Below, in pieces: positions 1 through 64,000 of a DNA stretch of 64,000 bases. The first letter of the stretch is position 1, and every line of letters begins with the position of its first letter. Both the position numbers and the translations under genes were made by a program. Source of the DNA: Dysgonomonas sp. 520 (lineage in GTDB: Bacteria > Bacteroidota > Bacteroidia > Bacteroidales > Dysgonomonadaceae); contig NZ_QVMP01000013.1 in assembly GCF_010501095.1 (NCBI RefSeq), forward strand, positions 26,106 through 90,105. The letters are read 5' to 3'. The notes beneath the pieces were generated by a model, which did no database searches, was not told the origin of the DNA, and worked only from the letters and a program-made list of their open reading frames with translations.

Positions 1-72
1 GCCGGCGACAGAATTGTTTCGGAAGGTATGGTGACTATGGCTGACGGAAAGAAAATCAGAGTGAAAAAATAG
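1..72 (+). CDS. RND efflux periplasmic adaptor (MFP/HlyD family), C-terminal fragment
   Basis: Frame 1 reads AGDRIVSEGMVTMADGKKIRVKK* immediately upstream of an RND permease; typical adaptor C-terminus; truncated by window edge. Confidence 0.7.
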   Translation, partial: AGDRIVSEGMVTMADGKKIRVKK

Positions 73-103
73 AAAAATTATATTAAATAAAATATAGAAT
101 ACA

Positions 104-3100
104 ATGCTAAAAACATTTATAGAAAGACCTGTACTATCCACCGTTATTTCTATCATCTTCGTGGTGTTAGGTATAATCGGTTTGGCAACCTTGCCGGTAG
201 AACAATACCCCGATATTGCACCGCCAACGGTACAGGTTCAAGCATATTATACGGGAGCCAACGCTGATGTGGTGATGAATAGTGTGGTAATACCTCTCGA
301 AGAACAGATCAATGGTGTGGAAGGTATGACATATATGACCTCGTCTGCCAGTAATGGTCAGGCATCTATAAGGATATACTTTAAACAAGGAGTTAATCCG
401 GATATTGCTGCCGTAAACGTACAAAATCTGGTTGCCCGTGCAACTCCATTGCTTCCGTCGGAAGTGACGCAAGTGGGGGTTACTGTGGCTAAACAGCAAA
501 ACAGTACTTTGTTGGGGTTGACGCTGACAACAGATAACCCAGACTATGATGGGGAATTTCTACAAAACTATGCCAACATCAACATCTTGCCGCAGATTAA
601 GCGTGTGTATGGTGTGGGTGAGGCTGCCGTTTACGGAGCAAGAGACTACTCTATGCGTGTGTGGTTGAAGCCGGATGCTATGGCTTCGTACAAAATATCG
701 CCGCAAGAGGTTGTAGGAGCATTGCAAGATCAGAATATTGAGGCTGCACCGGGTGAATTGGGGCAAAACAGCGATCAATCGTTCCAGTATACGATGAGAT
801 ATACCGGAAAACTGAAATCGGCCGAGCAGTTCGGAAATATTATTGTTCGTTCTCAAGACGGGCAAATACTTCGGGTGAAGGATGTTGCCAAAGTAGAACT
901 AGGTTCTTTGAACTACAGTGTGGTTTCTCAGACCAATATGAACGAGGCGGTGTTTATCGCTATTAGCCAAACGGCGGGGTCTAATGCCCAAGAAGTTATT
1001 AATAACGTAAAAGCTGTTCTGATTGCAGCAGAAAAGGAATTTCCTAAAGGTGTTGAAATTAACTATATGATGGACTCCAGTGAGTTCTTGGATGCATCTA
1101 TTGAAAAAGTTATCCACACACTGTTAGAAGCCTTTGTGCTTGTGTTTATAGTTGTGTTCGTGTTCTTGCAAGACATCCGTTCAACAATTATTCCGGCCAT
1201 TGCAGTGCCTGTTGCTATTGTGGGAACTTTCTTCTTCTTGCAGGTGTTTGGGTTCTCTATAAACCTGTTGACATTGTTTGCGCTGGTACTGGCTATCGGT
1301 ATTGTTGTGGACGACGCCATAGTCGTCGTCGAGGCTGTCCATGCCCAGTTGGACGCAGGAGAGAAAGATCCGAAGGTGGCTACAATGACAGCTATGAAGG
1401 AAATTGCCCCGGCAATTGTTTCCATCACGCTGGTTATGTCGGCCGTATTTATTCCTGTCAGCTTCATTGGAGGAACTTCGGGTATATTCTTTAAACAGTT
1501 TGGTTTGACACTGTCAATCTCGATTCTTATCTCGGCGGTGAACGCCTTGACCTTGAGTCCTGCTCTTTGTGCATTGTTCTTGAAACCTCACGACGAATCG
1601 CATCAAAAGAAGAGTTTCATGCAACGTTTCTATTATTCGTTCAACGTAATGTTTAATAGTGCAACGCAGAAATACAAATCTTCATTGCAATTTTTAGGAA
1701 AAAAAGGACATCGTTGGATTACGGTTGCAATAATAGCTGTGGCCTCGGTTATATTTGTTGGTTTGATGAAGTTTCTTCCAACAGGATTTGTTCCGAATGA
1801 AGATAGTGGAGGTGTAATTGGTTTCGTAACCCTTCCTGCGGGAGCTTCGCTCGAAAGAACGGACTCTATTGTGGGAGAAGTTGTTAAGCTGGCTCAGAGT
1901 ATAGACGGGGTGCAAGCTGTGACTAATATTACAGGGGTAAACTTCATGGCAGGTATGGGTAGTTCGTATGGTACTCTGATTGTGAAGATGAAGCCTTGGA
2001 ACGATCGTGAGTTATCGACCAATGAAGTGGCTGCTCTGTTGAAAGAGAAAACAAGCGGTATTAAAGAAGCGACATTCTTCTTCAACCCAACACCAACGCT
2101 TCAAGGGTTTGGATTGGGAGCCGGAGTAGATATGCAGTTGCAAGACCGTATGGGTGGAGATATCAACAAGTTTTATGGCGTAACTCAGAATTTCTTAGCT
2201 AAAATAGGTAAGAGAGAAGAAGTTATGATGGCAATGACCAACTTCAACCCAAGCTTCCCTCAAAAAGAAATAGAAGCGGATATACCAAAAATTAAGGCTG
2301 CGGGACTTACACTATCGCAGGTGATGAATACCATACAGGTATATGTCGGTAGTTCGTATGTGTCAACCTTCAACTTGTATGGAAAGCAGTTCCGTGTGAT
2401 GGTACAAGCAGCACCGGAGTATAGAAGTAAACTGGAAGATCTGAACGGATTATTTGTTCAAACCGCAAGTGGAGAGATGGCTCCGATTACTGAATTTATC
2501 CGCATTTCGGATATAAGTGCGCCTCCAACATTGAGCCGTTTCAATATGTACTCGTCAATGGACGTGACTATCATTCCTAATATGCTGGAAGGTTATAGTA
2601 CGGGAGACGTTCTCAGGGTTATAGACGAAATGTATCAGGATAAGACAATCTTCCCTGATGGGTATACTTACGAGTTTGGTGGTATGACCCGTGAAGAGGC
2701 AGGTAGTGGAAGTCAAACTATCTTGATTTTCGGAATCTGTATCATCTTCGTCTATCTGTTGTTGTGTGCTTTGTACGAAAGTTATATCATACCATTGGCG
2801 GTATTGTTCTCATTGCCTGTTGGTTTGGCCGGAGTATTCATTTTCTTAATGATATTCGGTGTATCGCAGGGTATTGTAAACAATATTTATGTACAGATTT
2901 CTATGATCATGTTGATTGGTCTTTTGGCAAAGAATGCAATTTTGATTGTAGAATATGCGATACAACGTCGTCAGCAGGGTATGAGTATTGTAGAAGCCGC
3001 TGTAAACGGAGCTGTAGCCCGTCTTCGTCCTATCTTGATGACATCGTTTGCATTTATTGCCGGACTATTACCTCTTATGTTTGCATCGGGTGCGGGAGCC

Positions 3101-3268
3101 ATAGGTAACAGGTCTATTGGTATTAGTGCAGTTGGTGGTATGTTTATCGGAACCATGATTGGGGTATTGGTGATCCCGTCATTGTATATCATATTCCAAT
3201 CTTTGCAAGATAAGATTAGTAAATCAGGTTTAATCAACTCAAATGATGAGTTTATAAATAAGAAATAA
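104..3268 (+). CDS. RND multidrug efflux permease (AcrB/MexB, HAE1 family)
   Basis: 1054 aa; MLKTFIERPVLSTVISIIFVVLGIIGLATLPVEQYPDIAPPTVQV and VLAIGIVVDDAIVVVEAV motifs. Confidence 0.97.
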   Translation: MLKTFIERPVLSTVISIIFVVLGIIGLATLPVEQYPDIAPPTVQVQAYYTGANADVVMNSVVIPLEEQINGVEGMTYMTSSASNGQASIRIYFKQGVNPDIAAVNVQNLVARATPLLPSEVTQVGVTVAKQQNSTLLGLTLTTDNPDYDGEFLQNYANINILPQIKRVYGVGEAAVYGARDYSMRVWLKPDAMASYKISPQEVVGALQDQNIEAAPGELGQNSDQSFQYTMRYTGKLKSAEQFGNIIVRSQDGQILRVKDVAKVELGSLNYSVVSQTNMNEAVFIAISQTAGSNAQEVINNVKAVLIAAEKEFPKGVEINYMMDSSEFLDASIEKVIHTLLEAFVLVFIVVFVFLQDIRSTIIPAIAVPVAIVGTFFFLQVFGFSINLLTLFALVLAIGIVVDDAIVVVEAVHAQLDAGEKDPKVATMTAMKEIAPAIVSITLVMSAVFIPVSFIGGTSGIFFKQFGLTLSISILISAVNALTLSPALCALFLKPHDESHQKKSFMQRFYYSFNVMFNSATQKYKSSLQFLGKKGHRWITVAIIAVASVIFVGLMKFLPTGFVPNEDSGGVIGFVTLPAGASLERTDSIVGEVVKLAQSIDGVQAVTNITGVNFMAGMGSSYGTLIVKMKPWNDRELSTNEVAALLKEKTSGIKEATFFFNPTPTLQGFGLGAGVDMQLQDRMGGDINKFYGVTQNFLAKIGKREEVMMAMTNFNPSFPQKEIEADIPKIKAAGLTLSQVMNTIQVYVGSSYVSTFNLYGKQFRVMVQAAPEYRSKLEDLNGLFVQTASGEMAPITEFIRISDISAPPTLSRFNMYSSMDVTIIPNMLEGYSTGDVLRVIDEMYQDKTIFPDGYTYEFGGMTREEAGSGSQTILIFGICIIFVYLLLCALYESYIIPLAVLFSLPVGLAGVFIFLMIFGVSQGIVNNIYVQISMIMLIGLLAKNAILIVEYAIQRRQQGMSIVEAAVNGAVARLRPILMTSFAFIAGLLPLMFASGAGAIGNRSIGISAVGGMFIGTMIGVLVIPSLYIIFQSLQDKISKSGLINSNDEFINKK

Positions 3269-3274
3269 GAACTT

Positions 3275-4669
3275 ATGAGTAGTAAAAATATAAAAGGATA
3301 TGTTCTATTGGGAGTTATACTCTCAATAGGGCTTCAATCCTGTAATATCACAAAATCATACAAGGCTCCGGAAGTTGATACTGAGAATATGTATCGCGAT
3401 ATGAATCCGACAGATACAACTACGATTGCCAGCATTCCTTGGAGAGAATATTTCAAGGACCCTTTGTTGCAAGCATTGATAGACGAATGTTTGGAGAATA
3501 ACTTTGACCTGAAAATTGCAGGCTCTCGTCTCGAACAAGCTGGAGCAAATTTGAGTATAGCAAAAGCTGCTTTTTTCCCTACCGTAGCTTTAGGTGCGCA
3601 AGTAGAGCATAATAGAAATAGTAGAAGTGGAGATGTGCTCAAGGATTATAGCAATGCTTATAGCTTAGGGTTGGTTACTACATGGGAACTGGATTTGTGG
3701 GGCAAAATGAGCCGGCAAAAGAAAGCTGCATTTGCGCAGTTCTTGTCGAGTCAGGAATACCGGAATCTGGTGCAAACCAATCTGATTTCGGGTGTTGCCA
3801 CATCTTATTACACATTGCTTTCGTTGGACGAACAATTGAGAGTATCGAAAGAAGCCATAGTTTTGTTGAGGGAAATGGTTACTACCATGGACGAATTGAT
3901 GAAAGCCGGAATGCAAAACGGAGCTGCAGTTGAGCAAACAAAAGCAACTTTATACAACACTGAGGTAAGTATCCCCGATTTGGAAAATAGTATTAAACAA
4001 TTGGAAAATTCTATCAGTACAATGCTAGGAAGGAAACCCGGACCAATAACAAGAGGTTCGTTGGCAGATCAGGTTGTACCTCAAGAGTTGAAAGTTGGAC
4101 TGCCTGTTCAAATGCTAGCCCGTCGCCCTGATGTAAAAAGTGCCGAACTGGGTATGCGTTCTGCTTTCGAGTTGGCAGTAGCAGCACAAGCAAGTTTATA
4201 TCCATCTATTAAGCTTACTAGTGGTATGATCGGTTATGGATCAAATACTTTATCTAAGTTTTTCCAACCTGAAAATATCTTAGCTAGTTTGATCGGAGGT
4301 TTAACACAACCTTTATTTGCAGGAAATCAATTGAAAGCAAATTTGAAGATACAGAAAGCTGAACAGCAAATAGCATTACTGACATTCGAAAAAACTGTCC
4401 TTACAGCAGGTCAGGAGGTATCGGACATTATGTATACTTACGAAACATCGATGCGAAAAAACGAGTTCCGTGACAAGCAGGTCGAATCTCTTGAAAAATC
4501 GGTAGAATATACCCAATTGTTGTTGAAAGCCGGAGAGGCCAACTATATAGAAGTTATCACAGCCGAGCAATCTTTGTTGCAAGCTCAGCTAGGACGAGTT
4601 TCTGATAAGTTGCAACAGTTGCAGTCTACTGTCGATTTATATAAAGCACTTGGAGGTGGTGTAGAATAA
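3275..4669 (+). CDS. Outer-membrane efflux lipoprotein, TolC/OprM-like
   Basis: 464 aa; lipoprotein signal ending SIGLQSC, PWREYFKDPLLQALIDECLENNFDLKIA, ARRPDVKSAE; 6 nt after the permease gene. Confidence 0.95.
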   Translation: MSSKNIKGYVLLGVILSIGLQSCNITKSYKAPEVDTENMYRDMNPTDTTTIASIPWREYFKDPLLQALIDECLENNFDLKIAGSRLEQAGANLSIAKAAFFPTVALGAQVEHNRNSRSGDVLKDYSNAYSLGLVTTWELDLWGKMSRQKKAAFAQFLSSQEYRNLVQTNLISGVATSYYTLLSLDEQLRVSKEAIVLLREMVTTMDELMKAGMQNGAAVEQTKATLYNTEVSIPDLENSIKQLENSISTMLGRKPGPITRGSLADQVVPQELKVGLPVQMLARRPDVKSAELGMRSAFELAVAAQASLYPSIKLTSGMIGYGSNTLSKFFQPENILASLIGGLTQPLFAGNQLKANLKIQKAEQQIALLTFEKTVLTAGQEVSDIMYTYETSMRKNEFRDKQVESLEKSVEYTQLLLKAGEANYIEVITAEQSLLQAQLGRVSDKLQQLQSTVDLYKALGGGVE

Positions 4670-4694
4670 CCTCTTTACTTATTTACTGAAAGAT

Positions 4695-4736
4695 ATCCCG
4701 ACTGATTTTATGAATCGGTCGGGATTCTTTTTTTTG
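4695..4736 (+). terminator. Rho-independent terminator after efflux operon
   Basis: atcccgactgatt-ttatg-aatcggtcgggat stem followed by a T-run. Confidence 0.85.
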
Positions 4737-4800
4737 TATTGTGCTGGTTATTAATATAAATATATTGTGTAAATTTGAGATTAAAACTTTAGAAATTATT

Positions 4801-5577
4801 ATGTTAGATAGAAACATTGCCATAAATCTTCAAAGGGAGGTGTATGGCAACATCAAAGATAAATCGTACTCTTACGCAGTGCTTCCCTGGGGTGCTACCG
4901 AACCTCACAACTATCATTTGCCTTATCTTACGGATTGTTATCTTGCACATGCTATTGCGGTCGATTCGGTCGGAAAAGCATACGATAGATACAATGTTCT
5001 GGGAATGGTTTTGCCTCCCATCCCTTTAGGATCGCAAAATCCGGGACAGCGTGAACTTCCATTTTGTTTGCATACTCGTTACGAAACACAAAAACATATA
5101 CTTTCCGATATTGTGGAGTCGTTGAATTATCAGGGTATAAAGACTCTTATAATTGTGAATGGGCATGGAGGGAATAGCTTTAAGCCGATGATAAGGGATT
5201 TGAATGTCAATTACCCTGAAATGCTGATAGCCGTTTCCGATTGGTTTACGATAGAGCCGCAGAATAAATATCTGAAATTCAGAGACGATCATGCGGGAGA
5301 ATTGGAAACATCCGTCATGTTGCATTATTATCCCGAACTGGTGAAAATGGAATTGGCAGGCAATGGTGAAGGGAAACCGTTTGCCGTAGAATCGTTGAAT
5401 GAGGGCGTAGCCTGGATTCCTCGCAATTGGTCAAAAGTTTCGGTCGATACGGGAATAGGTAACCCTCATAAGTCGACTGCCGAAAAAGGAAAGATGATTG
5501 CAGAAGCTGTTACGGATAAACTAGCCAAGCTATTTAACGAATTAGTGACTAAAGATATATATGATGCCAAGAGGTAG
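4801..5577 (+). CDS. Creatininase family protein (creatinine amidohydrolase-like)
   Basis: YAVLPWGATEPHNYHLPYLTD, NGHGGNSFKPMIRDL, DDHAGELETSVMLHYYPELV; ATG at 4801 preferred over GTG at 4741. Confidence 0.9.
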   Translation: MLDRNIAINLQREVYGNIKDKSYSYAVLPWGATEPHNYHLPYLTDCYLAHAIAVDSVGKAYDRYNVLGMVLPPIPLGSQNPGQRELPFCLHTRYETQKHILSDIVESLNYQGIKTLIIVNGHGGNSFKPMIRDLNVNYPEMLIAVSDWFTIEPQNKYLKFRDDHAGELETSVMLHYYPELVKMELAGNGEGKPFAVESLNEGVAWIPRNWSKVSVDTGIGNPHKSTAEKGKMIAEAVTDKLAKLFNELVTKDIYDAKR

Positions 5578-5610
5578 TTGATATCGTTGGTTTATTTTAT
5601 TTGAGAATGT

Positions 5611-5790
5611 AGGGGGGCTGTGTCAAAAGTAAATTTCAATGTCTTTTTGTCATCCTGAACAAAGTGAAGGATCTGTTTTTAGAAAGTACAGATTCTTCGT
5701 TGCACTCAGAAACAACGTTCGAGGAGCGAAGGTGACTTAATGACAAAAATCAGTAACACTTTGATAGTGCAATCTTACTTTTGGAACATC
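5611..5790. repeat. MITE/REP-like intergenic element with short terminal inverted repeats
   Basis: tgtcaaaagtaa ... ttacttttggaaca ends; internal GTCATCCTGAACAAAGTGAAGGATCTG core related to other intergenic repeats in this window. Confidence 0.5.
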
Positions 5791-6176
5791 ATCGAAAGTA
5801 GGGGTGTGAAATTTTGCGTCCCTACTTTTATTTTACAGACCTGAGAGAATCGCCTCTGCAATCAAAAAAAGCAATTTACAGATTGTGAGGAAATATTTTA
5901 TTTAACTATTCCTAAAAAAAGTTTCATCTTAAAAAATTAATTATTAAATAATTAGCTACCTCATATTATTTTATTATCTTTAGAAAAATCGAAAATCTTG
6001 AAACTGATAAATATGTTTTAAAACATATTATAGAGGCTGACTATTACTGATAAACTATCTATATTTGTGCTGAATTGCTATCTCTACATTTCAATTTGTG
6101 TATGTTTTGATATTTAAAGATAGCATATCTAGATAAGATCAACTAAATCAATAAAATACCAAAACTGTCTTCAGAT

Positions 6177-6725
6177 ATGGAAAAACAAGGCTACATATCC
6201 GAAATTAAAGAGCATACAGGGATAAATGTCAATCGTTGCTATCAGTGTGGAAAATGTTCCGCAGGTTGTGCCGTGACTGACGAGATGGATTATCCGCCTA
6301 GTATGGTAATGCGTATGCTGCAAACTAACGACGACGAAAACTACAAAAGTGTATTACAGTCGGAGTCTATATGGTTGTGTATTACTTGTCAGAATTGTGT
6401 GACTCGCTGTCCCATGCAAATTGATATTCCTCGATTGATGGATTATATGCGTGAACAGTCTTTACAGAAGAAAATGGTGAGTAAGAAAGCAAAAAATATA
6501 GTCTCTTTTCATAAATCATTTCTCGATCCTATCCGTTTCACGGGGCGTTCGTATGAGATCGGTCTTGTGGCAGGATATAAGATGCGTACGTTTAATTTAC
6601 TGCAAGATTTGAATGTTGCGCCAAGTATGTTTATGAAAGGCAAACTACCTATTCTACCCGAAAGGATAGAGGGGCGGAAACAAATAAAAGAGATCTTCGA
6701 TAAAACTAAAAAAGAAGATAAATAA
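6177..6725 (+). CDS. hdrC: Heterodisulfide reductase subunit C-like Fe-S protein
   Basis: CYQCGKCSAGCAVT and CITCQNCVTRCPMQID 4Fe-4S motifs; followed by hdrB and hdrA. Confidence 0.9.
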   Translation: MEKQGYISEIKEHTGINVNRCYQCGKCSAGCAVTDEMDYPPSMVMRMLQTNDDENYKSVLQSESIWLCITCQNCVTRCPMQIDIPRLMDYMREQSLQKKMVSKKAKNIVSFHKSFLDPIRFTGRSYEIGLVAGYKMRTFNLLQDLNVAPSMFMKGKLPILPERIEGRKQIKEIFDKTKKEDK

Positions 6726-6803
6726 AGGCCTCAGACCTACAACTACTTACAACTAAAAAAACGAGGTCGGTTGTTAGAACCGATTGATTAACAATATAGA
6801 ACA

Positions 6804-7649
6804 ATGAAAATAGGATTCTACCCGGGGTGTTCCCTGAAAGGAACTTCTTCCGAATATGCCCAATCTACATTGGCTTTAGCAAAGGCTTTCGATATTGATT
6901 TGGTAGAAATTACCGATTGGAATTGCTGTGGTGCAACTGCCGCTCACAATCTTAATCATGAATTGGCAACAGCCCTGCCTGCCAGAGTATTGGCACTGGC
7001 AGAGAAAGATGGTCTGAAGGAGATTGTTGTGCCATGCGCAGCCTGCTACAATCGTTTGAGTGTTACTCAGCATGAATTGAACGAGAATCAGGATCTGAAA
7101 AATAGAGTAGAGGAAATTCTTGAAATGCCTCTTAGCGGAAATCTTGAGATTCTGAATGTCATGCAGTTTATCGACAGGTATATTGCTGGTAAGATAGAGG
7201 GAAAAGTTGTTAAACCATTCAATCACAAAGTGGTATGCTATTATGGTTGTTTGCTTGTCCGTCCTCATGATGTATTGAAATTTGACCGTTTGGAAGACCC
7301 TCAGTCGATGGATATTCTGATGAAAAAAATTGGGGCAGATTCGATGGATTGGGGTTATAAGACAGAGTGTTGCGGAGCAGGATTTTCTGTTTCACGGACT
7401 GATATCGTGGGCAAACTTTCGGGTAAAATAGTAAAAGATGCTTACGACAGAGGTGCGCAAGCTATTATTGTAGCTTGCCCGATGTGCCAGTCGAATCTGG
7501 ATATGCGTCGTCCTCATATTAATAGTTATTTGAAAACCAAGATAGACATACCTGCAATGTATATAACGCAGGCAATAGGTTTGGCGGTTGGTGTGAGTAG
7601 AGAAGATTTAGGCTTGAAAAAACTGTTTGTAGCACCAACGTTCGCTTAA
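6804..7649 (+). CDS. hdrB: Heterodisulfide reductase subunit B-like, two CCG domains
   Basis: GFYPGCSLKGTSSEY...WNCCGATAAHNLN...PCAACYNRL and a second set CYYGCLLVRP...TECCGAGFS...CPMCQSN. Confidence 0.93.
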   Translation: MKIGFYPGCSLKGTSSEYAQSTLALAKAFDIDLVEITDWNCCGATAAHNLNHELATALPARVLALAEKDGLKEIVVPCAACYNRLSVTQHELNENQDLKNRVEEILEMPLSGNLEILNVMQFIDRYIAGKIEGKVVKPFNHKVVCYYGCLLVRPHDVLKFDRLEDPQSMDILMKKIGADSMDWGYKTECCGAGFSVSRTDIVGKLSGKIVKDAYDRGAQAIIVACPMCQSNLDMRRPHINSYLKTKIDIPAMYITQAIGLAVGVSREDLGLKKLFVAPTFA

Positions 7650-7670
7650 TATTTTAAACAGAGAAAGAAT

Positions 7671-9674
7671 ATGTCAAAAATAGGAGTATTTGTTTGCCAT
7701 TGTGGTGAGAACATCAGTGCGACTGTCGATTGTAAGAAAGTTGCGGAAGAGGCTGCCAAGTTAACAGGCGTTGAAGTGAGTCTCGACTATAAGTATATGT
7801 GTTCCGATCCGGGTCAGACGATTATAAAAGAGGCAATAAAAGAAAAGGGTTTGACAGGGGTTGTGGTAGCTGCCTGCTCGCCACGTATGCACGAGCCAAC
7901 ATTCAGAAAAGCTTGTGCCGAAGCGGGATTGAATCCTTTTATGTGCGAAATGACAAACCTGCGCGAGCATTGTTCGTGGGTGCACGAAAAAAATGACCAA
8001 ACCACCGAAAAAGCTATTGATCTTGTTCGCATGTTGGTTGAAAAGACCAAACTGAACAAGCCTTTGAACGAGATAAAAGTTCCCGTTTCGAAGAAAGCAT
8101 TGGTTATTGGAGGTGGTATTGCCGGAATTCAGGCAAGTTTGGATATTGCGAATGCCGGTCATCAGGTTATTCTGGTTGAGAAAGAGGCTTCGATAGGAGG
8201 GCACATGTCTCAACTATCCGAAACATTCCCAACACTCGACTGCTCTCAATGTATCTTAACGCCTCGAATGGTGGAAGTGGCTCAGCATCCGAACATTACA
8301 CTTTATAACTATGCCGAATTGGAAAGCCTTGATGGTTTCATCGGAAACTTTAAGGCAACAATCCGCCTGAAAGCGAAAAGCGTTGACCCTAAAGCATGTA
8401 CGGGTTGCGGTGCTTGTTACAACAAATGCCCGAAGAAGAAGATCCCCAGTGAATTTAACGAAGGATTGGGTATGCGTACGGCTATCTATACGCCTTTCCC
8501 TCAGGCTGTTCCGAATAAGCCTGTGATTGATAAAGAGAATTGTAACTATTATAAGAACGGCAAATGTAAGATTTGCGAAAAAGTATGTCCTACGGGAGCA
8601 ATTGAATTTGACAAACCGGACGAATTTGTAACGGAAAATGTCGGAGCAATTGTTTTAGCAACAGGCTTTAATGTGCTGAAACCTGATTTCTTCCCGGAAT
8701 ATGGATATGGTCAGTTTAAGGATGTGATCACAGGTCTTCAGTTCGAAAGGCTTGCATCTGCATCAGGACCAACCTTAGGCGAAATTCGCCGTCCATCAGA
8801 TGGTAAAGTGCCTCAGAAAGTGGTGTTTATAGCTTGTGCAGGTTCTCGTGACCCGGCTAAAGGTATTCCATATTGTTCTAAAATATGTTGTATGTATACT
8901 GCCAAACATGCTATGCTTTATCAACATAAAGTGCATGGTGGAGAATCCACAGTTTTCTATATGGATATTCGTGCAGGAGGAAAGAACTATGAAGAGTTTG
9001 TTCGTCGTGCGATAGAAGAAGACGGAGCAAACTATGTTCGTGGACGTGTTGCACGTATCTATGAGAAAGACGGAAAACTGATAGTAAAAGGAGTGGATAC
9101 GTTGTTGGGCGCAAAACCTGTTGAAATAGAAGCAGATATGGTTGTTCTTGCTAGTGCGGGTGTTGCAAATTGCGGGGCAGAAGAATTAGCTCAAAAAATG
9201 CACGTATCGTACGACCCATATAAATTCTTTGCGGAGGCTCATCCCAAATTGAAGCCGGTAGAGACAAATACGGCAGGTATCTATTTGTGTGGTGCATGTC
9301 AGGCTCCGAAAGATATTCCCGATACGGTGGCAACGGCTTCCGGTGCTGCGGCTAAAGTGATTGGGTTGTTCTCGAAAGACGAACTGACTCGCGAGCCTTT
9401 GGTGGCTGTGGTAAACAGGATAGCCTCGCACGATGTATCTACTTGTGTAGGATGTTTTATGTGCCAGACGGCATGTCCTTATCAGGCAATTGAGCGGGAA
9501 GAGGTGAAGAACAGAGCCGGAGAAGTGATAAAGACAGTTGCCAGAGTGAATCCGGGACTGTGTCAGGGTTGTGGAACTTGTGTTTCCTTCTGTCGATCTA
9601 AGTCGATTGACATTCAAGGTTTCTCTAACGAGCAAATGTATGCCGAAGTATTGGCTGTTTTGAACACCCCTTAA
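7671..9674 (+). CDS. hdrA: Heterodisulfide reductase subunit A-like flavoprotein
   Basis: GVFVCHCGENI, VIGGGIAGIQASLDIANAG (FAD), CTGCGACYNKCP, CVGCFMCQTACPYQAI, CQGCGTCVSFCRSK. Confidence 0.95.
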   Translation: MSKIGVFVCHCGENISATVDCKKVAEEAAKLTGVEVSLDYKYMCSDPGQTIIKEAIKEKGLTGVVVAACSPRMHEPTFRKACAEAGLNPFMCEMTNLREHCSWVHEKNDQTTEKAIDLVRMLVEKTKLNKPLNEIKVPVSKKALVIGGGIAGIQASLDIANAGHQVILVEKEASIGGHMSQLSETFPTLDCSQCILTPRMVEVAQHPNITLYNYAELESLDGFIGNFKATIRLKAKSVDPKACTGCGACYNKCPKKKIPSEFNEGLGMRTAIYTPFPQAVPNKPVIDKENCNYYKNGKCKICEKVCPTGAIEFDKPDEFVTENVGAIVLATGFNVLKPDFFPEYGYGQFKDVITGLQFERLASASGPTLGEIRRPSDGKVPQKVVFIACAGSRDPAKGIPYCSKICCMYTAKHAMLYQHKVHGGESTVFYMDIRAGGKNYEEFVRRAIEEDGANYVRGRVARIYEKDGKLIVKGVDTLLGAKPVEIEADMVVLASAGVANCGAEELAQKMHVSYDPYKFFAEAHPKLKPVETNTAGIYLCGACQAPKDIPDTVATASGAAAKVIGLFSKDELTREPLVAVVNRIASHDVSTCVGCFMCQTACPYQAIEREEVKNRAGEVIKTVARVNPGLCQGCGTCVSFCRSKSIDIQGFSNEQMYAEVLAVLNTP

Positions 9675-9768
9675 ATCTCCAAATGAAGGGGATTATATCT
9701 CTGGTTTAAGTGGAAAAAGTGAAATTATTATATATAAAACAAAATAAAAACCTCCCTTTTGGGGAGGA

Positions 9769-10278
9769 TTGGAGGGGTTTATGAATAACGAATTTGAACC
9801 AAAAGTAGTAGCTTTCGTGTGCAACTGGTGTACGTATGCCGGAGCCGACCTGACGGGAACCAGCCGCATAAAATATGCTTCGAATGTGAAGATTGTACGC
9901 TTCCCATGTACGGGGCGTATCGACTTTATGCTGTTGCTGAAAGCATTTGCAAATGGTGCGGATGGTATCATCGTTTCGGGTTGCCATCCCAATGACTGTC
10001 ACTATACATCAGGAAATTTCCATGCCCGTCGCCGTTGGATACTCTTCCGAAGTCTGCTCGATTTTATGGGAATTGATATCAATCGTATTCAATTTTCGTG
10101 GGTATCGGCTGCCGAGGGAGCTAAATGGGCAGATATTGTGAATAAGACAGTTACGAACATTCGGGAACTGGGTCCTTACATGGAATATCGTAGGGCGGCT
10201 AATTTTTTGGAAGCGAACGAAGAAGAGTTGACGAAAGAATTGGCTCGAAATAAAGAAGAGGAGGTGAAACATGGCTGA
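9769..10278 (+). CDS. flxD: MvhD/FlxD-like hydrogenase iron-sulfur subunit
   Basis: VVAFVCNWCTYAGADLTGTSRIKY...RFPCTGRID...GCHPNDCHY motif of the MvhD family; real ATG at 9781 (MNNEFEPKV) likely. Confidence 0.88.
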   Translation: MEGFMNNEFEPKVVAFVCNWCTYAGADLTGTSRIKYASNVKIVRFPCTGRIDFMLLLKAFANGADGIIVSGCHPNDCHYTSGNFHARRRWILFRSLLDFMGIDINRIQFSWVSAAEGAKWADIVNKTVTNIRELGPYMEYRRAANFLEANEEELTKELARNKEEEVKHG

Positions 10279-11059
10279 ACTGAACAGTAAAGTAAAAGAG
10301 CTTTTTGAAAAAGACCTGATAGACATTTTCATCGGTTACGAAGAAGGAACACGAAACCCTCGTCCATATTTTGCTTATTCGGCGCAAGATGCAGATAATC
10401 TTGTGTTTAACGATAAGTGTCAAGGAAATCTGGCAGTTTATCTTACCCGTAAAGATTTAGTCGGAGGAAAACGGGTTGGTATTTCTGCATCCTATTTTGC
10501 ATTGAAAAGTATTTCGCAATTGTTCGACGAAAACCAACTGAAAGAAGATCTTCTTATCGTTTTAGGAATGAAAGAAGATGGTTCTATTCTGGAGTTTAAA
10601 GGATTGGACGAAATAAGAACATATTTGAGCGAAGCGAAAGCCCCATCGAAACAAAAAGATGATGAATTGTTGAAAGAATTGTCTGAAATGTCTCAGGCTG
10701 AACGTTGGCAGTTTTGGTCAGACGAATTATCCAAATGCTTCAAATGTTATGCTTGCCGTGCAGCTTGCCCGATGTGTTATTGTACAAAATGTATCATTGA
10801 GGTGAATCGCCCGCAATGGATACAGCCTTGGATTTCGACGCAGGGCAATATGGAATGGCAAATAAACCGTGTGATGCACATGGCCGGGCGTTGTTCCGAC
10901 TGTGGATCGTGTGGCGCGGCTTGTCCTATCGGAATCCCGATTCATTTGCTGACTCATATGATGACGAAAACAGTTGCAGCTAATTTCGGTGAATCGAACG
11001 AGCAAGGAAATGTGCTTTCTACATTTAAACCGGATGACAAAGAAAACTTTATATTGTAA
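10271..11059 (+). CDS. flxC: FlxC-like 4Fe-4S protein of the Hdr-Flx complex
   Basis: CFKCYACRAACPMCYCTKC and CSDCGSCGAACPIGIP; overlaps flxD by 8 nt. Confidence 0.8.
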   Translation: MAELNSKVKELFEKDLIDIFIGYEEGTRNPRPYFAYSAQDADNLVFNDKCQGNLAVYLTRKDLVGGKRVGISASYFALKSISQLFDENQLKEDLLIVLGMKEDGSILEFKGLDEIRTYLSEAKAPSKQKDDELLKELSEMSQAERWQFWSDELSKCFKCYACRAACPMCYCTKCIIEVNRPQWIQPWISTQGNMEWQINRVMHMAGRCSDCGSCGAACPIGIPIHLLTHMMTKTVAANFGESNEQGNVLSTFKPDDKENFIL

Positions 11060-11065
11060 GAAGTT

Positions 11066-12088
11066 ATGGAAAGAAAATATATATCCCAAGACTCATTAAA
11101 AACGTGGTTGAGCAAACTCAATGATGAGGGCAAACATATTTATGCACCTGTGGCAAAGGGCGATAAGACGGATTTTAAGCATATAAAATCGGTCGGCGAA
11201 ATTTCGATGGAGCATATTCAAACAACACAATCGGCTAAAGCAATTGCATTTCCTCGCACCGAAAAACTATTTTCCTACACAAAGAATAAGGGGGATGTTT
11301 CTCTGCAAGATTACGATTCGAGCGTGATTCCCGAAACAGTTGTTTTTGGTTTGCATCCTTGTGATGCAGCCGGATTTCGCCCGTTATCAAATATTTTCAA
11401 TTGGGGTACACCCGATACGCCTTTCAACGAAAGGATGAAACGTACCACGCTGATTGCCTTAAGCTGTTCGCAGTGCGACGAGGCGTGTTTTTGTACGTCA
11501 GTGAACGGAAGTCCCGGAAATACCGAGGGCAGCGATATTCTTCTTACAAAGATTAAAGACGGTTATTTGGTTGAAGTGGTAACCGATAAGGGCAAGGAAC
11601 TCGTATCTAAATATGAAAATCTATTTGACGCAGCACCGGAGGTAAACAAGGAAGAATTTTTAGCCAACGTTCCTCAAAAGTTCGGTTTGGAAGAACTGCA
11701 ACAGCGAATATCCAATATGTTCGAAAGCGAGGTCTGGAAACAGCAATCGGCTCGTTGTCTTGGCTGTGGAGCTTGTGCATTTGTTTGTCCTACATGTGCT
11801 TGTTTCGACATTCAGGAAGACAATAAGGGCAGTAAAGGAAGCCGGCTTCGCTGTTGGGATTCTTGCGGATTCTCCCTGTTTACTGTTCATACATCGGGGC
11901 ACAATCCTCGTGAAGTGCAGAGCCAGAGATGGAGGCAACGTTTGTTGCACAAATTTTCGTATATGCCCGAACGCCTTTCGGTAAGAGGCTGTACGGGTTG
12001 TGGACGCTGTTCAAGGGCTTGTCCGGTGGATATGAATATTGCGGAGCATCTTAGCTCAATTAGTAAATTGGAAAATGTAGAAAAATAA
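11066..12088 (+). CDS. flxB: FlxB-like 4Fe-4S dicluster protein (sulfhydrogenase-beta-like)
   Basis: CLGCGACAFVCPTCACFDI and CTGCGRCSRACPVDMNI; operon position between flxC and flxA. Confidence 0.8.
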   Translation: MERKYISQDSLKTWLSKLNDEGKHIYAPVAKGDKTDFKHIKSVGEISMEHIQTTQSAKAIAFPRTEKLFSYTKNKGDVSLQDYDSSVIPETVVFGLHPCDAAGFRPLSNIFNWGTPDTPFNERMKRTTLIALSCSQCDEACFCTSVNGSPGNTEGSDILLTKIKDGYLVEVVTDKGKELVSKYENLFDAAPEVNKEEFLANVPQKFGLEELQQRISNMFESEVWKQQSARCLGCGACAFVCPTCACFDIQEDNKGSKGSRLRCWDSCGFSLFTVHTSGHNPREVQSQRWRQRLLHKFSYMPERLSVRGCTGCGRCSRACPVDMNIAEHLSSISKLENVEK

Positions 12089-12112
12089 GTGTTAACCGAT
12101 AACTGATAACTG

Positions 12113-12952
12113 ATGACTGAAAAAAATATATATCTTCCTTATTTAATGACTGTTGAGAAAATAACTCAAGAGGCTCCGGGTGTGAAAACTCTGAGATTGA
12201 AATTTAAGGATGAAGAAGACGAGAAAAATTTTAGTTTCAAAGCAGGACAATTTGCCGAATACTCGGCTTTTGGCGAAGGGGAGTGTACTTTTTGTATAGC
12301 TTCCTCACCAACCCGTAAAGGCTATGTGGAATGTACTTTCCGTGAAGCAGGGCGGGTTACTTCGGCTTTGGCTAAATTGGAAGAAGGAGACACGATGGGT
12401 TTCAGAGGCCCTTATGGAAATACGTTTCCGATTGATGAATGGAAAGGAAAAAACTTGCTATTCATAGCCGGTGGTATCGCCTTGCCTCCTATGCGTTGCG
12501 TGATTTGGAATGCCTTGGATACACGCGAAAATTTCAAGGATATTAGCATCCTTTATGGTGCAAAATCGGTTGCCGATCTGGTTTATAAGCACGAATTGAA
12601 AGAGTGGGACGAAATGCCTGACGTGAAACTGGTAACAACCGTTGACCCGGGTGGCGAAACTCCCGACTGGAAAGGAGAGGTTGGCTTTGTTCCTTCCGTA
12701 TTGGAAAAAATGAACCCTTCTCCCGAAAATACGATTGCAATTGTTTGCGGGCCTCCCGTAATGATAAAGTTTACTTTTCCTGTACTTGAAAAGCTCGGTT
12801 TTAAATCGGAGAATATCTACACAACTCTCGAAAACCGCATGAAGTGTGGGGTAGGGAAGTGTGGGCGTTGCAATGTCGGTAATAAATATGTCTGTAAAGA
12901 CGGTCCTGTGTTCTCGAAAGTGGAACTGGAATCACTACCTGCCGAATATTAA
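12113..12952 (+). CDS. flxA: FlxA-like FAD/NAD(P)-binding oxidoreductase (DHODH-K/ferredoxin reductase type)
   Basis: FKAGQFAEYSAFGEGECTFCIAS, LLFIAGGIALPPMRCVI, C-terminal MKCGVGKCGRCNVGNKYVCKDGPVF 2Fe-2S motif. Confidence 0.85.
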   Translation: MTEKNIYLPYLMTVEKITQEAPGVKTLRLKFKDEEDEKNFSFKAGQFAEYSAFGEGECTFCIASSPTRKGYVECTFREAGRVTSALAKLEEGDTMGFRGPYGNTFPIDEWKGKNLLFIAGGIALPPMRCVIWNALDTRENFKDISILYGAKSVADLVYKHELKEWDEMPDVKLVTTVDPGGETPDWKGEVGFVPSVLEKMNPSPENTIAIVCGPPVMIKFTFPVLEKLGFKSENIYTTLENRMKCGVGKCGRCNVGNKYVCKDGPVFSKVELESLPAEY

Positions 12953-12978
12953 CGATATTATATAAGAGAAATGGAAAT

Positions 12979-13012
12979 CCTGGCTTAATCTTTTGTAAGT
13001 CAGGTTTTTTTT
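12979..13012 (+). terminator. Rho-independent terminator after hdr-flx operon
   Basis: cctggctta-atctttt-gtaagtcagg stem followed by T8, between convergent genes. Confidence 0.75.
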
Positions 13013-13724
13013 ATTTCGACATTCTCATTTTGTCCAAAATCGACAACAAATGATTGAGGGCGGGAATATCGTATCTGACATTGTTTTCCAGATTGTTGAA
13101 ATCGAGTTTGTGCACCAGTTTTTGAACTTGCCAGTATTTTTTCGAATAATTGCGTCCAACAAGGCGGTATATTCTATCTAAATCCTGAGACGGATGCTTC
13201 CTTTTCATTGCATTTTCGTGATAAGGGTCGAAGCCTAAATGACGTTTAATGAAATGACTAGTCAGCCTTTTATCTACCTTTTGCAAGTGGTTTGATTCGG
13301 CAAGAAACCAAGTTTCAATTTCTTGAACCACAACAATGAAGTCTATTTCTTCGTGATATTTATGGAACTTCTTAGGAATAAACTTCAAGCCATGCTCCAA
13401 CCGTTGCAAATCTTCTGTGGGTAAGGGGTAGAGGTCACGCATCCCGATAATGTAGCTGTAACCCGAATTAGCAAGAGAACCGACATTTTCCATCACTTCC
13501 GATTTTACCCTGTTGTCGGCTCCGCAGTCGTAAATCAAAGCTGTGTATTTGGGGTTCAGAGGGATGTTTTTCTTTTTTGCAATTTCGTATCTGGGCACGC
13601 TGGAGCCACCTCTCGACCGTTTCAGGATGATGGACACATTGTCTCGTCCCAGAGCCTCTTCCACAAGGCTGGTTACGAAAATCTGCTCAGTTTGTCCTTC
13701 TACAAATATTGCAATCTTTTTCAT
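13011..13724 (-). CDS. TOPRIM-like nuclease-fold protein (DUF4276-type)
   Basis: N-terminal AIFVEGQTEQIFV, LIYDCGADNRVKSEV, EIETWFLAESNHLQ; 1 nt after the AAA ATPase ORF. Confidence 0.7.
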   Translation of the reverse strand: MKKIAIFVEGQTEQIFVTSLVEEALGRDNVSIILKRSRGGSSVPRYEIAKKKNIPLNPKYTALIYDCGADNRVKSEVMENVGSLANSGYSYIIGMRDLYPLPTEDLQRLEHGLKFIPKKFHKYHEEIDFIVVVQEIETWFLAESNHLQKVDKRLTSHFIKRHLGFDPYHENAMKRKHPSQDLDRIYRLVGRNYSKKYWQVQKLVHKLDFNNLENNVRYDIPALNHLLSILDKMRMSK

Positions 13725-13725
13725 C

Positions 13726-14865
13726 TTAATCTTCCTGATCTATCGAAAATCCGTTCATATAAAATTGAGATGCCAGAAAGTCGAAGTTACTCATTCCGGT
13801 ATACTTGAAATCGTCAAAGTTTTGTTTCGAGTTGTAGTAGTTATAAAATATCGCTTTATTTGGCTTACGCTCTATTACAGACCAATATTCAAGAGGAATG
13901 GCGTTCATAATATAACGATCGTTGGTGGTGAAAATTACCTGAATTTTCGAATCTTTCAATTTCTTTATAATCAGGTCGATCAGTCCCTTCGAACGATCAA
14001 AATCCAATCCTTCGCCCAAATCGTCAATCAAAACGCAGAAAGAAACATTGTTGAGTAGAGCCATATTTAGTTGAACGATAAACGTCAATGCCCTGAACAT
14101 TCCCTGCGACATTTCCAACTGTCCTGTTTTTTCCTCAAGATCAAGCTCTTTCACATAAATTCCAATGCCTTTCGTGCTCTCTTGAATGCCAATGGAGTCG
14201 ATAGGATAGTCCAGAAACTTCATGTCTTCGATTATTTTCTGGTCGAAATTCTTGCCATACATTTTTTTTGCGGCATATACCATGTTCAGCACATCTTTGC
14301 GATTGGGCAATGTATGTTCCACATTTTTATCCAGTTCGTCCATGCTGTTTGCCAGTCTCTTTTTCTCGACCTGATTGGTGAAATTGGCTTTTTGCAGCGA
14401 ATATCCCCAAAGGTAAAAACTGCCTAAGTAGGGAAATTCGGGATTGGTATGATTGGATACGACAAGTTTGTTGTCATTTTCATCGAAATCTATAAATCCG
14501 TTTTTTTCTTCCGAATATATTTTGCGTTTTTTTCTGTCGAATTTACATTCTTTATTGATAAGTATCTGTTCCTCAATAACAACACTGTCCTTTACATGCA
14601 GGATGTACTCGTTTTTATCTCCGTCGTTATCAAAAACCAAATGATAGAAACTATCATTGAAAGGAATCTTTTCAATTTTTTTATCCAATGCCAGAAGTTC
14701 GGCAATCTCTCTGATTACCCCTAGAGTTCGGCTCTTTCCGGCGGCGTTTTTGCCTACAATCAGATTGATATTTCCGAATTGAACAAAATCATCGTTCCGG
14801 TCTTCAATCGACCACTCTTTAGGCTGACCCTCAAGCCTTTTGTATCTGAATGCTTTTAGTATCAT
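13726..14865 (-). CDS. AAA (AAA_21/OLD-like ABC-type) ATPase
   Basis: Walker A NLIVGKNAAGKSRTLGV; MSQGMFRALTF signature-like; Walker B FCVLIDDLGEGLDFDRSKGLIDLI; FTTNDRYIMN. Confidence 0.85.
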   Translation of the reverse strand: MILKAFRYKRLEGQPKEWSIEDRNDDFVQFGNINLIVGKNAAGKSRTLGVIREIAELLALDKKIEKIPFNDSFYHLVFDNDGDKNEYILHVKDSVVIEEQILINKECKFDRKKRKIYSEEKNGFIDFDENDNKLVVSNHTNPEFPYLGSFYLWGYSLQKANFTNQVEKKRLANSMDELDKNVEHTLPNRKDVLNMVYAAKKMYGKNFDQKIIEDMKFLDYPIDSIGIQESTKGIGIYVKELDLEEKTGQLEMSQGMFRALTFIVQLNMALLNNVSFCVLIDDLGEGLDFDRSKGLIDLIIKKLKDSKIQVIFTTNDRYIMNAIPLEYWSVIERKPNKAIFYNYYNSKQNFDDFKYTGMSNFDFLASQFYMNGFSIDQED

Positions 14866-14907
14866 AGTTATATGGATTTAGGTCGCAAACCTTTTTTTAT
14901 ACTTATC

Positions 14908-15810
14908 TTAATCTGAAAGCGTAAATCTTGAAGAACCAATCCTGTTACCGTCTGCAAAAATATCGACACGATAGGTTCCGGGCATTAAAAATTCTTCAAC
15001 CTTCCAATACATTACAACAGAGGTTTCCTCACCCGTATATTCTACCAGTCTTTTCATCGAATAATTTACCTGTCTGTTTTCGTAAGCAAATGTATTTGAT
15101 GCACTTTTGGTCAACACACTATCGTCGGGTTTCATAATTCTCACATATATGTTTCTTTCTCCCGGTTCTGCGGTAATGTTTTTTGTGATGAGGAATGAAA
15201 CAACAAATTGCTCAATTTTCTTTATGTTTTTCTGGTCTTTTCCCTTTGCGTTTGTTGCTCTTACCGAGATATTTGTGGCATCCAACTTGGCTGCAAGGGT
15301 TACTTTCTCCGACAGGTTCGACTTTTCTTGCGATACCTGATTCAGTGCACGGCTTGTTTCCTGATATTTGTTCGTTATTTCAAGTTTTTCCTGTGTCAGT
15401 TGCTGATTGATTCTATTCAGGGAATCTATTTGTGCAACATACGATCTCAGTACCGATCGAAGTGTAGTTAACTCATCCTTAAGTCTTTTTATTTCTTTAG
15501 CATCGGACGATTTGGTTGCCTCAAGTTTTTTTATCTCTTCCATCAATCGTTGAACCTTAGTCTGTTCATTTTCAAGTTGATGAAGCAGAGAGTCGTTTCG
15601 TATATCGATTTTCAGCTCTTCATATTCTGCATCAAGGTTTTTATACTCATCCTCGATCTGTTGCCTCGAAAATTCAATTATTTCCTGATTCTCTTCCAGT
15701 TGTGTCTTTTGTTGGAGAATGAAGTACGCGGCAACCCCCAATCCGGCCAAAAGCAAGATGATGGCAACAATTAGAACATATTTTAATTTATTGTTTTTTT
15801 TCTCTTCCAT
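14908..15810 (-). CDS. Membrane-anchored coiled-coil protein, hypothetical
   Basis: N-terminal TM KYVLIVAIILLLAGLGVAAYFIL, long heptad-rich region, beta-rich C-terminal domain. Confidence 0.75.
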   Translation of the reverse strand: MEEKKNNKLKYVLIVAIILLLAGLGVAAYFILQQKTQLEENQEIIEFSRQQIEDEYKNLDAEYEELKIDIRNDSLLHQLENEQTKVQRLMEEIKKLEATKSSDAKEIKRLKDELTTLRSVLRSYVAQIDSLNRINQQLTQEKLEITNKYQETSRALNQVSQEKSNLSEKVTLAAKLDATNISVRATNAKGKDQKNIKKIEQFVVSFLITKNITAEPGERNIYVRIMKPDDSVLTKSASNTFAYENRQVNYSMKRLVEYTGEETSVVMYWKVEEFLMPGTYRVDIFADGNRIGSSRFTLSD

Positions 15811-16086
15811 TACCCAAATTCGTTTAACATTGTGTACTTATATAAGAACAAATATAAAACCTTTTTATCAGATAAGCCGTAAAACACCTTTTGGCTTTCA
15901 ATTTTTTTAATAAATAGATTGAATTTATACAATTAAAACTTTCTTTATTTAAGAATAAGCACCTACTTTTGTTACTCTGATATTGGAGGCTGTATCAATG
16001 ATAATTTGATCATTATATCAGTCTTTTCGGGAATATGAGTATACTGAATGTAGTCACTAAATTATAAACTAAATAAATTAACTATT

Positions 16087-17028
16087 ATGTCGAAAGTAAC
16101 TGTTGTTGGTGCAGGAAATGTGGGTGCAACATGTGCCAATGTTCTTGCATTTAAGGAAATAGCAGACGAAGTGGTAATGCTGGATGTGAAAGAAGGCGTA
16201 TCGGAAGGAAAGGCGATGGATATGAACCAGACAATTCAATTGTTAGGTTTCGATTCACGCATAAAAGGAGTTACAAATGATTATGCAGCAACAGCAAATT
16301 CGGATGTTGTGGTAGTCACTTCAGGTATACCCCGTAAACCGGGAATGACTCGTGAAGAGTTGATCGGTGTAAATGCGGGTATTGTAAAATCTGTGGTTGA
16401 AAACATCCTGAAATATTCTCCCGATGCTATTTTGGTGATGATTTCCAACCCGATGGATACAATGACATACTTGACTGCAAAAGTAACCGGCTTGCCAAAG
16501 CACCGTATCATCGGTATGGGTGGAGCTTTAGATAGTTCACGTTTCAAGTACTACCTGAGCGAAGCATTAGGAGTAAATGCAAATGAGGTGGAAGGTATGG
16601 TTATTGGTGGACATGGCGATACTACCATGATACCGGTAACACGCTTGGCTAACTATAAAGGAATTCCGGTGTCGGAACTGTTGACGCAAGAAACAATAGA
16701 GAAAGTTGCAGCCGATACTATGGTTGGTGGCGCTACTTTGACAGGGTTGTTGGGAACTTCGGCATGGTATGCACCCGGAGCGGCCGGAGCCTATGTGGTA
16801 GAATCTATTCTTCACGATCAGAAACGAGTTATGCCATGTAGCATTATGTTGGAAGGCGAATACGGACAAGAAGACATTTGCATAGGCGTTCCTGTTGTTT
16901 TAGGCCGTAAAGGTTGGGAAAAAATCATAGACCTGAAATTAACAGCCGACGAAAAGGCTAAATTTGAAGCATCAGCACTTGCTGTAAGGAAAACAAATAA
17001 TGTGCTACGAGAAACAGGGGCTATTTAA
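16087..17028 (+). CDS. mdh: Malate dehydrogenase
   Basis: KVTVVGAGNVGATCANVLA; GMGGALDSSRFKYYL; VIGGHGDTTMIPVTR. Confidence 0.97.
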   Translation: MSKVTVVGAGNVGATCANVLAFKEIADEVVMLDVKEGVSEGKAMDMNQTIQLLGFDSRIKGVTNDYAATANSDVVVVTSGIPRKPGMTREELIGVNAGIVKSVVENILKYSPDAILVMISNPMDTMTYLTAKVTGLPKHRIIGMGGALDSSRFKYYLSEALGVNANEVEGMVIGGHGDTTMIPVTRLANYKGIPVSELLTQETIEKVAADTMVGGATLTGLLGTSAWYAPGAAGAYVVESILHDQKRVMPCSIMLEGEYGQEDICIGVPVVLGRKGWEKIIDLKLTADEKAKFEASALAVRKTNNVLRETGAI

Positions 17029-17060
17029 ATAAATTGTCCTTATAATTTGATGAAATGATA

Positions 17061-17104
17061 AAGGGTAACTTTCGAGACGATATTGAATGTTACCCTTTTT
17101 TTCT
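17061..17104 (+). terminator. Rho-independent terminator after mdh
   Basis: agggtaac ... gttaccct stem followed by T-run. Confidence 0.75.
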
Positions 17105-17202
17105 GATTATCGAATAATATGAAAAACATCAGAACTCTTTTGGTTATATTTTCTTATTTTTGCACAAAAAATAACGATTAATTAATACATTTATAAGATT
17201 AA

Positions 17203-17766
17203 ATGGGAAAACTTGTCATTTTTTCTGCGCCATCGGGTTCAGGTAAGTCAACTGTAGTAAATTATTTATTGAAGCAAAACTTAAACCTTCATTTTTCTAT
17301 TTCTGCAACAAGCCGTTTGCCCAGAGGCTGCGAGAAAGATGGGGTTGAATATTATTTTCTTACTCCGGAAGAATTCAGGGAACGAATTGATAATGAGGAA
17401 TTTCTTGAATATGAAGAAGTTTATCCCGATCGTTTCTACGGAACTTTGAAATCGGAGATAGAACGTATTGTGAGTAATGGAGGAAACGTTATTTTCGATG
17501 TAGATGTTGTAGGAGGATGCGGTATAAAAGCATTTTACGGAGACGAAGCTCTTTCCGTATTTATCCAACCCCCGTCTATTGAAGAATTGGAAAGACGCCT
17601 TGTGAACAGAGGAACAGATTCGCCTGAGGTTATTCAGGCACGCATCGAAAAGGCTGAATATGAAATGACTTTCGCTCCGCAATTTGACGTTGTTATTCTG
17701 AATGACAACTTAGATCAGGCAAAGGCGGAGGCTTTATCAGTTGTTTCTGAATTTTTAAAGAGATGA
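17203..17766 (+). CDS. gmk: Guanylate kinase
   Basis: GKLVIFSAPSGSGKSTVVNYLL; SATSRLPRGCEKDGVEYYFLT. Confidence 0.97.
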   Translation: MGKLVIFSAPSGSGKSTVVNYLLKQNLNLHFSISATSRLPRGCEKDGVEYYFLTPEEFRERIDNEEFLEYEEVYPDRFYGTLKSEIERIVSNGGNVIFDVDVVGGCGIKAFYGDEALSVFIQPPSIEELERRLVNRGTDSPEVIQARIEKAEYEMTFAPQFDVVILNDNLDQAKAEALSVVSEFLKR

Positions 17767-18338
17767 ACATCGCAATATTTTCGGGGTCGTTCAACCCTAT
17801 ACATATAGGACATCTTATCTTGGGAAATTTTGTTACGGAATTTACTGAGATTGACGAGGTTTGGTATCTCGTAACACCTCATAATCCATTGAAAGACAGT
17901 ATTGATCTTTTGAATGAGTCGCTTAGATACGAAATGGCAAAAATGGCTTTGCGGGGTTATGATAAGCTGAAAGCCAGTGATTTTGAGTTCAATTTGTCAA
18001 GGCCATCTTATACCATCCAAACTTTAGATGCTTTGCGAGAAGCGTATCCTCAACATCGGTTTTCTTTGTTGATCGGAGCCGATAATTGGAGCGTTTTTGA
18101 CCAATGGAAAGATTATCAAAGTATTGTAGAAAACTATAAAATATATGTTTATCCCCGTTTGGGTTCCCGTATTTCCATTATGCCTAAATTCCGCAATCGG
18201 GTAGAGGCGCTTGACTCTCCAATCGTAGAAATATCCTCGACCTTTATTCGTGAGAATATAGTTAACGGAAAGGATATGAGGGTTTTCCTGCCAACTGATG
18301 TATATGATTTTATTATTGAAAAAGGGTTGTATAGATAA
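17763..18338 (+). CDS. nadD: Nicotinate-nucleotide adenylyltransferase
   Basis: FSGSFNPIHIGHLIL; ISSTFIRENI; 4-nt overlap with gmk. Confidence 0.95.
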   Translation: MNIAIFSGSFNPIHIGHLILGNFVTEFTEIDEVWYLVTPHNPLKDSIDLLNESLRYEMAKMALRGYDKLKASDFEFNLSRPSYTIQTLDALREAYPQHRFSLLIGADNWSVFDQWKDYQSIVENYKIYVYPRLGSRISIMPKFRNRVEALDSPIVEISSTFIRENIVNGKDMRVFLPTDVYDFIIEKGLYR

Positions 18339-18356
18339 GTTGTAGGGGAAAAATCC

Positions 18357-19094
18357 TCATTTTTCACCCAGATACATAGTGCAGATGCCGAAAGTATAAG
18401 TTTTGTGTTTTGCGTTTCGGAAACCATTTTTTGTGAGTGTATCCACCATCTCTTTGCCCTGTATGAAAGCCTGAATAGACTCAGGGAGATATTTGTATGC
18501 GGTTCTGTCTTTCGATATCAATCGCCCTATTGTTGGGATGAAAAGTTTTGAATAGAGCCAATAGCCTTGCTTTAAAGGGAAGTATTGAGGAGTTGTAAGC
18601 TCCAGAATCATTAATTGTCCGCCGGGTTTCAATACACGAAGTATTTCCTGCAAGCCTTTGTTTAGGTTTTCAAAATTCCGCACTCCGAAAGCTACCATTG
18701 CGGCATCGAACGAATTGTCCGGAATGTCCAGAGCCATGCAATCTTGTTTTTGGAAAGTAATTTTGTCGGAAAGACCAAATTTAGCTACTTTTTTTCTACC
18801 CACCTCCATCATTCCTTCGGAGATGTCGATAGCTACAATTTCTTCGGGTTGAAGAAGCGCATAAGCCTGTATAGCCAAATCTCCCGTTCCGGTGGCTATA
18901 TCAAGTATTTTTTCAGGTTTTTTGCTTTGCAGCGAAAGAATGCTTTTTTTTCGCCATCCCTTGTCAATACCCATCGAGAGGGTATGGTTCAGAGTGTCGT
19001 AGTTTTCCGCTATCGAATCGAACATACGCTCTACCTGAACGCCTTTACGTTCAGACGAATTGTAGGGAACAACGTTTTCGGCTTTGTTCGTCAT
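18357..19094 (-). CDS. ubiE: Demethylmenaquinone methyltransferase (UbiE/MenG)
   Basis: MFDSIAENYDTLNHTLSMGIDKGWRKK; DIATGTGDLAIQA; RVLKPGGQLMILE. Confidence 0.95.
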   Translation of the reverse strand: MTNKAENVVPYNSSERKGVQVERMFDSIAENYDTLNHTLSMGIDKGWRKKSILSLQSKKPEKILDIATGTGDLAIQAYALLQPEEIVAIDISEGMMEVGRKKVAKFGLSDKITFQKQDCMALDIPDNSFDAAMVAFGVRNFENLNKGLQEILRVLKPGGQLMILELTTPQYFPLKQGYWLYSKLFIPTIGRLISKDRTAYKYLPESIQAFIQGKEMVDTLTKNGFRNAKHKTYTFGICTMYLGEK

Positions 19095-19118
19095 CTAAAG
19101 GTTTGCTTGACGAGTTTT

Positions 19119-19301
19119 TTAAGCTTTATGTGCTTCAACACCAGTAGCGTTTAATTTGCGTGCTTTCACTTTTACAATTTTCCCATTTTCGGAGAAGATA
19201 AGGTTACCATCTTCTTTTTGCTTCTTTTCGATTAATCGAGTGTAAGATAAGTTAAGACCTACTAATAATTTATTACGCAGAGCTATTTCCTTACGATTCA
19301 T
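19119..19301 (-). CDS. Small 60-aa basic protein translationally coupled to zeta-like kinase
   Basis: Start overlaps the stop of the zeta-like gene by 4 nt (ATGA); 60 aa, Lys/Arg rich. Confidence 0.65.
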   Translation of the reverse strand: MNRKEIALRNKLLVGLNLSYTRLIEKKQKEDGNLIFSENGKIVKVKARKLNATGVEAHKA

Positions 19302-19864
19302 ACGTTTTTTATTTGGTTAAAAATCTCTTTATCATGTTCCTCTATCACTTCTTCTTTTTTTCCTTCAACAATAATTTTGAAGGGGTTTTCAGAGTTATTC
19401 ACTACCATCCAATAATCTGAAATAGGAGTGTATAAAGAAAACAAATTTTGAATTCCCGATTTATATCTCCGCCTGATCACTTCTTTGGGCACATTGTGCC
19501 CGCCAGTCCTGACCCTGTCTTCGACTCTTTTAATAGCCAATTCCGGAGAACTGAGCCAAAAGTATAACAAAGTTACGAAATAACCTAATTTTTGCGCCTT
19601 TTTAATAAACGATGCATAAGATTTGGTTGCGAGGGTTGTTTCGATGGCAAAATCTTGTTTTTGCCTCAACATCTCTTCCATTCTCATTATCATTATGCGT
19701 CCGGCGTCAATAGAGGCTCTCTCCGGTTGAAAGGGAGAAAGTCCTCTGGCTATTTCGTCGGCATTGATAAACTCTTTGCAATCCAACATTTCGGGCAAAA
19801 TGGTATATGAGGCAGTCGTTTTGCCTGCACCATTGCACCCTGATATTATGTATAGATTTGGCAT
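19298..19864 (-). CDS. Zeta-toxin-like P-loop kinase
   Basis: LYIISGCNGAGKTTASYTILPE Walker A; FINADEIARGLSPF; AIETTLATKSY; RVRTGGHNVPKEVIRRRYKSGIQNL. Confidence 0.87.
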   Translation of the reverse strand: MPNLYIISGCNGAGKTTASYTILPEMLDCKEFINADEIARGLSPFQPERASIDAGRIMIMRMEEMLRQKQDFAIETTLATKSYASFIKKAQKLGYFVTLLYFWLSSPELAIKRVEDRVRTGGHNVPKEVIRRRYKSGIQNLFSLYTPISDYWMVVNNSENPFKIIVEGKKEEVIEEHDKEIFNQIKNV

Positions 19865-19906
19865 GTATTAAAAGGTTTAATCAGAAAGTAAAAGTATTCA
19901 ATTATT

Positions 19907-20851
19907 TTATTTTTTCAAATAGTCTTTAACATTCTTTTCTATTCTTGCTGCTACGTCCGAGGCGTCTGCTTTTTCAAATTTTTCGCCTACAATTTTTTCG
20001 TAAAGCTCAATGTATCTGTCCGATACAGAGTTGCAATATTCTTCGGTCATTTCAGGAATGTTTTGACCTTCTTTTCCTTGAAATCCGTTGTCCATTAACC
20101 ATTTACGAACAAACTCTTTCGAAAGTTGACGCTGTTCTTCTCCTTTTTCAAATAAGTCTTTGTACGTGTCTGCATAGAAGTAACGGGAAGAATCGGGTGT
20201 ATGTATTTCGTCTATCAGGTAAATTTTATCGTCTTTTTTTCCGAATTCATATTTCGTGTCAACAAGAATCAAGCCTTTCTGCGCAGCCATTTCCGTACCT
20301 CGTTGAAACAGTGCATAGGTGTATTTTTCAAGTTGTTCGTACTCTTCTTTTGATACAAGGCCTTGAGCTATGATCTCTTCTTTCGAGATGTTTTCGTCGT
20401 GACCTTCATCTGCTTTGGTTGTAGGCGTAATGATAGGAGAGAGGAACTTCTCGTTTTCTTTCATCCCGTCAGGTAATGGTATACCGCAAAGTGTACGTGC
20501 TCCGGCTTTGTATTCGCGCCATGCACTACCCGTCAGATAGCCACGTATTACCATCTCAACCTTATATGGCTCACATCTCAGACCAACGGTTACCATAGGG
20601 TCGGGGGTTGCTTGTTTCCAATTGGGAACGATATCGGCAGTTGCATCTAAAAATTTAGCTGCTATTTGATTTAGAACTTGTCCTTTGTATGGTATTCCCT
20701 GAGGAAGCACAACATCAAACGCCGAAATGCGGTCTGTTGCTATCATAATCAAAAGGTCGCTGCCAATAGAATAGACATCCCTCACCTTTCCGTGATATAC
20801 GTTTGTTTGTCCTTCAAACTTATAATCTGTCTTCACTAAAGTATTTTTCAT
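19907..20851 (-). CDS. purC: Phosphoribosylaminoimidazole-succinocarboxamide synthase
   Basis: [65 protein letters not shown]. Confidence 0.97.
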
Positions 20852-21007
20852 TCTGATAAGAATATTAAAATTTATATTGAATAATGTGATACGTGGTTTA
20901 TTTATACCTGATTATATCAAATAACACTTTATTCGATATAATAATTATTGTTGTTTATAAATTCATGCAAATTTAATAACAAAAAGCTAAGACCGGCTTT
21001 TATTCAG

Positions 21008-21045
21008 GTAAAAAAATAACAGGTGACAAAAATGTTTGCCACCTG
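21008..21045 (-). terminator. Putative terminator downstream of 21052..21855
   Basis: caggtgacaaa-aatg-tttgccacctg stem with T-run on minus strand. Confidence 0.55.
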
Positions 21046-21051
21046 CATCTA

Positions 21052-21855
21052 CTATTGTTGGTAGGTATATTTGTAGACTCTTTTTCTCCCCTGGCTATCT
21101 GTTATTTGGGTCGGATTGTTTTTGTTGTCAACTTTGTCGACAGTATAACTCTCCGTTTCGGTTTTGTTTGATGCTCCATCTTTATGCAATTGCTCCAATT
21201 CTTCTTTCAACAACTGCCCGTTTTCATCGTATGTCCAGATGGTTGTATTGATAGGGTCGGTTTTGGATGATGTTTTTTTCAGAGAACGTATCACCTGATT
21301 GCGGTCGTTAAGTGTTTCAGTGATGTATGCCTGATTTGACTCTTGACCGTTTTTCTTTTGTATTACGTATTCTTTGATGATTTTCTTGCCATCGGAATAT
21401 TCTACATCCTTATAGCTTGTGCCCCACCAATCGTCGCCTATTTGTTGCCATTTTTCCTTGTTGCCGTTTACGCTTATTCTACGCCATGTCGATTCGGAAG
21501 CATAGTGCTTGTCGTTGAGATTGAATCCTTTATATATTTCCATTACACGTCCGTCTTTATCGCGCTTGTAGGTATCTCTTTCCATTAATACTTTCTTCAA
21601 CTGATTAGGATACGAGCGTCTTTCCAGTAATTTACCGTTTGTGTTGAAGGTGTATACCTCTACACTGGATATTTTTCCGAATGGGTTGGCTTTAGTTCCT
21701 TTCGATCCATCGTAATGAGTTATCTGAAGAGTGCTGAACTTGCCGTTGAGTCCCATATAGGCAGGATCTTTGATAAAAATACTTTGGTTGTTGTTCTGGG
21801 CAAATGCGACCGCAGAAGCGAACATCAGAAGAAATAATAATTTTTTCATAGACAT
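21052..21855 (-). CDS. Secreted hypothetical protein with YD/RHS-like beta repeats
   Basis: Signal peptide MKKLLFLLMFASAVAFAQ; repeated strands such as YTFNTNGKLLERRSYP, IWTYDENGQLLKEE. Confidence 0.7.
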   Translation of the reverse strand: MSMKKLLFLLMFASAVAFAQNNNQSIFIKDPAYMGLNGKFSTLQITHYDGSKGTKANPFGKISSVEVYTFNTNGKLLERRSYPNQLKKVLMERDTYKRDKDGRVMEIYKGFNLNDKHYASESTWRRISVNGNKEKWQQIGDDWWGTSYKDVEYSDGKKIIKEYVIQKKNGQESNQAYITETLNDRNQVIRSLKKTSSKTDPINTTIWTYDENGQLLKEELEQLHKDGASNKTETESYTVDKVDNKNNPTQITDSQGRKRVYKYTYQQ

Positions 21856-21875
21856 TAAGTTTATATTGAATGTTT

Positions 21876-22850
21876 TTATTCAGGATTTTTACTTTTTAAT
21901 TGTTCCTTTCGTTTTCGTTCGTCGTCTTTCTCGTAAGCATCAACTATGCGTTGCACAAGTTTGTGACGGACGATATCTTTTTTGCCGAATTCAACTTTGC
22001 CTATTCCGCTAACCCCGTCTAAAACTTTCAGAGCATGTTTCAGACCTGACATTTGCGATGGCGGTAAATCTATCTGGGTAACGTCACCTGTTACAATCAT
22101 TTTGGCATTCATCCCCAACCGTGTCATAAACATCTTTATCTGATGAGTTGTTGTATTTTGCGCTTCATCCAGAATGATAATAGCATCGCTCAATGTACGG
22201 CCACGCATAAATGCCAAGGGGGCAATCTGAACGATTTTATTTTCCATATAATCTTTCAGCTTTGCCGGGGTGATCATATCTTCCAAGGCATCGTAAAGAG
22301 GTTGCAGATAGGGGTCAACTTTATCTTTCATGTCTCCGGGCAGAAAACCCAGCTTTTCTCCGGCTTCTACTGCCGGACGGCTAAGGATAATTCGTTTCAC
22401 CTCTTTGTTTTTCAATGCTTTCACGGCAAGAGCTATGGCTACATAAGTCTTACCTGTTCCTGCAGGTCCAAGGGCAAATATGAGGTCGTTTTTGTTGAAG
22501 GCTTCAACCAGTTTTTGCTGATTGTCGTTACGGGCAAAGATTGGTTTGCCGCTCATCCCGTATATTATCAGGTTGTCTTGCTTTACAACATTGGGAGTCT
22601 TGCCTTTAACTATATCTATAATGTTTTCTTCGGTCAGCACATTATGATCTATGCAAAAGAGTTCCAGTTCCCTTATTTTTTCTTCGAAAGCGGGAATCTC
22701 TTCGGCATTCCCAATAACTTTGATGATATTGCCTCGTGCAATGATGCGCAGTTTGGGATAAAGCGTCTTTAATAATTGCAGATTGCTGTTGTTTACACCA
22801 AAAAACACAACAGCATCGGCATTGTCTAATACTATAATTTGTTCAATCAT
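21876..22850 (-). CDS. phoH: PhoH family protein
   Basis: FALGPAGTGKTYVAIALAV; RPAVEAGEKLGFLPGDMKDKVDPYLQPLYDAL; ILDEAQNTTTHQIKMFMTRLG. Confidence 0.96.
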   Translation of the reverse strand: MIEQIIVLDNADAVVFFGVNNSNLQLLKTLYPKLRIIARGNIIKVIGNAEEIPAFEEKIRELELFCIDHNVLTEENIIDIVKGKTPNVVKQDNLIIYGMSGKPIFARNDNQQKLVEAFNKNDLIFALGPAGTGKTYVAIALAVKALKNKEVKRIILSRPAVEAGEKLGFLPGDMKDKVDPYLQPLYDALEDMITPAKLKDYMENKIVQIAPLAFMRGRTLSDAIIILDEAQNTTTHQIKMFMTRLGMNAKMIVTGDVTQIDLPPSQMSGLKHALKVLDGVSGIGKVEFGKKDIVRHKLVQRIVDAYEKDDERKRKEQLKSKNPE

Positions 22851-22891
22851 TCAAATTTAATTTCTAAGATACAAAGGTAATGCTCTTTTTT

Positions 22892-24334
22892 TTATTTATC
22901 ACTTGTTTTGATTTCCACAGAGTTTATATCGTGATATTTTGCATAAAATTTATTAATCCAGAAAGTGGTGTCGGCGGTCATATCTTCTAGTTGATAGAAA
23001 TTTGTATTCAAGTAGGGGAATGGCATATCTAACACAACATCCCGCATGTTTTGATTTTTCTGTTCTGTCAGACTTATTTCCCTTTCTCTATACAGTTTTT
23101 TTATCAGGGAAAGGTCATTGGCCGAGAGAAGATATTGGAATGTAAAAAGAACCGAGACAAATATGAGGATAAATTGTTTCAAAGCCTTGAACATTTTTGC
23201 GTGAAAATTTATATTCGCAAATAGTATGCAAACCGCTATTATCATGAAAGTGATAATGGTGAAGTATGATCGGGATGGTATTTCGGGCGAAACCGTCATA
23301 CTTAATATTGCAAAGATGGCGGAAAAGAAGAAAAGCAACGATAGGTTCAATGCTTTTGTGTATCTGTTTTTCGGGGTTAAGTAGTGATAGAGTATTAAAA
23401 AAACTCCATAAATAATAGAGAGTGATAAACCGTATAGAATGTAACTTCTTGAAACCCTGACGAAACCGTATATAAGTTGTACTACAAAGTGCATTTCTGC
23501 CCTGTTCTGATTTTCTAAAGTGGATTCTAGTCTGACGGCGTTTCCGGGAGCCAACAATAGAAAGGCGCAACCAATTAAAAGACCTATGAATCCGCTTATA
23601 GCCCAATGCGGTATTTTTACGTTTTTCTCTTTTTTTATCAACAAGAATAAAATGAATAAAAGAAAAACGCAGGCTACAGATGTGTTTTCATTACTCCATC
23701 CGGCACATACGCCAAATAGAAAAAAGAATATTGTTTTCCACCATTTGTCCGATTTCTTGTTTGTCAGATAATATTTACAATATGGGTACAAAAAAAGCAG
23801 AGATATAGTGGCCATCCATAGATAATTGCAACTACCTGTAATCCATATTATTGTAGCATGAAAAGCTGGTTGGTAAAACCATACAAGTAGGATGACTGAA
23901 AGTATTAGAGGCAGGTTGAATTTAATCTTACCTGTATTTGCTATGTAATATATGGCCAGAAGGTAGACAACATATACGGCACTATTCAGAATCTTATACA
24001 ACGATTGGCCTATAAACAATAAGATTTGCAATATTGTATGTGCCAAACTGCGTCCTCCCCATTCAAAATAATGACTATATTGAGTGATGTATATATCGTG
24101 CAGGCTAGATATCCGTGTTTGGGTATGTCTTAAAAAGCTGTATTCCCAATCATCGCCTATCAGTGGTTGAAAAAAGTTGAGGAGGTATATAGATAGAAAT
24201 GCAAGAATGACAATAGCAAAAAAGATATACTTTCTATTATCAGCCTGAAATTGATCTGCTTTTTGATATTTGTCTAATAAGTATAATTTTATTTTTTGAA
24301 GCATATTGTTGGGTTTGATATTAGAAAGATACAA
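22892..24334 (-). CDS. Polytopic membrane protein, DUF6056-like (paralogue of 49776..51182)
   Basis: Multiple TMs; PLIGDDWEYSF, SLHDIYITQYSHYFEWGGRSLAHTILQ shared with the second copy; ATG at 24304 also possible. Confidence 0.8.
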   Translation of the reverse strand: MYLSNIKPNNMLQKIKLYLLDKYQKADQFQADNRKYIFFAIVILAFLSIYLLNFFQPLIGDDWEYSFLRHTQTRISSLHDIYITQYSHYFEWGGRSLAHTILQILLFIGQSLYKILNSAVYVVYLLAIYYIANTGKIKFNLPLILSVILLVWFYQPAFHATIIWITGSCNYLWMATISLLFLYPYCKYYLTNKKSDKWWKTIFFFLFGVCAGWSNENTSVACVFLLFILFLLIKKEKNVKIPHWAISGFIGLLIGCAFLLLAPGNAVRLESTLENQNRAEMHFVVQLIYGFVRVSRSYILYGLSLSIIYGVFLILYHYLTPKNRYTKALNLSLLFFFSAIFAILSMTVSPEIPSRSYFTIITFMIIAVCILFANINFHAKMFKALKQFILIFVSVLFTFQYLLSANDLSLIKKLYREREISLTEQKNQNMRDVVLDMPFPYLNTNFYQLEDMTADTTFWINKFYAKYHDINSVEIKTSDK

Positions 24335-24422
24335 ATATACGTTAGAACGTTGTTTCCCTTAAAGGGGAATTTTTAAATAATTGAAAATCAAAAAACAAGT
24401 CGAATTTAGAACATTATTCAAT

Positions 24423-24561
24423 GAAGTCATCTAGACTTTTTAAATTATACTTAATTTTTGAGTTTTTGTCATGTTGAACGTAGTGAAACATCTAAAAAAC
24501 AGATCCTTCGATACTCTCAGGATGACAAAATTGAATAAAACGAAAAAGTCTAGACGGTTTC
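24423..24561 (-). mobile_element. 139-bp MITE-like element, copy 1
   Basis: Ends gaagtcatctagacttttt ... aaaaagtctagacggtttc are imperfect inverted repeats; internal palindrome; sequence repeated at 46291 and 61346. Confidence 0.85.
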
Positions 24562-24595
24562 AATATAAACTTTATTAAAAGGATAAAAATCAGAA

Positions 24596-24632
24596 AGAAA
24601 AAAGACTATCAAATGCATTAATAGTCTTTTCT
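24596..24632 (-). terminator. Terminator downstream of yidC
   Basis: aaaagactat-caaatgcatta-atagtctttt stem with T-run on minus strand. Confidence 0.65.
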
Positions 24633-24653
24633 CTTTGTGTTATAAAACGGGTC

Positions 24654-26621
24654 TTATTTTTTCTTTCTGTTTCCTTTGTTTTGTTGTGCCCTTTGTTGCT
24701 GTTGTTGGAGGCGTTGAGCTTCTTCCAGTCGAGCCATAAAACCACTTTTCTTTTTCGGTTTCAATTTGTTGGCTTCCAGCTTTGCCAAAACTTTTTCTTC
24801 ATCTATCGAATAGCGGAAGATAAGGGTGAGCAATATGGTTATCAGGGTTGATATGAAATAGTAGTATGACAATCCTGATGGGTAATCATTCAAAACAAAC
24901 AAGAAGATTACAGGCATAAAATACATCATCCATTTCATTCCCGGCATTTGCTGTTGCCCCGTATTGGTTGCATCCATATTGAATTTGGTGTATACAATAT
25001 TGGTTACGGTCATCAGCAAACAGAAAAGACTGAGGTGATTGCCTAACGCCCACGATACAAGGGGTATGTTAGCACTCCATGTGATGATGGCGTCGTACGA
25101 AGAAAGGTCGTCGGCCCACAAGAAACTTTGATGGCGCAACTCTATCGCCGAAGGGAAGAATGAGAACAGTGCCAAAAGTATAGGCATTTGCAAAAGCATG
25201 GGCACGCATCCTGCCATAGGGCTGACTCCGGCCTTACTATACAGGCTCATCGTAGCTTTTTGCCTGTCCATTGCTTGTTCCTGCTTCGGATATTTTTTGT
25301 TTATTTCTTCAATCTGAGGTCGTAATACACGCATTTTTGCCGAAGACATGAACGATTTGTATGTCAACGGAGAAATAATTATCTTAACAATGATAGTCAA
25401 CAAAAGAATAACTATCCCCATGCTTAGACCAATTGAATTGAGGATGGAGAACAACGGCAATACAAAATATTGGTTTACCCAACGGAAAAGAGTCCATCCG
25501 AGTGGAACCAATTTGTCAAGATCCAACTGGTCTACCTTTTTGTCTATGCCATCATCGTAGCTTTTCAGCAGGTTATACTGCAAAGGACCTGCGTAGATAG
25601 AATAACCGGTTTTCAGTACGCCATTGTTTTCTAAACTAACGGGGGCATATAGGGTGGCCTCATATGTTTTCAAGTATGTTGAATCTTTTTCATGTATTCT
25701 TGAATCAAGTACAGAGGTCTGGAATGAGTTTTCGCTGATAATAACTGCTGCGAAAAACTGGTCTTTAAACGCTACCCATTTCACCGGGTTATTTATTTCT
25801 TCTTTTTTGCTGGAGTTTTCGCTAAGGTTATCAACATCTTGCCCTTCCAGTTTCCAGTAAATGGAAGAATATCGCTGTTCGTTCTTTATACTTTTTTCGT
25901 TACGTTTTTGTTTGTATTTCCAATCAAGGATAAAAGTGCTTTGAGTTTCCCTGCTCAGGATGTCTTTCATGCCTACTGCCAATACATCGAATTTTATCAT
26001 GTAACTTTCGGGTGAAAGGCTATAAACAAAATCAAGATGACTGCCTTCGCCTGCGGTAAGTCTCATTGTCAGAGAGTTGCCGTTTTTGTCCATTATGGGG
26101 GTGAAGTTGGCTTCTCCCGTATTTAATGTTTTTCCCGATTTGTTTTCCAATAAGAAAGACATTGATCCGTCATTGCCAAACAAAGCAAGGGAATCTCCCT
26201 TGAAGTCGGAATATCCTTTTAGCTGAACGTTAACCAATTGACCTCCTTTTGTAGATATATCTACCTTTATTTTGTCATTCTCGATAGATACGATCTCCTC
26301 TTTGGGTTCTGTTACAACCGGGGCAATTTCGGGTTTTGCTATGGAATCGGTAGCAGTAGCCACAACTGTTGTGTCATTTACTTGACTTGCAGCAGTTGTT
26401 TGCGAAGCAAAGAAATTATCAACAGGATTATCTTGCGGAGCTTTAGCTTGTTCTGTTGCGAAATCAGCCTGATTTTCGGTTGTGTTGGCTTGTTCAGCCT
26501 GATCTTGAGCAGCTTCCTTTCTCTCCTTATCCATTTCTTGGGTTTCCTTTTTGCTATACATCGAGAACCCGATAACGAGTACGATGATGAGTAGGAAACC
26601 TACAATAGTGTTTTTATCCAT
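24654..26621 (-). CDS. yidC: Membrane protein insertase YidC
   Basis: MDKNTIVGFLLIIVLVIGFSMY; FPSAIELRHQSFLWADDLSSYDAI; GMKWMMYFMPVIFLFVLNDYPSGLSYYYF. Confidence 0.97.
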   Translation of the reverse strand: MDKNTIVGFLLIIVLVIGFSMYSKKETQEMDKERKEAAQDQAEQANTTENQADFATEQAKAPQDNPVDNFFASQTTAASQVNDTTVVATATDSIAKPEIAPVVTEPKEEIVSIENDKIKVDISTKGGQLVNVQLKGYSDFKGDSLALFGNDGSMSFLLENKSGKTLNTGEANFTPIMDKNGNSLTMRLTAGEGSHLDFVYSLSPESYMIKFDVLAVGMKDILSRETQSTFILDWKYKQKRNEKSIKNEQRYSSIYWKLEGQDVDNLSENSSKKEEINNPVKWVAFKDQFFAAVIISENSFQTSVLDSRIHEKDSTYLKTYEATLYAPVSLENNGVLKTGYSIYAGPLQYNLLKSYDDGIDKKVDQLDLDKLVPLGWTLFRWVNQYFVLPLFSILNSIGLSMGIVILLLTIIVKIIISPLTYKSFMSSAKMRVLRPQIEEINKKYPKQEQAMDRQKATMSLYSKAGVSPMAGCVPMLLQMPILLALFSFFPSAIELRHQSFLWADDLSSYDAIITWSANIPLVSWALGNHLSLFCLLMTVTNIVYTKFNMDATNTGQQQMPGMKWMMYFMPVIFLFVLNDYPSGLSYYYFISTLITILLTLIFRYSIDEEKVLAKLEANKLKPKKKSGFMARLEEAQRLQQQQQRAQQNKGNRKKK

Positions 26622-26653
26622 TGATTAATTGTTGTTACTTTTCCTTATTTATT

Positions 26654-28270
26654 TTAATTACTATTTTGCTTATTTTCCACAACAGCTTTAATGAAACTCA
26701 TAAATAAAGGATTGGGTTTCAAAACAGTACTGTTGTATTCGGGATGATATTGCGTTCCAACAAACCACGATAGGGTAGGGATCTCAACCACTTCTACCAG
26801 GTCTGTTTCCGGATTTATTCCCACACACTTCATTCCCGCATCTTCCAATTGCTTTTTATAGTCGTTGTTGAACTCGAAACGGTGACGGTGGCGTTCTTCT
26901 ATTTCTTTCTGACCATAGGCCTGATAAGTTTTCGAGCCTTTTTGTAGAATACATTTATATGCTCCAAGCCTCATTGAACCTCCCATGTTGGTTATGTTCT
27001 TTTGTTCTTCCATCAGGTCGATAACCTTATGTGGCGTGTTCAGGTCCATTTCCGTAGAATTGGCATCTTCCAATCCTAACACATTACGGGCATATTCTAT
27101 CACCATACATTGCATACCCAAACATATTCCGAATGTGGGTATGTTGTGTTCCCTCAAATATTTGATGGCAACGAATTTACCTTCAACCCCTCTCTGTCCG
27201 AATCCGGGAGCAATGACTACGCCGTCCATGCCGGAAAGATTTTTTTCGATATTTTCCTCTGTCAGTTTTTCCGATTGGATGAAGTGGAGATCAAGTTTTC
27301 GATTGTTGTATATTGCGGCTTGAAGCAACGATTCGTTGATAGATTTGTATGCGTCTTGCAGTTCAACATATTTGCCAACCAATGCTATCTTTATTGTTTC
27401 GGTAGCGTTTTTCTTTTTGTCAAGAAATTCCCTCCAAGGTTGCAGCGTCGGTTTTTCGCCGATGGGCATACCTAGTTTGCGGAGAACAATCTCGTCCATA
27501 CCTTGTTCCTGCATTCTTAGAGGAACTTCGTATATGGTTGAAACATCTACCGACTGCATAACGGCGTCTGCCTCGACGTTGCAGAACAGTGCTACTTTTT
27601 TCAGTATTTCTTTGTTCAGCAAATGTTCTGTGCGGAGCACCAACATATCGGGTTGTACTCCCGATTCTTGAAGTTGTTTTACTGAATGTTGTGTTGGTTT
27701 GGTCTTAACTTCTTTTGCCGCAGCTATGTATGGCACGTATGTAAGGTGGATGCACATGCAGTTTTTGCCTAACTCCCATCTTAGCTGGCGAACACTTTCG
27801 ATGAACGGAAGCGATTCGATGTCTCCCACCGTACCTCCTATTTCGGTGATCACAAAATCGTACTTATATTTTGCTCCGAGGAGTTTTATGTTCCGACGGA
27901 TTTCATCGGTGATGTGTGGCACCACCTGTACGGTTTTACCGAGATAGTCTCCCCGGCGTTCTTTATCGATAACCGACTGATAGATACGGCCGGTTGTTAT
28001 GCTGTTATCTTTATGTGTAGGTTCGTTCAGAAAACGCTCGTAATGCCCTAAATCTAAATCGGCTTCGTGACCGTCTACGGTAACATAACATTCTCCGTGT
28101 TCGTAAGGATTCAGCGTGCCTGGGTCGATATTGAGATATGGGTCAAGTTTTTGAATGGTGACTTTGTACCCTCTTGCTTGCAGTAGCTTTCCGAGCGATG
28201 ATGCTATAATTCCTTTTCCCAGAGAAGAAATAACACCGCCGGTAACAAAAATGTATTTAGTTTCGTTCAC
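26654..28270 (-). CDS. pyrG: CTP synthase
   Basis: KYIFVTGGVISSLGKGIIASSLGKLLQARGYKVTIQKLDPYLNIDPGTL; GICLGMQCMVIEYARNVLG. Confidence 0.98.
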   Translation of the reverse strand: MNETKYIFVTGGVISSLGKGIIASSLGKLLQARGYKVTIQKLDPYLNIDPGTLNPYEHGECYVTVDGHEADLDLGHYERFLNEPTHKDNSITTGRIYQSVIDKERRGDYLGKTVQVVPHITDEIRRNIKLLGAKYKYDFVITEIGGTVGDIESLPFIESVRQLRWELGKNCMCIHLTYVPYIAAAKEVKTKPTQHSVKQLQESGVQPDMLVLRTEHLLNKEILKKVALFCNVEADAVMQSVDVSTIYEVPLRMQEQGMDEIVLRKLGMPIGEKPTLQPWREFLDKKKNATETIKIALVGKYVELQDAYKSINESLLQAAIYNNRKLDLHFIQSEKLTEENIEKNLSGMDGVVIAPGFGQRGVEGKFVAIKYLREHNIPTFGICLGMQCMVIEYARNVLGLEDANSTEMDLNTPHKVIDLMEEQKNITNMGGSMRLGAYKCILQKGSKTYQAYGQKEIEERHRHRFEFNNDYKKQLEDAGMKCVGINPETDLVEVVEIPTLSWFVGTQYHPEYNSTVLKPNPLFMSFIKAVVENKQNSN

Positions 28271-28490
28271 GATTTTGTATTTTACGATTCAATAAGAAGA
28301 CGCAAAATTACAAAAAAAAATAATGCTAAATGCTTATAATGTAATCGTGAATTGTTAAAAACTGAATAAAAAGTATATTGGATATATTCCCCGATATATT
28401 AACAATTACAAGCTCATTCTTCACTATTTTGTTTCAAGGAAGAATGAACTTGTAACGTATTCACTTTAAGTTTGCTAGTATGCAATTAAA

Positions 28491-29345
28491 TTAGAACGAC
28501 CACTTGTCGGAAGTTTTAGAACCCGACGAGTTTGATGTTTTAGTATTGCCTCCTTTGTAATATTTTAAGGCATCGGACAAGTCTTTGTCTATCTGATTGA
28601 TACGTGTTGCGTCGGATGGGTGGGTACTCATAAATTCGGGAACACCTCCGCCCGAAGCCTGCGACATCCTTTCCCAAAATCCTTTTGCAAAAGATGGGTT
28701 GTATCCGGCCATAGCCATGAAAATCAGTCCGAGTTTGTCGGCTTCCAGCTCTTGTTTTCGTGAATATGGAAGCATTACCCCATATTCTGCGCCTAATCCG
28801 TAAACTGCACCGGCCAGATTTTGAACGGTTGATGATGTTCCGCTGAGTACTGCTCCTAGCGCAGCGCCACCATATTGAGCCGCAACTTGTTGACTCATAC
28901 GCTCGTTTGAGTGTTTAGCAACAGCATGTGCCACCTCGTGACCCAAAACTACCGCCAATCCTGTTTCGTCTCTTGTTACGGGCAAAATTCCTTCATACAC
29001 TACAATTTTTCCTCCGGGCATACAGAAAGCGTTTACATCCGTGCTTTTCACCAGATGAAACTCCCAAGAGTAGCTGGCCAACTCGCTTTCGTATCCGTTG
29101 GCTCTCATATATGTTTCTACGGCGGCAGCTATGTTTTTCCCTACTTTCACAACCAGAGCCGTGTTTGCCTTATCGGTAGATAAAGGAGCCGTTTTAATGA
29201 ATTCGTCGTATTGCTGCAAACTCAGGGTAAGCACCTCCTGATCGGAAACCAGCAACATTTGTTTACGCCCTGTGATGGGCACGCTACCACATCCTGACAA
29301 GATGAATGATAGGGCTACGATTAATGTTATAACACTGTACTTCAT
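28491..29345 (-). CDS. M48 family metalloprotease lipoprotein
   Basis: ALSFILSGCGS lipobox; LAVVLGHEVAHAVAKHSNERMS (HExxH); ELEADKLGLIFMAMAGY. Confidence 0.95.
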   Translation of the reverse strand: MKYSVITLIVALSFILSGCGSVPITGRKQMLLVSDQEVLTLSLQQYDEFIKTAPLSTDKANTALVVKVGKNIAAAVETYMRANGYESELASYSWEFHLVKSTDVNAFCMPGGKIVVYEGILPVTRDETGLAVVLGHEVAHAVAKHSNERMSQQVAAQYGGAALGAVLSGTSSTVQNLAGAVYGLGAEYGVMLPYSRKQELEADKLGLIFMAMAGYNPSFAKGFWERMSQASGGGVPEFMSTHPSDATRINQIDKDLSDALKYYKGGNTKTSNSSGSKTSDKWSF

Positions 29346-29430
29346 AGTAATAAAATGTTTTTTTGTTTATTGTAAAGTTGTAAATTTTTATTTTGCCTTT
29401 ATTTATTTCTATTTAGGTAAAACACAATTG

Positions 29431-30237
29431 CTATATGTTTTGTTTTGTACTATCATCTTCGCAGCAAGAGCATCCTGCGTGTTTGTCCAATACCCGGTGG
29501 GGAAAATCGCCATGTGTGACCAGTTCTATGGGACATTCGCTGAACGTTTCGGCTAGCCATTCTGTGCTGATATTGCTGCCCTGATGGTAGTGTAAGTTGC
29601 CGTTTACGCAGGCAACATTTTTCACCAGAGGCAGAATTGTGCCAATGTCGTGCGAAACCAGTATAATAGCCGTCGATTCGTTTATTTCTTCCAGCAAATG
29701 ATAGAAATTGGTTTCGAATCGTTTGTCTACATAAGAGTTTGGTTCGTCCAGAATGAGAATGTCGGGGTTGTCGACCATTGCCCTACCCAAGAGTGTCCGT
29801 TGTAACTGTCCGCCCGATAGTTCGCCTATCGCCCTGTTCAATAGCTCGTTTACACCCATTTTTTGAGCAATAGCTTCCACCTTTTCTTTATCCCCCTTGT
29901 CACGTTTTTTTAGGAAACCATTGCGATTGCTGACTCCTGACAATATAACATCGAAAACGGAAATAGGAAATTGTTTGTCTATTTTGTTTATTTGAGGCAG
30001 ATAGCCTATGTTGATATTTTTTGTCGGACGATTGTCTTTACTATAAAATATAATCTCCCCTTTGCTTGGACTGATCAGCGCCAGAATGGCTTTCAGCAAA
30101 GTAGTCTTGCCTCCTCCGTTTGGTCCGATAATGCCAAGGAAATCGTTGTTGAATACCGAAAGGTTCACATCTTTCAGAACATTTGGCTTGTTGTTGTATC
30201 CAACGCAAAGATTATTTATTTCAAGTATTTTATTCAT
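29431..30237 (-). CDS. Metal (zinc-type) ABC transporter ATP-binding protein
   Basis: GIIGPNGGGKTTLLKAILAL; LSGGQLQRTLLGRAMVDNPDILILDEP; C-terminal HGDFPHRVLDKHAGCSCC. Confidence 0.92.
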   Translation of the reverse strand: MNKILEINNLCVGYNNKPNVLKDVNLSVFNNDFLGIIGPNGGGKTTLLKAILALISPSKGEIIFYSKDNRPTKNINIGYLPQINKIDKQFPISVFDVILSGVSNRNGFLKKRDKGDKEKVEAIAQKMGVNELLNRAIGELSGGQLQRTLLGRAMVDNPDILILDEPNSYVDKRFETNFYHLLEEINESTAIILVSHDIGTILPLVKNVACVNGNLHYHQGSNISTEWLAETFSECPIELVTHGDFPHRVLDKHAGCSCCEDDSTKQNI

Positions 30238-31138
30238 TTTTGCCCGATAATGCTTTGGCTATTTTTATCATTTCTTCGTCCCAATTGTAGGAAAGTAAAT
30301 TGATGGAAACTACTTTTGCCCCAATTTCTTTCGCTATCGTTTCGGCATTTTTCTTGTCAAATTCAGCCTGAACAAAGACTACCTTTATGTTTTCCGATCT
30401 GGCTATGTCTACAAGCCGTTTCAAATCGGAAGGTGTAGGTTGTTTTCCGTTGCTCTCTATGCTGTGTTGCTTCAAGCCATATTCTTCTGCAAAATAAGTG
30501 AGTGCAGGATGATAAATTATGAACGAACAGCTAGGAGCATCCGCCAGATAATATCTTATGACACTGTCTGTTTCTGCAAATATTTTCTCAAGGTTTTTGA
30601 AAGCAATATCGTAGTGCGGTTTGTTTGATGCATCTTCAGCTATCATGGTTTTATACATGCTTTCTGCCATCATTCGGGCAGTATTGGGCGAACTCCAAAC
30701 GTGAGGATCGGGTCCGTCATGCCCATGCGAACAATCACCGTCGTGTTGATGCTCTCCGGAAAGAGGTATGAATTCGGAGTTGTTTACGATTTTCAGGTTT
30801 TTGTTGTTCTGCAATATTTTGTTGAGGGTTGTATTCTCGAAACCCAAAAGTCCGACTTTGAAGTAAAGCCTGCTTTTTCCAATTTCCAGCATTTGAGATG
30901 GAGTTGGGTCGTACACTTCGGGGTTGGAACCATTTGGTATAATGGCTTTCACACTGAACAATTCTCCTGCGATGTTGTCGAGAAAAAATTTCTGAGGCTC
31001 GATAGAAACAAACAGAGTTTTGGCTTCTTTCTCGTTTTTTTGTTTTTTGCAACCGGAAAAAGCAAATGCTATCAATAATGAAATTAATATTAATATGTAT
31101 GTCAGCGTATTTTTCATAAATAAGTGTGACTTCTTCAT
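30230..31138 (-). CDS. znuA: Zinc ABC transporter substrate-binding lipoprotein (ZnuA-like)
   Basis: Lipobox IAFAFSGC; His-rich loop GEHQHDGDCSHGHDGPDPHVWSSPNTARMMAE. Confidence 0.93.
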   Translation of the reverse strand: MKKSHLFMKNTLTYILILISLLIAFAFSGCKKQKNEKEAKTLFVSIEPQKFFLDNIAGELFSVKAIIPNGSNPEVYDPTPSQMLEIGKSRLYFKVGLLGFENTTLNKILQNNKNLKIVNNSEFIPLSGEHQHDGDCSHGHDGPDPHVWSSPNTARMMAESMYKTMIAEDASNKPHYDIAFKNLEKIFAETDSVIRYYLADAPSCSFIIYHPALTYFAEEYGLKQHSIESNGKQPTPSDLKRLVDIARSENIKVVFVQAEFDKKNAETIAKEIGAKVVSINLLSYNWDEEMIKIAKALSGKNE

Positions 31139-31782
31139 TTAGAGGGGTATAAATTGTATATCTTTCTTGTTCTGTTCAGTTCTTCTTCAAAGTTAATGTC
31201 TAAATCGTGTATATATCCTTTATTCAGGTCGTAGACCCAGCCAACAACCTTCGGAAACCCGTTTTGGAGGTAAGATTTTTGCACTTCCGCTGTTTTTATC
31301 ACATTGAGGCATTGTTCATAAATATTCAGCTCAACCAATCGGTTGTACCTTTCCTTTTCGTCCTCGATGTTGTTCAGTTCGTCTTCGTATACCCGATAAA
31401 CATCCCGAATGTTTCTGAGCCAGGGATTTAGTATACCCATGTCTTCGGCTTTCATGGCGGCATATACGCCACCGCAGTTGTAATGCCCGCAAACTATAAT
31501 GTACTTTACCTGCAAATATTCTATGGCATAGTGTATTACCGATTGTATGTTCAGGTCGGTGTTGATAACCATATTTGCGATGTTTCGATGAACAAATACC
31601 TTTCCCGGAGCCAACCCCATTATCTCGTTTGCATGCACACGGCTGTCGGAGCACCCGATGTAAAGATAGTCAGGATTTTGTTCTTCAGCCAAATCTTTGA
31701 AATAATTCGGGTTTTGTTTTTTCATTTTCTCCACCCATGCTTTATTGGCTTCGAATATTTTGTTGTATAAAAATCTTGACAT
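31135..31782 (-). CDS. Beta-class carbonic anhydrase
   Basis: YLYIGCSDSRVHANEIMGLAPGKVFVHRNIANMV; YIIVCGHYNCGGV; start MSRFLYNKIFEANKAW at 31782. Confidence 0.95.
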   Translation of the reverse strand: MSRFLYNKIFEANKAWVEKMKKQNPNYFKDLAEEQNPDYLYIGCSDSRVHANEIMGLAPGKVFVHRNIANMVINTDLNIQSVIHYAIEYLQVKYIIVCGHYNCGGVYAAMKAEDMGILNPWLRNIRDVYRVYEDELNNIEDEKERYNRLVELNIYEQCLNVIKTAEVQKSYLQNGFPKVVGWVYDLNKGYIHDLDINFEEELNRTRKIYNLYPSK

Positions 31783-31813
31783 GAAAAAGTATAATAGGTT
31801 ATAAAAAATCTGG

Positions 31814-32398
31814 TTACGAATTTTGTATTTGGCGTAAAATGCTTTGTGCCTGCTCAATGAGCGATTGGCTGCCGTCGTTGTAGATGACAAAGTCGGAAAG
31901 CGAAATTTTCTCGTCATCACTCATTTGACTATTGATGCGTTCCAAAACATGTTCCCTGCCGGTATTGTCCCGCTTCATCGTTCGGCATATCCTGTCTTCT
32001 AAAGGTGCGAAAACAGTCAAAGTTTTATCCATTAATTCATTGAATCCCGATTCAAACAAGATTGCCGCTTCATGAGCAACAACAGGTGCTTTTTTTTGCT
32101 GTTCTGCCCAAAGGTAAAAGTCTTTTATTACTTCGGGATGAATGATCTCGTTAACAGTTTGCAACTTGACTTTGTCTGAAAAAATGATGGATGCAAGTTT
32201 CTTTTTGTCAAGATTGCCATTCGGATAAAGATCTGTGCCGAAGAGATTTATTAGCTTCTCTTTGATTATGGGTGATGAGTTTGTTAATCTTTTGCTCTCT
32301 ATGTCGGCTATGTAGACAGGAACACCCAAGAGTTTGAGAATCTCGGTGATTGTAGATTTTCCACTACCAATACCTCCTGTGATGCCCAATTTTATCAT
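31814..32398 (-). CDS. coaE: Dephospho-CoA kinase
   Basis: KLGITGGIGSGKSTITEILKLLGVPVYIADIESKRL. Confidence 0.96.
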   Translation of the reverse strand: MIKLGITGGIGSGKSTITEILKLLGVPVYIADIESKRLTNSSPIIKEKLINLFGTDLYPNGNLDKKKLASIIFSDKVKLQTVNEIIHPEVIKDFYLWAEQQKKAPVVAHEAAILFESGFNELMDKTLTVFAPLEDRICRTMKRDNTGREHVLERINSQMSDDEKISLSDFVIYNDGSQSLIEQAQSILRQIQNS

Positions 32399-33390
32399 TT
32401 GTCAGTTACTTTTTTTTCGAATACAAATTCAACTTCGTAGGGTGATATAGAGACGTTGTCTATGTACGACGGGCTCAATGTGAGCCTGATAGGTACAATC
32501 GGATTTTTAAGATCTTTCAAAGTGTTGTAGTCGAGTTCGATGAGAAAATCGGCATCGGAAACGTCCTTGTATTTCGACTGGCCAACCAAAAATGACACAT
32601 GTGCCGTGGATGGGAATATTTTGATATCCAAATCTGTCGGAAGATTGGTGCAGACAATAGGAACGGTCACCGTTTTTTCATTGTATTGGTCGACAGGTAC
32701 TTCCAGTTTGATGCTGGATGGGCTGAACCTTACATTTTTACCTTTTATCAGGTCTATGCTCAATGTTTGAGGCGAGGTTATTCCTTTTATCGTATCGTTC
32801 ATTGTATAGATGTATTCTATACCGGAGAGGGTTGCTTCCGAACCATAGATGGTTATTGAGTCGGGTATCATCTTTATGTCTCCGGCCAACAGATATCCGG
32901 GTTCTATAACCACTTCTCCATCAAATATCACGGGTACTTTTTTGTGTACGAGCGCAGCATGGTCGAGTGATATTCTTGAAGGGCTGTAACTTTTTATCTC
33001 GGAAGAAGAGTACAGTTTTGTTCTCAATATTTCCTCTAACGACAACCCTTGCAATACGTTCGATTTGGTAGAATTTATTATTTGCCCGACATCTATCGAG
33101 AGCGTGTCGTGCCTTTTCGAAAAGAAATACCGGAACATTTCGGCTCCGCCGTCTTTTATCCTGATCGAAACGCTTTCCGGCAGTTCATGATCGAAGATAA
33201 TGCTATCGGGGATGTTGGTGTATTTTACCGGAACGTGCAATGTTGTTTCAAATGGTTGGCGATATATTTGAAGAAACCACAATCCCGTAGCCAACAGGAT
33301 GAAGAAAGAAAAGGTCAGAACCTTTCTCCATGTAATATTGGCAAAAGATGTTCTGACCCATTTTATTATTTCTTCTTTTATATCGCGCAT
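32395..33390 (-). CDS. YbbR-like domain protein
   Basis: Single N-terminal TM then repeated YbbR-like segments (VPVKYTNIPDSIIF, TVTVPIVCTNLPTDL); 4-nt overlap with coaE. Confidence 0.82.
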   Translation of the reverse strand: MRDIKEEIIKWVRTSFANITWRKVLTFSFFILLATGLWFLQIYRQPFETTLHVPVKYTNIPDSIIFDHELPESVSIRIKDGGAEMFRYFFSKRHDTLSIDVGQIINSTKSNVLQGLSLEEILRTKLYSSSEIKSYSPSRISLDHAALVHKKVPVIFDGEVVIEPGYLLAGDIKMIPDSITIYGSEATLSGIEYIYTMNDTIKGITSPQTLSIDLIKGKNVRFSPSSIKLEVPVDQYNEKTVTVPIVCTNLPTDLDIKIFPSTAHVSFLVGQSKYKDVSDADFLIELDYNTLKDLKNPIVPIRLTLSPSYIDNVSISPYEVEFVFEKKVTDK

Positions 33391-33471
33391 TTCTGTCGAA
33401 AATTTCTATAAAGATATAACAATAAATGCTTAAATAGGTTCTATGGCAAGCATAATTATTGCCGTTTTACC

Positions 33472-33804
33472 TTAGTTTTTTGACGTGTCGGGAGGTGTTG
33501 GCGTATCTTCCGTAGAAGTTCCGGCAGGATGAACCGATGTTTTTTCTATTTTGATTCTTACACCATCCGATATTTCGATTAAAAAAGTGGTGTCTTTTAT
33601 ATCCTTAATTTTTCCATGAATTCCACCTGCAGTTACCACTCTGTCACCAACTTTCAGAGCCTGGCGTGCTTTTTCTATGGCTTTTTGCTTTTTTTGTTGT
33701 GGACGAATCATGAAAAAATACATGATCGCGATAAGAGCTGCCATGAACAGAAATGTTTCCATCATTCCTCCACCTGCTGCTAATAATACTGTGTTTAAAA
33801 TCAT
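33472..33804 (-). CDS. yajC: Preprotein translocase subunit YajC
   Basis: MYFFMIRPQQKKQKAIEKARQALKVGDRVVTAGGIHGKI. Confidence 0.96.
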   Translation of the reverse strand: MILNTVLLAAGGGMMETFLFMAALIAIMYFFMIRPQQKKQKAIEKARQALKVGDRVVTAGGIHGKIKDIKDTTFLIEISDGVRIKIEKTSVHPAGTSTEDTPTPPDTSKN

Positions 33805-33913
33805 AATGTTCTTATTTTTTTGATTAATTATGGTTAGGTTACAAAGATACTAAGTGTTTTTATTTGATTGGCATCATTCTCATACAGAAACAAGTATTCT
33901 CATGTAAACTTTC

Positions 33914-34840
33914 TTATTTCTTAACAATTTTCTGATCCTTTTTCAAATCCGAAACAATAGAATCTAATATCCCGTTGATAAACGCCGCACTTTTTTGAGT
34001 GCTGTATACCTTCACTATGTTTATATACTCGTTGAGTGTCACGCTGATAGGTATATTTGGGAAGTTCATTATTTCGGCGATGGCTATCTGCATAATCAGC
34101 TGATCCATCAGGGCAATACGTTCCGATTCCCAGTTTTTGGCATACTGTGCAATCATCTCGTTATATTCTTTCGAATTTAGTAGCGATTCTCTCAGTAGGC
34201 GGACTGCAAATTCGTTATCCTCAGCGTCTTTAAACATCGGGAGAAGTTCTTGATCTTCACCTTTTTCTTCTTCAAACCGTTTGATTGTTTTCAAAACAAA
34301 CGATTCGATGATGTCGATGTCGTCGTTCCAATACAGGCTTTCTTCTTCTAAGATGCTTTCCAGTTCTTCGTTGTTTTCTATGAATTGTCTGAATATTTTT
34401 CGCCAGAATTCACGGTCGGTTTCGTAGCTTCTGTCCTTGTTTCCTATATAATCTTTATATGTATCGGATTCGAGGATGTTTTCCAAGAGTTTTTTCACAA
34501 ACACCGAGTTGTCGTCCCACGACATAGGACGGTCTAACAAGAACGCAATTAATCTTTTGTTCGACTTGAGCTGTAAGATAAATTTGTTTTCAAGTAGACG
34601 GGTATTAGGATTCATGTCTTCCAGGGAAGGAAGGTGTTTGCTTTTTCGTTGTTCTACTTTTTTCGAGTAGGCCTCTGTTATTTCTACCAATAGTAGTAAT
34701 AAATAGAAATAAAGATCATAAGACTTCTGAAGGCTAAAACTAAGCTCCGACTCTATTTTTTTCAGATCTTTGTTTTCACTCAAGTGTGCAGAGTACAATA
34801 TTTGGACTACTCTAATACGGATAAGAACGCGATTTATCAT
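33914..34840 (-). CDS. nusB: Transcription antitermination protein NusB (long Bacteroidetes form)
   Basis: MINRVLIRIRVVQILYSAH; C-terminal AEIMNFPNIPISVTLNEYINIVKVYSTQKSAAFINGILDSI. Confidence 0.93.
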   Translation of the reverse strand: MINRVLIRIRVVQILYSAHLSENKDLKKIESELSFSLQKSYDLYFYLLLLLVEITEAYSKKVEQRKSKHLPSLEDMNPNTRLLENKFILQLKSNKRLIAFLLDRPMSWDDNSVFVKKLLENILESDTYKDYIGNKDRSYETDREFWRKIFRQFIENNEELESILEEESLYWNDDIDIIESFVLKTIKRFEEEKGEDQELLPMFKDAEDNEFAVRLLRESLLNSKEYNEMIAQYAKNWESERIALMDQLIMQIAIAEIMNFPNIPISVTLNEYINIVKVYSTQKSAAFINGILDSIVSDLKKDQKIVKK

Positions 34841-35139
34841 CTATGTATATTTTTTTGAGACTGCAAATTTAAGTCTTTTTTCTTTTCAACTCAATGCTTG
34901 GAGTTAAATTATTTAATATTTTAAAATAAATCGCACGCCGATTCTATAAAGATGACAGTTATTGTCCTTCTTTTAGTATAGATGAATCAAGTTTTGCCAT
35001 GCTGAGTAATATCCTCCACCCCCGCATTTATATTGTCGATGTGTGTTAAATTATATCGATTAACATTTTCAGGAAATGTGTAAACAATATCCGGCTCAGC
35101 GTTGTTCTATTGATGTTGACAAACTAAAAGCAGTAAATC

Positions 35140-35826
35140 ATGAAGACGCTATTTATTTGTATCCTGCTGTCTTTTGTAAGTACAACTTACGGATTCGGGA
35201 TAAACAATGACAAGAATAATGACAATAACAACATAAAAAAAAGTACAGCTATGAAATTTGAATTACCAGTATTGCCTTATGCAGCAGATGCGTTGGCGCC
35301 AGTTATCAGTAAGCAAACAATTGAACTTCACTATGGAAAGCACCTTCAAACTTATATTACAAACTTGAATAACCTTATTCAGGGTACGGAGTTTGAAAAT
35401 GCTGATCTTGAAACGATTGTAAAGAAAAGCGAAGGCGCAATTTTCAATAATGCAGGACAAACATTGAACCACAATATTTATTTCTTGTCGTTCAGTCCTA
35501 AAGGTGGCGGCGAACCTAAAGGTAAATTGGCGGAAGCCATCAACAAAGAATGGGGATCGTTCGAGAACTTCAAGAAAGAGTTTGTTGCATCGGGGGTAGG
35601 CCTGTTTGGCTCAGGTTGGGTATGGCTTGCTAAGGATTCGAGTGGAAAACTCTATATCACGAAAGAAACTAATGCAGGAAACCCTGTGACTAAGGGATAT
35701 ACGCCTCTACTAGGCTTCGATGTTTGGGAACATGCTTATTATCTGGATTATCAGAACCGTAGACCCGACCATCTGAATGAATTGTGGAAAATTATTGATT
35801 GGGACGTTGTTGGTGCTCGTTACTAA
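35140..35826 (+). CDS. sod: Fe/Mn superoxide dismutase with N-terminal signal-like extension
   Basis: FELPVLPYAADALAPVISKQTIELHYGKHLQTY; FDVWEHAYYLDYQNRRPDHL; N-terminal MKTLFICILLSFVSTTYG. Confidence 0.95.
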   Translation: MKTLFICILLSFVSTTYGFGINNDKNNDNNNIKKSTAMKFELPVLPYAADALAPVISKQTIELHYGKHLQTYITNLNNLIQGTEFENADLETIVKKSEGAIFNNAGQTLNHNIYFLSFSPKGGGEPKGKLAEAINKEWGSFENFKKEFVASGVGLFGSGWVWLAKDSSGKLYITKETNAGNPVTKGYTPLLGFDVWEHAYYLDYQNRRPDHLNELWKIIDWDVVGARY

Positions 35827-35884
35827 AGTGAAACAATAGTTTTGAAATTGAGGATATAGACTAACTGTTTCGTCTTCATATGAA

Positions 35885-35920
35885 AAAATGCTTAAGTAAA
35901 TTACTTAAGCATTTTTTTAT
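35885..35920. terminator. Bidirectional terminator between sod and the mnmD-like gene
   Basis: aaaaaatgcttaagtaa-att-acttaagcattttttt palindrome between convergent genes. Confidence 0.8.
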
Positions 35921-36594
35921 CGTATTGCTCTCAACATCTCTCGTTTTCCCGGAGGTCCGGGCAAGCGTTCCACGAGATATCCGGCTTGTTGCATCATTCT
36001 CCTGACAACTCCTTTAGCGCAATAAGTAGTAAGTATTCCCGATGGATTTGTACAGGCATATAAATAATCGAAAATCTCTTGCGACCACATTTCGCCTTGC
36101 TTTTCAGGAGCAAAAGCATCAAAGTAAATCAGATCAAATGTTTTAGATGATTTATTAAAGTCTAATCTACTGAAATCCGTTTCCACTTTTTCTAACCGAA
36201 AATAGGCAGTGATATCTTCCGGCTTGTTCCATTTGGCAGTATGCAGATTCAGATAATCTTGCTTCACATCCTGTTGCAGTTGTTGTGTATAGTTCAGTTT
36301 TTCAACAACATCGATAGGCAAAGGGTAGTATTCGAGAGTTGTATAATCTATATTTAAAGCACTTTTTTCTGCTTCCAACAAAGTCAACAAAGTATTCAGT
36401 CCCGTGCCGAAACCAATCTCCAGTATTGATATATCTTTCTTCAATCCGGCAACTTTCTGTAACCCTGCTTGTATAAATATATGTTTCGACTCTTGTATGG
36501 CTCCATTTACAGAATGATAGTGCTCATTCAAGAGAGGTACATACAAGGTATCCGAGCCATCGGCTGTTTGCTCAATGCGGACGTTTAAACTCAT
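35917..36594 (-). CDS. tRNA (5-methylaminomethyl-2-thiouridine) methyltransferase MnmD-like (DUF752)
   Basis: YVPLLNEHYHSVNGAIQESKHIFIQAGL; ILEIGFGTGLNTLLTLLEA; YFDAFAPEKQGEMWSQEIF. Confidence 0.92.
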   Translation of the reverse strand: MSLNVRIEQTADGSDTLYVPLLNEHYHSVNGAIQESKHIFIQAGLQKVAGLKKDISILEIGFGTGLNTLLTLLEAEKSALNIDYTTLEYYPLPIDVVEKLNYTQQLQQDVKQDYLNLHTAKWNKPEDITAYFRLEKVETDFSRLDFNKSSKTFDLIYFDAFAPEKQGEMWSQEIFDYLYACTNPSGILTTYCAKGVVRRMMQQAGYLVERLPGPPGKREMLRAIR

Positions 36595-37076
36595 TATTTC
36601 AAACCCTCTATCAATGCGACCGCATAGGCTGCATAACCTTCTTCCCGACCAACGAAACCCATTTTTTCGGATGTCGTTGCTTTTATGGATATATCGTCAA
36701 CAGGTATTTGCAGTATTTCAGCTATCACCGACTGCATTTTCGGTATATGAGGGTTAATTTTCGGCCTTTCGGCACAGATGGTTGCATCAATATTCCCAAC
36801 CTTGTATCCTTTTTCTGAAATTACTTCTAGTGTCCTTTTCAAGAGGATTTTACTGTCGATATTTTTATATTCCGACGCATTGTCGGGAAAATGAAAGCCA
36901 ATATCCCTCAGGTTTGCTGCACCCAACAGAGCATCGCATATTGCATGAAGAAGGACATCCGCATCGGAATGTCCTAATAAACCTTTTTCGTGTTCTATTT
37001 TAACCCCACCAAGCCACAACTCACGGTCGTCGGCCAAACGGTGAACATCATATCCAAAACCAACTCTGATACGCAT
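36594..37076 (-). CDS. ispF: 2-C-methyl-D-erythritol 2,4-cyclodiphosphate synthase
   Basis: RVGFGYDVHRLADDRELWLGGVKIEHEKGLLGHSDADVLLHAICDALLGAANLRDIG. Confidence 0.97.
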   Translation of the reverse strand: MRIRVGFGYDVHRLADDRELWLGGVKIEHEKGLLGHSDADVLLHAICDALLGAANLRDIGFHFPDNASEYKNIDSKILLKRTLEVISEKGYKVGNIDATICAERPKINPHIPKMQSVIAEILQIPVDDISIKATTSEKMGFVGREEGYAAYAVALIEGLK

Positions 37077-37088
37077 AATCTAAATATT

Positions 37089-38252
37089 TTAACGTCCCAT
37101 CAAACTTCTCAAACCATCCATGTCGAACGACAATGAGAAACGAATTGTCTGGTCTAGCGGATTATTTTGAGCCGTAGATATCAAATAAGCAGCATCCAGT
37201 TGGAAAACACTCATCTTGAAACCGGCTCCGGCAGTAAAGTATTGACGATTACCTTTTTGTGGATTTTCGTAACTATAACCTCCTCTTATCGAGAATTTGT
37301 TATCGTACGTATATTCTGCTCCTAGCGACCAGTTTATTTCTTTCAATTCTTCCTTAAATCCGCCCGGCGCATCGCCAAAAGACTTAAAGATACCCGAAAT
37401 GGAACTCATATCGCTATATCTTTCTTGAGCTTGTGTTGAGCTCTCCCCATCCTTCACGTGATAGGTAGGTACAAGCAGCTTATTTATATCGGCGCTGAAT
37501 GCCAATGTGTTGTAGTCATCCAACGGATATGTTAAAGATGCTCCAAGACGCATATTTGCAGGCAAGAAGTAATAGTTTCCTCCACCGTCGTTCGATATTT
37601 TAGAACCAATATTGGATATATTGAAACCTAAACCCAGAAGACACTCCGCATTTCCGAGCATCACATAAGACTCGTTGTATCCTGAAATATCTGCCGCCCA
37701 CGCATTTCCTGCGGTGGAAACATCATTTGCCTGACGAGTTGTATAATCGGCACGCAAGAAGCGTAAAGCCACACTACCCGAAAACGTTTCTGTCAACTTA
37801 CGTGAATATGCCACGTCGAAAGCCATCTCGTATGGTGCTACTTTATATTCAAAGTCTCCGTTACCATCTCTTATATCAACATCACCAATAGAGAAATAAC
37901 GGATCGAGGCACTTATCGCCTGATTGTCGTCATAACCAAACTTATAGAATCCCGTTGCATAAACAAGGGCAATATCATCTACAAGTTTGCTCAACCAAGG
38001 GGTGTACGACAACGACGCTCCCGCCTTGCTTGTATGAAACGCATATTTGGCAGGATTCCAATGTTGCGAATATATATCCGGCAAAGTGGCTGCTCCGATA
38101 TCACCCATACCGCCACCTCTGGCATCCGGTGCTATGGTCATAGAAGGCATGGCGGCATTAACAGGATTTCTCTCGTCGTCCTCAGCCAACACTGTTAACC
38201 CGCAAAAAACAAAAACTCCGCTTATAATTAATTTTTTCAAAGATATTTCCAT
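37089..38252 (-). CDS. porV: Type IX secretion outer-membrane protein PorV
   Basis: PSMTIAPDARGGGMGDIGAATLPDIYSQHWNPAKYAF; follows a porU-like gene. Confidence 0.92.
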   Translation of the reverse strand: MEISLKKLIISGVFVFCGLTVLAEDDERNPVNAAMPSMTIAPDARGGGMGDIGAATLPDIYSQHWNPAKYAFHTSKAGASLSYTPWLSKLVDDIALVYATGFYKFGYDDNQAISASIRYFSIGDVDIRDGNGDFEYKVAPYEMAFDVAYSRKLTETFSGSVALRFLRADYTTRQANDVSTAGNAWAADISGYNESYVMLGNAECLLGLGFNISNIGSKISNDGGGNYYFLPANMRLGASLTYPLDDYNTLAFSADINKLLVPTYHVKDGESSTQAQERYSDMSSISGIFKSFGDAPGGFKEELKEINWSLGAEYTYDNKFSIRGGYSYENPQKGNRQYFTAGAGFKMSVFQLDAAYLISTAQNNPLDQTIRFSLSFDMDGLRSLMGR

Positions 38253-38310
38253 TCTCCTTTTTTAATAAAATAGATAGTTGTATGTCATTAATAACTCGAA
38301 GATACAAGAT

Positions 38311-41300
38311 TTATTGCCCGTGAATTATTAATTTTTCTGATTTTTCGCTCCTGACAACTCCATCTACACTGAATATAGCCTTGTAAGTATATATACCGGG
38401 CATAAGCCTCAAACCATTATTCGCTTTCAAGTCCCAATTGTATGTATAATGCTTCATCATGTCGGCAGTTGCACTTTTTTCGTGTGTCCATTGCAGCACC
38501 CCGTTGGCTGAATACACTTCGTATCTGATCGAAATTTCTTCGTCCGTATAATCTGATGTAAACACAAATTTAGACTCTGTATCCACCACATTATCGGAAA
38601 CAGAAAAATGATGTGTTCCGGAACCTCCCTTCCTCACGATAAAGTTTACCGATTGAGATGCCAGATTGCCCCACACATCGTAAACATTAAACCTCAACGT
38701 ATGTTCACCTTCTGTCAATTCCGGTATCTGGAATTTCACATACCCCGAGTGAGGAGACGTACCTTTTGGCACAAATGACGAGGTCAAACTGTATTCTGTA
38801 TTGCTATCCAGCAACAGAGACATATCTTGTCCTGCCTGACTGGACAGGTTGATGGCTGTTTGGTCTGAAACCTCGGCATAGAAGACCGGTCTGTGTCCGA
38901 CTTTATCGCCCGAACGGAAAGTTTCTTTATCCAGATACAAATTCGATATCACGGGTGCAACATCTTCCAGATTGGTATAAGATTCAGCTTGAGCTATTTT
39001 ATATCCTCTAAAATATCCATGTATATCTATGTCTTTTTCAGGACTATATGCATAAAAACTCATTTTTCCGTTTCCTCCTGTGGTGTAAACATTAGCCGGG
39101 CTGGTAAATGATATTTCAAATTCACCATTCACTATTTGGTCTTTGCCCATATATATTTTATTCACATAGTCTTTGTAATCTAAGATGGCATCCTTGTTGC
39201 CGGTGTCTACTTTAGTGTTTCCTCTTGTTTTCAGGTCTTGTTCGTTATCGAAAACTATAGATTCCAACATTCCATTGAAATCGGTTGCCTTTTGTCCATT
39301 CCGGTCAACAATTTGCCCCTTCACCGTATTGGTTTCCAAACAATTGATATTTACAATGCCATCCGATACCTTCTTGCCGTTTATTTCCGTAACCTGCACC
39401 GAATAATCATCGGTAGGCAAATTAAGCCTCAAGGCAGGATCTCCCACCAATATAAATCTCAGTTTGTTTTCATTCGTACTCAGTTTATATTTAGTATTTT
39501 CCGTTTTAGCATATCTCATAATATCTCCCAACCTGAGGGCTTTTCCTTTTTCCCTGTTGAAGATATATTCATAAGTGGCCAGATTCATCAGGTTGTTGTC
39601 TACCGAATAAACTGTCCGGGAGGTAGAAAACAATGCTATTGCTCCCCCGTTCGGGTTGAGCAAGGCCATTTCGCCTCCTGTTCTGATATCCGAATCCAGA
39701 GAACAAAAAGTACAGGTTGCTGTAAGCCATACCGGCAGTCTCGAATTATTCAGATTCACTACATCGTTGTATGTCAACAATCCGTCAGTCCATCCTATTT
39801 CAGAACCATGCCCAACAAAACTCAAGATAAGGGTTCCTTCATCTATTTTTTTATAAAACTCTTTTCTCGCATCCGGAATTCTAGTTCTTTCGTTGAACGA
39901 AAATCGCTCATACATATCTTCATATATTTTATTTGTTATCATCACCGGATGATGCAATCTTAGTGTATCGGCATAATTGTTCGACTGAGCCATGTGTTCC
40001 CGCTCACTTGTTACAGAGTTTTTTCCGGCAGCATCGTCGGCAGCAAAAGATACCATATTCTGCCATATACCTCTGTCTTCATTTTTCATATACCTCTCAA
40101 TCTTGTTGACAACTCCTTCCGCCTCAGTTAGGGTTCTTGCGGGAATCCGTCCTACGGCGACATTCAGTTTTGCATTTTTCAGCACTGTGCCCGAATTGTC
40201 GTCCATAAATCCAAAGTAATCTTCAACCAAATATGACGATATAAGATGAAGGCTGCTCTCGGTTTGATATGTAAGCAAAAGGGCATCTTTATCTTCCTGC
40301 GTCCATGCATCTCTCACAAATCGGTTGTCGTAGGTTCCATCGCCAAACAACAGCAAGTATTTTGGTCTTTCGTCGTCGTTGTCACCTGCCCTGTCATAAA
40401 ACATTTTCACAAAACGACGATAGGCTGTTGCATCTGCATTTCCCGACGAAAACTCGTTATATATTTTTTCGGGTGAAACAACAGTACATTTCAATCCTGA
40501 ATCTTTTTCATGCAAACGAGCCAATCGCTCGGCCTGTTCCTGCAATTTCGGCTGTGCGATAATTACCATATCTGTTTGTGGTAGCGCATGTAAGTTCTGG
40601 TTTTCTATTTTACCCAGAATCTCAGGCTTTGGTATTTCTTTCGTCATATCCACTAAGGCATACTCCCGAATAGTTGTATTGGGTGCAACAAAAGACATAT
40701 CCGATCCGGATATGCTTGTTTGCATTTTCTTCACAACAGTGTTGTCCGTTACGTCGAAAACCAATACACTCGGATTTGCTTCGGATATATTAAAACTAAC
40801 CTGAGGATAAAAATCTTTGCTTCTGAATAAAACGACACCTCCGTATGGTTTCAAAGTCCGTTTATAATTTATTCTGATATAATTAAGATGAACATGTTTA
40901 TCTTCATCTTCATTCGTAGATGGCGTATACTTCAAGCCGATTGTAGAGTTTTCTGTCAAGGCGGTAGTAACTATTCCTTTGGTTCCACTATTCACATTCT
41001 GGGCATACGCATAAGAGTCAGATAGTTTGTTGATTACTTCGGTCTTAACCTGGGTTCCGTTGACCGCTATCTCCATTTTTGAGCCATCTTTGTAGGGTCT
41101 GGCTATGAAGTTATATCCGATTTTTGCCGGCGCTCCGCTAACAATGCCTGTCAAAGGAAATTTTAATGAAAAATTGCGTCGTGCTTTTAAATCTTCTCCA
41201 TAAAGCTCATATCCCGATTGAGATATGCTTATCGAATCTTTTTCGTGCAGAACATAGTCGTCGAAGCTAGTTAATGTAACGGAAGGATTTCCTGTATATA

Positions 41301-41799
41301 ATTCGGCATTTTTGACAAGGTTGGCTCCACTGTTATCTTCTGTTATAAAATAATATGCATCGGACGAATAAGGGTTTTGCTTGTGTTCAAACTCACCTTT
41401 CTGATTACTATACGTCCACTTCATTGTTCCCCTCGCATAAAATAATATATAATCGCCCGGACCGAATGAAGCTGCATCGGAAGAACTCATCCATATCGAA
41501 ATTTTAGGTAAGTCGTCAATATATTTGTTCTGAAAATTTTCGTCCAATGTCCAACCTCCATAACCATATATCTGAACATCTTTGGGATTGGTGAGTCCTA
41601 TTTTGATAAGGTCTTCGTAAGTCAGCTTGTATACTCCGGTTTCCGAAATCTTCACCTTATACCAATTGCCTTTCGACAATACAGAGTTTGCCGCATACCT
41701 ACTGCCATCATTTATGCCTTGTCCCGAAGCATAATTGCATACTGCAAAAAGAACTGTGATTAGTAGTATTTTCTTAAACATATATCTATATAATTTCAA
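38311..41799 (-). CDS. porU: Type IX secretion C-terminal signal peptidase PorU (paralogue 1)
   Basis: SVLSKGNWYKVKISETGVYKLTYEDL; C25-type LSFVGHGSEIGWTDGLLTYNDV and LPVWLTATCTFCSLDSD; C-terminal sorting/FlgD-like domain. Confidence 0.9.
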   Translation of the reverse strand: MKLYRYMFKKILLITVLFAVCNYASGQGINDGSRYAANSVLSKGNWYKVKISETGVYKLTYEDLIKIGLTNPKDVQIYGYGGWTLDENFQNKYIDDLPKISIWMSSSDAASFGPGDYILFYARGTMKWTYSNQKGEFEHKQNPYSSDAYYFITEDNSGANLVKNAELYTGNPSVTLTSFDDYVLHEKDSISISQSGYELYGEDLKARRNFSLKFPLTGIVSGAPAKIGYNFIARPYKDGSKMEIAVNGTQVKTEVINKLSDSYAYAQNVNSGTKGIVTTALTENSTIGLKYTPSTNEDEDKHVHLNYIRINYKRTLKPYGGVVLFRSKDFYPQVSFNISEANPSVLVFDVTDNTVVKKMQTSISGSDMSFVAPNTTIREYALVDMTKEIPKPEILGKIENQNLHALPQTDMVIIAQPKLQEQAERLARLHEKDSGLKCTVVSPEKIYNEFSSGNADATAYRRFVKMFYDRAGDNDDERPKYLLLFGDGTYDNRFVRDAWTQEDKDALLLTYQTESSLHLISSYLVEDYFGFMDDNSGTVLKNAKLNVAVGRIPARTLTEAEGVVNKIERYMKNEDRGIWQNMVSFAADDAAGKNSVTSEREHMAQSNNYADTLRLHHPVMITNKIYEDMYERFSFNERTRIPDARKEFYKKIDEGTLILSFVGHGSEIGWTDGLLTYNDVVNLNNSRLPVWLTATCTFCSLDSDIRTGGEMALLNPNGGAIALFSTSRTVYSVDNNLMNLATYEYIFNREKGKALRLGDIMRYAKTENTKYKLSTNENKLRFILVGDPALRLNLPTDDYSVQVTEINGKKVSDGIVNINCLETNTVKGQIVDRNGQKATDFNGMLESIVFDNEQDLKTRGNTKVDTGNKDAILDYKDYVNKIYMGKDQIVNGEFEISFTSPANVYTTGGNGKMSFYAYSPEKDIDIHGYFRGYKIAQAESYTNLEDVAPVISNLYLDKETFRSGDKVGHRPVFYAEVSDQTAINLSSQAGQDMSLLLDSNTEYSLTSSFVPKGTSPHSGYVKFQIPELTEGEHTLRFNVYDVWGNLASQSVNFIVRKGGSGTHHFSVSDNVVDTESKFVFTSDYTDEEISIRYEVYSANGVLQWTHEKSATADMMKHYTYNWDLKANNGLRLMPGIYTYKAIFSVDGVVRSEKSEKLIIHGQ

Positions 41800-41816
41800 T
41801 ATTTCAATAAAATAGT

Positions 41817-42455
41817 TTAAAGTATCCGGAAATCGAGCAGTTTCCTATCTCCCATTGTTCCTATGATGTGATCGTTTATGCTTATTTCATCATTTCCGGC
41901 AGATACGTCACCCACCAGAATCAAGTCTCCTATTTTCAATGTCACATATTGGCTTATAAACGAAATTAAGTAATCTATGCCGGAAAGCATCTCTTCCGCT
42001 TCCATCCTTTGCACAATGGTTCCGTTTATATCCAAACTGACAGAGCCTGCCGGATATTGCCTGATTTCTTCTTTTGAGATAAAATCTCCTATAACGGCAG
42101 AATTATCAAATGCCACAGACAAATCTATCGGTAAACGGTCCGACTCTAATGTTTCTTTTATGTCTTTCGCAACCAAATCCAGTCCTATTGTCAATTCTTC
42201 ATAATAACGGTGAGCAAACCTTTCGGCGATGTTTTTTCCCAAACGGTTTATTTTCACCACAAGTTTAGCTTTGTAACATATATTCGACGAAAAATCAGGT
42301 ATGTAGAACGGCCTTCCATTACATAACAGTGATGAATCGGGCTTAAAACATATTGATGGAAAACAGCTGCTTTCTGTTGCTTGCTCTCTATCTTCTTCCG
42401 CTATTTTATCCTTATTGTATAGTTTATTACAGTTTTCGACACAAATGATCTTCAT
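41817..42455 (-). CDS. Fumarylacetoacetate hydrolase (FAH)-fold protein, divergent active site
   Basis: FKPDSSLLCNGRPFYIPDFSSNICYKAKLVVKINRLGKNIAERFAHRYYEELTIGLDLVAKDI. Confidence 0.85.
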   Translation of the reverse strand: MKIICVENCNKLYNKDKIAEEDREQATESSCFPSICFKPDSSLLCNGRPFYIPDFSSNICYKAKLVVKINRLGKNIAERFAHRYYEELTIGLDLVAKDIKETLESDRLPIDLSVAFDNSAVIGDFISKEEIRQYPAGSVSLDINGTIVQRMEAEEMLSGIDYLISFISQYVTLKIGDLILVGDVSAGNDEISINDHIIGTMGDRKLLDFRIL

Positions 42456-42736
42456 TCCAACTTAATACAGTTAACTTTCTCGTTATGCTTTTATGTAATC
42501 AGAATCAACTTGTTAGCTTCATTTTGCTTTGCCGATTTTCAGTTTGAGGAACGAAAGTGACTCAACGACAAAATACATAAACAAATTACAACTATTGATT
42601 CACATAAACGACAAATATAACAATATTTTTCATTTTATTTATCTTTCGTTTACACGATGAATTAAAATTAATAGTGATAAACTCCAAATTTAACTTTGTT
42701 TGAGGCGGGTATCCCTCATACATATTCTGTCATGAT

Positions 42737-45700
42737 TCAATACATATCAGAAACGATAAGTTTTGCCGCTTTGCTACTTTCGGCTCCGCCGTCAACGCTT
42801 ACAAATATTCGGCAGATATATATTCCGGGTTTCATCCGCATGCCGCCGGATGTTGTCAGATCCCAATCGTAATATGTTGAATTAGACACGGCATTTTCTT
42901 CATACGACCACATCTCAGCACCGTTAAGCGAATAAACCTTATACTTCACCTTCACGTTCGAACCCGGTATATTTGAAGTAAAGATAAACCGTACTTTTTC
43001 TTTTGCCGGGTTTCCGCCCAGTGTGAAACTGTATATGCTTGGTTTATAGTTATTATCCACTATAAAGTCTATCACCTCTGTTGATGAATTATTCCAGACA
43101 TCCCACACTTTAAATTGAAGCTTATGTTTGCCTTCCGACAATTCGGGCAACTGATACTGTACATATCCCTCCCTTGCTGATGCTCCTTGATTCACAAAAT
43201 ATGAAGACAAGTTGTACTCTGTTTTGTCATTCAACAACAATGAGATATTGTGCCCAATACCATTCGACAGGTTGATACCTGTATTGTCCGACACTTTTGC
43301 ATAGAATAGCGGAGTCGGGTTTACTTTTCCTCCCGACTTGAACGACTCATCGTTCAAATATAATTTTTCGATAACCGGAGACACGTTTTCTCTTGTCAAG
43401 TCTTCGTTCGTACCGTTCACTGTGTATTGGTTGAAATAACCTTTTGCACTGGCTGCATTGGTTTCGTCATGTGCATAAAAGTTCATTTTGCCATAGCCTT
43501 CCGTATACAGGATATCCATAGGTGCCACAAAGTTTATTTCGAACTCACCATTGGTTACCTGAGAAGTCCCCATGTAGATGATGTTGGAAAAATCGTTGTA
43601 TGGTATAATATTTTCTTCAACCACACCTCCTTCTTTTGCGTGTCCTCTTGTTTTCAGTTTTTGTTCGTTATCAAAAACAACGGACTCTAATGTTCCATTA
43701 AAATCGGGAACAATGTTGCCTTCCATATCAACTATCTGCCCCTTGATTCTATTGTCTGACAATGCCGCAATCTTAATATCTTCGGTGGAGGCATCCAAAC
43801 CGTTGATATCGGTCACTTTAACCTGATAGATATTGTCGGGTACATTGAGCCTCAACGCAGGATCGCCCAACAATAGAAATTTCAATTTATTCTCATCCTT
43901 GCTTAAAGTTGACTCACATTTTGCCCGTTGCATAATATCGCCAAGCCTCAAAGGCTTTCCATTTTCGAAATCGAACAAATGTTTTACGATTGCCGTATTC
44001 ATTGTATTATTCTTCGATATCTCAACTTCCCTCACCGTAGAGAAAAGGGCAATGGCTCCTCCTTTTGTGTTTAGCAATGCCGTCTTGCCACCCGATGTAG
44101 AGTTTGAATCGAAGCGGCTATAATCGCACGTTGCGGTAATCCAAAGCGGATATTTACTATTGGTCATATCCTCAACCATGCTGTATGTCAAAAACTGCTC
44201 GTGCGCCCAATCACGTTCCGAGCCATGCCCCACGTAGTTCAACACCAAAGTGCCTTGTTCCAGCTTATCATGCATCGCTTTTTGAGCATCGGGATATCTG
44301 AAACCACTGGATGTCTGAACCCTCTCGAAGGCATCTTCATATATTTTGTTTATCACCAGCCACGGATGTTCTTTTTTCAAAGTTTCGGCATAATTATCAG
44401 AAAATTCGATATGCTGTCTTTCTGTGCTATATGAATATTTTGCCACTGCATCATCAGCCACAAAGGTGATGGTGTTTTGCCATATTCCTTTTTCCTTATT
44501 ATCCATATAGCGCTCTATCTTATCCACCACCGATTTTGCCTCCGATACCGTTCTCACAGGAAGGCGCCCTACGCCTACATTCAGTTTATTTGAGCCTAAT
44601 GACGTTTCTGCACTATCGTCCAAAAAACCGATATAATCGTCCGTAGTATAAGCTCCGGTCAAAGATGATTTGTTTGTATTATCAGTTTGATAAGTTAACA
44701 ACATGCCCCTTTTATCGTTCGATTCCCAATGATTGGTAATGAACTTATTGTCATAACTTCCGTCGCCAAAGAGAAGTACATATTTAGGTTTTTCTTCTTC
44801 GCTTTGTGCCCTGTCGTAAAACATTTTCACGAATCGCCTGTAAGCAGAGAAGTCAGGTTTACCCGACGAAAACTCATTAAATATGTCTTCCGGCGAAATG
44901 ACGATTACAGACAACTCGTCTTCGTGAAGCGATGCCAGCCGTTTAGCTTGCTCGTACAGAAGCGGTTGAGAAATGATTACCATGTCTGCTTGCGGCAGGC
45001 TATGAAGATCCTGATTATTTATTTTACCTACCATACTAGGTTTGGGAATGTCGGTTGCCGACAAATCGACCAAAGCATATTCACGGATAGAGGTGTTGGA
45101 GGCTGCAAACGACAACTCGCTTTCCGACAAAGTTGCATTCACCTTTTTCACTACGAAGTTGTCCGTCACATCCAATACCAGCATATTTGTTGTCGCATTA
45201 GATATTTTGTAGCCCAAGTTTGAGTCGGAAACCGTGCTGCGAAACAAAGTCACTGCCCCCGTAGGCTTCAAGCTACGTGTATAATTTATCCTGATATAGT
45301 CCAGATACACATTGGCGTCGGAAGCCGAACCCTGTTCGTAGTTTACCTTCACGCTTGTGTTTTCGGTTAAGGCCGATTGAGATATTGAACTATTTACAAT
45401 TCTGGCCACAAGATCCGATTCTGCCACACGCACAACGTCAGACTTTGTAGTTCCCCCGTTAACACTCACATTTAGTTTTGCATTATTGACCTGTGCCTTA
45501 GCTGTAAAGCGATAAGTTATTGTGGCCGGATCGGCGGTTACGTTCTTCAACGTAAAGTTAAACGTCTGAGTTGGAAGACTCTTGAAATTTTCACCGAGAA
45601 AGCATCGTCCCGATTTATCGACATTTACCAGCTCTTTTTCGTGCAGGGCATAATCTCTAAAGGTTGTTACAATATTGCTACCCATAGGCAGTGATTCTAC

Positions 45701-46177
45701 CGACTCCACAATGTTCGATCCCGAGCTGTTTTCGGTCACAAAATAGAACGATTCGGACGAATATGGGTGCTGTGCATGAGTAAATTCGCCGTTGCCATCG
45801 TACGTCCATTTAATATCTCCTTTACCATAAAACAAGATGTAATCTCCAACCCCGAAATTTGCGGGCGAATTGCTCATCCAAATCGAAACTTTGGGAAGAT
45901 CATCAACATATCCATTTCGGAAATCTTCGTCCAGCACTTGTCCTCCATAGCCATGTATCTGTACATTGGCAGGGTTTGACAAACCCATCTTTTTCAGGTC
46001 GTCATACGTCAGTTTGTAAACCCCATCCGATTCTATTTTGATTTTATACCAATTGCCTTCCGACAATACCGAATTCTGCGCATAACGCTCTGCGGCACTT
46101 GTCTGCGCCAGTAGGCCTGCATTGGTAAACAAAAAAACTAAAGTTGATAATATTGTGTAAAAAAAAGTCCTCTTCAT
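42737..46177 (-). CDS. PorU-like C25 peptidase (paralogue 2)
   Basis: SVLSEGNWYKIKIESDGVYKLTYDDLKKMGLSNPANVQIHGYGGQVLDEDF; LNYVGHGSERDWAHEQFLTYSMV and LWITATCDYSRFDS. Confidence 0.9.
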   Translation of the reverse strand: MKRTFFYTILSTLVFLFTNAGLLAQTSAAERYAQNSVLSEGNWYKIKIESDGVYKLTYDDLKKMGLSNPANVQIHGYGGQVLDEDFRNGYVDDLPKVSIWMSNSPANFGVGDYILFYGKGDIKWTYDGNGEFTHAQHPYSSESFYFVTENSSGSNIVESVESLPMGSNIVTTFRDYALHEKELVNVDKSGRCFLGENFKSLPTQTFNFTLKNVTADPATITYRFTAKAQVNNAKLNVSVNGGTTKSDVVRVAESDLVARIVNSSISQSALTENTSVKVNYEQGSASDANVYLDYIRINYTRSLKPTGAVTLFRSTVSDSNLGYKISNATTNMLVLDVTDNFVVKKVNATLSESELSFAASNTSIREYALVDLSATDIPKPSMVGKINNQDLHSLPQADMVIISQPLLYEQAKRLASLHEDELSVIVISPEDIFNEFSSGKPDFSAYRRFVKMFYDRAQSEEEKPKYVLLFGDGSYDNKFITNHWESNDKRGMLLTYQTDNTNKSSLTGAYTTDDYIGFLDDSAETSLGSNKLNVGVGRLPVRTVSEAKSVVDKIERYMDNKEKGIWQNTITFVADDAVAKYSYSTERQHIEFSDNYAETLKKEHPWLVINKIYEDAFERVQTSSGFRYPDAQKAMHDKLEQGTLVLNYVGHGSERDWAHEQFLTYSMVEDMTNSKYPLWITATCDYSRFDSNSTSGGKTALLNTKGGAIALFSTVREVEISKNNTMNTAIVKHLFDFENGKPLRLGDIMQRAKCESTLSKDENKLKFLLLGDPALRLNVPDNIYQVKVTDINGLDASTEDIKIAALSDNRIKGQIVDMEGNIVPDFNGTLESVVFDNEQKLKTRGHAKEGGVVEENIIPYNDFSNIIYMGTSQVTNGEFEINFVAPMDILYTEGYGKMNFYAHDETNAASAKGYFNQYTVNGTNEDLTRENVSPVIEKLYLNDESFKSGGKVNPTPLFYAKVSDNTGINLSNGIGHNISLLLNDKTEYNLSSYFVNQGASAREGYVQYQLPELSEGKHKLQFKVWDVWNNSSTEVIDFIVDNNYKPSIYSFTLGGNPAKEKVRFIFTSNIPGSNVKVKYKVYSLNGAEMWSYEENAVSNSTYYDWDLTTSGGMRMKPGIYICRIFVSVDGGAESSKAAKLIVSDMY

Positions 46178-46290
46178 TATTTTCTGATATACGGAAAATT
46201 GTTACTAAAAATTAAAACAAGATTAAAAAATCTTATTAAATAACGTTATTTTGATATCCTTATTGTGCATATCCTGTAAAGTTTGACGTT

Positions 46291-46429
46291 GAAACCGTCT
46301 AGACTTTTTCGTTTTATTCAATTTTGTCATCCTGAGAGTATCGAAGGATCTGTTTTTTAGATGTTTCACTACGTTCAACATGACAAAAACTCAAAAATTA
46401 AGTATAATTTAAAAAGTCTAGATGACTTC
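46291..46429 (+). mobile_element. 139-bp MITE-like element, copy 2
   Basis: gaaaccgtctagacttttt ... aaaaagtctagatgacttc; by eye identical to the reverse complement of copy 1. Confidence 0.85.
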
Positions 46430-46516
46430 GTTTATTCAATTCAGCGTGGCACGAAACAAGGCGTAAAATTGAACACCTCCCCAATCCTGCTCCAAAAGAG
46501 GGGATTTGCTCCCTCT

Positions 46517-46942
46517 CCTCTTCTTGTTCTTCTGGGTTTATAACCCAGAGGTTGTTATTTTCCGGATTTAAAATCCGGAGAGTAGTCAAGCATGGGATTA
46601 CAAATCCCATGTGACGACAAACATAATACATATTTACATTATCATTGAGTCGCCTTCGCTCCTCTTGTTCTTCAGGGTTTATAACCCTGAAGTTATTATT
46701 TTCCGGATTTTAAATCCGGAGAGTAGTCAAGCTTGGGATTACAAATCCCATGTGACGACAAACATAATACATATTTACATTATCATTGAGTCGCCTTCGC
46801 TCCTCTTGTTCTTCAGGGTTTATAACCCTGAAGTTATTATTTTCCGGATTTTAAATCCGGAGAGTAGTCAAGCTTGGGATTACAAATCCCATGTGACGAC
46901 AAACATAATACATATTTACATTATCATTGAGTCGCCTTCGCT
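46517..46942. repeat. Three tandem ~141-bp units each with three palindromes
   Basis: Units at 46517..46660, 46661..46801, 46802..46942; each has gggtttataaccc, ccggattt(t/a)aaatccgg and gggattacaaatccc hairpins. Confidence 0.9.
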
Positions 46943-47331
46943 CCTCGAACGTTGTTTCCGTCGCAACGAAGGATCTAAGACGGGAACAACCAGATTTTTC
47001 ACTTCGTTCAAAAATGACAAAACCGATATGAATCTTATAACAAATGAGTTAATATCAAACTCCTAGATGCACGACGGGTAAAAATGATTCAAATAACACT
47101 TTATTTGATGCAGTATACAAAAGAAAAGAAATAAATTCAAATACGGAATTATTTTAATATAAGTCTTCTTTTTTTAATAATCGGAAAATTTTGTTCGTAA
47201 AATCATTCTCATTTATCCTAAATTTGTGGGTTTGTTGTATTATCTTTGCACAAGAAAAATAATTCGGAAAAATATCCGTTCTAAGATATGAATTTGTACA
47301 CTATTTTTATACACAATAATATAGGAAAACT

Positions 47332-47961
47332 ATGAACACTCTGGAAATTCTAACAGCCGAAAAGCTATTACGTATTAAAGCAATAAAACTTCAGCCATCC
47401 AACCCATTTACATGGGCATCTGGTTGGAAATCACCAATATACTGTGATAACAGAAAGTTATTGTCATATCCTGCAACACGCACATTTATCAAGTTGGAGT
47501 TGGCAAGTGTTATACTTGAAGCATACCCCGATGTTGATGCCATTGCCGGAGTTGCAACCGGAGCAATTGCACCGGGAGCTTTGGTAGCCGACCTGTTAGG
47601 CTTACCTTTCGTATATATCCGTTCCACACCCAAAGATCACGGGTTGGAAAACCTGATTGAAGGAGACTTGAAGCCGGGCAGCAAAGTTGTTGTGGTTGAA
47701 GACCTTGTGTCGACAGGAAGCAGCAGTTTGAAAGCCGTTGAAGCCATCCGCAAAGACGGGTCGGAAGCTATCGGTATGGTTGCAATATTTACTTACGGAT
47801 TTCCTATTGCAGAAGAACATTTCAAGAAAGCGAACGTTGATTTGCGCACTTTGACAAACTACGACGCCATTCTACAAGAAGCTCTCAGGATAGATTACAT
47901 CGCAAAGGATGATTTGGAAACCCTGCAAGAATGGAGAAAATCTCCTGCCGACTGGAAATAA
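47332..47961 (+). CDS. pyrE: Orotate phosphoribosyltransferase
   Basis: QPSNPFTWASGWKSPIYCDNRKLLSYP; VVVVEDLVSTGSSSLKAVEAIR. Confidence 0.97.
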   Translation: MNTLEILTAEKLLRIKAIKLQPSNPFTWASGWKSPIYCDNRKLLSYPATRTFIKLELASVILEAYPDVDAIAGVATGAIAPGALVADLLGLPFVYIRSTPKDHGLENLIEGDLKPGSKVVVVEDLVSTGSSSLKAVEAIRKDGSEAIGMVAIFTYGFPIAEEHFKKANVDLRTLTNYDAILQEALRIDYIAKDDLETLQEWRKSPADWK

Positions 47962-47985
47962 ATCATCTATTGAATACCGATCTTC

Positions 47986-48414
47986 ATGACTGAATATACG
48001 AGCGACATAAAGACTATCCCATACACCGATGCGGATATATATAAAGTATTGTCCGATCTGAGCAAATTGGAACAATTGAAAGATAAGGTTCCGGCCGACA
48101 AGTGGGAAAAGGTGAAAGATTTTTCGTGCGATAAAGATTCCGTTACCATAACGGTTGATCCTGTGGGAAAAGTCCGCTTCCTGATAGTGGACAGGACATC
48201 CAACAATACGATAAAGTTTGAAGCCGAGCAACTTCCTTTCGCATTCAATTTGTGGATACAACTGAAACAAGTGGAAGAGCAGGACACAAAAATGAAATTG
48301 ACCGTAAAGGCCGACCTGAATATGTTTTTAAAGCCTATGGTGTCCAAGCCTTTGCAAGAGGGTTTAAACAAAATGGCCGAAATGCTTTCTGCCCTGCCTT
48401 ACGACAAACTATAA
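47986..48414 (+). CDS. SRPBCC/START-like domain protein
   Basis: 142 aa; SRPBCC-like pattern, DADIYKVLSDLSKLEQLKDKVP; lies between pyrE and argH. Confidence 0.65.
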   Translation: MTEYTSDIKTIPYTDADIYKVLSDLSKLEQLKDKVPADKWEKVKDFSCDKDSVTITVDPVGKVRFLIVDRTSNNTIKFEAEQLPFAFNLWIQLKQVEEQDTKMKLTVKADLNMFLKPMVSKPLQEGLNKMAEMLSALPYDKL

Positions 48415-48420
48415 TTTAAA

Positions 48421-49755
48421 ATGAAACTTTGGGAAAAAAACGTACAAGTAGATAAATCCGTAGAGGCTTTCACCGTAGGACGCGACCGGGAAATGGATAT
48501 TTACCTCGCAAAGCACGATGTGCTAGGCTCTATGGCTCACATCACAATGCTTGAGTCTATCGGGTTACTCACCGGTGAAGAACTGAAAATACTGCTTGCC
48601 GAACTTCGGAATATATATCAGGTGGTTGAAGACGGTAGGTTCGTCATTGAAGACGGCATCGAAGATGTACACTCCCAAGTGGAACTGATGCTCACCCGTA
48701 AACTGGGCGACATAGGTAAAAAGATACATAGCGGACGTTCCCGAAACGATCAGGTTCTACTTGATCTTAAACTGTTTACGAGAGAGCAAATTGAACATCT
48801 GGTGAATCGGATATCCGCACTTATAGATGTACTGATTGCCCAAAGCGAAAAACATAAAAATATATTAATACCCGGATATACGCATTTGCAAGTGGCAATG
48901 CCTTCGTCATTCGGGTTGTGGTTTGGAGCCTATGCCGAAAGCCTTGTGGACGATTTGCAGTTACTTCTGGCTGCATTCAAAATATGCAATCGCAATCCGC
49001 TTGGATCGGCAGCCGGATATGGTTCGTCCTTTCCTCTCAACAGGCAAATGACAACCGATCTCTTGGGTTTCGACACAATGAACTACAATGTCGTTTACGC
49101 ACAAATGGGGCGTGGCAAGATGGAACGCACCGTTAGCTTCGCAATGGCTGGCGTTGCCGCCACATTATCGAAATTGGCATTTGACGCCTGTTTGTTCAAC
49201 AGTCAAAATTTCGGGTTCATCAAATTGTCCGACGAATACACAACAGGGTCGAGCATTATGCCTCACAAGAAAAACCCTGACGTATTTGAATTGACCCGTG
49301 CAAAATGCAATAAACTGCAAGCATTACCTACCGAAATTACGTTGATAGCAAACAATCTGCCGTCGGGATATTTTCGTGATTTACAAATAATTAAAGAAAT
49401 TTTCATCCCCGCTTTCGAAGAGTTGGAAGATTGTCTGTCGATGGTGACCAGAATGATGAACGAGGTTATTATCAACGAAAACATTTTGGACGACGACCGA
49501 TATCAATATGTTTTCAGCGTGGAAGAAGTGAACAAGTTGGTGTTGGAAGGGATGCCTTTCAGGGATGCTTATAAAAAGGTGGGATTGGAAATCGAATCGG
49601 GCAAGTTTAAACATTCGGGAGCAGTGAACCACACCCATGAGGGAAGCATCGGCAACCTCTGCAACGATCGCATAGAATTATTGAAACAGCAAATTATAGA
49701 TCAGTTCGATTTCAAAACCATTGAACAGGCGGAACAAAAACTTCTGGCAGTTTAA
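48421..49755 (+). CDS. argH: Argininosuccinate lyase
   Basis: DVHSQVELMLTRKLGDIGKKIHSGRSRNDQV; TTGSSIMPHKKNPDVFELTRAK. Confidence 0.97.
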   Translation: MKLWEKNVQVDKSVEAFTVGRDREMDIYLAKHDVLGSMAHITMLESIGLLTGEELKILLAELRNIYQVVEDGRFVIEDGIEDVHSQVELMLTRKLGDIGKKIHSGRSRNDQVLLDLKLFTREQIEHLVNRISALIDVLIAQSEKHKNILIPGYTHLQVAMPSSFGLWFGAYAESLVDDLQLLLAAFKICNRNPLGSAAGYGSSFPLNRQMTTDLLGFDTMNYNVVYAQMGRGKMERTVSFAMAGVAATLSKLAFDACLFNSQNFGFIKLSDEYTTGSSIMPHKKNPDVFELTRAKCNKLQALPTEITLIANNLPSGYFRDLQIIKEIFIPAFEELEDCLSMVTRMMNEVIINENILDDDRYQYVFSVEEVNKLVLEGMPFRDAYKKVGLEIESGKFKHSGAVNHTHEGSIGNLCNDRIELLKQQIIDQFDFKTIEQAEQKLLAV

Positions 49756-49775
49756 AACGAATTGAAAATCTGAAA

Positions 49776-51182
49776 ATGAAAGGAAAAAGAGCTTTTGGTA
49801 AAACGGATTCTATTCTTTCACACTCCAAAAGCCAGACTTATCTTGTGTTTGGCTACCTTTGCCTGCTCTTTTTGCTCACCTATGCCCTCAACCTCTTATA
49901 TCCCGTTTATGCCGACGATTGGAGCTATGCCTTCATATACGGCTCGGAACCATTGCAACGGGTTGACAGTCTTCATGATATTATAATTTCGCAATACAAC
50001 CACTATTTTCAATGGGGAGGCCGTTCCGTTGTTCACACCATCGCCCAATTCTTAATCTGGCTGCCCCAACCTTTGAGCAAATTGCTGAACACTCTGGCTT
50101 ACGTGACTTTTGTTTATTTGGTATACCGCATAGCCAATAGAGATAAAAAAACAAACGTAAAACTATTAGTGATTGTCTCCCTGCTTCTGTGGGTGCTGTT
50201 TCAAGGCTTTTTCGACGTTGCGCTATGGCTGACAGGCAGCGCAAACTATCTATGGGGAATACTTATCGTGTTGTTGTTCCTCTATCGTTATCATACTCAT
50301 TTTGTTACTGATAAAACATCTGACAGTATTTTGCTGATATGCTCCTACTTTTTGTTTGGTATCGTAGCCGGATGGACGAACGAAAATATGTTCGTTGCGC
50401 AAGTTTTCTTCGTTACTTGCCTTCTATACCTCTACAAGAAAAACAGCCTGAACGTTCCCGGATGGGCAATCTCAGGTCTTATAGGATTATGTATCGGAGG
50501 CGCACTCATGCTGCTTGCTCCCGGCAACTACATCCGGTCGGCAGAAATTGCCACGAGTATGGGTTTTGATGAAAAATCGCTCATCGAGAATATCGCATAC
50601 CGTATTGGCAAAATAGGCTTCAGATATGCCGTATACATTTTGCCTCTGACGCTTTTTTACTGCATACTGCTATTTATTTTTTACAAAAAAACACCTGACG
50701 GGAAAACCAAGAAAAAACACCTGCAGTCGTCCCTATTATTCGCATTATCAGCGCATATAGCTTGGCTGGCGATGGGAGCTTCGCTCATCTTTCCTCCTCG
50801 GGCTTTGTTCGGCATATTGACTTTAATGGTAATTGCTTTTGCTATTTTATATACAAATATTAACTTTGGCGAGAAAAAGATCAGATTTTTCGATACTATA
50901 TTTGTCATTTTGCTTGCAATAGCATCTATTATATTCTATTTTGACAGATACAAAAACATCAGTTACATCTCCGAAAAAATGAAGGAACGTGTAATTTTTA
51001 TCGAAAGTCAGAAAAAACAGGGCAACAAAGATATCTCGTTTCATGAGCTTCTGAAATTGCCCCCCAGGTTTCAATTCGAAGACCTGTCGGACAATCCGAA
51101 CTATTGGCTGAATAAAATATATGCTAACTATTATGGGATAGACTCGGTGAGGGTTGTCCCGAATGATAAGAACAAAAATTGA
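49776..51182 (+). CDS. Polytopic membrane protein, DUF6056-like (paralogue of 22892..24334)
   Basis: PVYADDWSYAFIYG, SLHDIIISQYNHYFQWGGRSVVHTIAQ, ALWLTGSANYLWG. Confidence 0.8.
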   Translation: MKGKRAFGKTDSILSHSKSQTYLVFGYLCLLFLLTYALNLLYPVYADDWSYAFIYGSEPLQRVDSLHDIIISQYNHYFQWGGRSVVHTIAQFLIWLPQPLSKLLNTLAYVTFVYLVYRIANRDKKTNVKLLVIVSLLLWVLFQGFFDVALWLTGSANYLWGILIVLLFLYRYHTHFVTDKTSDSILLICSYFLFGIVAGWTNENMFVAQVFFVTCLLYLYKKNSLNVPGWAISGLIGLCIGGALMLLAPGNYIRSAEIATSMGFDEKSLIENIAYRIGKIGFRYAVYILPLTLFYCILLFIFYKKTPDGKTKKKHLQSSLLFALSAHIAWLAMGASLIFPPRALFGILTLMVIAFAILYTNINFGEKKIRFFDTIFVILLAIASIIFYFDRYKNISYISEKMKERVIFIESQKKQGNKDISFHELLKLPPRFQFEDLSDNPNYWLNKIYANYYGIDSVRVVPNDKNKN

Positions 51183-51188
51183 TATACA

Positions 51189-52412
51189 ATGGAAGAAATG
51201 GAGATAATCACAGTGGCCGTATCGGGGGAAGACAAACCCGGTGTTACGGCTGCCTTGACAAGCATTCTGGCAAAACACGAAGCTAACATACTCGATATAG
51301 GGCAGGCAAACTTGCATCATGCTCTTTCGTTGGCTATTATCTTCGAAACCAAAGCGGGAAAATCGGGCGATATTCTGAAAGATTTACTTTTTAAAGCTAC
51401 AGAACTGGGAGTTATCATCCGTTTCACACCCATAGGTAGGGAACAATATTCGGGATGGGTAAACCTGCAAGGTAAAAACCGATTCATTATCACCGTCTTA
51501 GGGCGTCAATTGTCGGCAGGTCAAATTTCTAAAGTAGCCGATATTATATTGAGTAAAAAACTAAATATAGAAGGTATCAAACGATTGACAGGACGAGTTC
51601 CCATCGAAATGAAGTCACGCCCCAACAGGTCGTGCATCGAGTTTTCGATAAGAGGCAACATAGAAGAACCATCCGAAATGAAGAAAGAATTTATGGATCT
51701 TTCTTCTGAATATGGTATCGACATTGCCTTTCAGGAAGAAAGCATGTACCGACGGATGCGCCGTTTGATATGTTTCGATATGGATTCGACTCTTATCCAG
51801 ACGGAAGTGATTGACGAACTTGCCGAACGTGCCGGAGTGGGCGACGAAGTGAAGGCTATCACGGAAGCTGCTATGCGTGGCGAACTCGACTTTTCGGAAA
51901 GTTTCAAAAAACGTGTCAGCCTGCTAAAAGGCTTGGACGAATCGGTGATGAAAGAAATTGCCGAAAATCTGCCTATCACCGAAGGAATGGTGAGATTGAT
52001 AAGAATACTGAAAAAAAGCGGCTACAAAATTGCCATCCTGTCGGGGGGATTCACCTATTTCGGAAACTATTTGAAAGACAAATACGGCTTCGATTATGTA
52101 TATGCCAACGAACTGGAAATTGTTAACGGAAAGCTGACGGGCAACTACGTTGGCGACATTGTAGACGGAAAACGCAAAGCTGAATTGTTGCGGTTGTTGT
52201 CGCAAGTGGAAAAAGTGGATTTGAAGCAGACGGTTGCCGTTGGCGACGGCGCAAACGATTTGCCGATGCTTTCGATAGCCGGCTTGGGTATTGCTTTCCA
52301 TGCGAAACCTAAGGTTAAGGCAAATGCCAAGCAATCGCTTTCGACCGTAGGTCTTGACGGTATATTGTATTTCCTTGGGTTTAAAGACTCTATGATGGAG
52401 GGTGATTATTAA
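51189..52412 (+). CDS. serB: Phosphoserine phosphatase with N-terminal ACT domains
   Basis: ACT-like TVAVSGEDKPGVTAALTSIL; HAD motifs ICFDMDSTLIQTEVIDELAERAGVGDEV, AILSGGFTYFG, VAVGDGANDLPML. Confidence 0.95.
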   Translation: MEEMEIITVAVSGEDKPGVTAALTSILAKHEANILDIGQANLHHALSLAIIFETKAGKSGDILKDLLFKATELGVIIRFTPIGREQYSGWVNLQGKNRFIITVLGRQLSAGQISKVADIILSKKLNIEGIKRLTGRVPIEMKSRPNRSCIEFSIRGNIEEPSEMKKEFMDLSSEYGIDIAFQEESMYRRMRRLICFDMDSTLIQTEVIDELAERAGVGDEVKAITEAAMRGELDFSESFKKRVSLLKGLDESVMKEIAENLPITEGMVRLIRILKKSGYKIAILSGGFTYFGNYLKDKYGFDYVYANELEIVNGKLTGNYVGDIVDGKRKAELLRLLSQVEKVDLKQTVAVGDGANDLPMLSIAGLGIAFHAKPKVKANAKQSLSTVGLDGILYFLGFKDSMMEGDY

Positions 52413-52475
52413 CAATATACATCGCTCACCCGACCTGCCCAAAAGGCAGGAGCATTGGAGTGTTAAAAAATTATT

Positions 52476-53654
52476 TCAGGCTTTACGACAAAGTATCAAA
52501 ACTTTTGAACTATCATACAAGGTGGTGGCAAAGATATAATCTTCGCCGCCATCTTTCATTTTCAGCCTTTTGCGAAGTTCGTCCACGCTCACCGGAAAAT
52601 TACGGATGGCAATATTAGCCTTATCCAATCCACCGATATATTCTTTTATCTCCCTCTTGTTCAACGAGAAAGGCGTCATTACCTTAAAACGTCTTCCGGG
52701 AAAATCTTCATGCAATTTGCTGGATGTATATAAATGGCTGTTGGCATGAAACTTTTTCAACCCATACCTTTCAGCCACAACTTTGTATGCACCCGCCTTC
52801 ATGACCGAAGCATTGGGTTCGTACAGATAATGCCCGATCTGTGATGTATACTCACAATGCGCAGATAATTCTTCCTGTTTTGTAAACGAAAATTCATCGG
52901 TTCCGTTATCATTTTTTATATTGACACAATGATACATCACCTCCGATAACGAGGCGTTTGTCTTTTTCACAAGCAACAACTCCTTACACTCATTTTTATG
53001 ACTGATGACATACACATCCGATACGTTGGTCACACTTTCCAAAGCCAGAGAAATATCGAGCATTGGCGACAATTTTATGACAATAATGTCGGATTTTTGG
53101 TTCAAAATATCATCAATTTCGGCAATATTCGGAGAACAATCCTCTATTTTTACCGTTTTTCGACCTTCCGTGTCTCGCCTTGCCGGATCAATGTAAATAG
53201 TATCCACATGATCCATTTCATTCAGATAAGCCACACCATCCTCGTTCAGAACGGTAACACCATCAATGCCTAATGTATTGAGATTTTTTCGGGTGAGATC
53301 AGACAAATATGGTTGGGATTCTACATAAACCGAATGTTTGTAGTTACGTGCCAGAAAAGAAAAATCGACCCCCATGCCACCCGTCAGGTCTACGAAAGAA
53401 TCTCCCCCGAAAAGTTTCGCCTTGTATGATGCCGTAGCCTCGGAAGACGATTGCTCCAACGAAAGGTGTTTCGGATATACAATATCTTTATTTGCATACC
53501 ACGAGGGAGTCTTTTCCTTTGCAATACGACGTCCTTTTATTTGTTGAACGGCAAAAGGAATATCTATATCGGGATATCGTGCCGATTGAAGTATAAGTTT
53601 CTGCAAATCATCATTTTCATGCTCCAGAACAAAAGCCTGCATCAATGGTGTCAT
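52476..53654 (-). CDS. Class I SAM-dependent methyltransferase with THUMP-like domain
   Basis: FVDLTGGMGVDFSFLARNYKHSVYVESQP; DTIYIDPARRDTEGRKTVKIEDCSPNI. Confidence 0.87.
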   Translation of the reverse strand: MTPLMQAFVLEHENDDLQKLILQSARYPDIDIPFAVQQIKGRRIAKEKTPSWYANKDIVYPKHLSLEQSSSEATASYKAKLFGGDSFVDLTGGMGVDFSFLARNYKHSVYVESQPYLSDLTRKNLNTLGIDGVTVLNEDGVAYLNEMDHVDTIYIDPARRDTEGRKTVKIEDCSPNIAEIDDILNQKSDIIVIKLSPMLDISLALESVTNVSDVYVISHKNECKELLLVKKTNASLSEVMYHCVNIKNDNGTDEFSFTKQEELSAHCEYTSQIGHYLYEPNASVMKAGAYKVVAERYGLKKFHANSHLYTSSKLHEDFPGRRFKVMTPFSLNKREIKEYIGGLDKANIAIRNFPVSVDELRKRLKMKDGGEDYIFATTLYDSSKVLILCRKA

Positions 53655-53660
53655 AAGTCT

Positions 53661-56600
53661 TTATTCCTTTATCCTGATAAATGGAGCTAAAGTACTTCCT
53701 ATTTGTGTGGAATCAGGTATTATTATTGTCGAATCGTTTTTATTCTCTATTGGTGTTATGCGATTTTTCACTCCAAAAATTTCCCTCAAATGGTCAAAAT
53801 CCCTTTTATACATAATTCCCAAACCCTGAATCTGGGTATTGTCTAAATCGCTGTAATAGTAATACTTATCGTTGAAATGATTGTACGCCTTGATTCGCCA
53901 CGTATTACTGTTTCCGATAAGGTATTCGATATCCACATCACTGATAACCGTTGTTTGCGCCTGCGAATCCCTGTATCCGAAGTTTCCGTTTATCAGCAAC
54001 TTATTGTTCAACAAGCGGCTGGATAGCATGAGTTCCACTTCGGTGGAGGTGAATCCCTGATCGTTTGTCCTTACATTTGCACCTACTTGCCACCTGTCGT
54101 CAATCTGGCTCAACATATTACCCAACTGCGACGATAGTGTAGCCGATGCCACCGACGCCAAATCGGAGGTTTTATTATCTACCCTGCCATGATCGGGAGT
54201 ATAAAATTTGGATAGAAGAAGAAGGTAAACTATCTGCCTGTTCATCATATCTTCCGAACTCACAAGGTTTTTCACCTGACGCTGTATCTCGGAATCGGCA
54301 TTAGGCAAAGCCAAATCGAGCTTCACGGCAGGATGCTGCAACTCTCCGCTCAAATTCAGTATACACTGCACAGGAACAGAGCTTTGCCCTGTACGTGTAG
54401 CCAACCCCTGATCCAAATCGGCAAGGTTTGCATTCAGCCTGTATATGGCAGTCACATCCAGAAGTGCCGCAAAGGGGTCACCCCTGAAAAACACCGTGCT
54501 TCCGGATTCTATAACGAACTTACGCTCAAGAATTTTCTGGAACGTAAAGTTATATGTACCATATTGTATATTGTACGTGCCATACAATTCAGGATCGGAG
54601 TTTGAACTCCATTTAAATTGTATGGAACCACTACCATTTCCTTTCAGCACGTCGCCACCCACAGGGTCCATAATAAGTTCAGCCGTTGCATCGGGAGTTG
54701 CTTCAACAAAGAAATTCATATTCATCGTCACTCCGTCGGGTGTCTTCATTCTGGGAGGCACATATTTTTTCGGTTTATCAACCTGAATGGTGTCATTATC
54801 CGGATTATTGTCTTTATATGTTATGAAAGAATATTGGTTTACAGTTTCTTCCATAAAATTCATTCTGACCAGTGTGTTCTTATTTGTTTTTATCCGTGCA
54901 TTGATATTAACTTCCCTCTCGTCTCCGTAGATGCTGCCCAAGCCCGAACCGAAAACTTTTCCGTAAAAAACAGGATTTTGCTTTTCAGTTGCGTTAAACA
55001 ACATGAAGTTATCTCCCTGAAGATCGACATGATACAAGAAATCGGCAAAATAGTTGTGTACGATTTTCCCGCTTACAGTAGCCGCATTTCCGTGATAATC
55101 GTTCAGTTTTATATTGTTGAAATAGATGAGGTCGGATTTCATGTAAACACTATCGGTAAACGAATAAGAAGTGTTCAGGAAATTGATTCCCAAAGTTCCG
55201 TCTTCTATAAACGCCCTGCCTTCGACCGTTACATTTTTGAAATCGCCGAAAAGCCTCACCTGTCCGCTTCCCACCCCTCCAATATTGTTGAACAAGGTAG
55301 ACGCATATTTATTCAGGAAAGCGATATTAATCTTTTTAGCATCAAAATTGAGCGAAAGCGTACTTTTCAACGGGTTGATATAGCCGTCTATATTGGCTAT
55401 TTTCCTGTTTTCGCCCGACAAAATACCCTTCAGTTCCACACGCATAGTTTCTTTATCCAACTCGCTGAATAGCTCCAAATCGCCAAGTTCGGCATTGTTG
55501 AATTTCATATCCTTGACTTTCAGGTCTGCTTTTGCATAAGGTTTTCCCTCTATGCTCGAAGCAGCTATCTGCCCTGTGGCAAAGCCTCCAAACTCTAGAG
55601 CCGGGATATTTAATGTGGTAAATACATACTCTAAATCAATATGTTGCAGATTCAGTAATAATATATCGGTAGGATTTTTGGCGGAGTATCTCCCGTCAGC
55701 CTTTATAAATTGCGACTGGTCTGAGTTTGCCAAGAGGAAATTATCGACAATCACCGCCCCATCCCGTATTTTAACGAACGACTCGTCGAAATTCCACACT
55801 ACCTCATTCAGCAATATATTGCTAGGTCGGATATTAATATTGGTTTCTAATGATGATGTGTAATTATCTCTGTTAAAGGACGTTGCAGCAACGATAGTCC
55901 CTTCTGCCTTCTGTTTACTGTCGTTCGAAAAACGGATCTTACTATCAACCAGATCATTAGCTGCCAAAATGTCTATATTTATCTGGTTTTTAACATTATT
56001 CTTGCCAAACGTAGTGGTGGCAATCTCCACCTGTATGGCATCCACATTGTTGTCTACATTCAATGTAGTCGACTCCAGAGCCATACCCGCCACTTTGCAC
56101 GACGGCAAATCGGCCTGCACATTAAATTTGTCATTTTCACTGTCATAGCTGCCGTTGATGGTTGCTTCTTTAAACAAAATGGCAGGAATATTGAACATAT
56201 CACTCAGCTGTTCGGTGTTACCTATGGTGAAGTGCATATCAAAATTATTCTGCATGGGAGCATGTCCGGCATGCCTTTTCCTCACATCCGGCTTCAGGTT
56301 TACCAGTGCCGGCAAATACGAGTTGAAAGTTCTCTTTATGTTGGGTATCAGGTCTGAAAAGGAATAGCTACCCTTCACTTCACCATTGATGATGTCGGAA
56401 GATAGGGTGAGCAACCTGTCGTGCGACGTGCCCTTAGCCTCAACGCTCAACCTCTCCAGATCGAAACGTTTGCCCTCTTTCAGGAAAGATAGAGAATCGA
56501 CGGAAACCTGCCCCTGCAAATCGTCAATGTGCTTACCCTCAAAGTTTGCCCTGACAACGGCTGATAGCGACGAATCCTTGAATTTATCAACCAGATGCAA

Positions 56601-58142
56601 CTTATCCAACTTTACATTTCTGACATGAGCTATAAAATCAAAAACGGGAACCTCTTTCGACAGGTCGAAAAGCCCATTGGCACTGAAATATCCGTAATCA
56701 CCATCCACATGTATCTTTCCATCATATTTCAAGCCATCATAATCTCCGTCCAGTTCTATATTCTTGTATGAGTATCCTTTAAAGTCCACCCTGTCAATCA
56801 GTCCCGACACCGAACCATTGATATTGCCTTTCACGGGTTTCTTCACATCCAACGACAAGTTGAACGAAAGCAGGTCGAAGTTTGGCTGTTGAAGCAAGCT
56901 GCCTAGTTTAAAATCCTCTGTCGATACATTGCCTATGAAAAAAGAATTAATTGATTCACTGGGATTGAAACCAAAATTCAGGTCTGCCGCAACACCTCCC
57001 AAAGCTGTATTCAAGTTTCCCTTTGCCAACAGATTTTTCAAAGAACCTTCTATGTTTCCATGAAAAGAAATCGCGCCAAGATTACCTAACTGGCTAGGTA
57101 TTTGCTTCTTGTCTTTCAATAAATTATCCAGCAAACCATCAAACCCGTCTTTGGTTATTCTAAACTCACTAACCACACCTCGCAAGTAAAGCTGGTCTTT
57201 ATCCCTTACATTTTTCACCCACGCATTTGTAGACAGATGCATCCTGTCGCCATAATCTAACGTAAGATTATTTAACTGCAGACTGTCAATCCGCCCGCCC
57301 AAAGAGGCTTGCAATACCAATCGCTCTTTAAAATTAGACAACTGCGGAACAAATGCAGCTATATCGCTTGGCACAATGTAAGAAGAAGCTATTTCACAAC
57401 TAAGTTCCGAACCCGAAAGCATGTCTATACCTTTATCCCCGGCGGGCAATGTTACGATCAACTTATCCAGTTGCAAAAACGATTTAGGCAAATCCAATTT
57501 GAACCCTTTGAGCCAAACATCGTTCCCGCTTTTCAGAACCCTGACTATCAGGTTGTCAACAATCAAGCCGCTTTTTTCTTTCAGGCTCAACGACTTCACA
57601 TTGATGTTTAATGAATCCTGATCAACCGCCTTTATTGCCAAATGTGCATTAAAATCGTTGATACTGATATGGTTTGCATCAAACTCGCCCGACTTCTGCG
57701 GAGCATCATTTACATTATAATTAAAACTTCCATCGGTGATAGATATTCCATTTATTTTTTTCAACCGAAACAGAGGTTTGCTCTCTTTGTCTTCCGACTT
57801 AAAAGCATCTATCACAAATTGAATGTTGAGGGGAGAATCTTTTGTTTGCTTATTCAGATTTATCTCAAAATCAGATAAATGAACCGTGTTAACCACAATC
57901 TCTTTATAAAACAAACTGGGAATATCAATATTGGCAAAAAGACGTTCTGCCAACAATATCCTGTTTCCCGATTTATCGAAAAGATATACACCTTTAAGTT
58001 CCACAGTATTGAAAGGTTGGATGTGGACTTCGCTTATTCCTAAGTCGGTTTGGAGTTTCGTTTTCAGTTCTTGAACAACAATATCCCGTATATAATTCTG
58101 AACGGACGACATATTCAATGCTCCGTACAACATTACGATCAA
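53661..58142 (-). CDS. tamB: Translocation/assembly module TamB-like (DUF490)
   Basis: 1493 aa AsmA-like beta-repeat protein; C-terminal NIQYGTYNFTFQKILERKFVIESGSTVFFRGDPFAALLDVTAIY. Confidence 0.9.
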   Translation of the reverse strand: MIVMLYGALNMSSVQNYIRDIVVQELKTKLQTDLGISEVHIQPFNTVELKGVYLFDKSGNRILLAERLFANIDIPSLFYKEIVVNTVHLSDFEINLNKQTKDSPLNIQFVIDAFKSEDKESKPLFRLKKINGISITDGSFNYNVNDAPQKSGEFDANHISINDFNAHLAIKAVDQDSLNINVKSLSLKEKSGLIVDNLIVRVLKSGNDVWLKGFKLDLPKSFLQLDKLIVTLPAGDKGIDMLSGSELSCEIASSYIVPSDIAAFVPQLSNFKERLVLQASLGGRIDSLQLNNLTLDYGDRMHLSTNAWVKNVRDKDQLYLRGVVSEFRITKDGFDGLLDNLLKDKKQIPSQLGNLGAISFHGNIEGSLKNLLAKGNLNTALGGVAADLNFGFNPSESINSFFIGNVSTEDFKLGSLLQQPNFDLLSFNLSLDVKKPVKGNINGSVSGLIDRVDFKGYSYKNIELDGDYDGLKYDGKIHVDGDYGYFSANGLFDLSKEVPVFDFIAHVRNVKLDKLHLVDKFKDSSLSAVVRANFEGKHIDDLQGQVSVDSLSFLKEGKRFDLERLSVEAKGTSHDRLLTLSSDIINGEVKGSYSFSDLIPNIKRTFNSYLPALVNLKPDVRKRHAGHAPMQNNFDMHFTIGNTEQLSDMFNIPAILFKEATINGSYDSENDKFNVQADLPSCKVAGMALESTTLNVDNNVDAIQVEIATTTFGKNNVKNQINIDILAANDLVDSKIRFSNDSKQKAEGTIVAATSFNRDNYTSSLETNINIRPSNILLNEVVWNFDESFVKIRDGAVIVDNFLLANSDQSQFIKADGRYSAKNPTDILLLNLQHIDLEYVFTTLNIPALEFGGFATGQIAASSIEGKPYAKADLKVKDMKFNNAELGDLELFSELDKETMRVELKGILSGENRKIANIDGYINPLKSTLSLNFDAKKINIAFLNKYASTLFNNIGGVGSGQVRLFGDFKNVTVEGRAFIEDGTLGINFLNTSYSFTDSVYMKSDLIYFNNIKLNDYHGNAATVSGKIVHNYFADFLYHVDLQGDNFMLFNATEKQNPVFYGKVFGSGLGSIYGDEREVNINARIKTNKNTLVRMNFMEETVNQYSFITYKDNNPDNDTIQVDKPKKYVPPRMKTPDGVTMNMNFFVEATPDATAELIMDPVGGDVLKGNGSGSIQFKWSSNSDPELYGTYNIQYGTYNFTFQKILERKFVIESGSTVFFRGDPFAALLDVTAIYRLNANLADLDQGLATRTGQSSVPVQCILNLSGELQHPAVKLDLALPNADSEIQRQVKNLVSSEDMMNRQIVYLLLLSKFYTPDHGRVDNKTSDLASVASATLSSQLGNMLSQIDDRWQVGANVRTNDQGFTSTEVELMLSSRLLNNKLLINGNFGYRDSQAQTTVISDVDIEYLIGNSNTWRIKAYNHFNDKYYYYSDLDNTQIQGLGIMYKRDFDHLREIFGVKNRITPIENKNDSTIIIPDSTQIGSTLAPFIRIKE

Positions 58143-58311
58143 TCCTACAAGGACACCTATAATGCTTATTATTATATATTTAAACTTATTTATGCGACTC
58201 GTTTCTTTAGGTGTTACAAATTTAGCAAAAAAACAAAGTCACGACGCTGTAAAGCCGGCTTTAAAGACGATTTTTAGTAATTTTATGTATCTGTTTACTA
58301 AACAATACGGA

Positions 58312-59004
58312 TCATGAAAAAACATGATGCAAAAACGGGATGAGCAGAGCGGTCATAACTCCCATCAAACCAATAGCCAATCCGCTCAAGGCTCCTTCAA
58401 TCACGCCCATTTCCATAGCTTTGGCTGTACCCACGGCATGAGCCGAAGCTCCCATAGCCAACCCTTTTGCAATGCGGCTTTTAATGCCTAACATCTTCAA
58501 TATGTAGGGCCCGATTATTCCACCCAGAATACCACAAAATACGACTATAATGGCTGTCAAAGCCGGAATGCCGCCCGATTGTTCCGCTATACTCATTGCG
58601 ATAGGTGTGGTCACCGATTTTGGTTCTAAACTCATGATCAGGACATCATCGGCCCCCATAAATTTTGCGATAAGAACTACACTTCCAATCCCGACCAAAC
58701 TGCCAACAAAGATTGACGTAAGGATGGGAACTACATTTCCTTTCAGATATTCTATCTGCTGATAAAGAATATAACCCAAGGCTACTACCGAAGGACCCAG
58801 CATAAAACTAACGGGCTGACTCTCTGTCTCGAACCGTTCGTAACTGATTCCGCTTACTTTCAGAAAAAGGATGATAATTCCGATTGCTATCACCAAAGGA
58901 TGAAGAATACCGATCTTGGTTTTCTTGAAAACCCATTGACCAAACAAATAGCTGCCAAAGATGAGGAGCAAAATAAAACCTTGCGAACTTAATAGCTCTT
59001 TCAT
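58312..59004 (-). CDS. lrgB: LrgB family protein
   Basis: LEPKSVTTPIAMSIAEQSGGIPALTAIIVVFCGILGGIIGP; GASAHAVGTAKAMEMG. Confidence 0.95.
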   Translation of the reverse strand: MKELLSSQGFILLLIFGSYLFGQWVFKKTKIGILHPLVIAIGIIILFLKVSGISYERFETESQPVSFMLGPSVVALGYILYQQIEYLKGNVVPILTSIFVGSLVGIGSVVLIAKFMGADDVLIMSLEPKSVTTPIAMSIAEQSGGIPALTAIIVVFCGILGGIIGPYILKMLGIKSRIAKGLAMGASAHAVGTAKAMEMGVIEGALSGLAIGLMGVMTALLIPFLHHVFS

Positions 59005-59363
59005 TCTTCCACCTCCTTTTTCTTTTCCATCTTTTGCTCAACAATAGCCACCACAGCTATAACCAGTGCCGTGCTAACCGAACATATAACGATGATTGAC
59101 ATCCAAAACTTGCTCAGCAAACCAAAATTTGCCATCAATCCGGCTCCGGCAGGGATAAAAAATATAGCCATGTTTTTTGTGAAAACATTGGCTACACTAC
59201 TCACATTATCGGGGTTCACCAATTTGAAGTGCAGAGATAAAAACAGAAAAACCATACCGAGAATACTGCCCGGAATGAAACCTCGTATCAGATAACTGAC
59301 ACACTCTCCTACAAAATAGAAAAGCAAAATAAGGAATACTCCTTTTACTATTTTCATAAACAA
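59001..59363 (-). CDS. lrgA: CidA/LrgA family protein
   Basis: IPGSILGMVFLFLSLHFKLV; FFIPAGAGLMANFGLL; 4-nt overlap with lrgB. Confidence 0.94.
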   Translation of the reverse strand: MFMKIVKGVFLILLFYFVGECVSYLIRGFIPGSILGMVFLFLSLHFKLVNPDNVSSVANVFTKNMAIFFIPAGAGLMANFGLLSKFWMSIIVICSVSTALVIAVVAIVEQKMEKKKEVEE

Positions 59364-59394
59364 AAAAAACTAAAAACCTTAGAGTCTGTTTACC

Positions 59395-59441
59395 TTCAAA
59401 AAAAGAAGAAAGGCTACCTGAACATGAAATTGTAGGTAGCC
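59395..59441 (-). terminator. Terminator downstream of phosphohexomutase
   Basis: aggctacct ... aggtagcct stem with T-rich 3' side on minus strand. Confidence 0.65.
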
Positions 59442-59454
59442 TCCTTGTTATTGT

Positions 59455-61203
59455 TTAGATTCCCAGATCTTTACAGATTTGCTCTATTTTCTTTTCCGTA
59501 GCTTCGTTGATAGCTTCGTAATTTTCTCTGGAATCCAGTTTGTCTTTCACTTCAATGTAGAACTTGATTTTCGGTTCCGTACCCGATGGACGGATGGACA
59601 CCTTCGTTCCGTCTTCGGTAAAATACTGCAACACATTTGATGTTGTAGGCATTTCCAACGTGTATGTTTCGTTGAGACGTATGTCCTGAGCCCTTAAAGT
59701 TGCAAAATCCTTGATGAGGATAACTTTCGAATCGGCAATCTCGGCAAGAGGATTGTTGCGGAAGTTTTTCATCATATTTTCAATTTCTTCGGCTCCTGTG
59801 CGTCCTTTTCTTACCACAGAAATACCTTTTTCTTTCGAGAAACCATACTCAATATAAATATCCTGCAACATTTCGTAAAGCGTACGTCCGTTATCCTTGC
59901 ACCATGCTGCCATTTCTCCGAACAGCGCTGCTGCAGACACAGAATCTTTATCTCTTACAAAATCTTCGGCAAGGAAACCGTAGCTTTCTTCACCGCCGCC
60001 AATATATTGGCGTTTGCCTTCCAATTCACGCATAACGGATGCAATCCATTTGAATCCTGTGTAACATTCAAACATTTCCACACCGTTCTTTTCTGATATT
60101 TTTTGAGTCAATTCACTTGTTACGATCGTGCGGACTGTATATTCTTTTCCGGTCAACTTGCCAAGCTCTTTCCAGCGGGTAACAATGTAATATACCAACA
60201 TAATCATAGTCTGATTGCCGTTGAGTAGTATCAATTCGCCTTTATCGTTGCGGATGCCTGCGCCAAAGCGGTCGGCGTCGGGGTCGGTTGCAAAAATAAG
60301 GTCGGCATTTGTTTCTTCTCCTTTTTTCAAGGCCATTGCCATTGCCGACGCTTCTTCCGGGTTAGGGTATTCTACGGTAGGGAAATTTCCGTCGTGCACG
60401 TATTGTTCGGGTACGGCAATCACATGTTCGAAACCGTATGCGTTCAAGGCTCTGGGTATTATGGTAGAACCTGTTCCGTGCAACGGAGTATATACTATTT
60501 TTATATCAGGGTTGCGTTTGATGGAATCGGGAGATAGCAATATCGTTTTAACTTCCTCGATAAACATATCGTCCATCGAATCGCTAATTGTTTCTATCAA
60601 TGCAGGGTTGGCTTTGAATTTAATATCATCAACCGATTTGATGCGGTTCACTTCGGCAATGATATTCTTGTCGTGAGGAGGAATTACCTGAGCCCCATCG
60701 TTCCAGTATGCTTTGTAACCGTTATATTCTTTCGGATTGTGAGATGCTGTCAGCATAACCCCGCTTTGGCATCCTAGTTTGCGTATGGCATACGAAATTT
60801 CGGGTGTTGGCCTCAATTCCTTAAACATATAAGCCTTGATTCCGTTGGCTGAAAATATATCGGCCACAATTTGGGCATATTTTTGACTGTTGTTGCGGCA
60901 ATCGTAACCAATCACAACTTTTATTTGATCGAGAGAAGAAAATTCTTGTAAAAGATAGTTCGACAACCCCTGCGTGGCACTACCCATTGTGTATTTGTTG
61001 ACACGGTTGGTTCCGGCTCCCATAATGCCTCTCAGCCCGCCTGTTCCAAACTCTAAATCTCTGTAAAATGCGTCTATCAGCTCGGTTTTGTCTTCATTGT
61101 CGAGCATGCGTTTTACTTCACTCTTTGTTTCTTCGTCATAATTTCCTGACAACCACGTTTGCGCGCGTCCTATGACTTGTTCCAGTAATTCCTTATTTTC
61201 CAT
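59455..61203 (-). CDS. Phospho-sugar mutase (phosphoglucomutase/phosphomannomutase family)
   Basis: FGTGGLRGIMGAGTNRVNKYTMG; GVMLTASHNPKEYNGYKAYW; DPDADRFGAGI; RPSGTEPKIKFYIEV. Confidence 0.96.
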   Translation of the reverse strand: MENKELLEQVIGRAQTWLSGNYDEETKSEVKRMLDNEDKTELIDAFYRDLEFGTGGLRGIMGAGTNRVNKYTMGSATQGLSNYLLQEFSSLDQIKVVIGYDCRNNSQKYAQIVADIFSANGIKAYMFKELRPTPEISYAIRKLGCQSGVMLTASHNPKEYNGYKAYWNDGAQVIPPHDKNIIAEVNRIKSVDDIKFKANPALIETISDSMDDMFIEEVKTILLSPDSIKRNPDIKIVYTPLHGTGSTIIPRALNAYGFEHVIAVPEQYVHDGNFPTVEYPNPEEASAMAMALKKGEETNADLIFATDPDADRFGAGIRNDKGELILLNGNQTMIMLVYYIVTRWKELGKLTGKEYTVRTIVTSELTQKISEKNGVEMFECYTGFKWIASVMRELEGKRQYIGGGEESYGFLAEDFVRDKDSVSAAALFGEMAAWCKDNGRTLYEMLQDIYIEYGFSKEKGISVVRKGRTGAEEIENMMKNFRNNPLAEIADSKVILIKDFATLRAQDIRLNETYTLEMPTTSNVLQYFTEDGTKVSIRPSGTEPKIKFYIEVKDKLDSRENYEAINEATEKKIEQICKDLGI

Positions 61204-61345
61204 TATTAGGATCGTGATAAAATTAGTTATATTCTTTTAGCAAGAAACAAATATAACATTTAGTTGGTTAACCGAAAAATTATATTTTAGCTTTTTTCAA
61301 TACAAATTAGTCATTTTCTAGCTCAATTCGTTCAATCATTTCCCA

Positions 61346-61484
61346 GAAACCGTCTAGACTTTTTCGTTTTATTCAATTTTGTCATCCTGAGAGTATCGAA
61401 GGATCTGTTTTTTAGATGTTTCACTACGTTCAACATGACAAAAACTCAAAAATTAAGTATAATTTAAAAAGTCTAGATCATTTC
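61346..61484 (+). mobile_element. 139-bp MITE-like element, copy 3, inserted at the 3' end of a Gfo/Idh/MocA gene
   Basis: Same sequence as copy 2 except the right end; flanked by direct repeat ATCATTTCCCAGAA (61335..61348 and 61477..61490). Confidence 0.85.
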
Positions 61485-62457
61485 CCAGAATCATATCCAT
61501 AATCATGGATGTTCTGGCTCCGCTGTCCCCTGTCGAAGGGCATTTGCCAATGCCTCTCAGTTCGTCAACAATTATTTGTATGAGCGGCTGTTGTATATGT
61601 TCAGGAGATGCGATGTCGAAAGTTTCACTTATTGTATTTGTTTGCAATTGAATGGGCGTGAAAGCGAACGTGCTGAACCGTATTTCGCCTTTGGTTCCTG
61701 TAATTATAACAGAATCCCGGGCAGAGTTTTTTGATGTGACAAAACACCATTCGCCAACACCTATTGCTCCCGATTTGAATTTCAGGATACATGCGAGAGT
61801 ATCTTTCACTTCATACAGATTGCCTCTGTTTGTTGAGAAACCTTTTGCTTCCTCTATTTCTCCGAGCAAAAAGTCGAGAATATCTAATGTGTGGGGAGCC
61901 AGATCGTAGAAATATCCCTCGCCTGCAATGGCTTTGTCTATTCTCCAAGTATGGGTATCTTTTTGATGGTCGGAGGGTTGGGGAGTCTTGAATAATTTTA
62001 CACTGACATTGAGTATATCCCCGATGCTTTGTTCTTCTAAAAGTTCTTTAACTTTCAGAAAATAAGGAAGTCCCCGCCTGTAATAAGCAACGAAAAGTTT
62101 TTGATCTGCTTTTTTTGCTGCCTCAATCATTTCCTTACATTCCGGGTAATTCATTGCCATTGGCTTCTCCACATAAACAGGTTTGCCGGCCTGTAAGGCT
62201 TTTAAGGCATATTCTTTATGCGAACTTGGCGGAGTGGCAACGTAGATGGCATTGATCTCCGGGTCATTAATCAGTTCGTCGGCATTCGTATAATACTTCG
62301 AGACATTGTGCCTTCGGGCATAATCTTCGGCTTTGGCTTCGTTGCGCCGCATGATGGCAATCAGCGACGAATGTTCCGTTTTATAAAAGGCAGGACCGCT
62401 TTTCGTCTCGGTAACGTCTCCCGCACCAATGATTCCCCATTTTACTACATCCGTCAT
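61453..62457 (-). CDS. Gfo/Idh/MocA family oxidoreductase, C-terminus encoded by MITE
   Basis: [63 protein letters not shown]. Confidence 0.93.
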
Positions 62458-63365
62458 ATTTTTTCCGTGATATTTATTATTTCATCTAAAACTTCGTCTT
62501 CCGATTGTTCCGACAGGTTGAACCAGTGTATATCTTCGTCCCTTTTGAACCATGTTATCTGTTTTCGGGCATACACACGGCTGTTTCGTTTTATTTTCTC
62601 CAGGGCAAAATCCAAATCCCACTCACCCTCCAGATGTTTGAACAATTCCTTATACCCAACAGTGTTCAGGGAATTTAGATGTTTGTTGGCGAATTGTTGT
62701 TTGGCTTCTTCCAACAAGCCATTGTTCATCATCTGATCTACGCGGGTGTTGATTCTCATGTAGAGTTCTTCCCGATTGCGGTTAAGCCCGATTTTAATAA
62801 TGCGGAAAGGCCGTTCCTTTATACTATTGGTTCTGAAAGAGGAATAAGGTTTACCCGTCATAAGGCAAACTTCCAGTGCATGGATGACCCGTTTATAGTT
62901 TTTCAGGTCTACCTGATCGTAGATTACGGGATCGAGCATCTTGAGCTGCTGCCTTATTGGCTCTAAGCCTTCGTCTTGGTAAAGAGAGTATAATTCTTGG
63001 CGCAAAGTTTCGTCGATTGTAGGAATTTCGTCGATACCTTTGCAAATAGCATCTATATACATCATCGAACCTCCGGTCAGAACAAGGGTGTTGTGCGTGG
63101 CATGAAGTTCGTTTATCACCGAGAGAGCGTCGGTTTCATATTCACTGGCACTATAATAGTCTGTGACATTTAAAGTGCCAATGAAATAATGCTTTATACG
63201 CATCAATTGTTCTTGTGTAGGCGCTGCCGTCCCTGTTTCCAACCCTTTATATAATTGTCGTGAGTCGGCAGAAATAATGGGACTTTTGTAATGTTCAGCT
63301 ATTTTGAAACTGAGATCTGTCTTACCCACAGCCGTAGGGCCCAAAAGAACAATGAGTTTTTTCAT
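62454..63365 (-). CDS. miaA: tRNA dimethylallyltransferase
   Basis: [46 protein letters not shown]. Confidence 0.97.
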
Positions 63366-63917
63366 TTAAAAGCCTTCGTCTTCTCCCGAAATAATGTTGT
63401 CGAGCCCGTCGAAACCGTCAGCATCAAGTTCGTCGAGGTCGTAACTTTCGTCTCCATAGAAATTTTCACCGCTTTCGAACGATTGCGCACTGTTTTCGAA
63501 CGATTCGAAATCGACAAACTGAGCCGGAGCATCGCCGATTGATTTGGTGCATACGGCTTCGTCCATATTTTTGCCTGTTATTATTTCTCTTAGTTCCATG
63601 AAAAAAGCACGCTCTGTCATGTAGTCGAAAACATACATCAGTTTTTGCTTTTCATCTTCAAGGAAATCGCCTAAACGGCTGCCATCCATCACAAAGGAGT
63701 CTTCTTCCGATGTGGTATCCATTTCGAAAAGAGTGATTTCTCTTTCTTTCTCCCAATCGTCGTTGCAAATGAAGAAAGAAGTCATTTCACCGTCTTTGTA
63801 TCCAACCGATTGTGTAATTGCTTTATGCAGATCAAGAAAGCTGCCGTCTGCGTCTATTTGAATTTCTCTTCTGAAATCGTCTACCTCGTCTGATAATAGT
63901 AGGAATCTAAATACCAT
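63366..63917 (-). CDS. pRiA4b ORF-3-like (IS1096 TnpR-like) domain protein with acidic tail
   Basis: RREIQIDADGSFLDLHKAITQSVGYKDGEMTSFFICNDDWEKEREI; abuts miaA. Confidence 0.8.
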   Translation of the reverse strand: MVFRFLLLSDEVDDFRREIQIDADGSFLDLHKAITQSVGYKDGEMTSFFICNDDWEKEREITLFEMDTTSEEDSFVMDGSRLGDFLEDEKQKLMYVFDYMTERAFFMELREIITGKNMDEAVCTKSIGDAPAQFVDFESFENSAQSFESGENFYGDESYDLDELDADGFDGLDNIISGEDEGF

Positions 63918-63945
63918 TTTTTATGTGTTTATGTTGTTTTACTAA

Positions 63946-64000
63946 GAAGTCATCTAGACTTTTTAAATTATACTTAATTTTTGAGTTTTTGTCATGTTGA
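63946..64000 (-). mobile_element. MITE-like element, copy 4, truncated by window edge
   Basis: gaagtcatctagactttttaaattatacttaatttttgagtttttgtcatgttga matches the start of copy 1. Confidence 0.85.

What the first reader, a model, noticed from the sequence alone, without database searches (positions are those of the whole stretch)
13011..14865. Compact two-gene AAA ATPase + TOPRIM-like module, candidate anti-phage defence system
Seen: a 379-aa ABC/AAA_21-type ATPase (GKNAAGKS Walker A; VLIDDLGEGLDF Walker B) followed after one nucleotide by a 237-aa protein starting IFVEGQTEQIFV, with DCGAD and EIETWFLAE motifs. Established: OLD-family nucleases and the two-gene PARIS system (AriA ATPase plus DUF4435 AriB) pair ABC-type ATPases with TOPRIM domains in phage defence. 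Inference: this pair resembles such a system split over two genes, but with a DUF4276-like rather than DUF4435-like partner. It sits alone between metabolic genes and may be a distinct, less-characterised variant.
Basis: partly seen in the sequence, partly recalled or inferred. Interest (0 to 1): 0.7.

Follow-up and report, generated by a model that had tools for sequence, protein, structure and literature searches.

The report
ATPase–nuclease pair, core in Dysgonomonas
Two adjoining genes encode an ATP-powered switch and a probable nucleic-acid-cutting toxin of a type best known from virus defence, but in the genus Dysgonomonas nearly every species carries the pair and passes it on vertically, so it is either a permanently kept immune system or one converted to another job.

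Summary
On the minus strand lie a 379-aa ABC/AAA_21 ATPase (A, 14865-13726) and, one nucleotide on, a 237-aa DUF4276 protein (B, 13724-13011). The kind is known. PADLOC catalogues ATPase + DUF4276 pairs as candidate system HEC-01, and PARIS, AbiL and MADS are tested relatives in architecture. B is neither AriB-type (DUF4435) nor clearly AbiLii/RloB-type. Its relation to Toprim rests on motif EGxxE, OLD-like_TOPRIM hits in relatives, and a weak fold match to an RloB-like protein. A and B stay adjacent in sparse relatives from many phyla, on a conjugative plasmid and in phage contigs, which supports defence. The surprise is inside Dysgonomonas. The pair is present in 22 of 23 near-complete genomes of two genus groups (Cas1: 8 of 23), is single-copy, is congruent with RpoB, is under purifying selection and lies outside any defence island. 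It sits beside mdh in four groups. Best reading: an AbiL/PARIS-like sensor-toxin immune module fixed in one genus. A domesticated, non-defence role is the main rival.

The parts
13726..14865 (-). A: 379-aa ABC/AAA_21-type ATPase (Rad50/SMC-like head), predicted sensor/regulator
   Evidence: ORF; Pfam AAA_21 1.1e-7; PADLOC AbiLi 3e-19, AriA 2e-12; AF2 pLDDT 86, Foldseek to Rad50/SMC heads and retron PtuA ATPases
14731..14754 (-). Walker A GKNAAGKS (A residues 38-45)
   Evidence: G43 and K44 invariant in 34 of 34 diverse homologues
14086..14112 (-). ABC signature-like MSQGMFRAL (A residues 252-260)
   Evidence: S253, G255 and R258 invariant in 34 of 34
13999..14037 (-). Walker B and D-loop CVLIDDLGEGLDF (A residues 277-289)
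   Evidence: D281, D282, E285 and D288 invariant in 34 of 34
13011..13724 (-). B: 237-aa DUF4276 protein, predicted Toprim-like metal-dependent nuclease effector
   Evidence: Pfam DUF4276 1.6e-11; OLD-like_TOPRIM 0.0042, below cut-off; a relative (L084) reaches OLD-like_TOPRIM 4.4e-7, over cut-off; PADLOC HEC-01B 1e-8
13686..13703 (-). VEGQTE (B residues 8-13): Toprim motif I-like EGxxE, E9 and E13
   Evidence: E9, G10 and E13 kept in all homologues including 10 of 10 found without this motif as bait
13515..13529 (-).
   Evidence: D66 D/N/V/I, D70 D/N/E/Y/G across homologues
13434..13436 (-). D97 (GxRDLYP), invariant acidic residue at the end of predicted strand 89-97
   Evidence: 37 of 37 plus 10 of 10 homologues; AF2 secondary structure
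13296..13322 (-). EIETWFLAE (B residues 135-143): E135 and E137 invariant
13140..13142 (-). K195, invariant lysine
14908..15810 (-). Neighbour, not part of the module: family-wide core membrane/coiled-coil protein, 42 nt upstream of A on the same strand; A-B lies beside it in four genus groups
   Evidence: present in 62 of 62 near-complete family genomes whether or not the pair is; order CC-A-B beside mdh

Best explanation
The pair is a two-gene sensor-toxin immune module of the AbiL / PARIS / HEC-01 kind. Protein A (ABC ATPase, inferred oligomer) would hold protein B inactive. A phage component or its effect on the cell would trip A, which releases or activates B, a Toprim-like two-metal nuclease (E9, E13, D97, E135, E137, K195). 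B would then cut an essential nucleic acid (tRNA or DNA, unknown) and stop infection. In Dysgonomonas the module was acquired before the sampled lineages split and has been kept as a vertically inherited near-core locus. Shown: the genes, motifs, obligate linkage, inheritance, selection, and occurrence of relatives in phage and plasmid DNA. Inferred: nuclease activity, inhibition of B by A, phage trigger, target.
For: A matches defence ATPase models best (AbiLi 3e-19, AriA 2e-12), in all 34 diverse homologues. All 37 diverse B homologues match DUF4276 and a PADLOC HEC-01B model, and 14 match OLD-like_TOPRIM (best 4.4e-7). A lies directly before B, usually overlapping or within a few nt, across many phyla. 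Relatives are sparse elsewhere: 9 of about 388 order genomes outside the family, 2 of 296 in the phylum. Distant pairs lie in phage contigs that also hold a terminase gene (L140), a tail gene (L143) and a gpJ-like host-specificity gene (L142), and on a conjugative plasmid near a PDDEXK nuclease and IS66. Neighbours of distant pairs include type IIG R-M, D12 methylase, YhcG and AbiLi/HEC-01A proteins. AbiLii-type TOPRIM toxins paired with AAA ATPases are toxic in E. coli (PMC3985639, PMC10440598), and AriB is a Toprim tRNase held by the AriA hexamer (PMC12409363).
Against: In Dysgonomonas the pair behaves as a core gene: 22 of 23 near-complete g3+g4 genomes, congruent with RpoB (Mantel r=0.928 for A and for B, 0 of 5000 permutations), no defence island. 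A control defence gene, Cas1, is scattered in the same 23 (8 of 23). No sequence or fold match of B to a solved nuclease. No DUF4276 paper was found in the library. No phage phenotype is known.
Confidence: 0.6

Rival explanations
1. A defence-type pair domesticated in Dysgonomonas for a cellular role (genome maintenance, RNA quality control or cell cycle), with phage defence lost or secondary.
For: Near-universal, single-copy, vertically inherited, under purifying selection, next to core genes and outside islands. A folds like Rad50/SMC heads and weakly matches RecF. Precedent: Cran1, an OLD-family ATPase of Saccharolobus with an essential cell-cycle role rather than defence (abstract of PMC12796447).
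Against: Absent from complete genomes in the group (G028, G094), relocated in g3, absent from 10 of 15 genera of the family. Faster evolving than its neighbours: A 44-51% identity against 62-68% (coiled coil) and 84-89% (mdh). Relatives elsewhere are sparse and found as phage or plasmid cargo.
Confidence: 0.22
2. A toxin-antitoxin or plasmid-exclusion module: B is a toxin neutralised by A and acts on plasmids, conjugation or stress rather than phages.
For: AAA ATPases neutralise TOPRIM_OLD toxins in the NetFlax tests (PMC10440598); gene order and translational coupling fit.
Against: No neutralisation was seen for the AbiL pair of F. nucleatum (PMC3985639). Occurrence inside phage contigs fits superinfection exclusion better.
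Confidence: 0.12
3. B is not a nuclease: DUF4276 here is a catalytically inert or differently acting partner of the ATPase.
For: DCGAD, the only DxD-like candidate named, is not conserved. Profile alignment to DUF4435 gives 0.24% and to RloB 4.1%, the latter over motif I only. AF2 model B matches only an uncharacterised Pyrococcus protein in PDB below 1e-3 (2p62, E 5.5e-4).
Against: Five acidic residues and a lysine are kept in all 47 homologues examined, as expected of a metal site. OLD-like_TOPRIM hits in relatives. The viral fold library includes an RloB-like protein at TM 0.46/0.50 over 255 columns, though E is only 0.03.
Confidence: 0.06

Closest known systems
HEC-01 (PADLOC Hma-embedded candidate; ATPase HEC-01A + DUF4276-type HEC-01B)
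   Same: Same two-gene make-up. All 37 B homologues match HEC-01B models; A matches HEC-01A models, though less well than AbiLi.
   Different: Window B is a distant member (best 1e-8, partial stretches). No experimental mechanism for HEC-01 was found in the library.
AbiL (AbiLi ATPase + AbiLii RloB/TOPRIM_OLD effector)
   Same: A's best PADLOC family is AbiLi (3e-19); bicistronic ATPase + TOPRIM-type partner; B shares motif I (EG..TE) and possibly the fold with RloB.
   Different: B matches AbiLii only at 0.004 and gives no RloB Pfam hit. True RloB genes lie elsewhere in a few of the genomes (e.g. G013).
PARIS (AriA ATPase + AriB DUF4435 Toprim tRNase)
   Same: A matches AriA (2e-12) over the whole model, and PDB AriA weakly as a profile (0.006); separate ATPase and Toprim-type genes.
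   Different: B is DUF4276, not DUF4435; no DUF4435 hit; profile alignment not significant.
MADS components MAD3 (AAA ATPase) and MAD4
   Same: Weak matches of A to mad3 (7e-5) and of B to mad4 (2e-4).
   Different: No other MADS genes beside the pair; scores far below NCBIfam cut-offs.
OLD / Gabija GajA nucleases
   Same: ABC ATPase plus Toprim chemistry; some B homologues hit OLD-like_TOPRIM or GajA models.
   Different: Two separate proteins, no helicase partner, DCGAD not conserved.

Membership tests
HEC-01 | DUF4276-type second protein | tested here: met
   Pfam DUF4276 1.6e-11, over cut-off; 37 of 37 homologues; PADLOC HEC-01B 1e-8
HEC-01 | HEC-01A-type ATPase directly upstream | tested here: inconclusive
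   Position met; HEC-01A 5.9e-7 but AbiLi and AriA score better
HEC-01 | Embedded in other defence loci | tested here: not met
   Essentially no defence genes beside the pair in Dysgonomonas; only beside some distant relatives
AbiL | AbiLi-type ATPase | tested here: met
   PADLOC AbiLi 3e-19; 34 of 34 homologues; no curated cut-off is shown for PADLOC
AbiL | AbiLii/RloB-type effector | tested here: not met
   AbiLii 0.0042 with scattered coverage; no RloB Pfam hit; hhalign 4% over motif I only
PARIS | DUF4435 AriB | tested here: not met
   No DUF4435 hit in Pfam; hhalign 0.24%; no DUF4435 in G000
PARIS | AriA hexamer activated by Ocr-like triggers | not testable with these tools
   Needs biochemistry
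MADS | Whole multi-gene MADS cluster around MAD3/MAD4 | tested here: not met
   Neighbouring genes are an Fe-S/oxidoreductase cluster and core genes; MAD3/MAD4 far below NCBIfam cut-off
Toprim superfamily | Motif I glutamate (EGxxE/D) between strand 1 and helix 1 | tested here: met
   E9-G10-x-x-E13 invariant, incl. 10 of 10 unbaited homologues; predicted strand 2-8, helix 10-25
Toprim superfamily | DxD motif | tested here: not met
   DCGAD varies; D97 or E135/E137 may stand in, not shown
Toprim superfamily | Toprim fold | tested here: inconclusive
   AF2 pLDDT 80; no known Toprim structure among the listed PDB hits, one RloB-like viral model at TM about 0.5, E 0.03
Anti-phage system | Lowers phage plating | not testable with these tools
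   Experiment needed

The most novel reading that the evidence does not exclude
In Dysgonomonas a mobile defence-type ATPase-nuclease pair has become a fixed core function, a bacterial parallel to the archaeal OLD-family protein Cran1: a domesticated nuclease with a cellular task rather than an immune system.
Probability: 0.22. Interest if true: 0.65.

Novelty: new member of a known kind. Interest (0 to 1): 0.42.

Why it matters
Defence genes are usually gained and lost quickly. Here a defence-type pair has been kept by nearly every species of a genus while CRISPR comes and goes in the same genomes. That gives a natural test of what makes an immune module permanent, or turns it into something else. 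It also points to the residues likely to matter in DUF4276, a family with no described function in the papers searched.

Tried and rejected
Catalytic DCGAD: rejected, not conserved. Membership of PARIS or strict AbiL: rejected on B. Defence island in the window: none; the PADLOC 'mad3' hits among Dysgonomonas neighbours (5 members) are most likely the five ordinary ABC-type ATPases found there by Walker motif. Close relatives in named phage records: none for A or B. PDB sequence profile of B: only chance-level hits. Profile alignment of B with DUF4435/RloB: no better than shuffled columns except motif I for RloB; some of the extracted rows were fragments, so this test is weak. Promoter/terminator scan gave no more than shuffles. 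dN/dS failed for diverged pairs. The neighbour comparison by PADLOC (against 47) gives counts per family, not per protein, so it is qualitative. The E9/E13 invariance in alignment A5 is biased because FVEGQTEQ was a search bait; it was re-tested on unbaited homologues.

Full report
What is there. Two minus-strand genes, A (14865-13726, 379 aa) and B (13724-13011, 237 aa), are separated by one base. A is an ABC-type ATPase (AAA_21 1.1e-7) and B a DUF4276 protein (1.6e-11), both over the Pfam cut-offs. One side holds an Fe-S/flavin oxidoreductase cluster (to 12952, plus strand). The other holds a family-wide membrane/coiled-coil gene (14908-15810) and malate dehydrogenase (16087-17028). No defence gene or mobile element was seen in the immediate neighbourhood.

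Distribution. In the window's taxonomic family, B is found in 31 of 101 genomes, confined to five genus groups: g3 23 of 25, g4 5 of 6, plus g1 (own), g11 and one of three in g13. Among genomes at least 90% complete and at most 5% contaminated, 22 of 23 in g3+g4 carry it. Cas1, a control defence gene, is in 8 of the same 23. Outside the family the pair is sparse: 9 of about 388 genomes of the order and 2 of 296 of the phylum, plus scattered cyanobacteria, spirochaetes, planctomycetes, proteobacteria and others.

Vertical inheritance. In 20 genomes the distances of A and of B each follow RpoB (Mantel r 0.928, 0 of 5000 permutations), and the A+B tree recovers the g3 and g4 clades as RpoB does. 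The order mdh / coiled-coil / A / B is kept in g1, g4, g11 and g13, while the genes beyond B differ. In g3 the coiled-coil/mdh pair stays together but A-B sits elsewhere. Close pairs show dN/dS 0.04-0.13. A and B nevertheless diverge faster than their neighbours: 44-51% and 51-61% identity, against 62-68% and 84-89%.

Linkage and mobility. In almost every distant locus with enough sequence, A directly precedes B, often with a 4-nt overlap. Distant pairs occur in phage contigs: L140 has a terminase large subunit in the same 9.5 kb, L142 a gpJ-like host-specificity gene, L143 a tail/tape-measure relative. They also occur on a conjugative Paraburkholderia plasmid near a PDDEXK nuclease and IS66, and within a capsule-type locus on a Bacteroides finegoldii plasmid. 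Neighbours of distant pairs include type IIG R-M, D12 methylase, YhcG nuclease, AbiLi and HEC-01A proteins alongside ordinary metabolic genes. Neighbours in Dysgonomonas show almost none.

Protein evidence. Against PADLOC, A scores best with AbiLi (3e-19) and AriA (2e-12), and all 34 diverse homologues match both. The A model (pLDDT 86) resembles Rad50 and SMC ATPase heads and the PtuA ATPases of retrons. All 37 diverse B homologues match DUF4276 and a HEC-01B model; 14 match OLD-like_TOPRIM, one at 4.4e-7, over the cut-off but covering only part (6-55 of 67) of that short model. The B model (pLDDT 80, shallow alignment) has a strand-helix-strand start with E9 after strand 1. Its only PDB match below 1e-3 is an uncharacterised Pyrococcus protein (2p62), and a viral RloB-like model gives TM about 0.5 at E 0.03. 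The proposed DCGAD motif is variable; E9, E13, D97, E135, E137, W139, Y193 and K195 are invariant, including in 10 homologues found by HMM or tblastn without that motif as bait.

Mechanism. The best-supported reading is by analogy with tested systems. In PARIS an AriA hexamer sequesters AriB, a Toprim tRNase, until a phage protein triggers release (PMC12409363). AbiLii-type TOPRIM proteins are toxic, and AAA partners neutralise some of them (PMC3985639, PMC10440598). Applied here, A is the sensor and inhibitor and B the nuclease effector. Nuclease activity, target and trigger are inferred, not shown.

Classification. Works like: AbiL/PARIS, probable. Member of: the DUF4276 + ATPase candidate group HEC-01, as a distant member; not PARIS (no DUF4435); not strict AbiL (no AbiLii/RloB). 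HECs are Hma-embedded candidates from guilt-by-embedding, of which several have shown antiviral activity (PMC12988326); whether HEC-01 is among them was not found.

Verdict. That leaves open domestication to another role.

Noticed in passing
window 6177-12952 (+): Gene cluster resembling a complete flxABCD-hdrABC electron-bifurcating set (HdrC/B/A-like, FlpD/MvhD, two Fe-S proteins, FAD/NAD oxidoreductase). The 262-aa member (10271-11059) has full-length matches in only 10 of 101 family genomes, half of them in g4.
   Followed up: partly
window 19298-19864 (-): Orphan 188-aa zeta-toxin-like AAA_33 kinase (Zeta_toxin 3.6e-13) between ordinary genes, with no antitoxin noticed.
   Followed up: no
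window 14908-15810 (-): Uncharacterised membrane/coiled-coil protein present in all 62 near-complete genomes of the family, divergent from mdh in the Dysgonomonas groups.
   Followed up: partly
L187:6935-8726: A distant ATPase + DUF4276-like pair inserted inside a capsular-polysaccharide-type gene cluster on a Bacteroides finegoldii plasmid.
   Followed up: no
L142:1-8732: Distant pair downstream of a gpJ-like host-specificity gene in a phage contig, in a position like a cargo slot.
   Followed up: partly
L170: A separate RloB/AbiLii-type gene in G013, a genome that also carries the DUF4276 pair.
   Followed up: no
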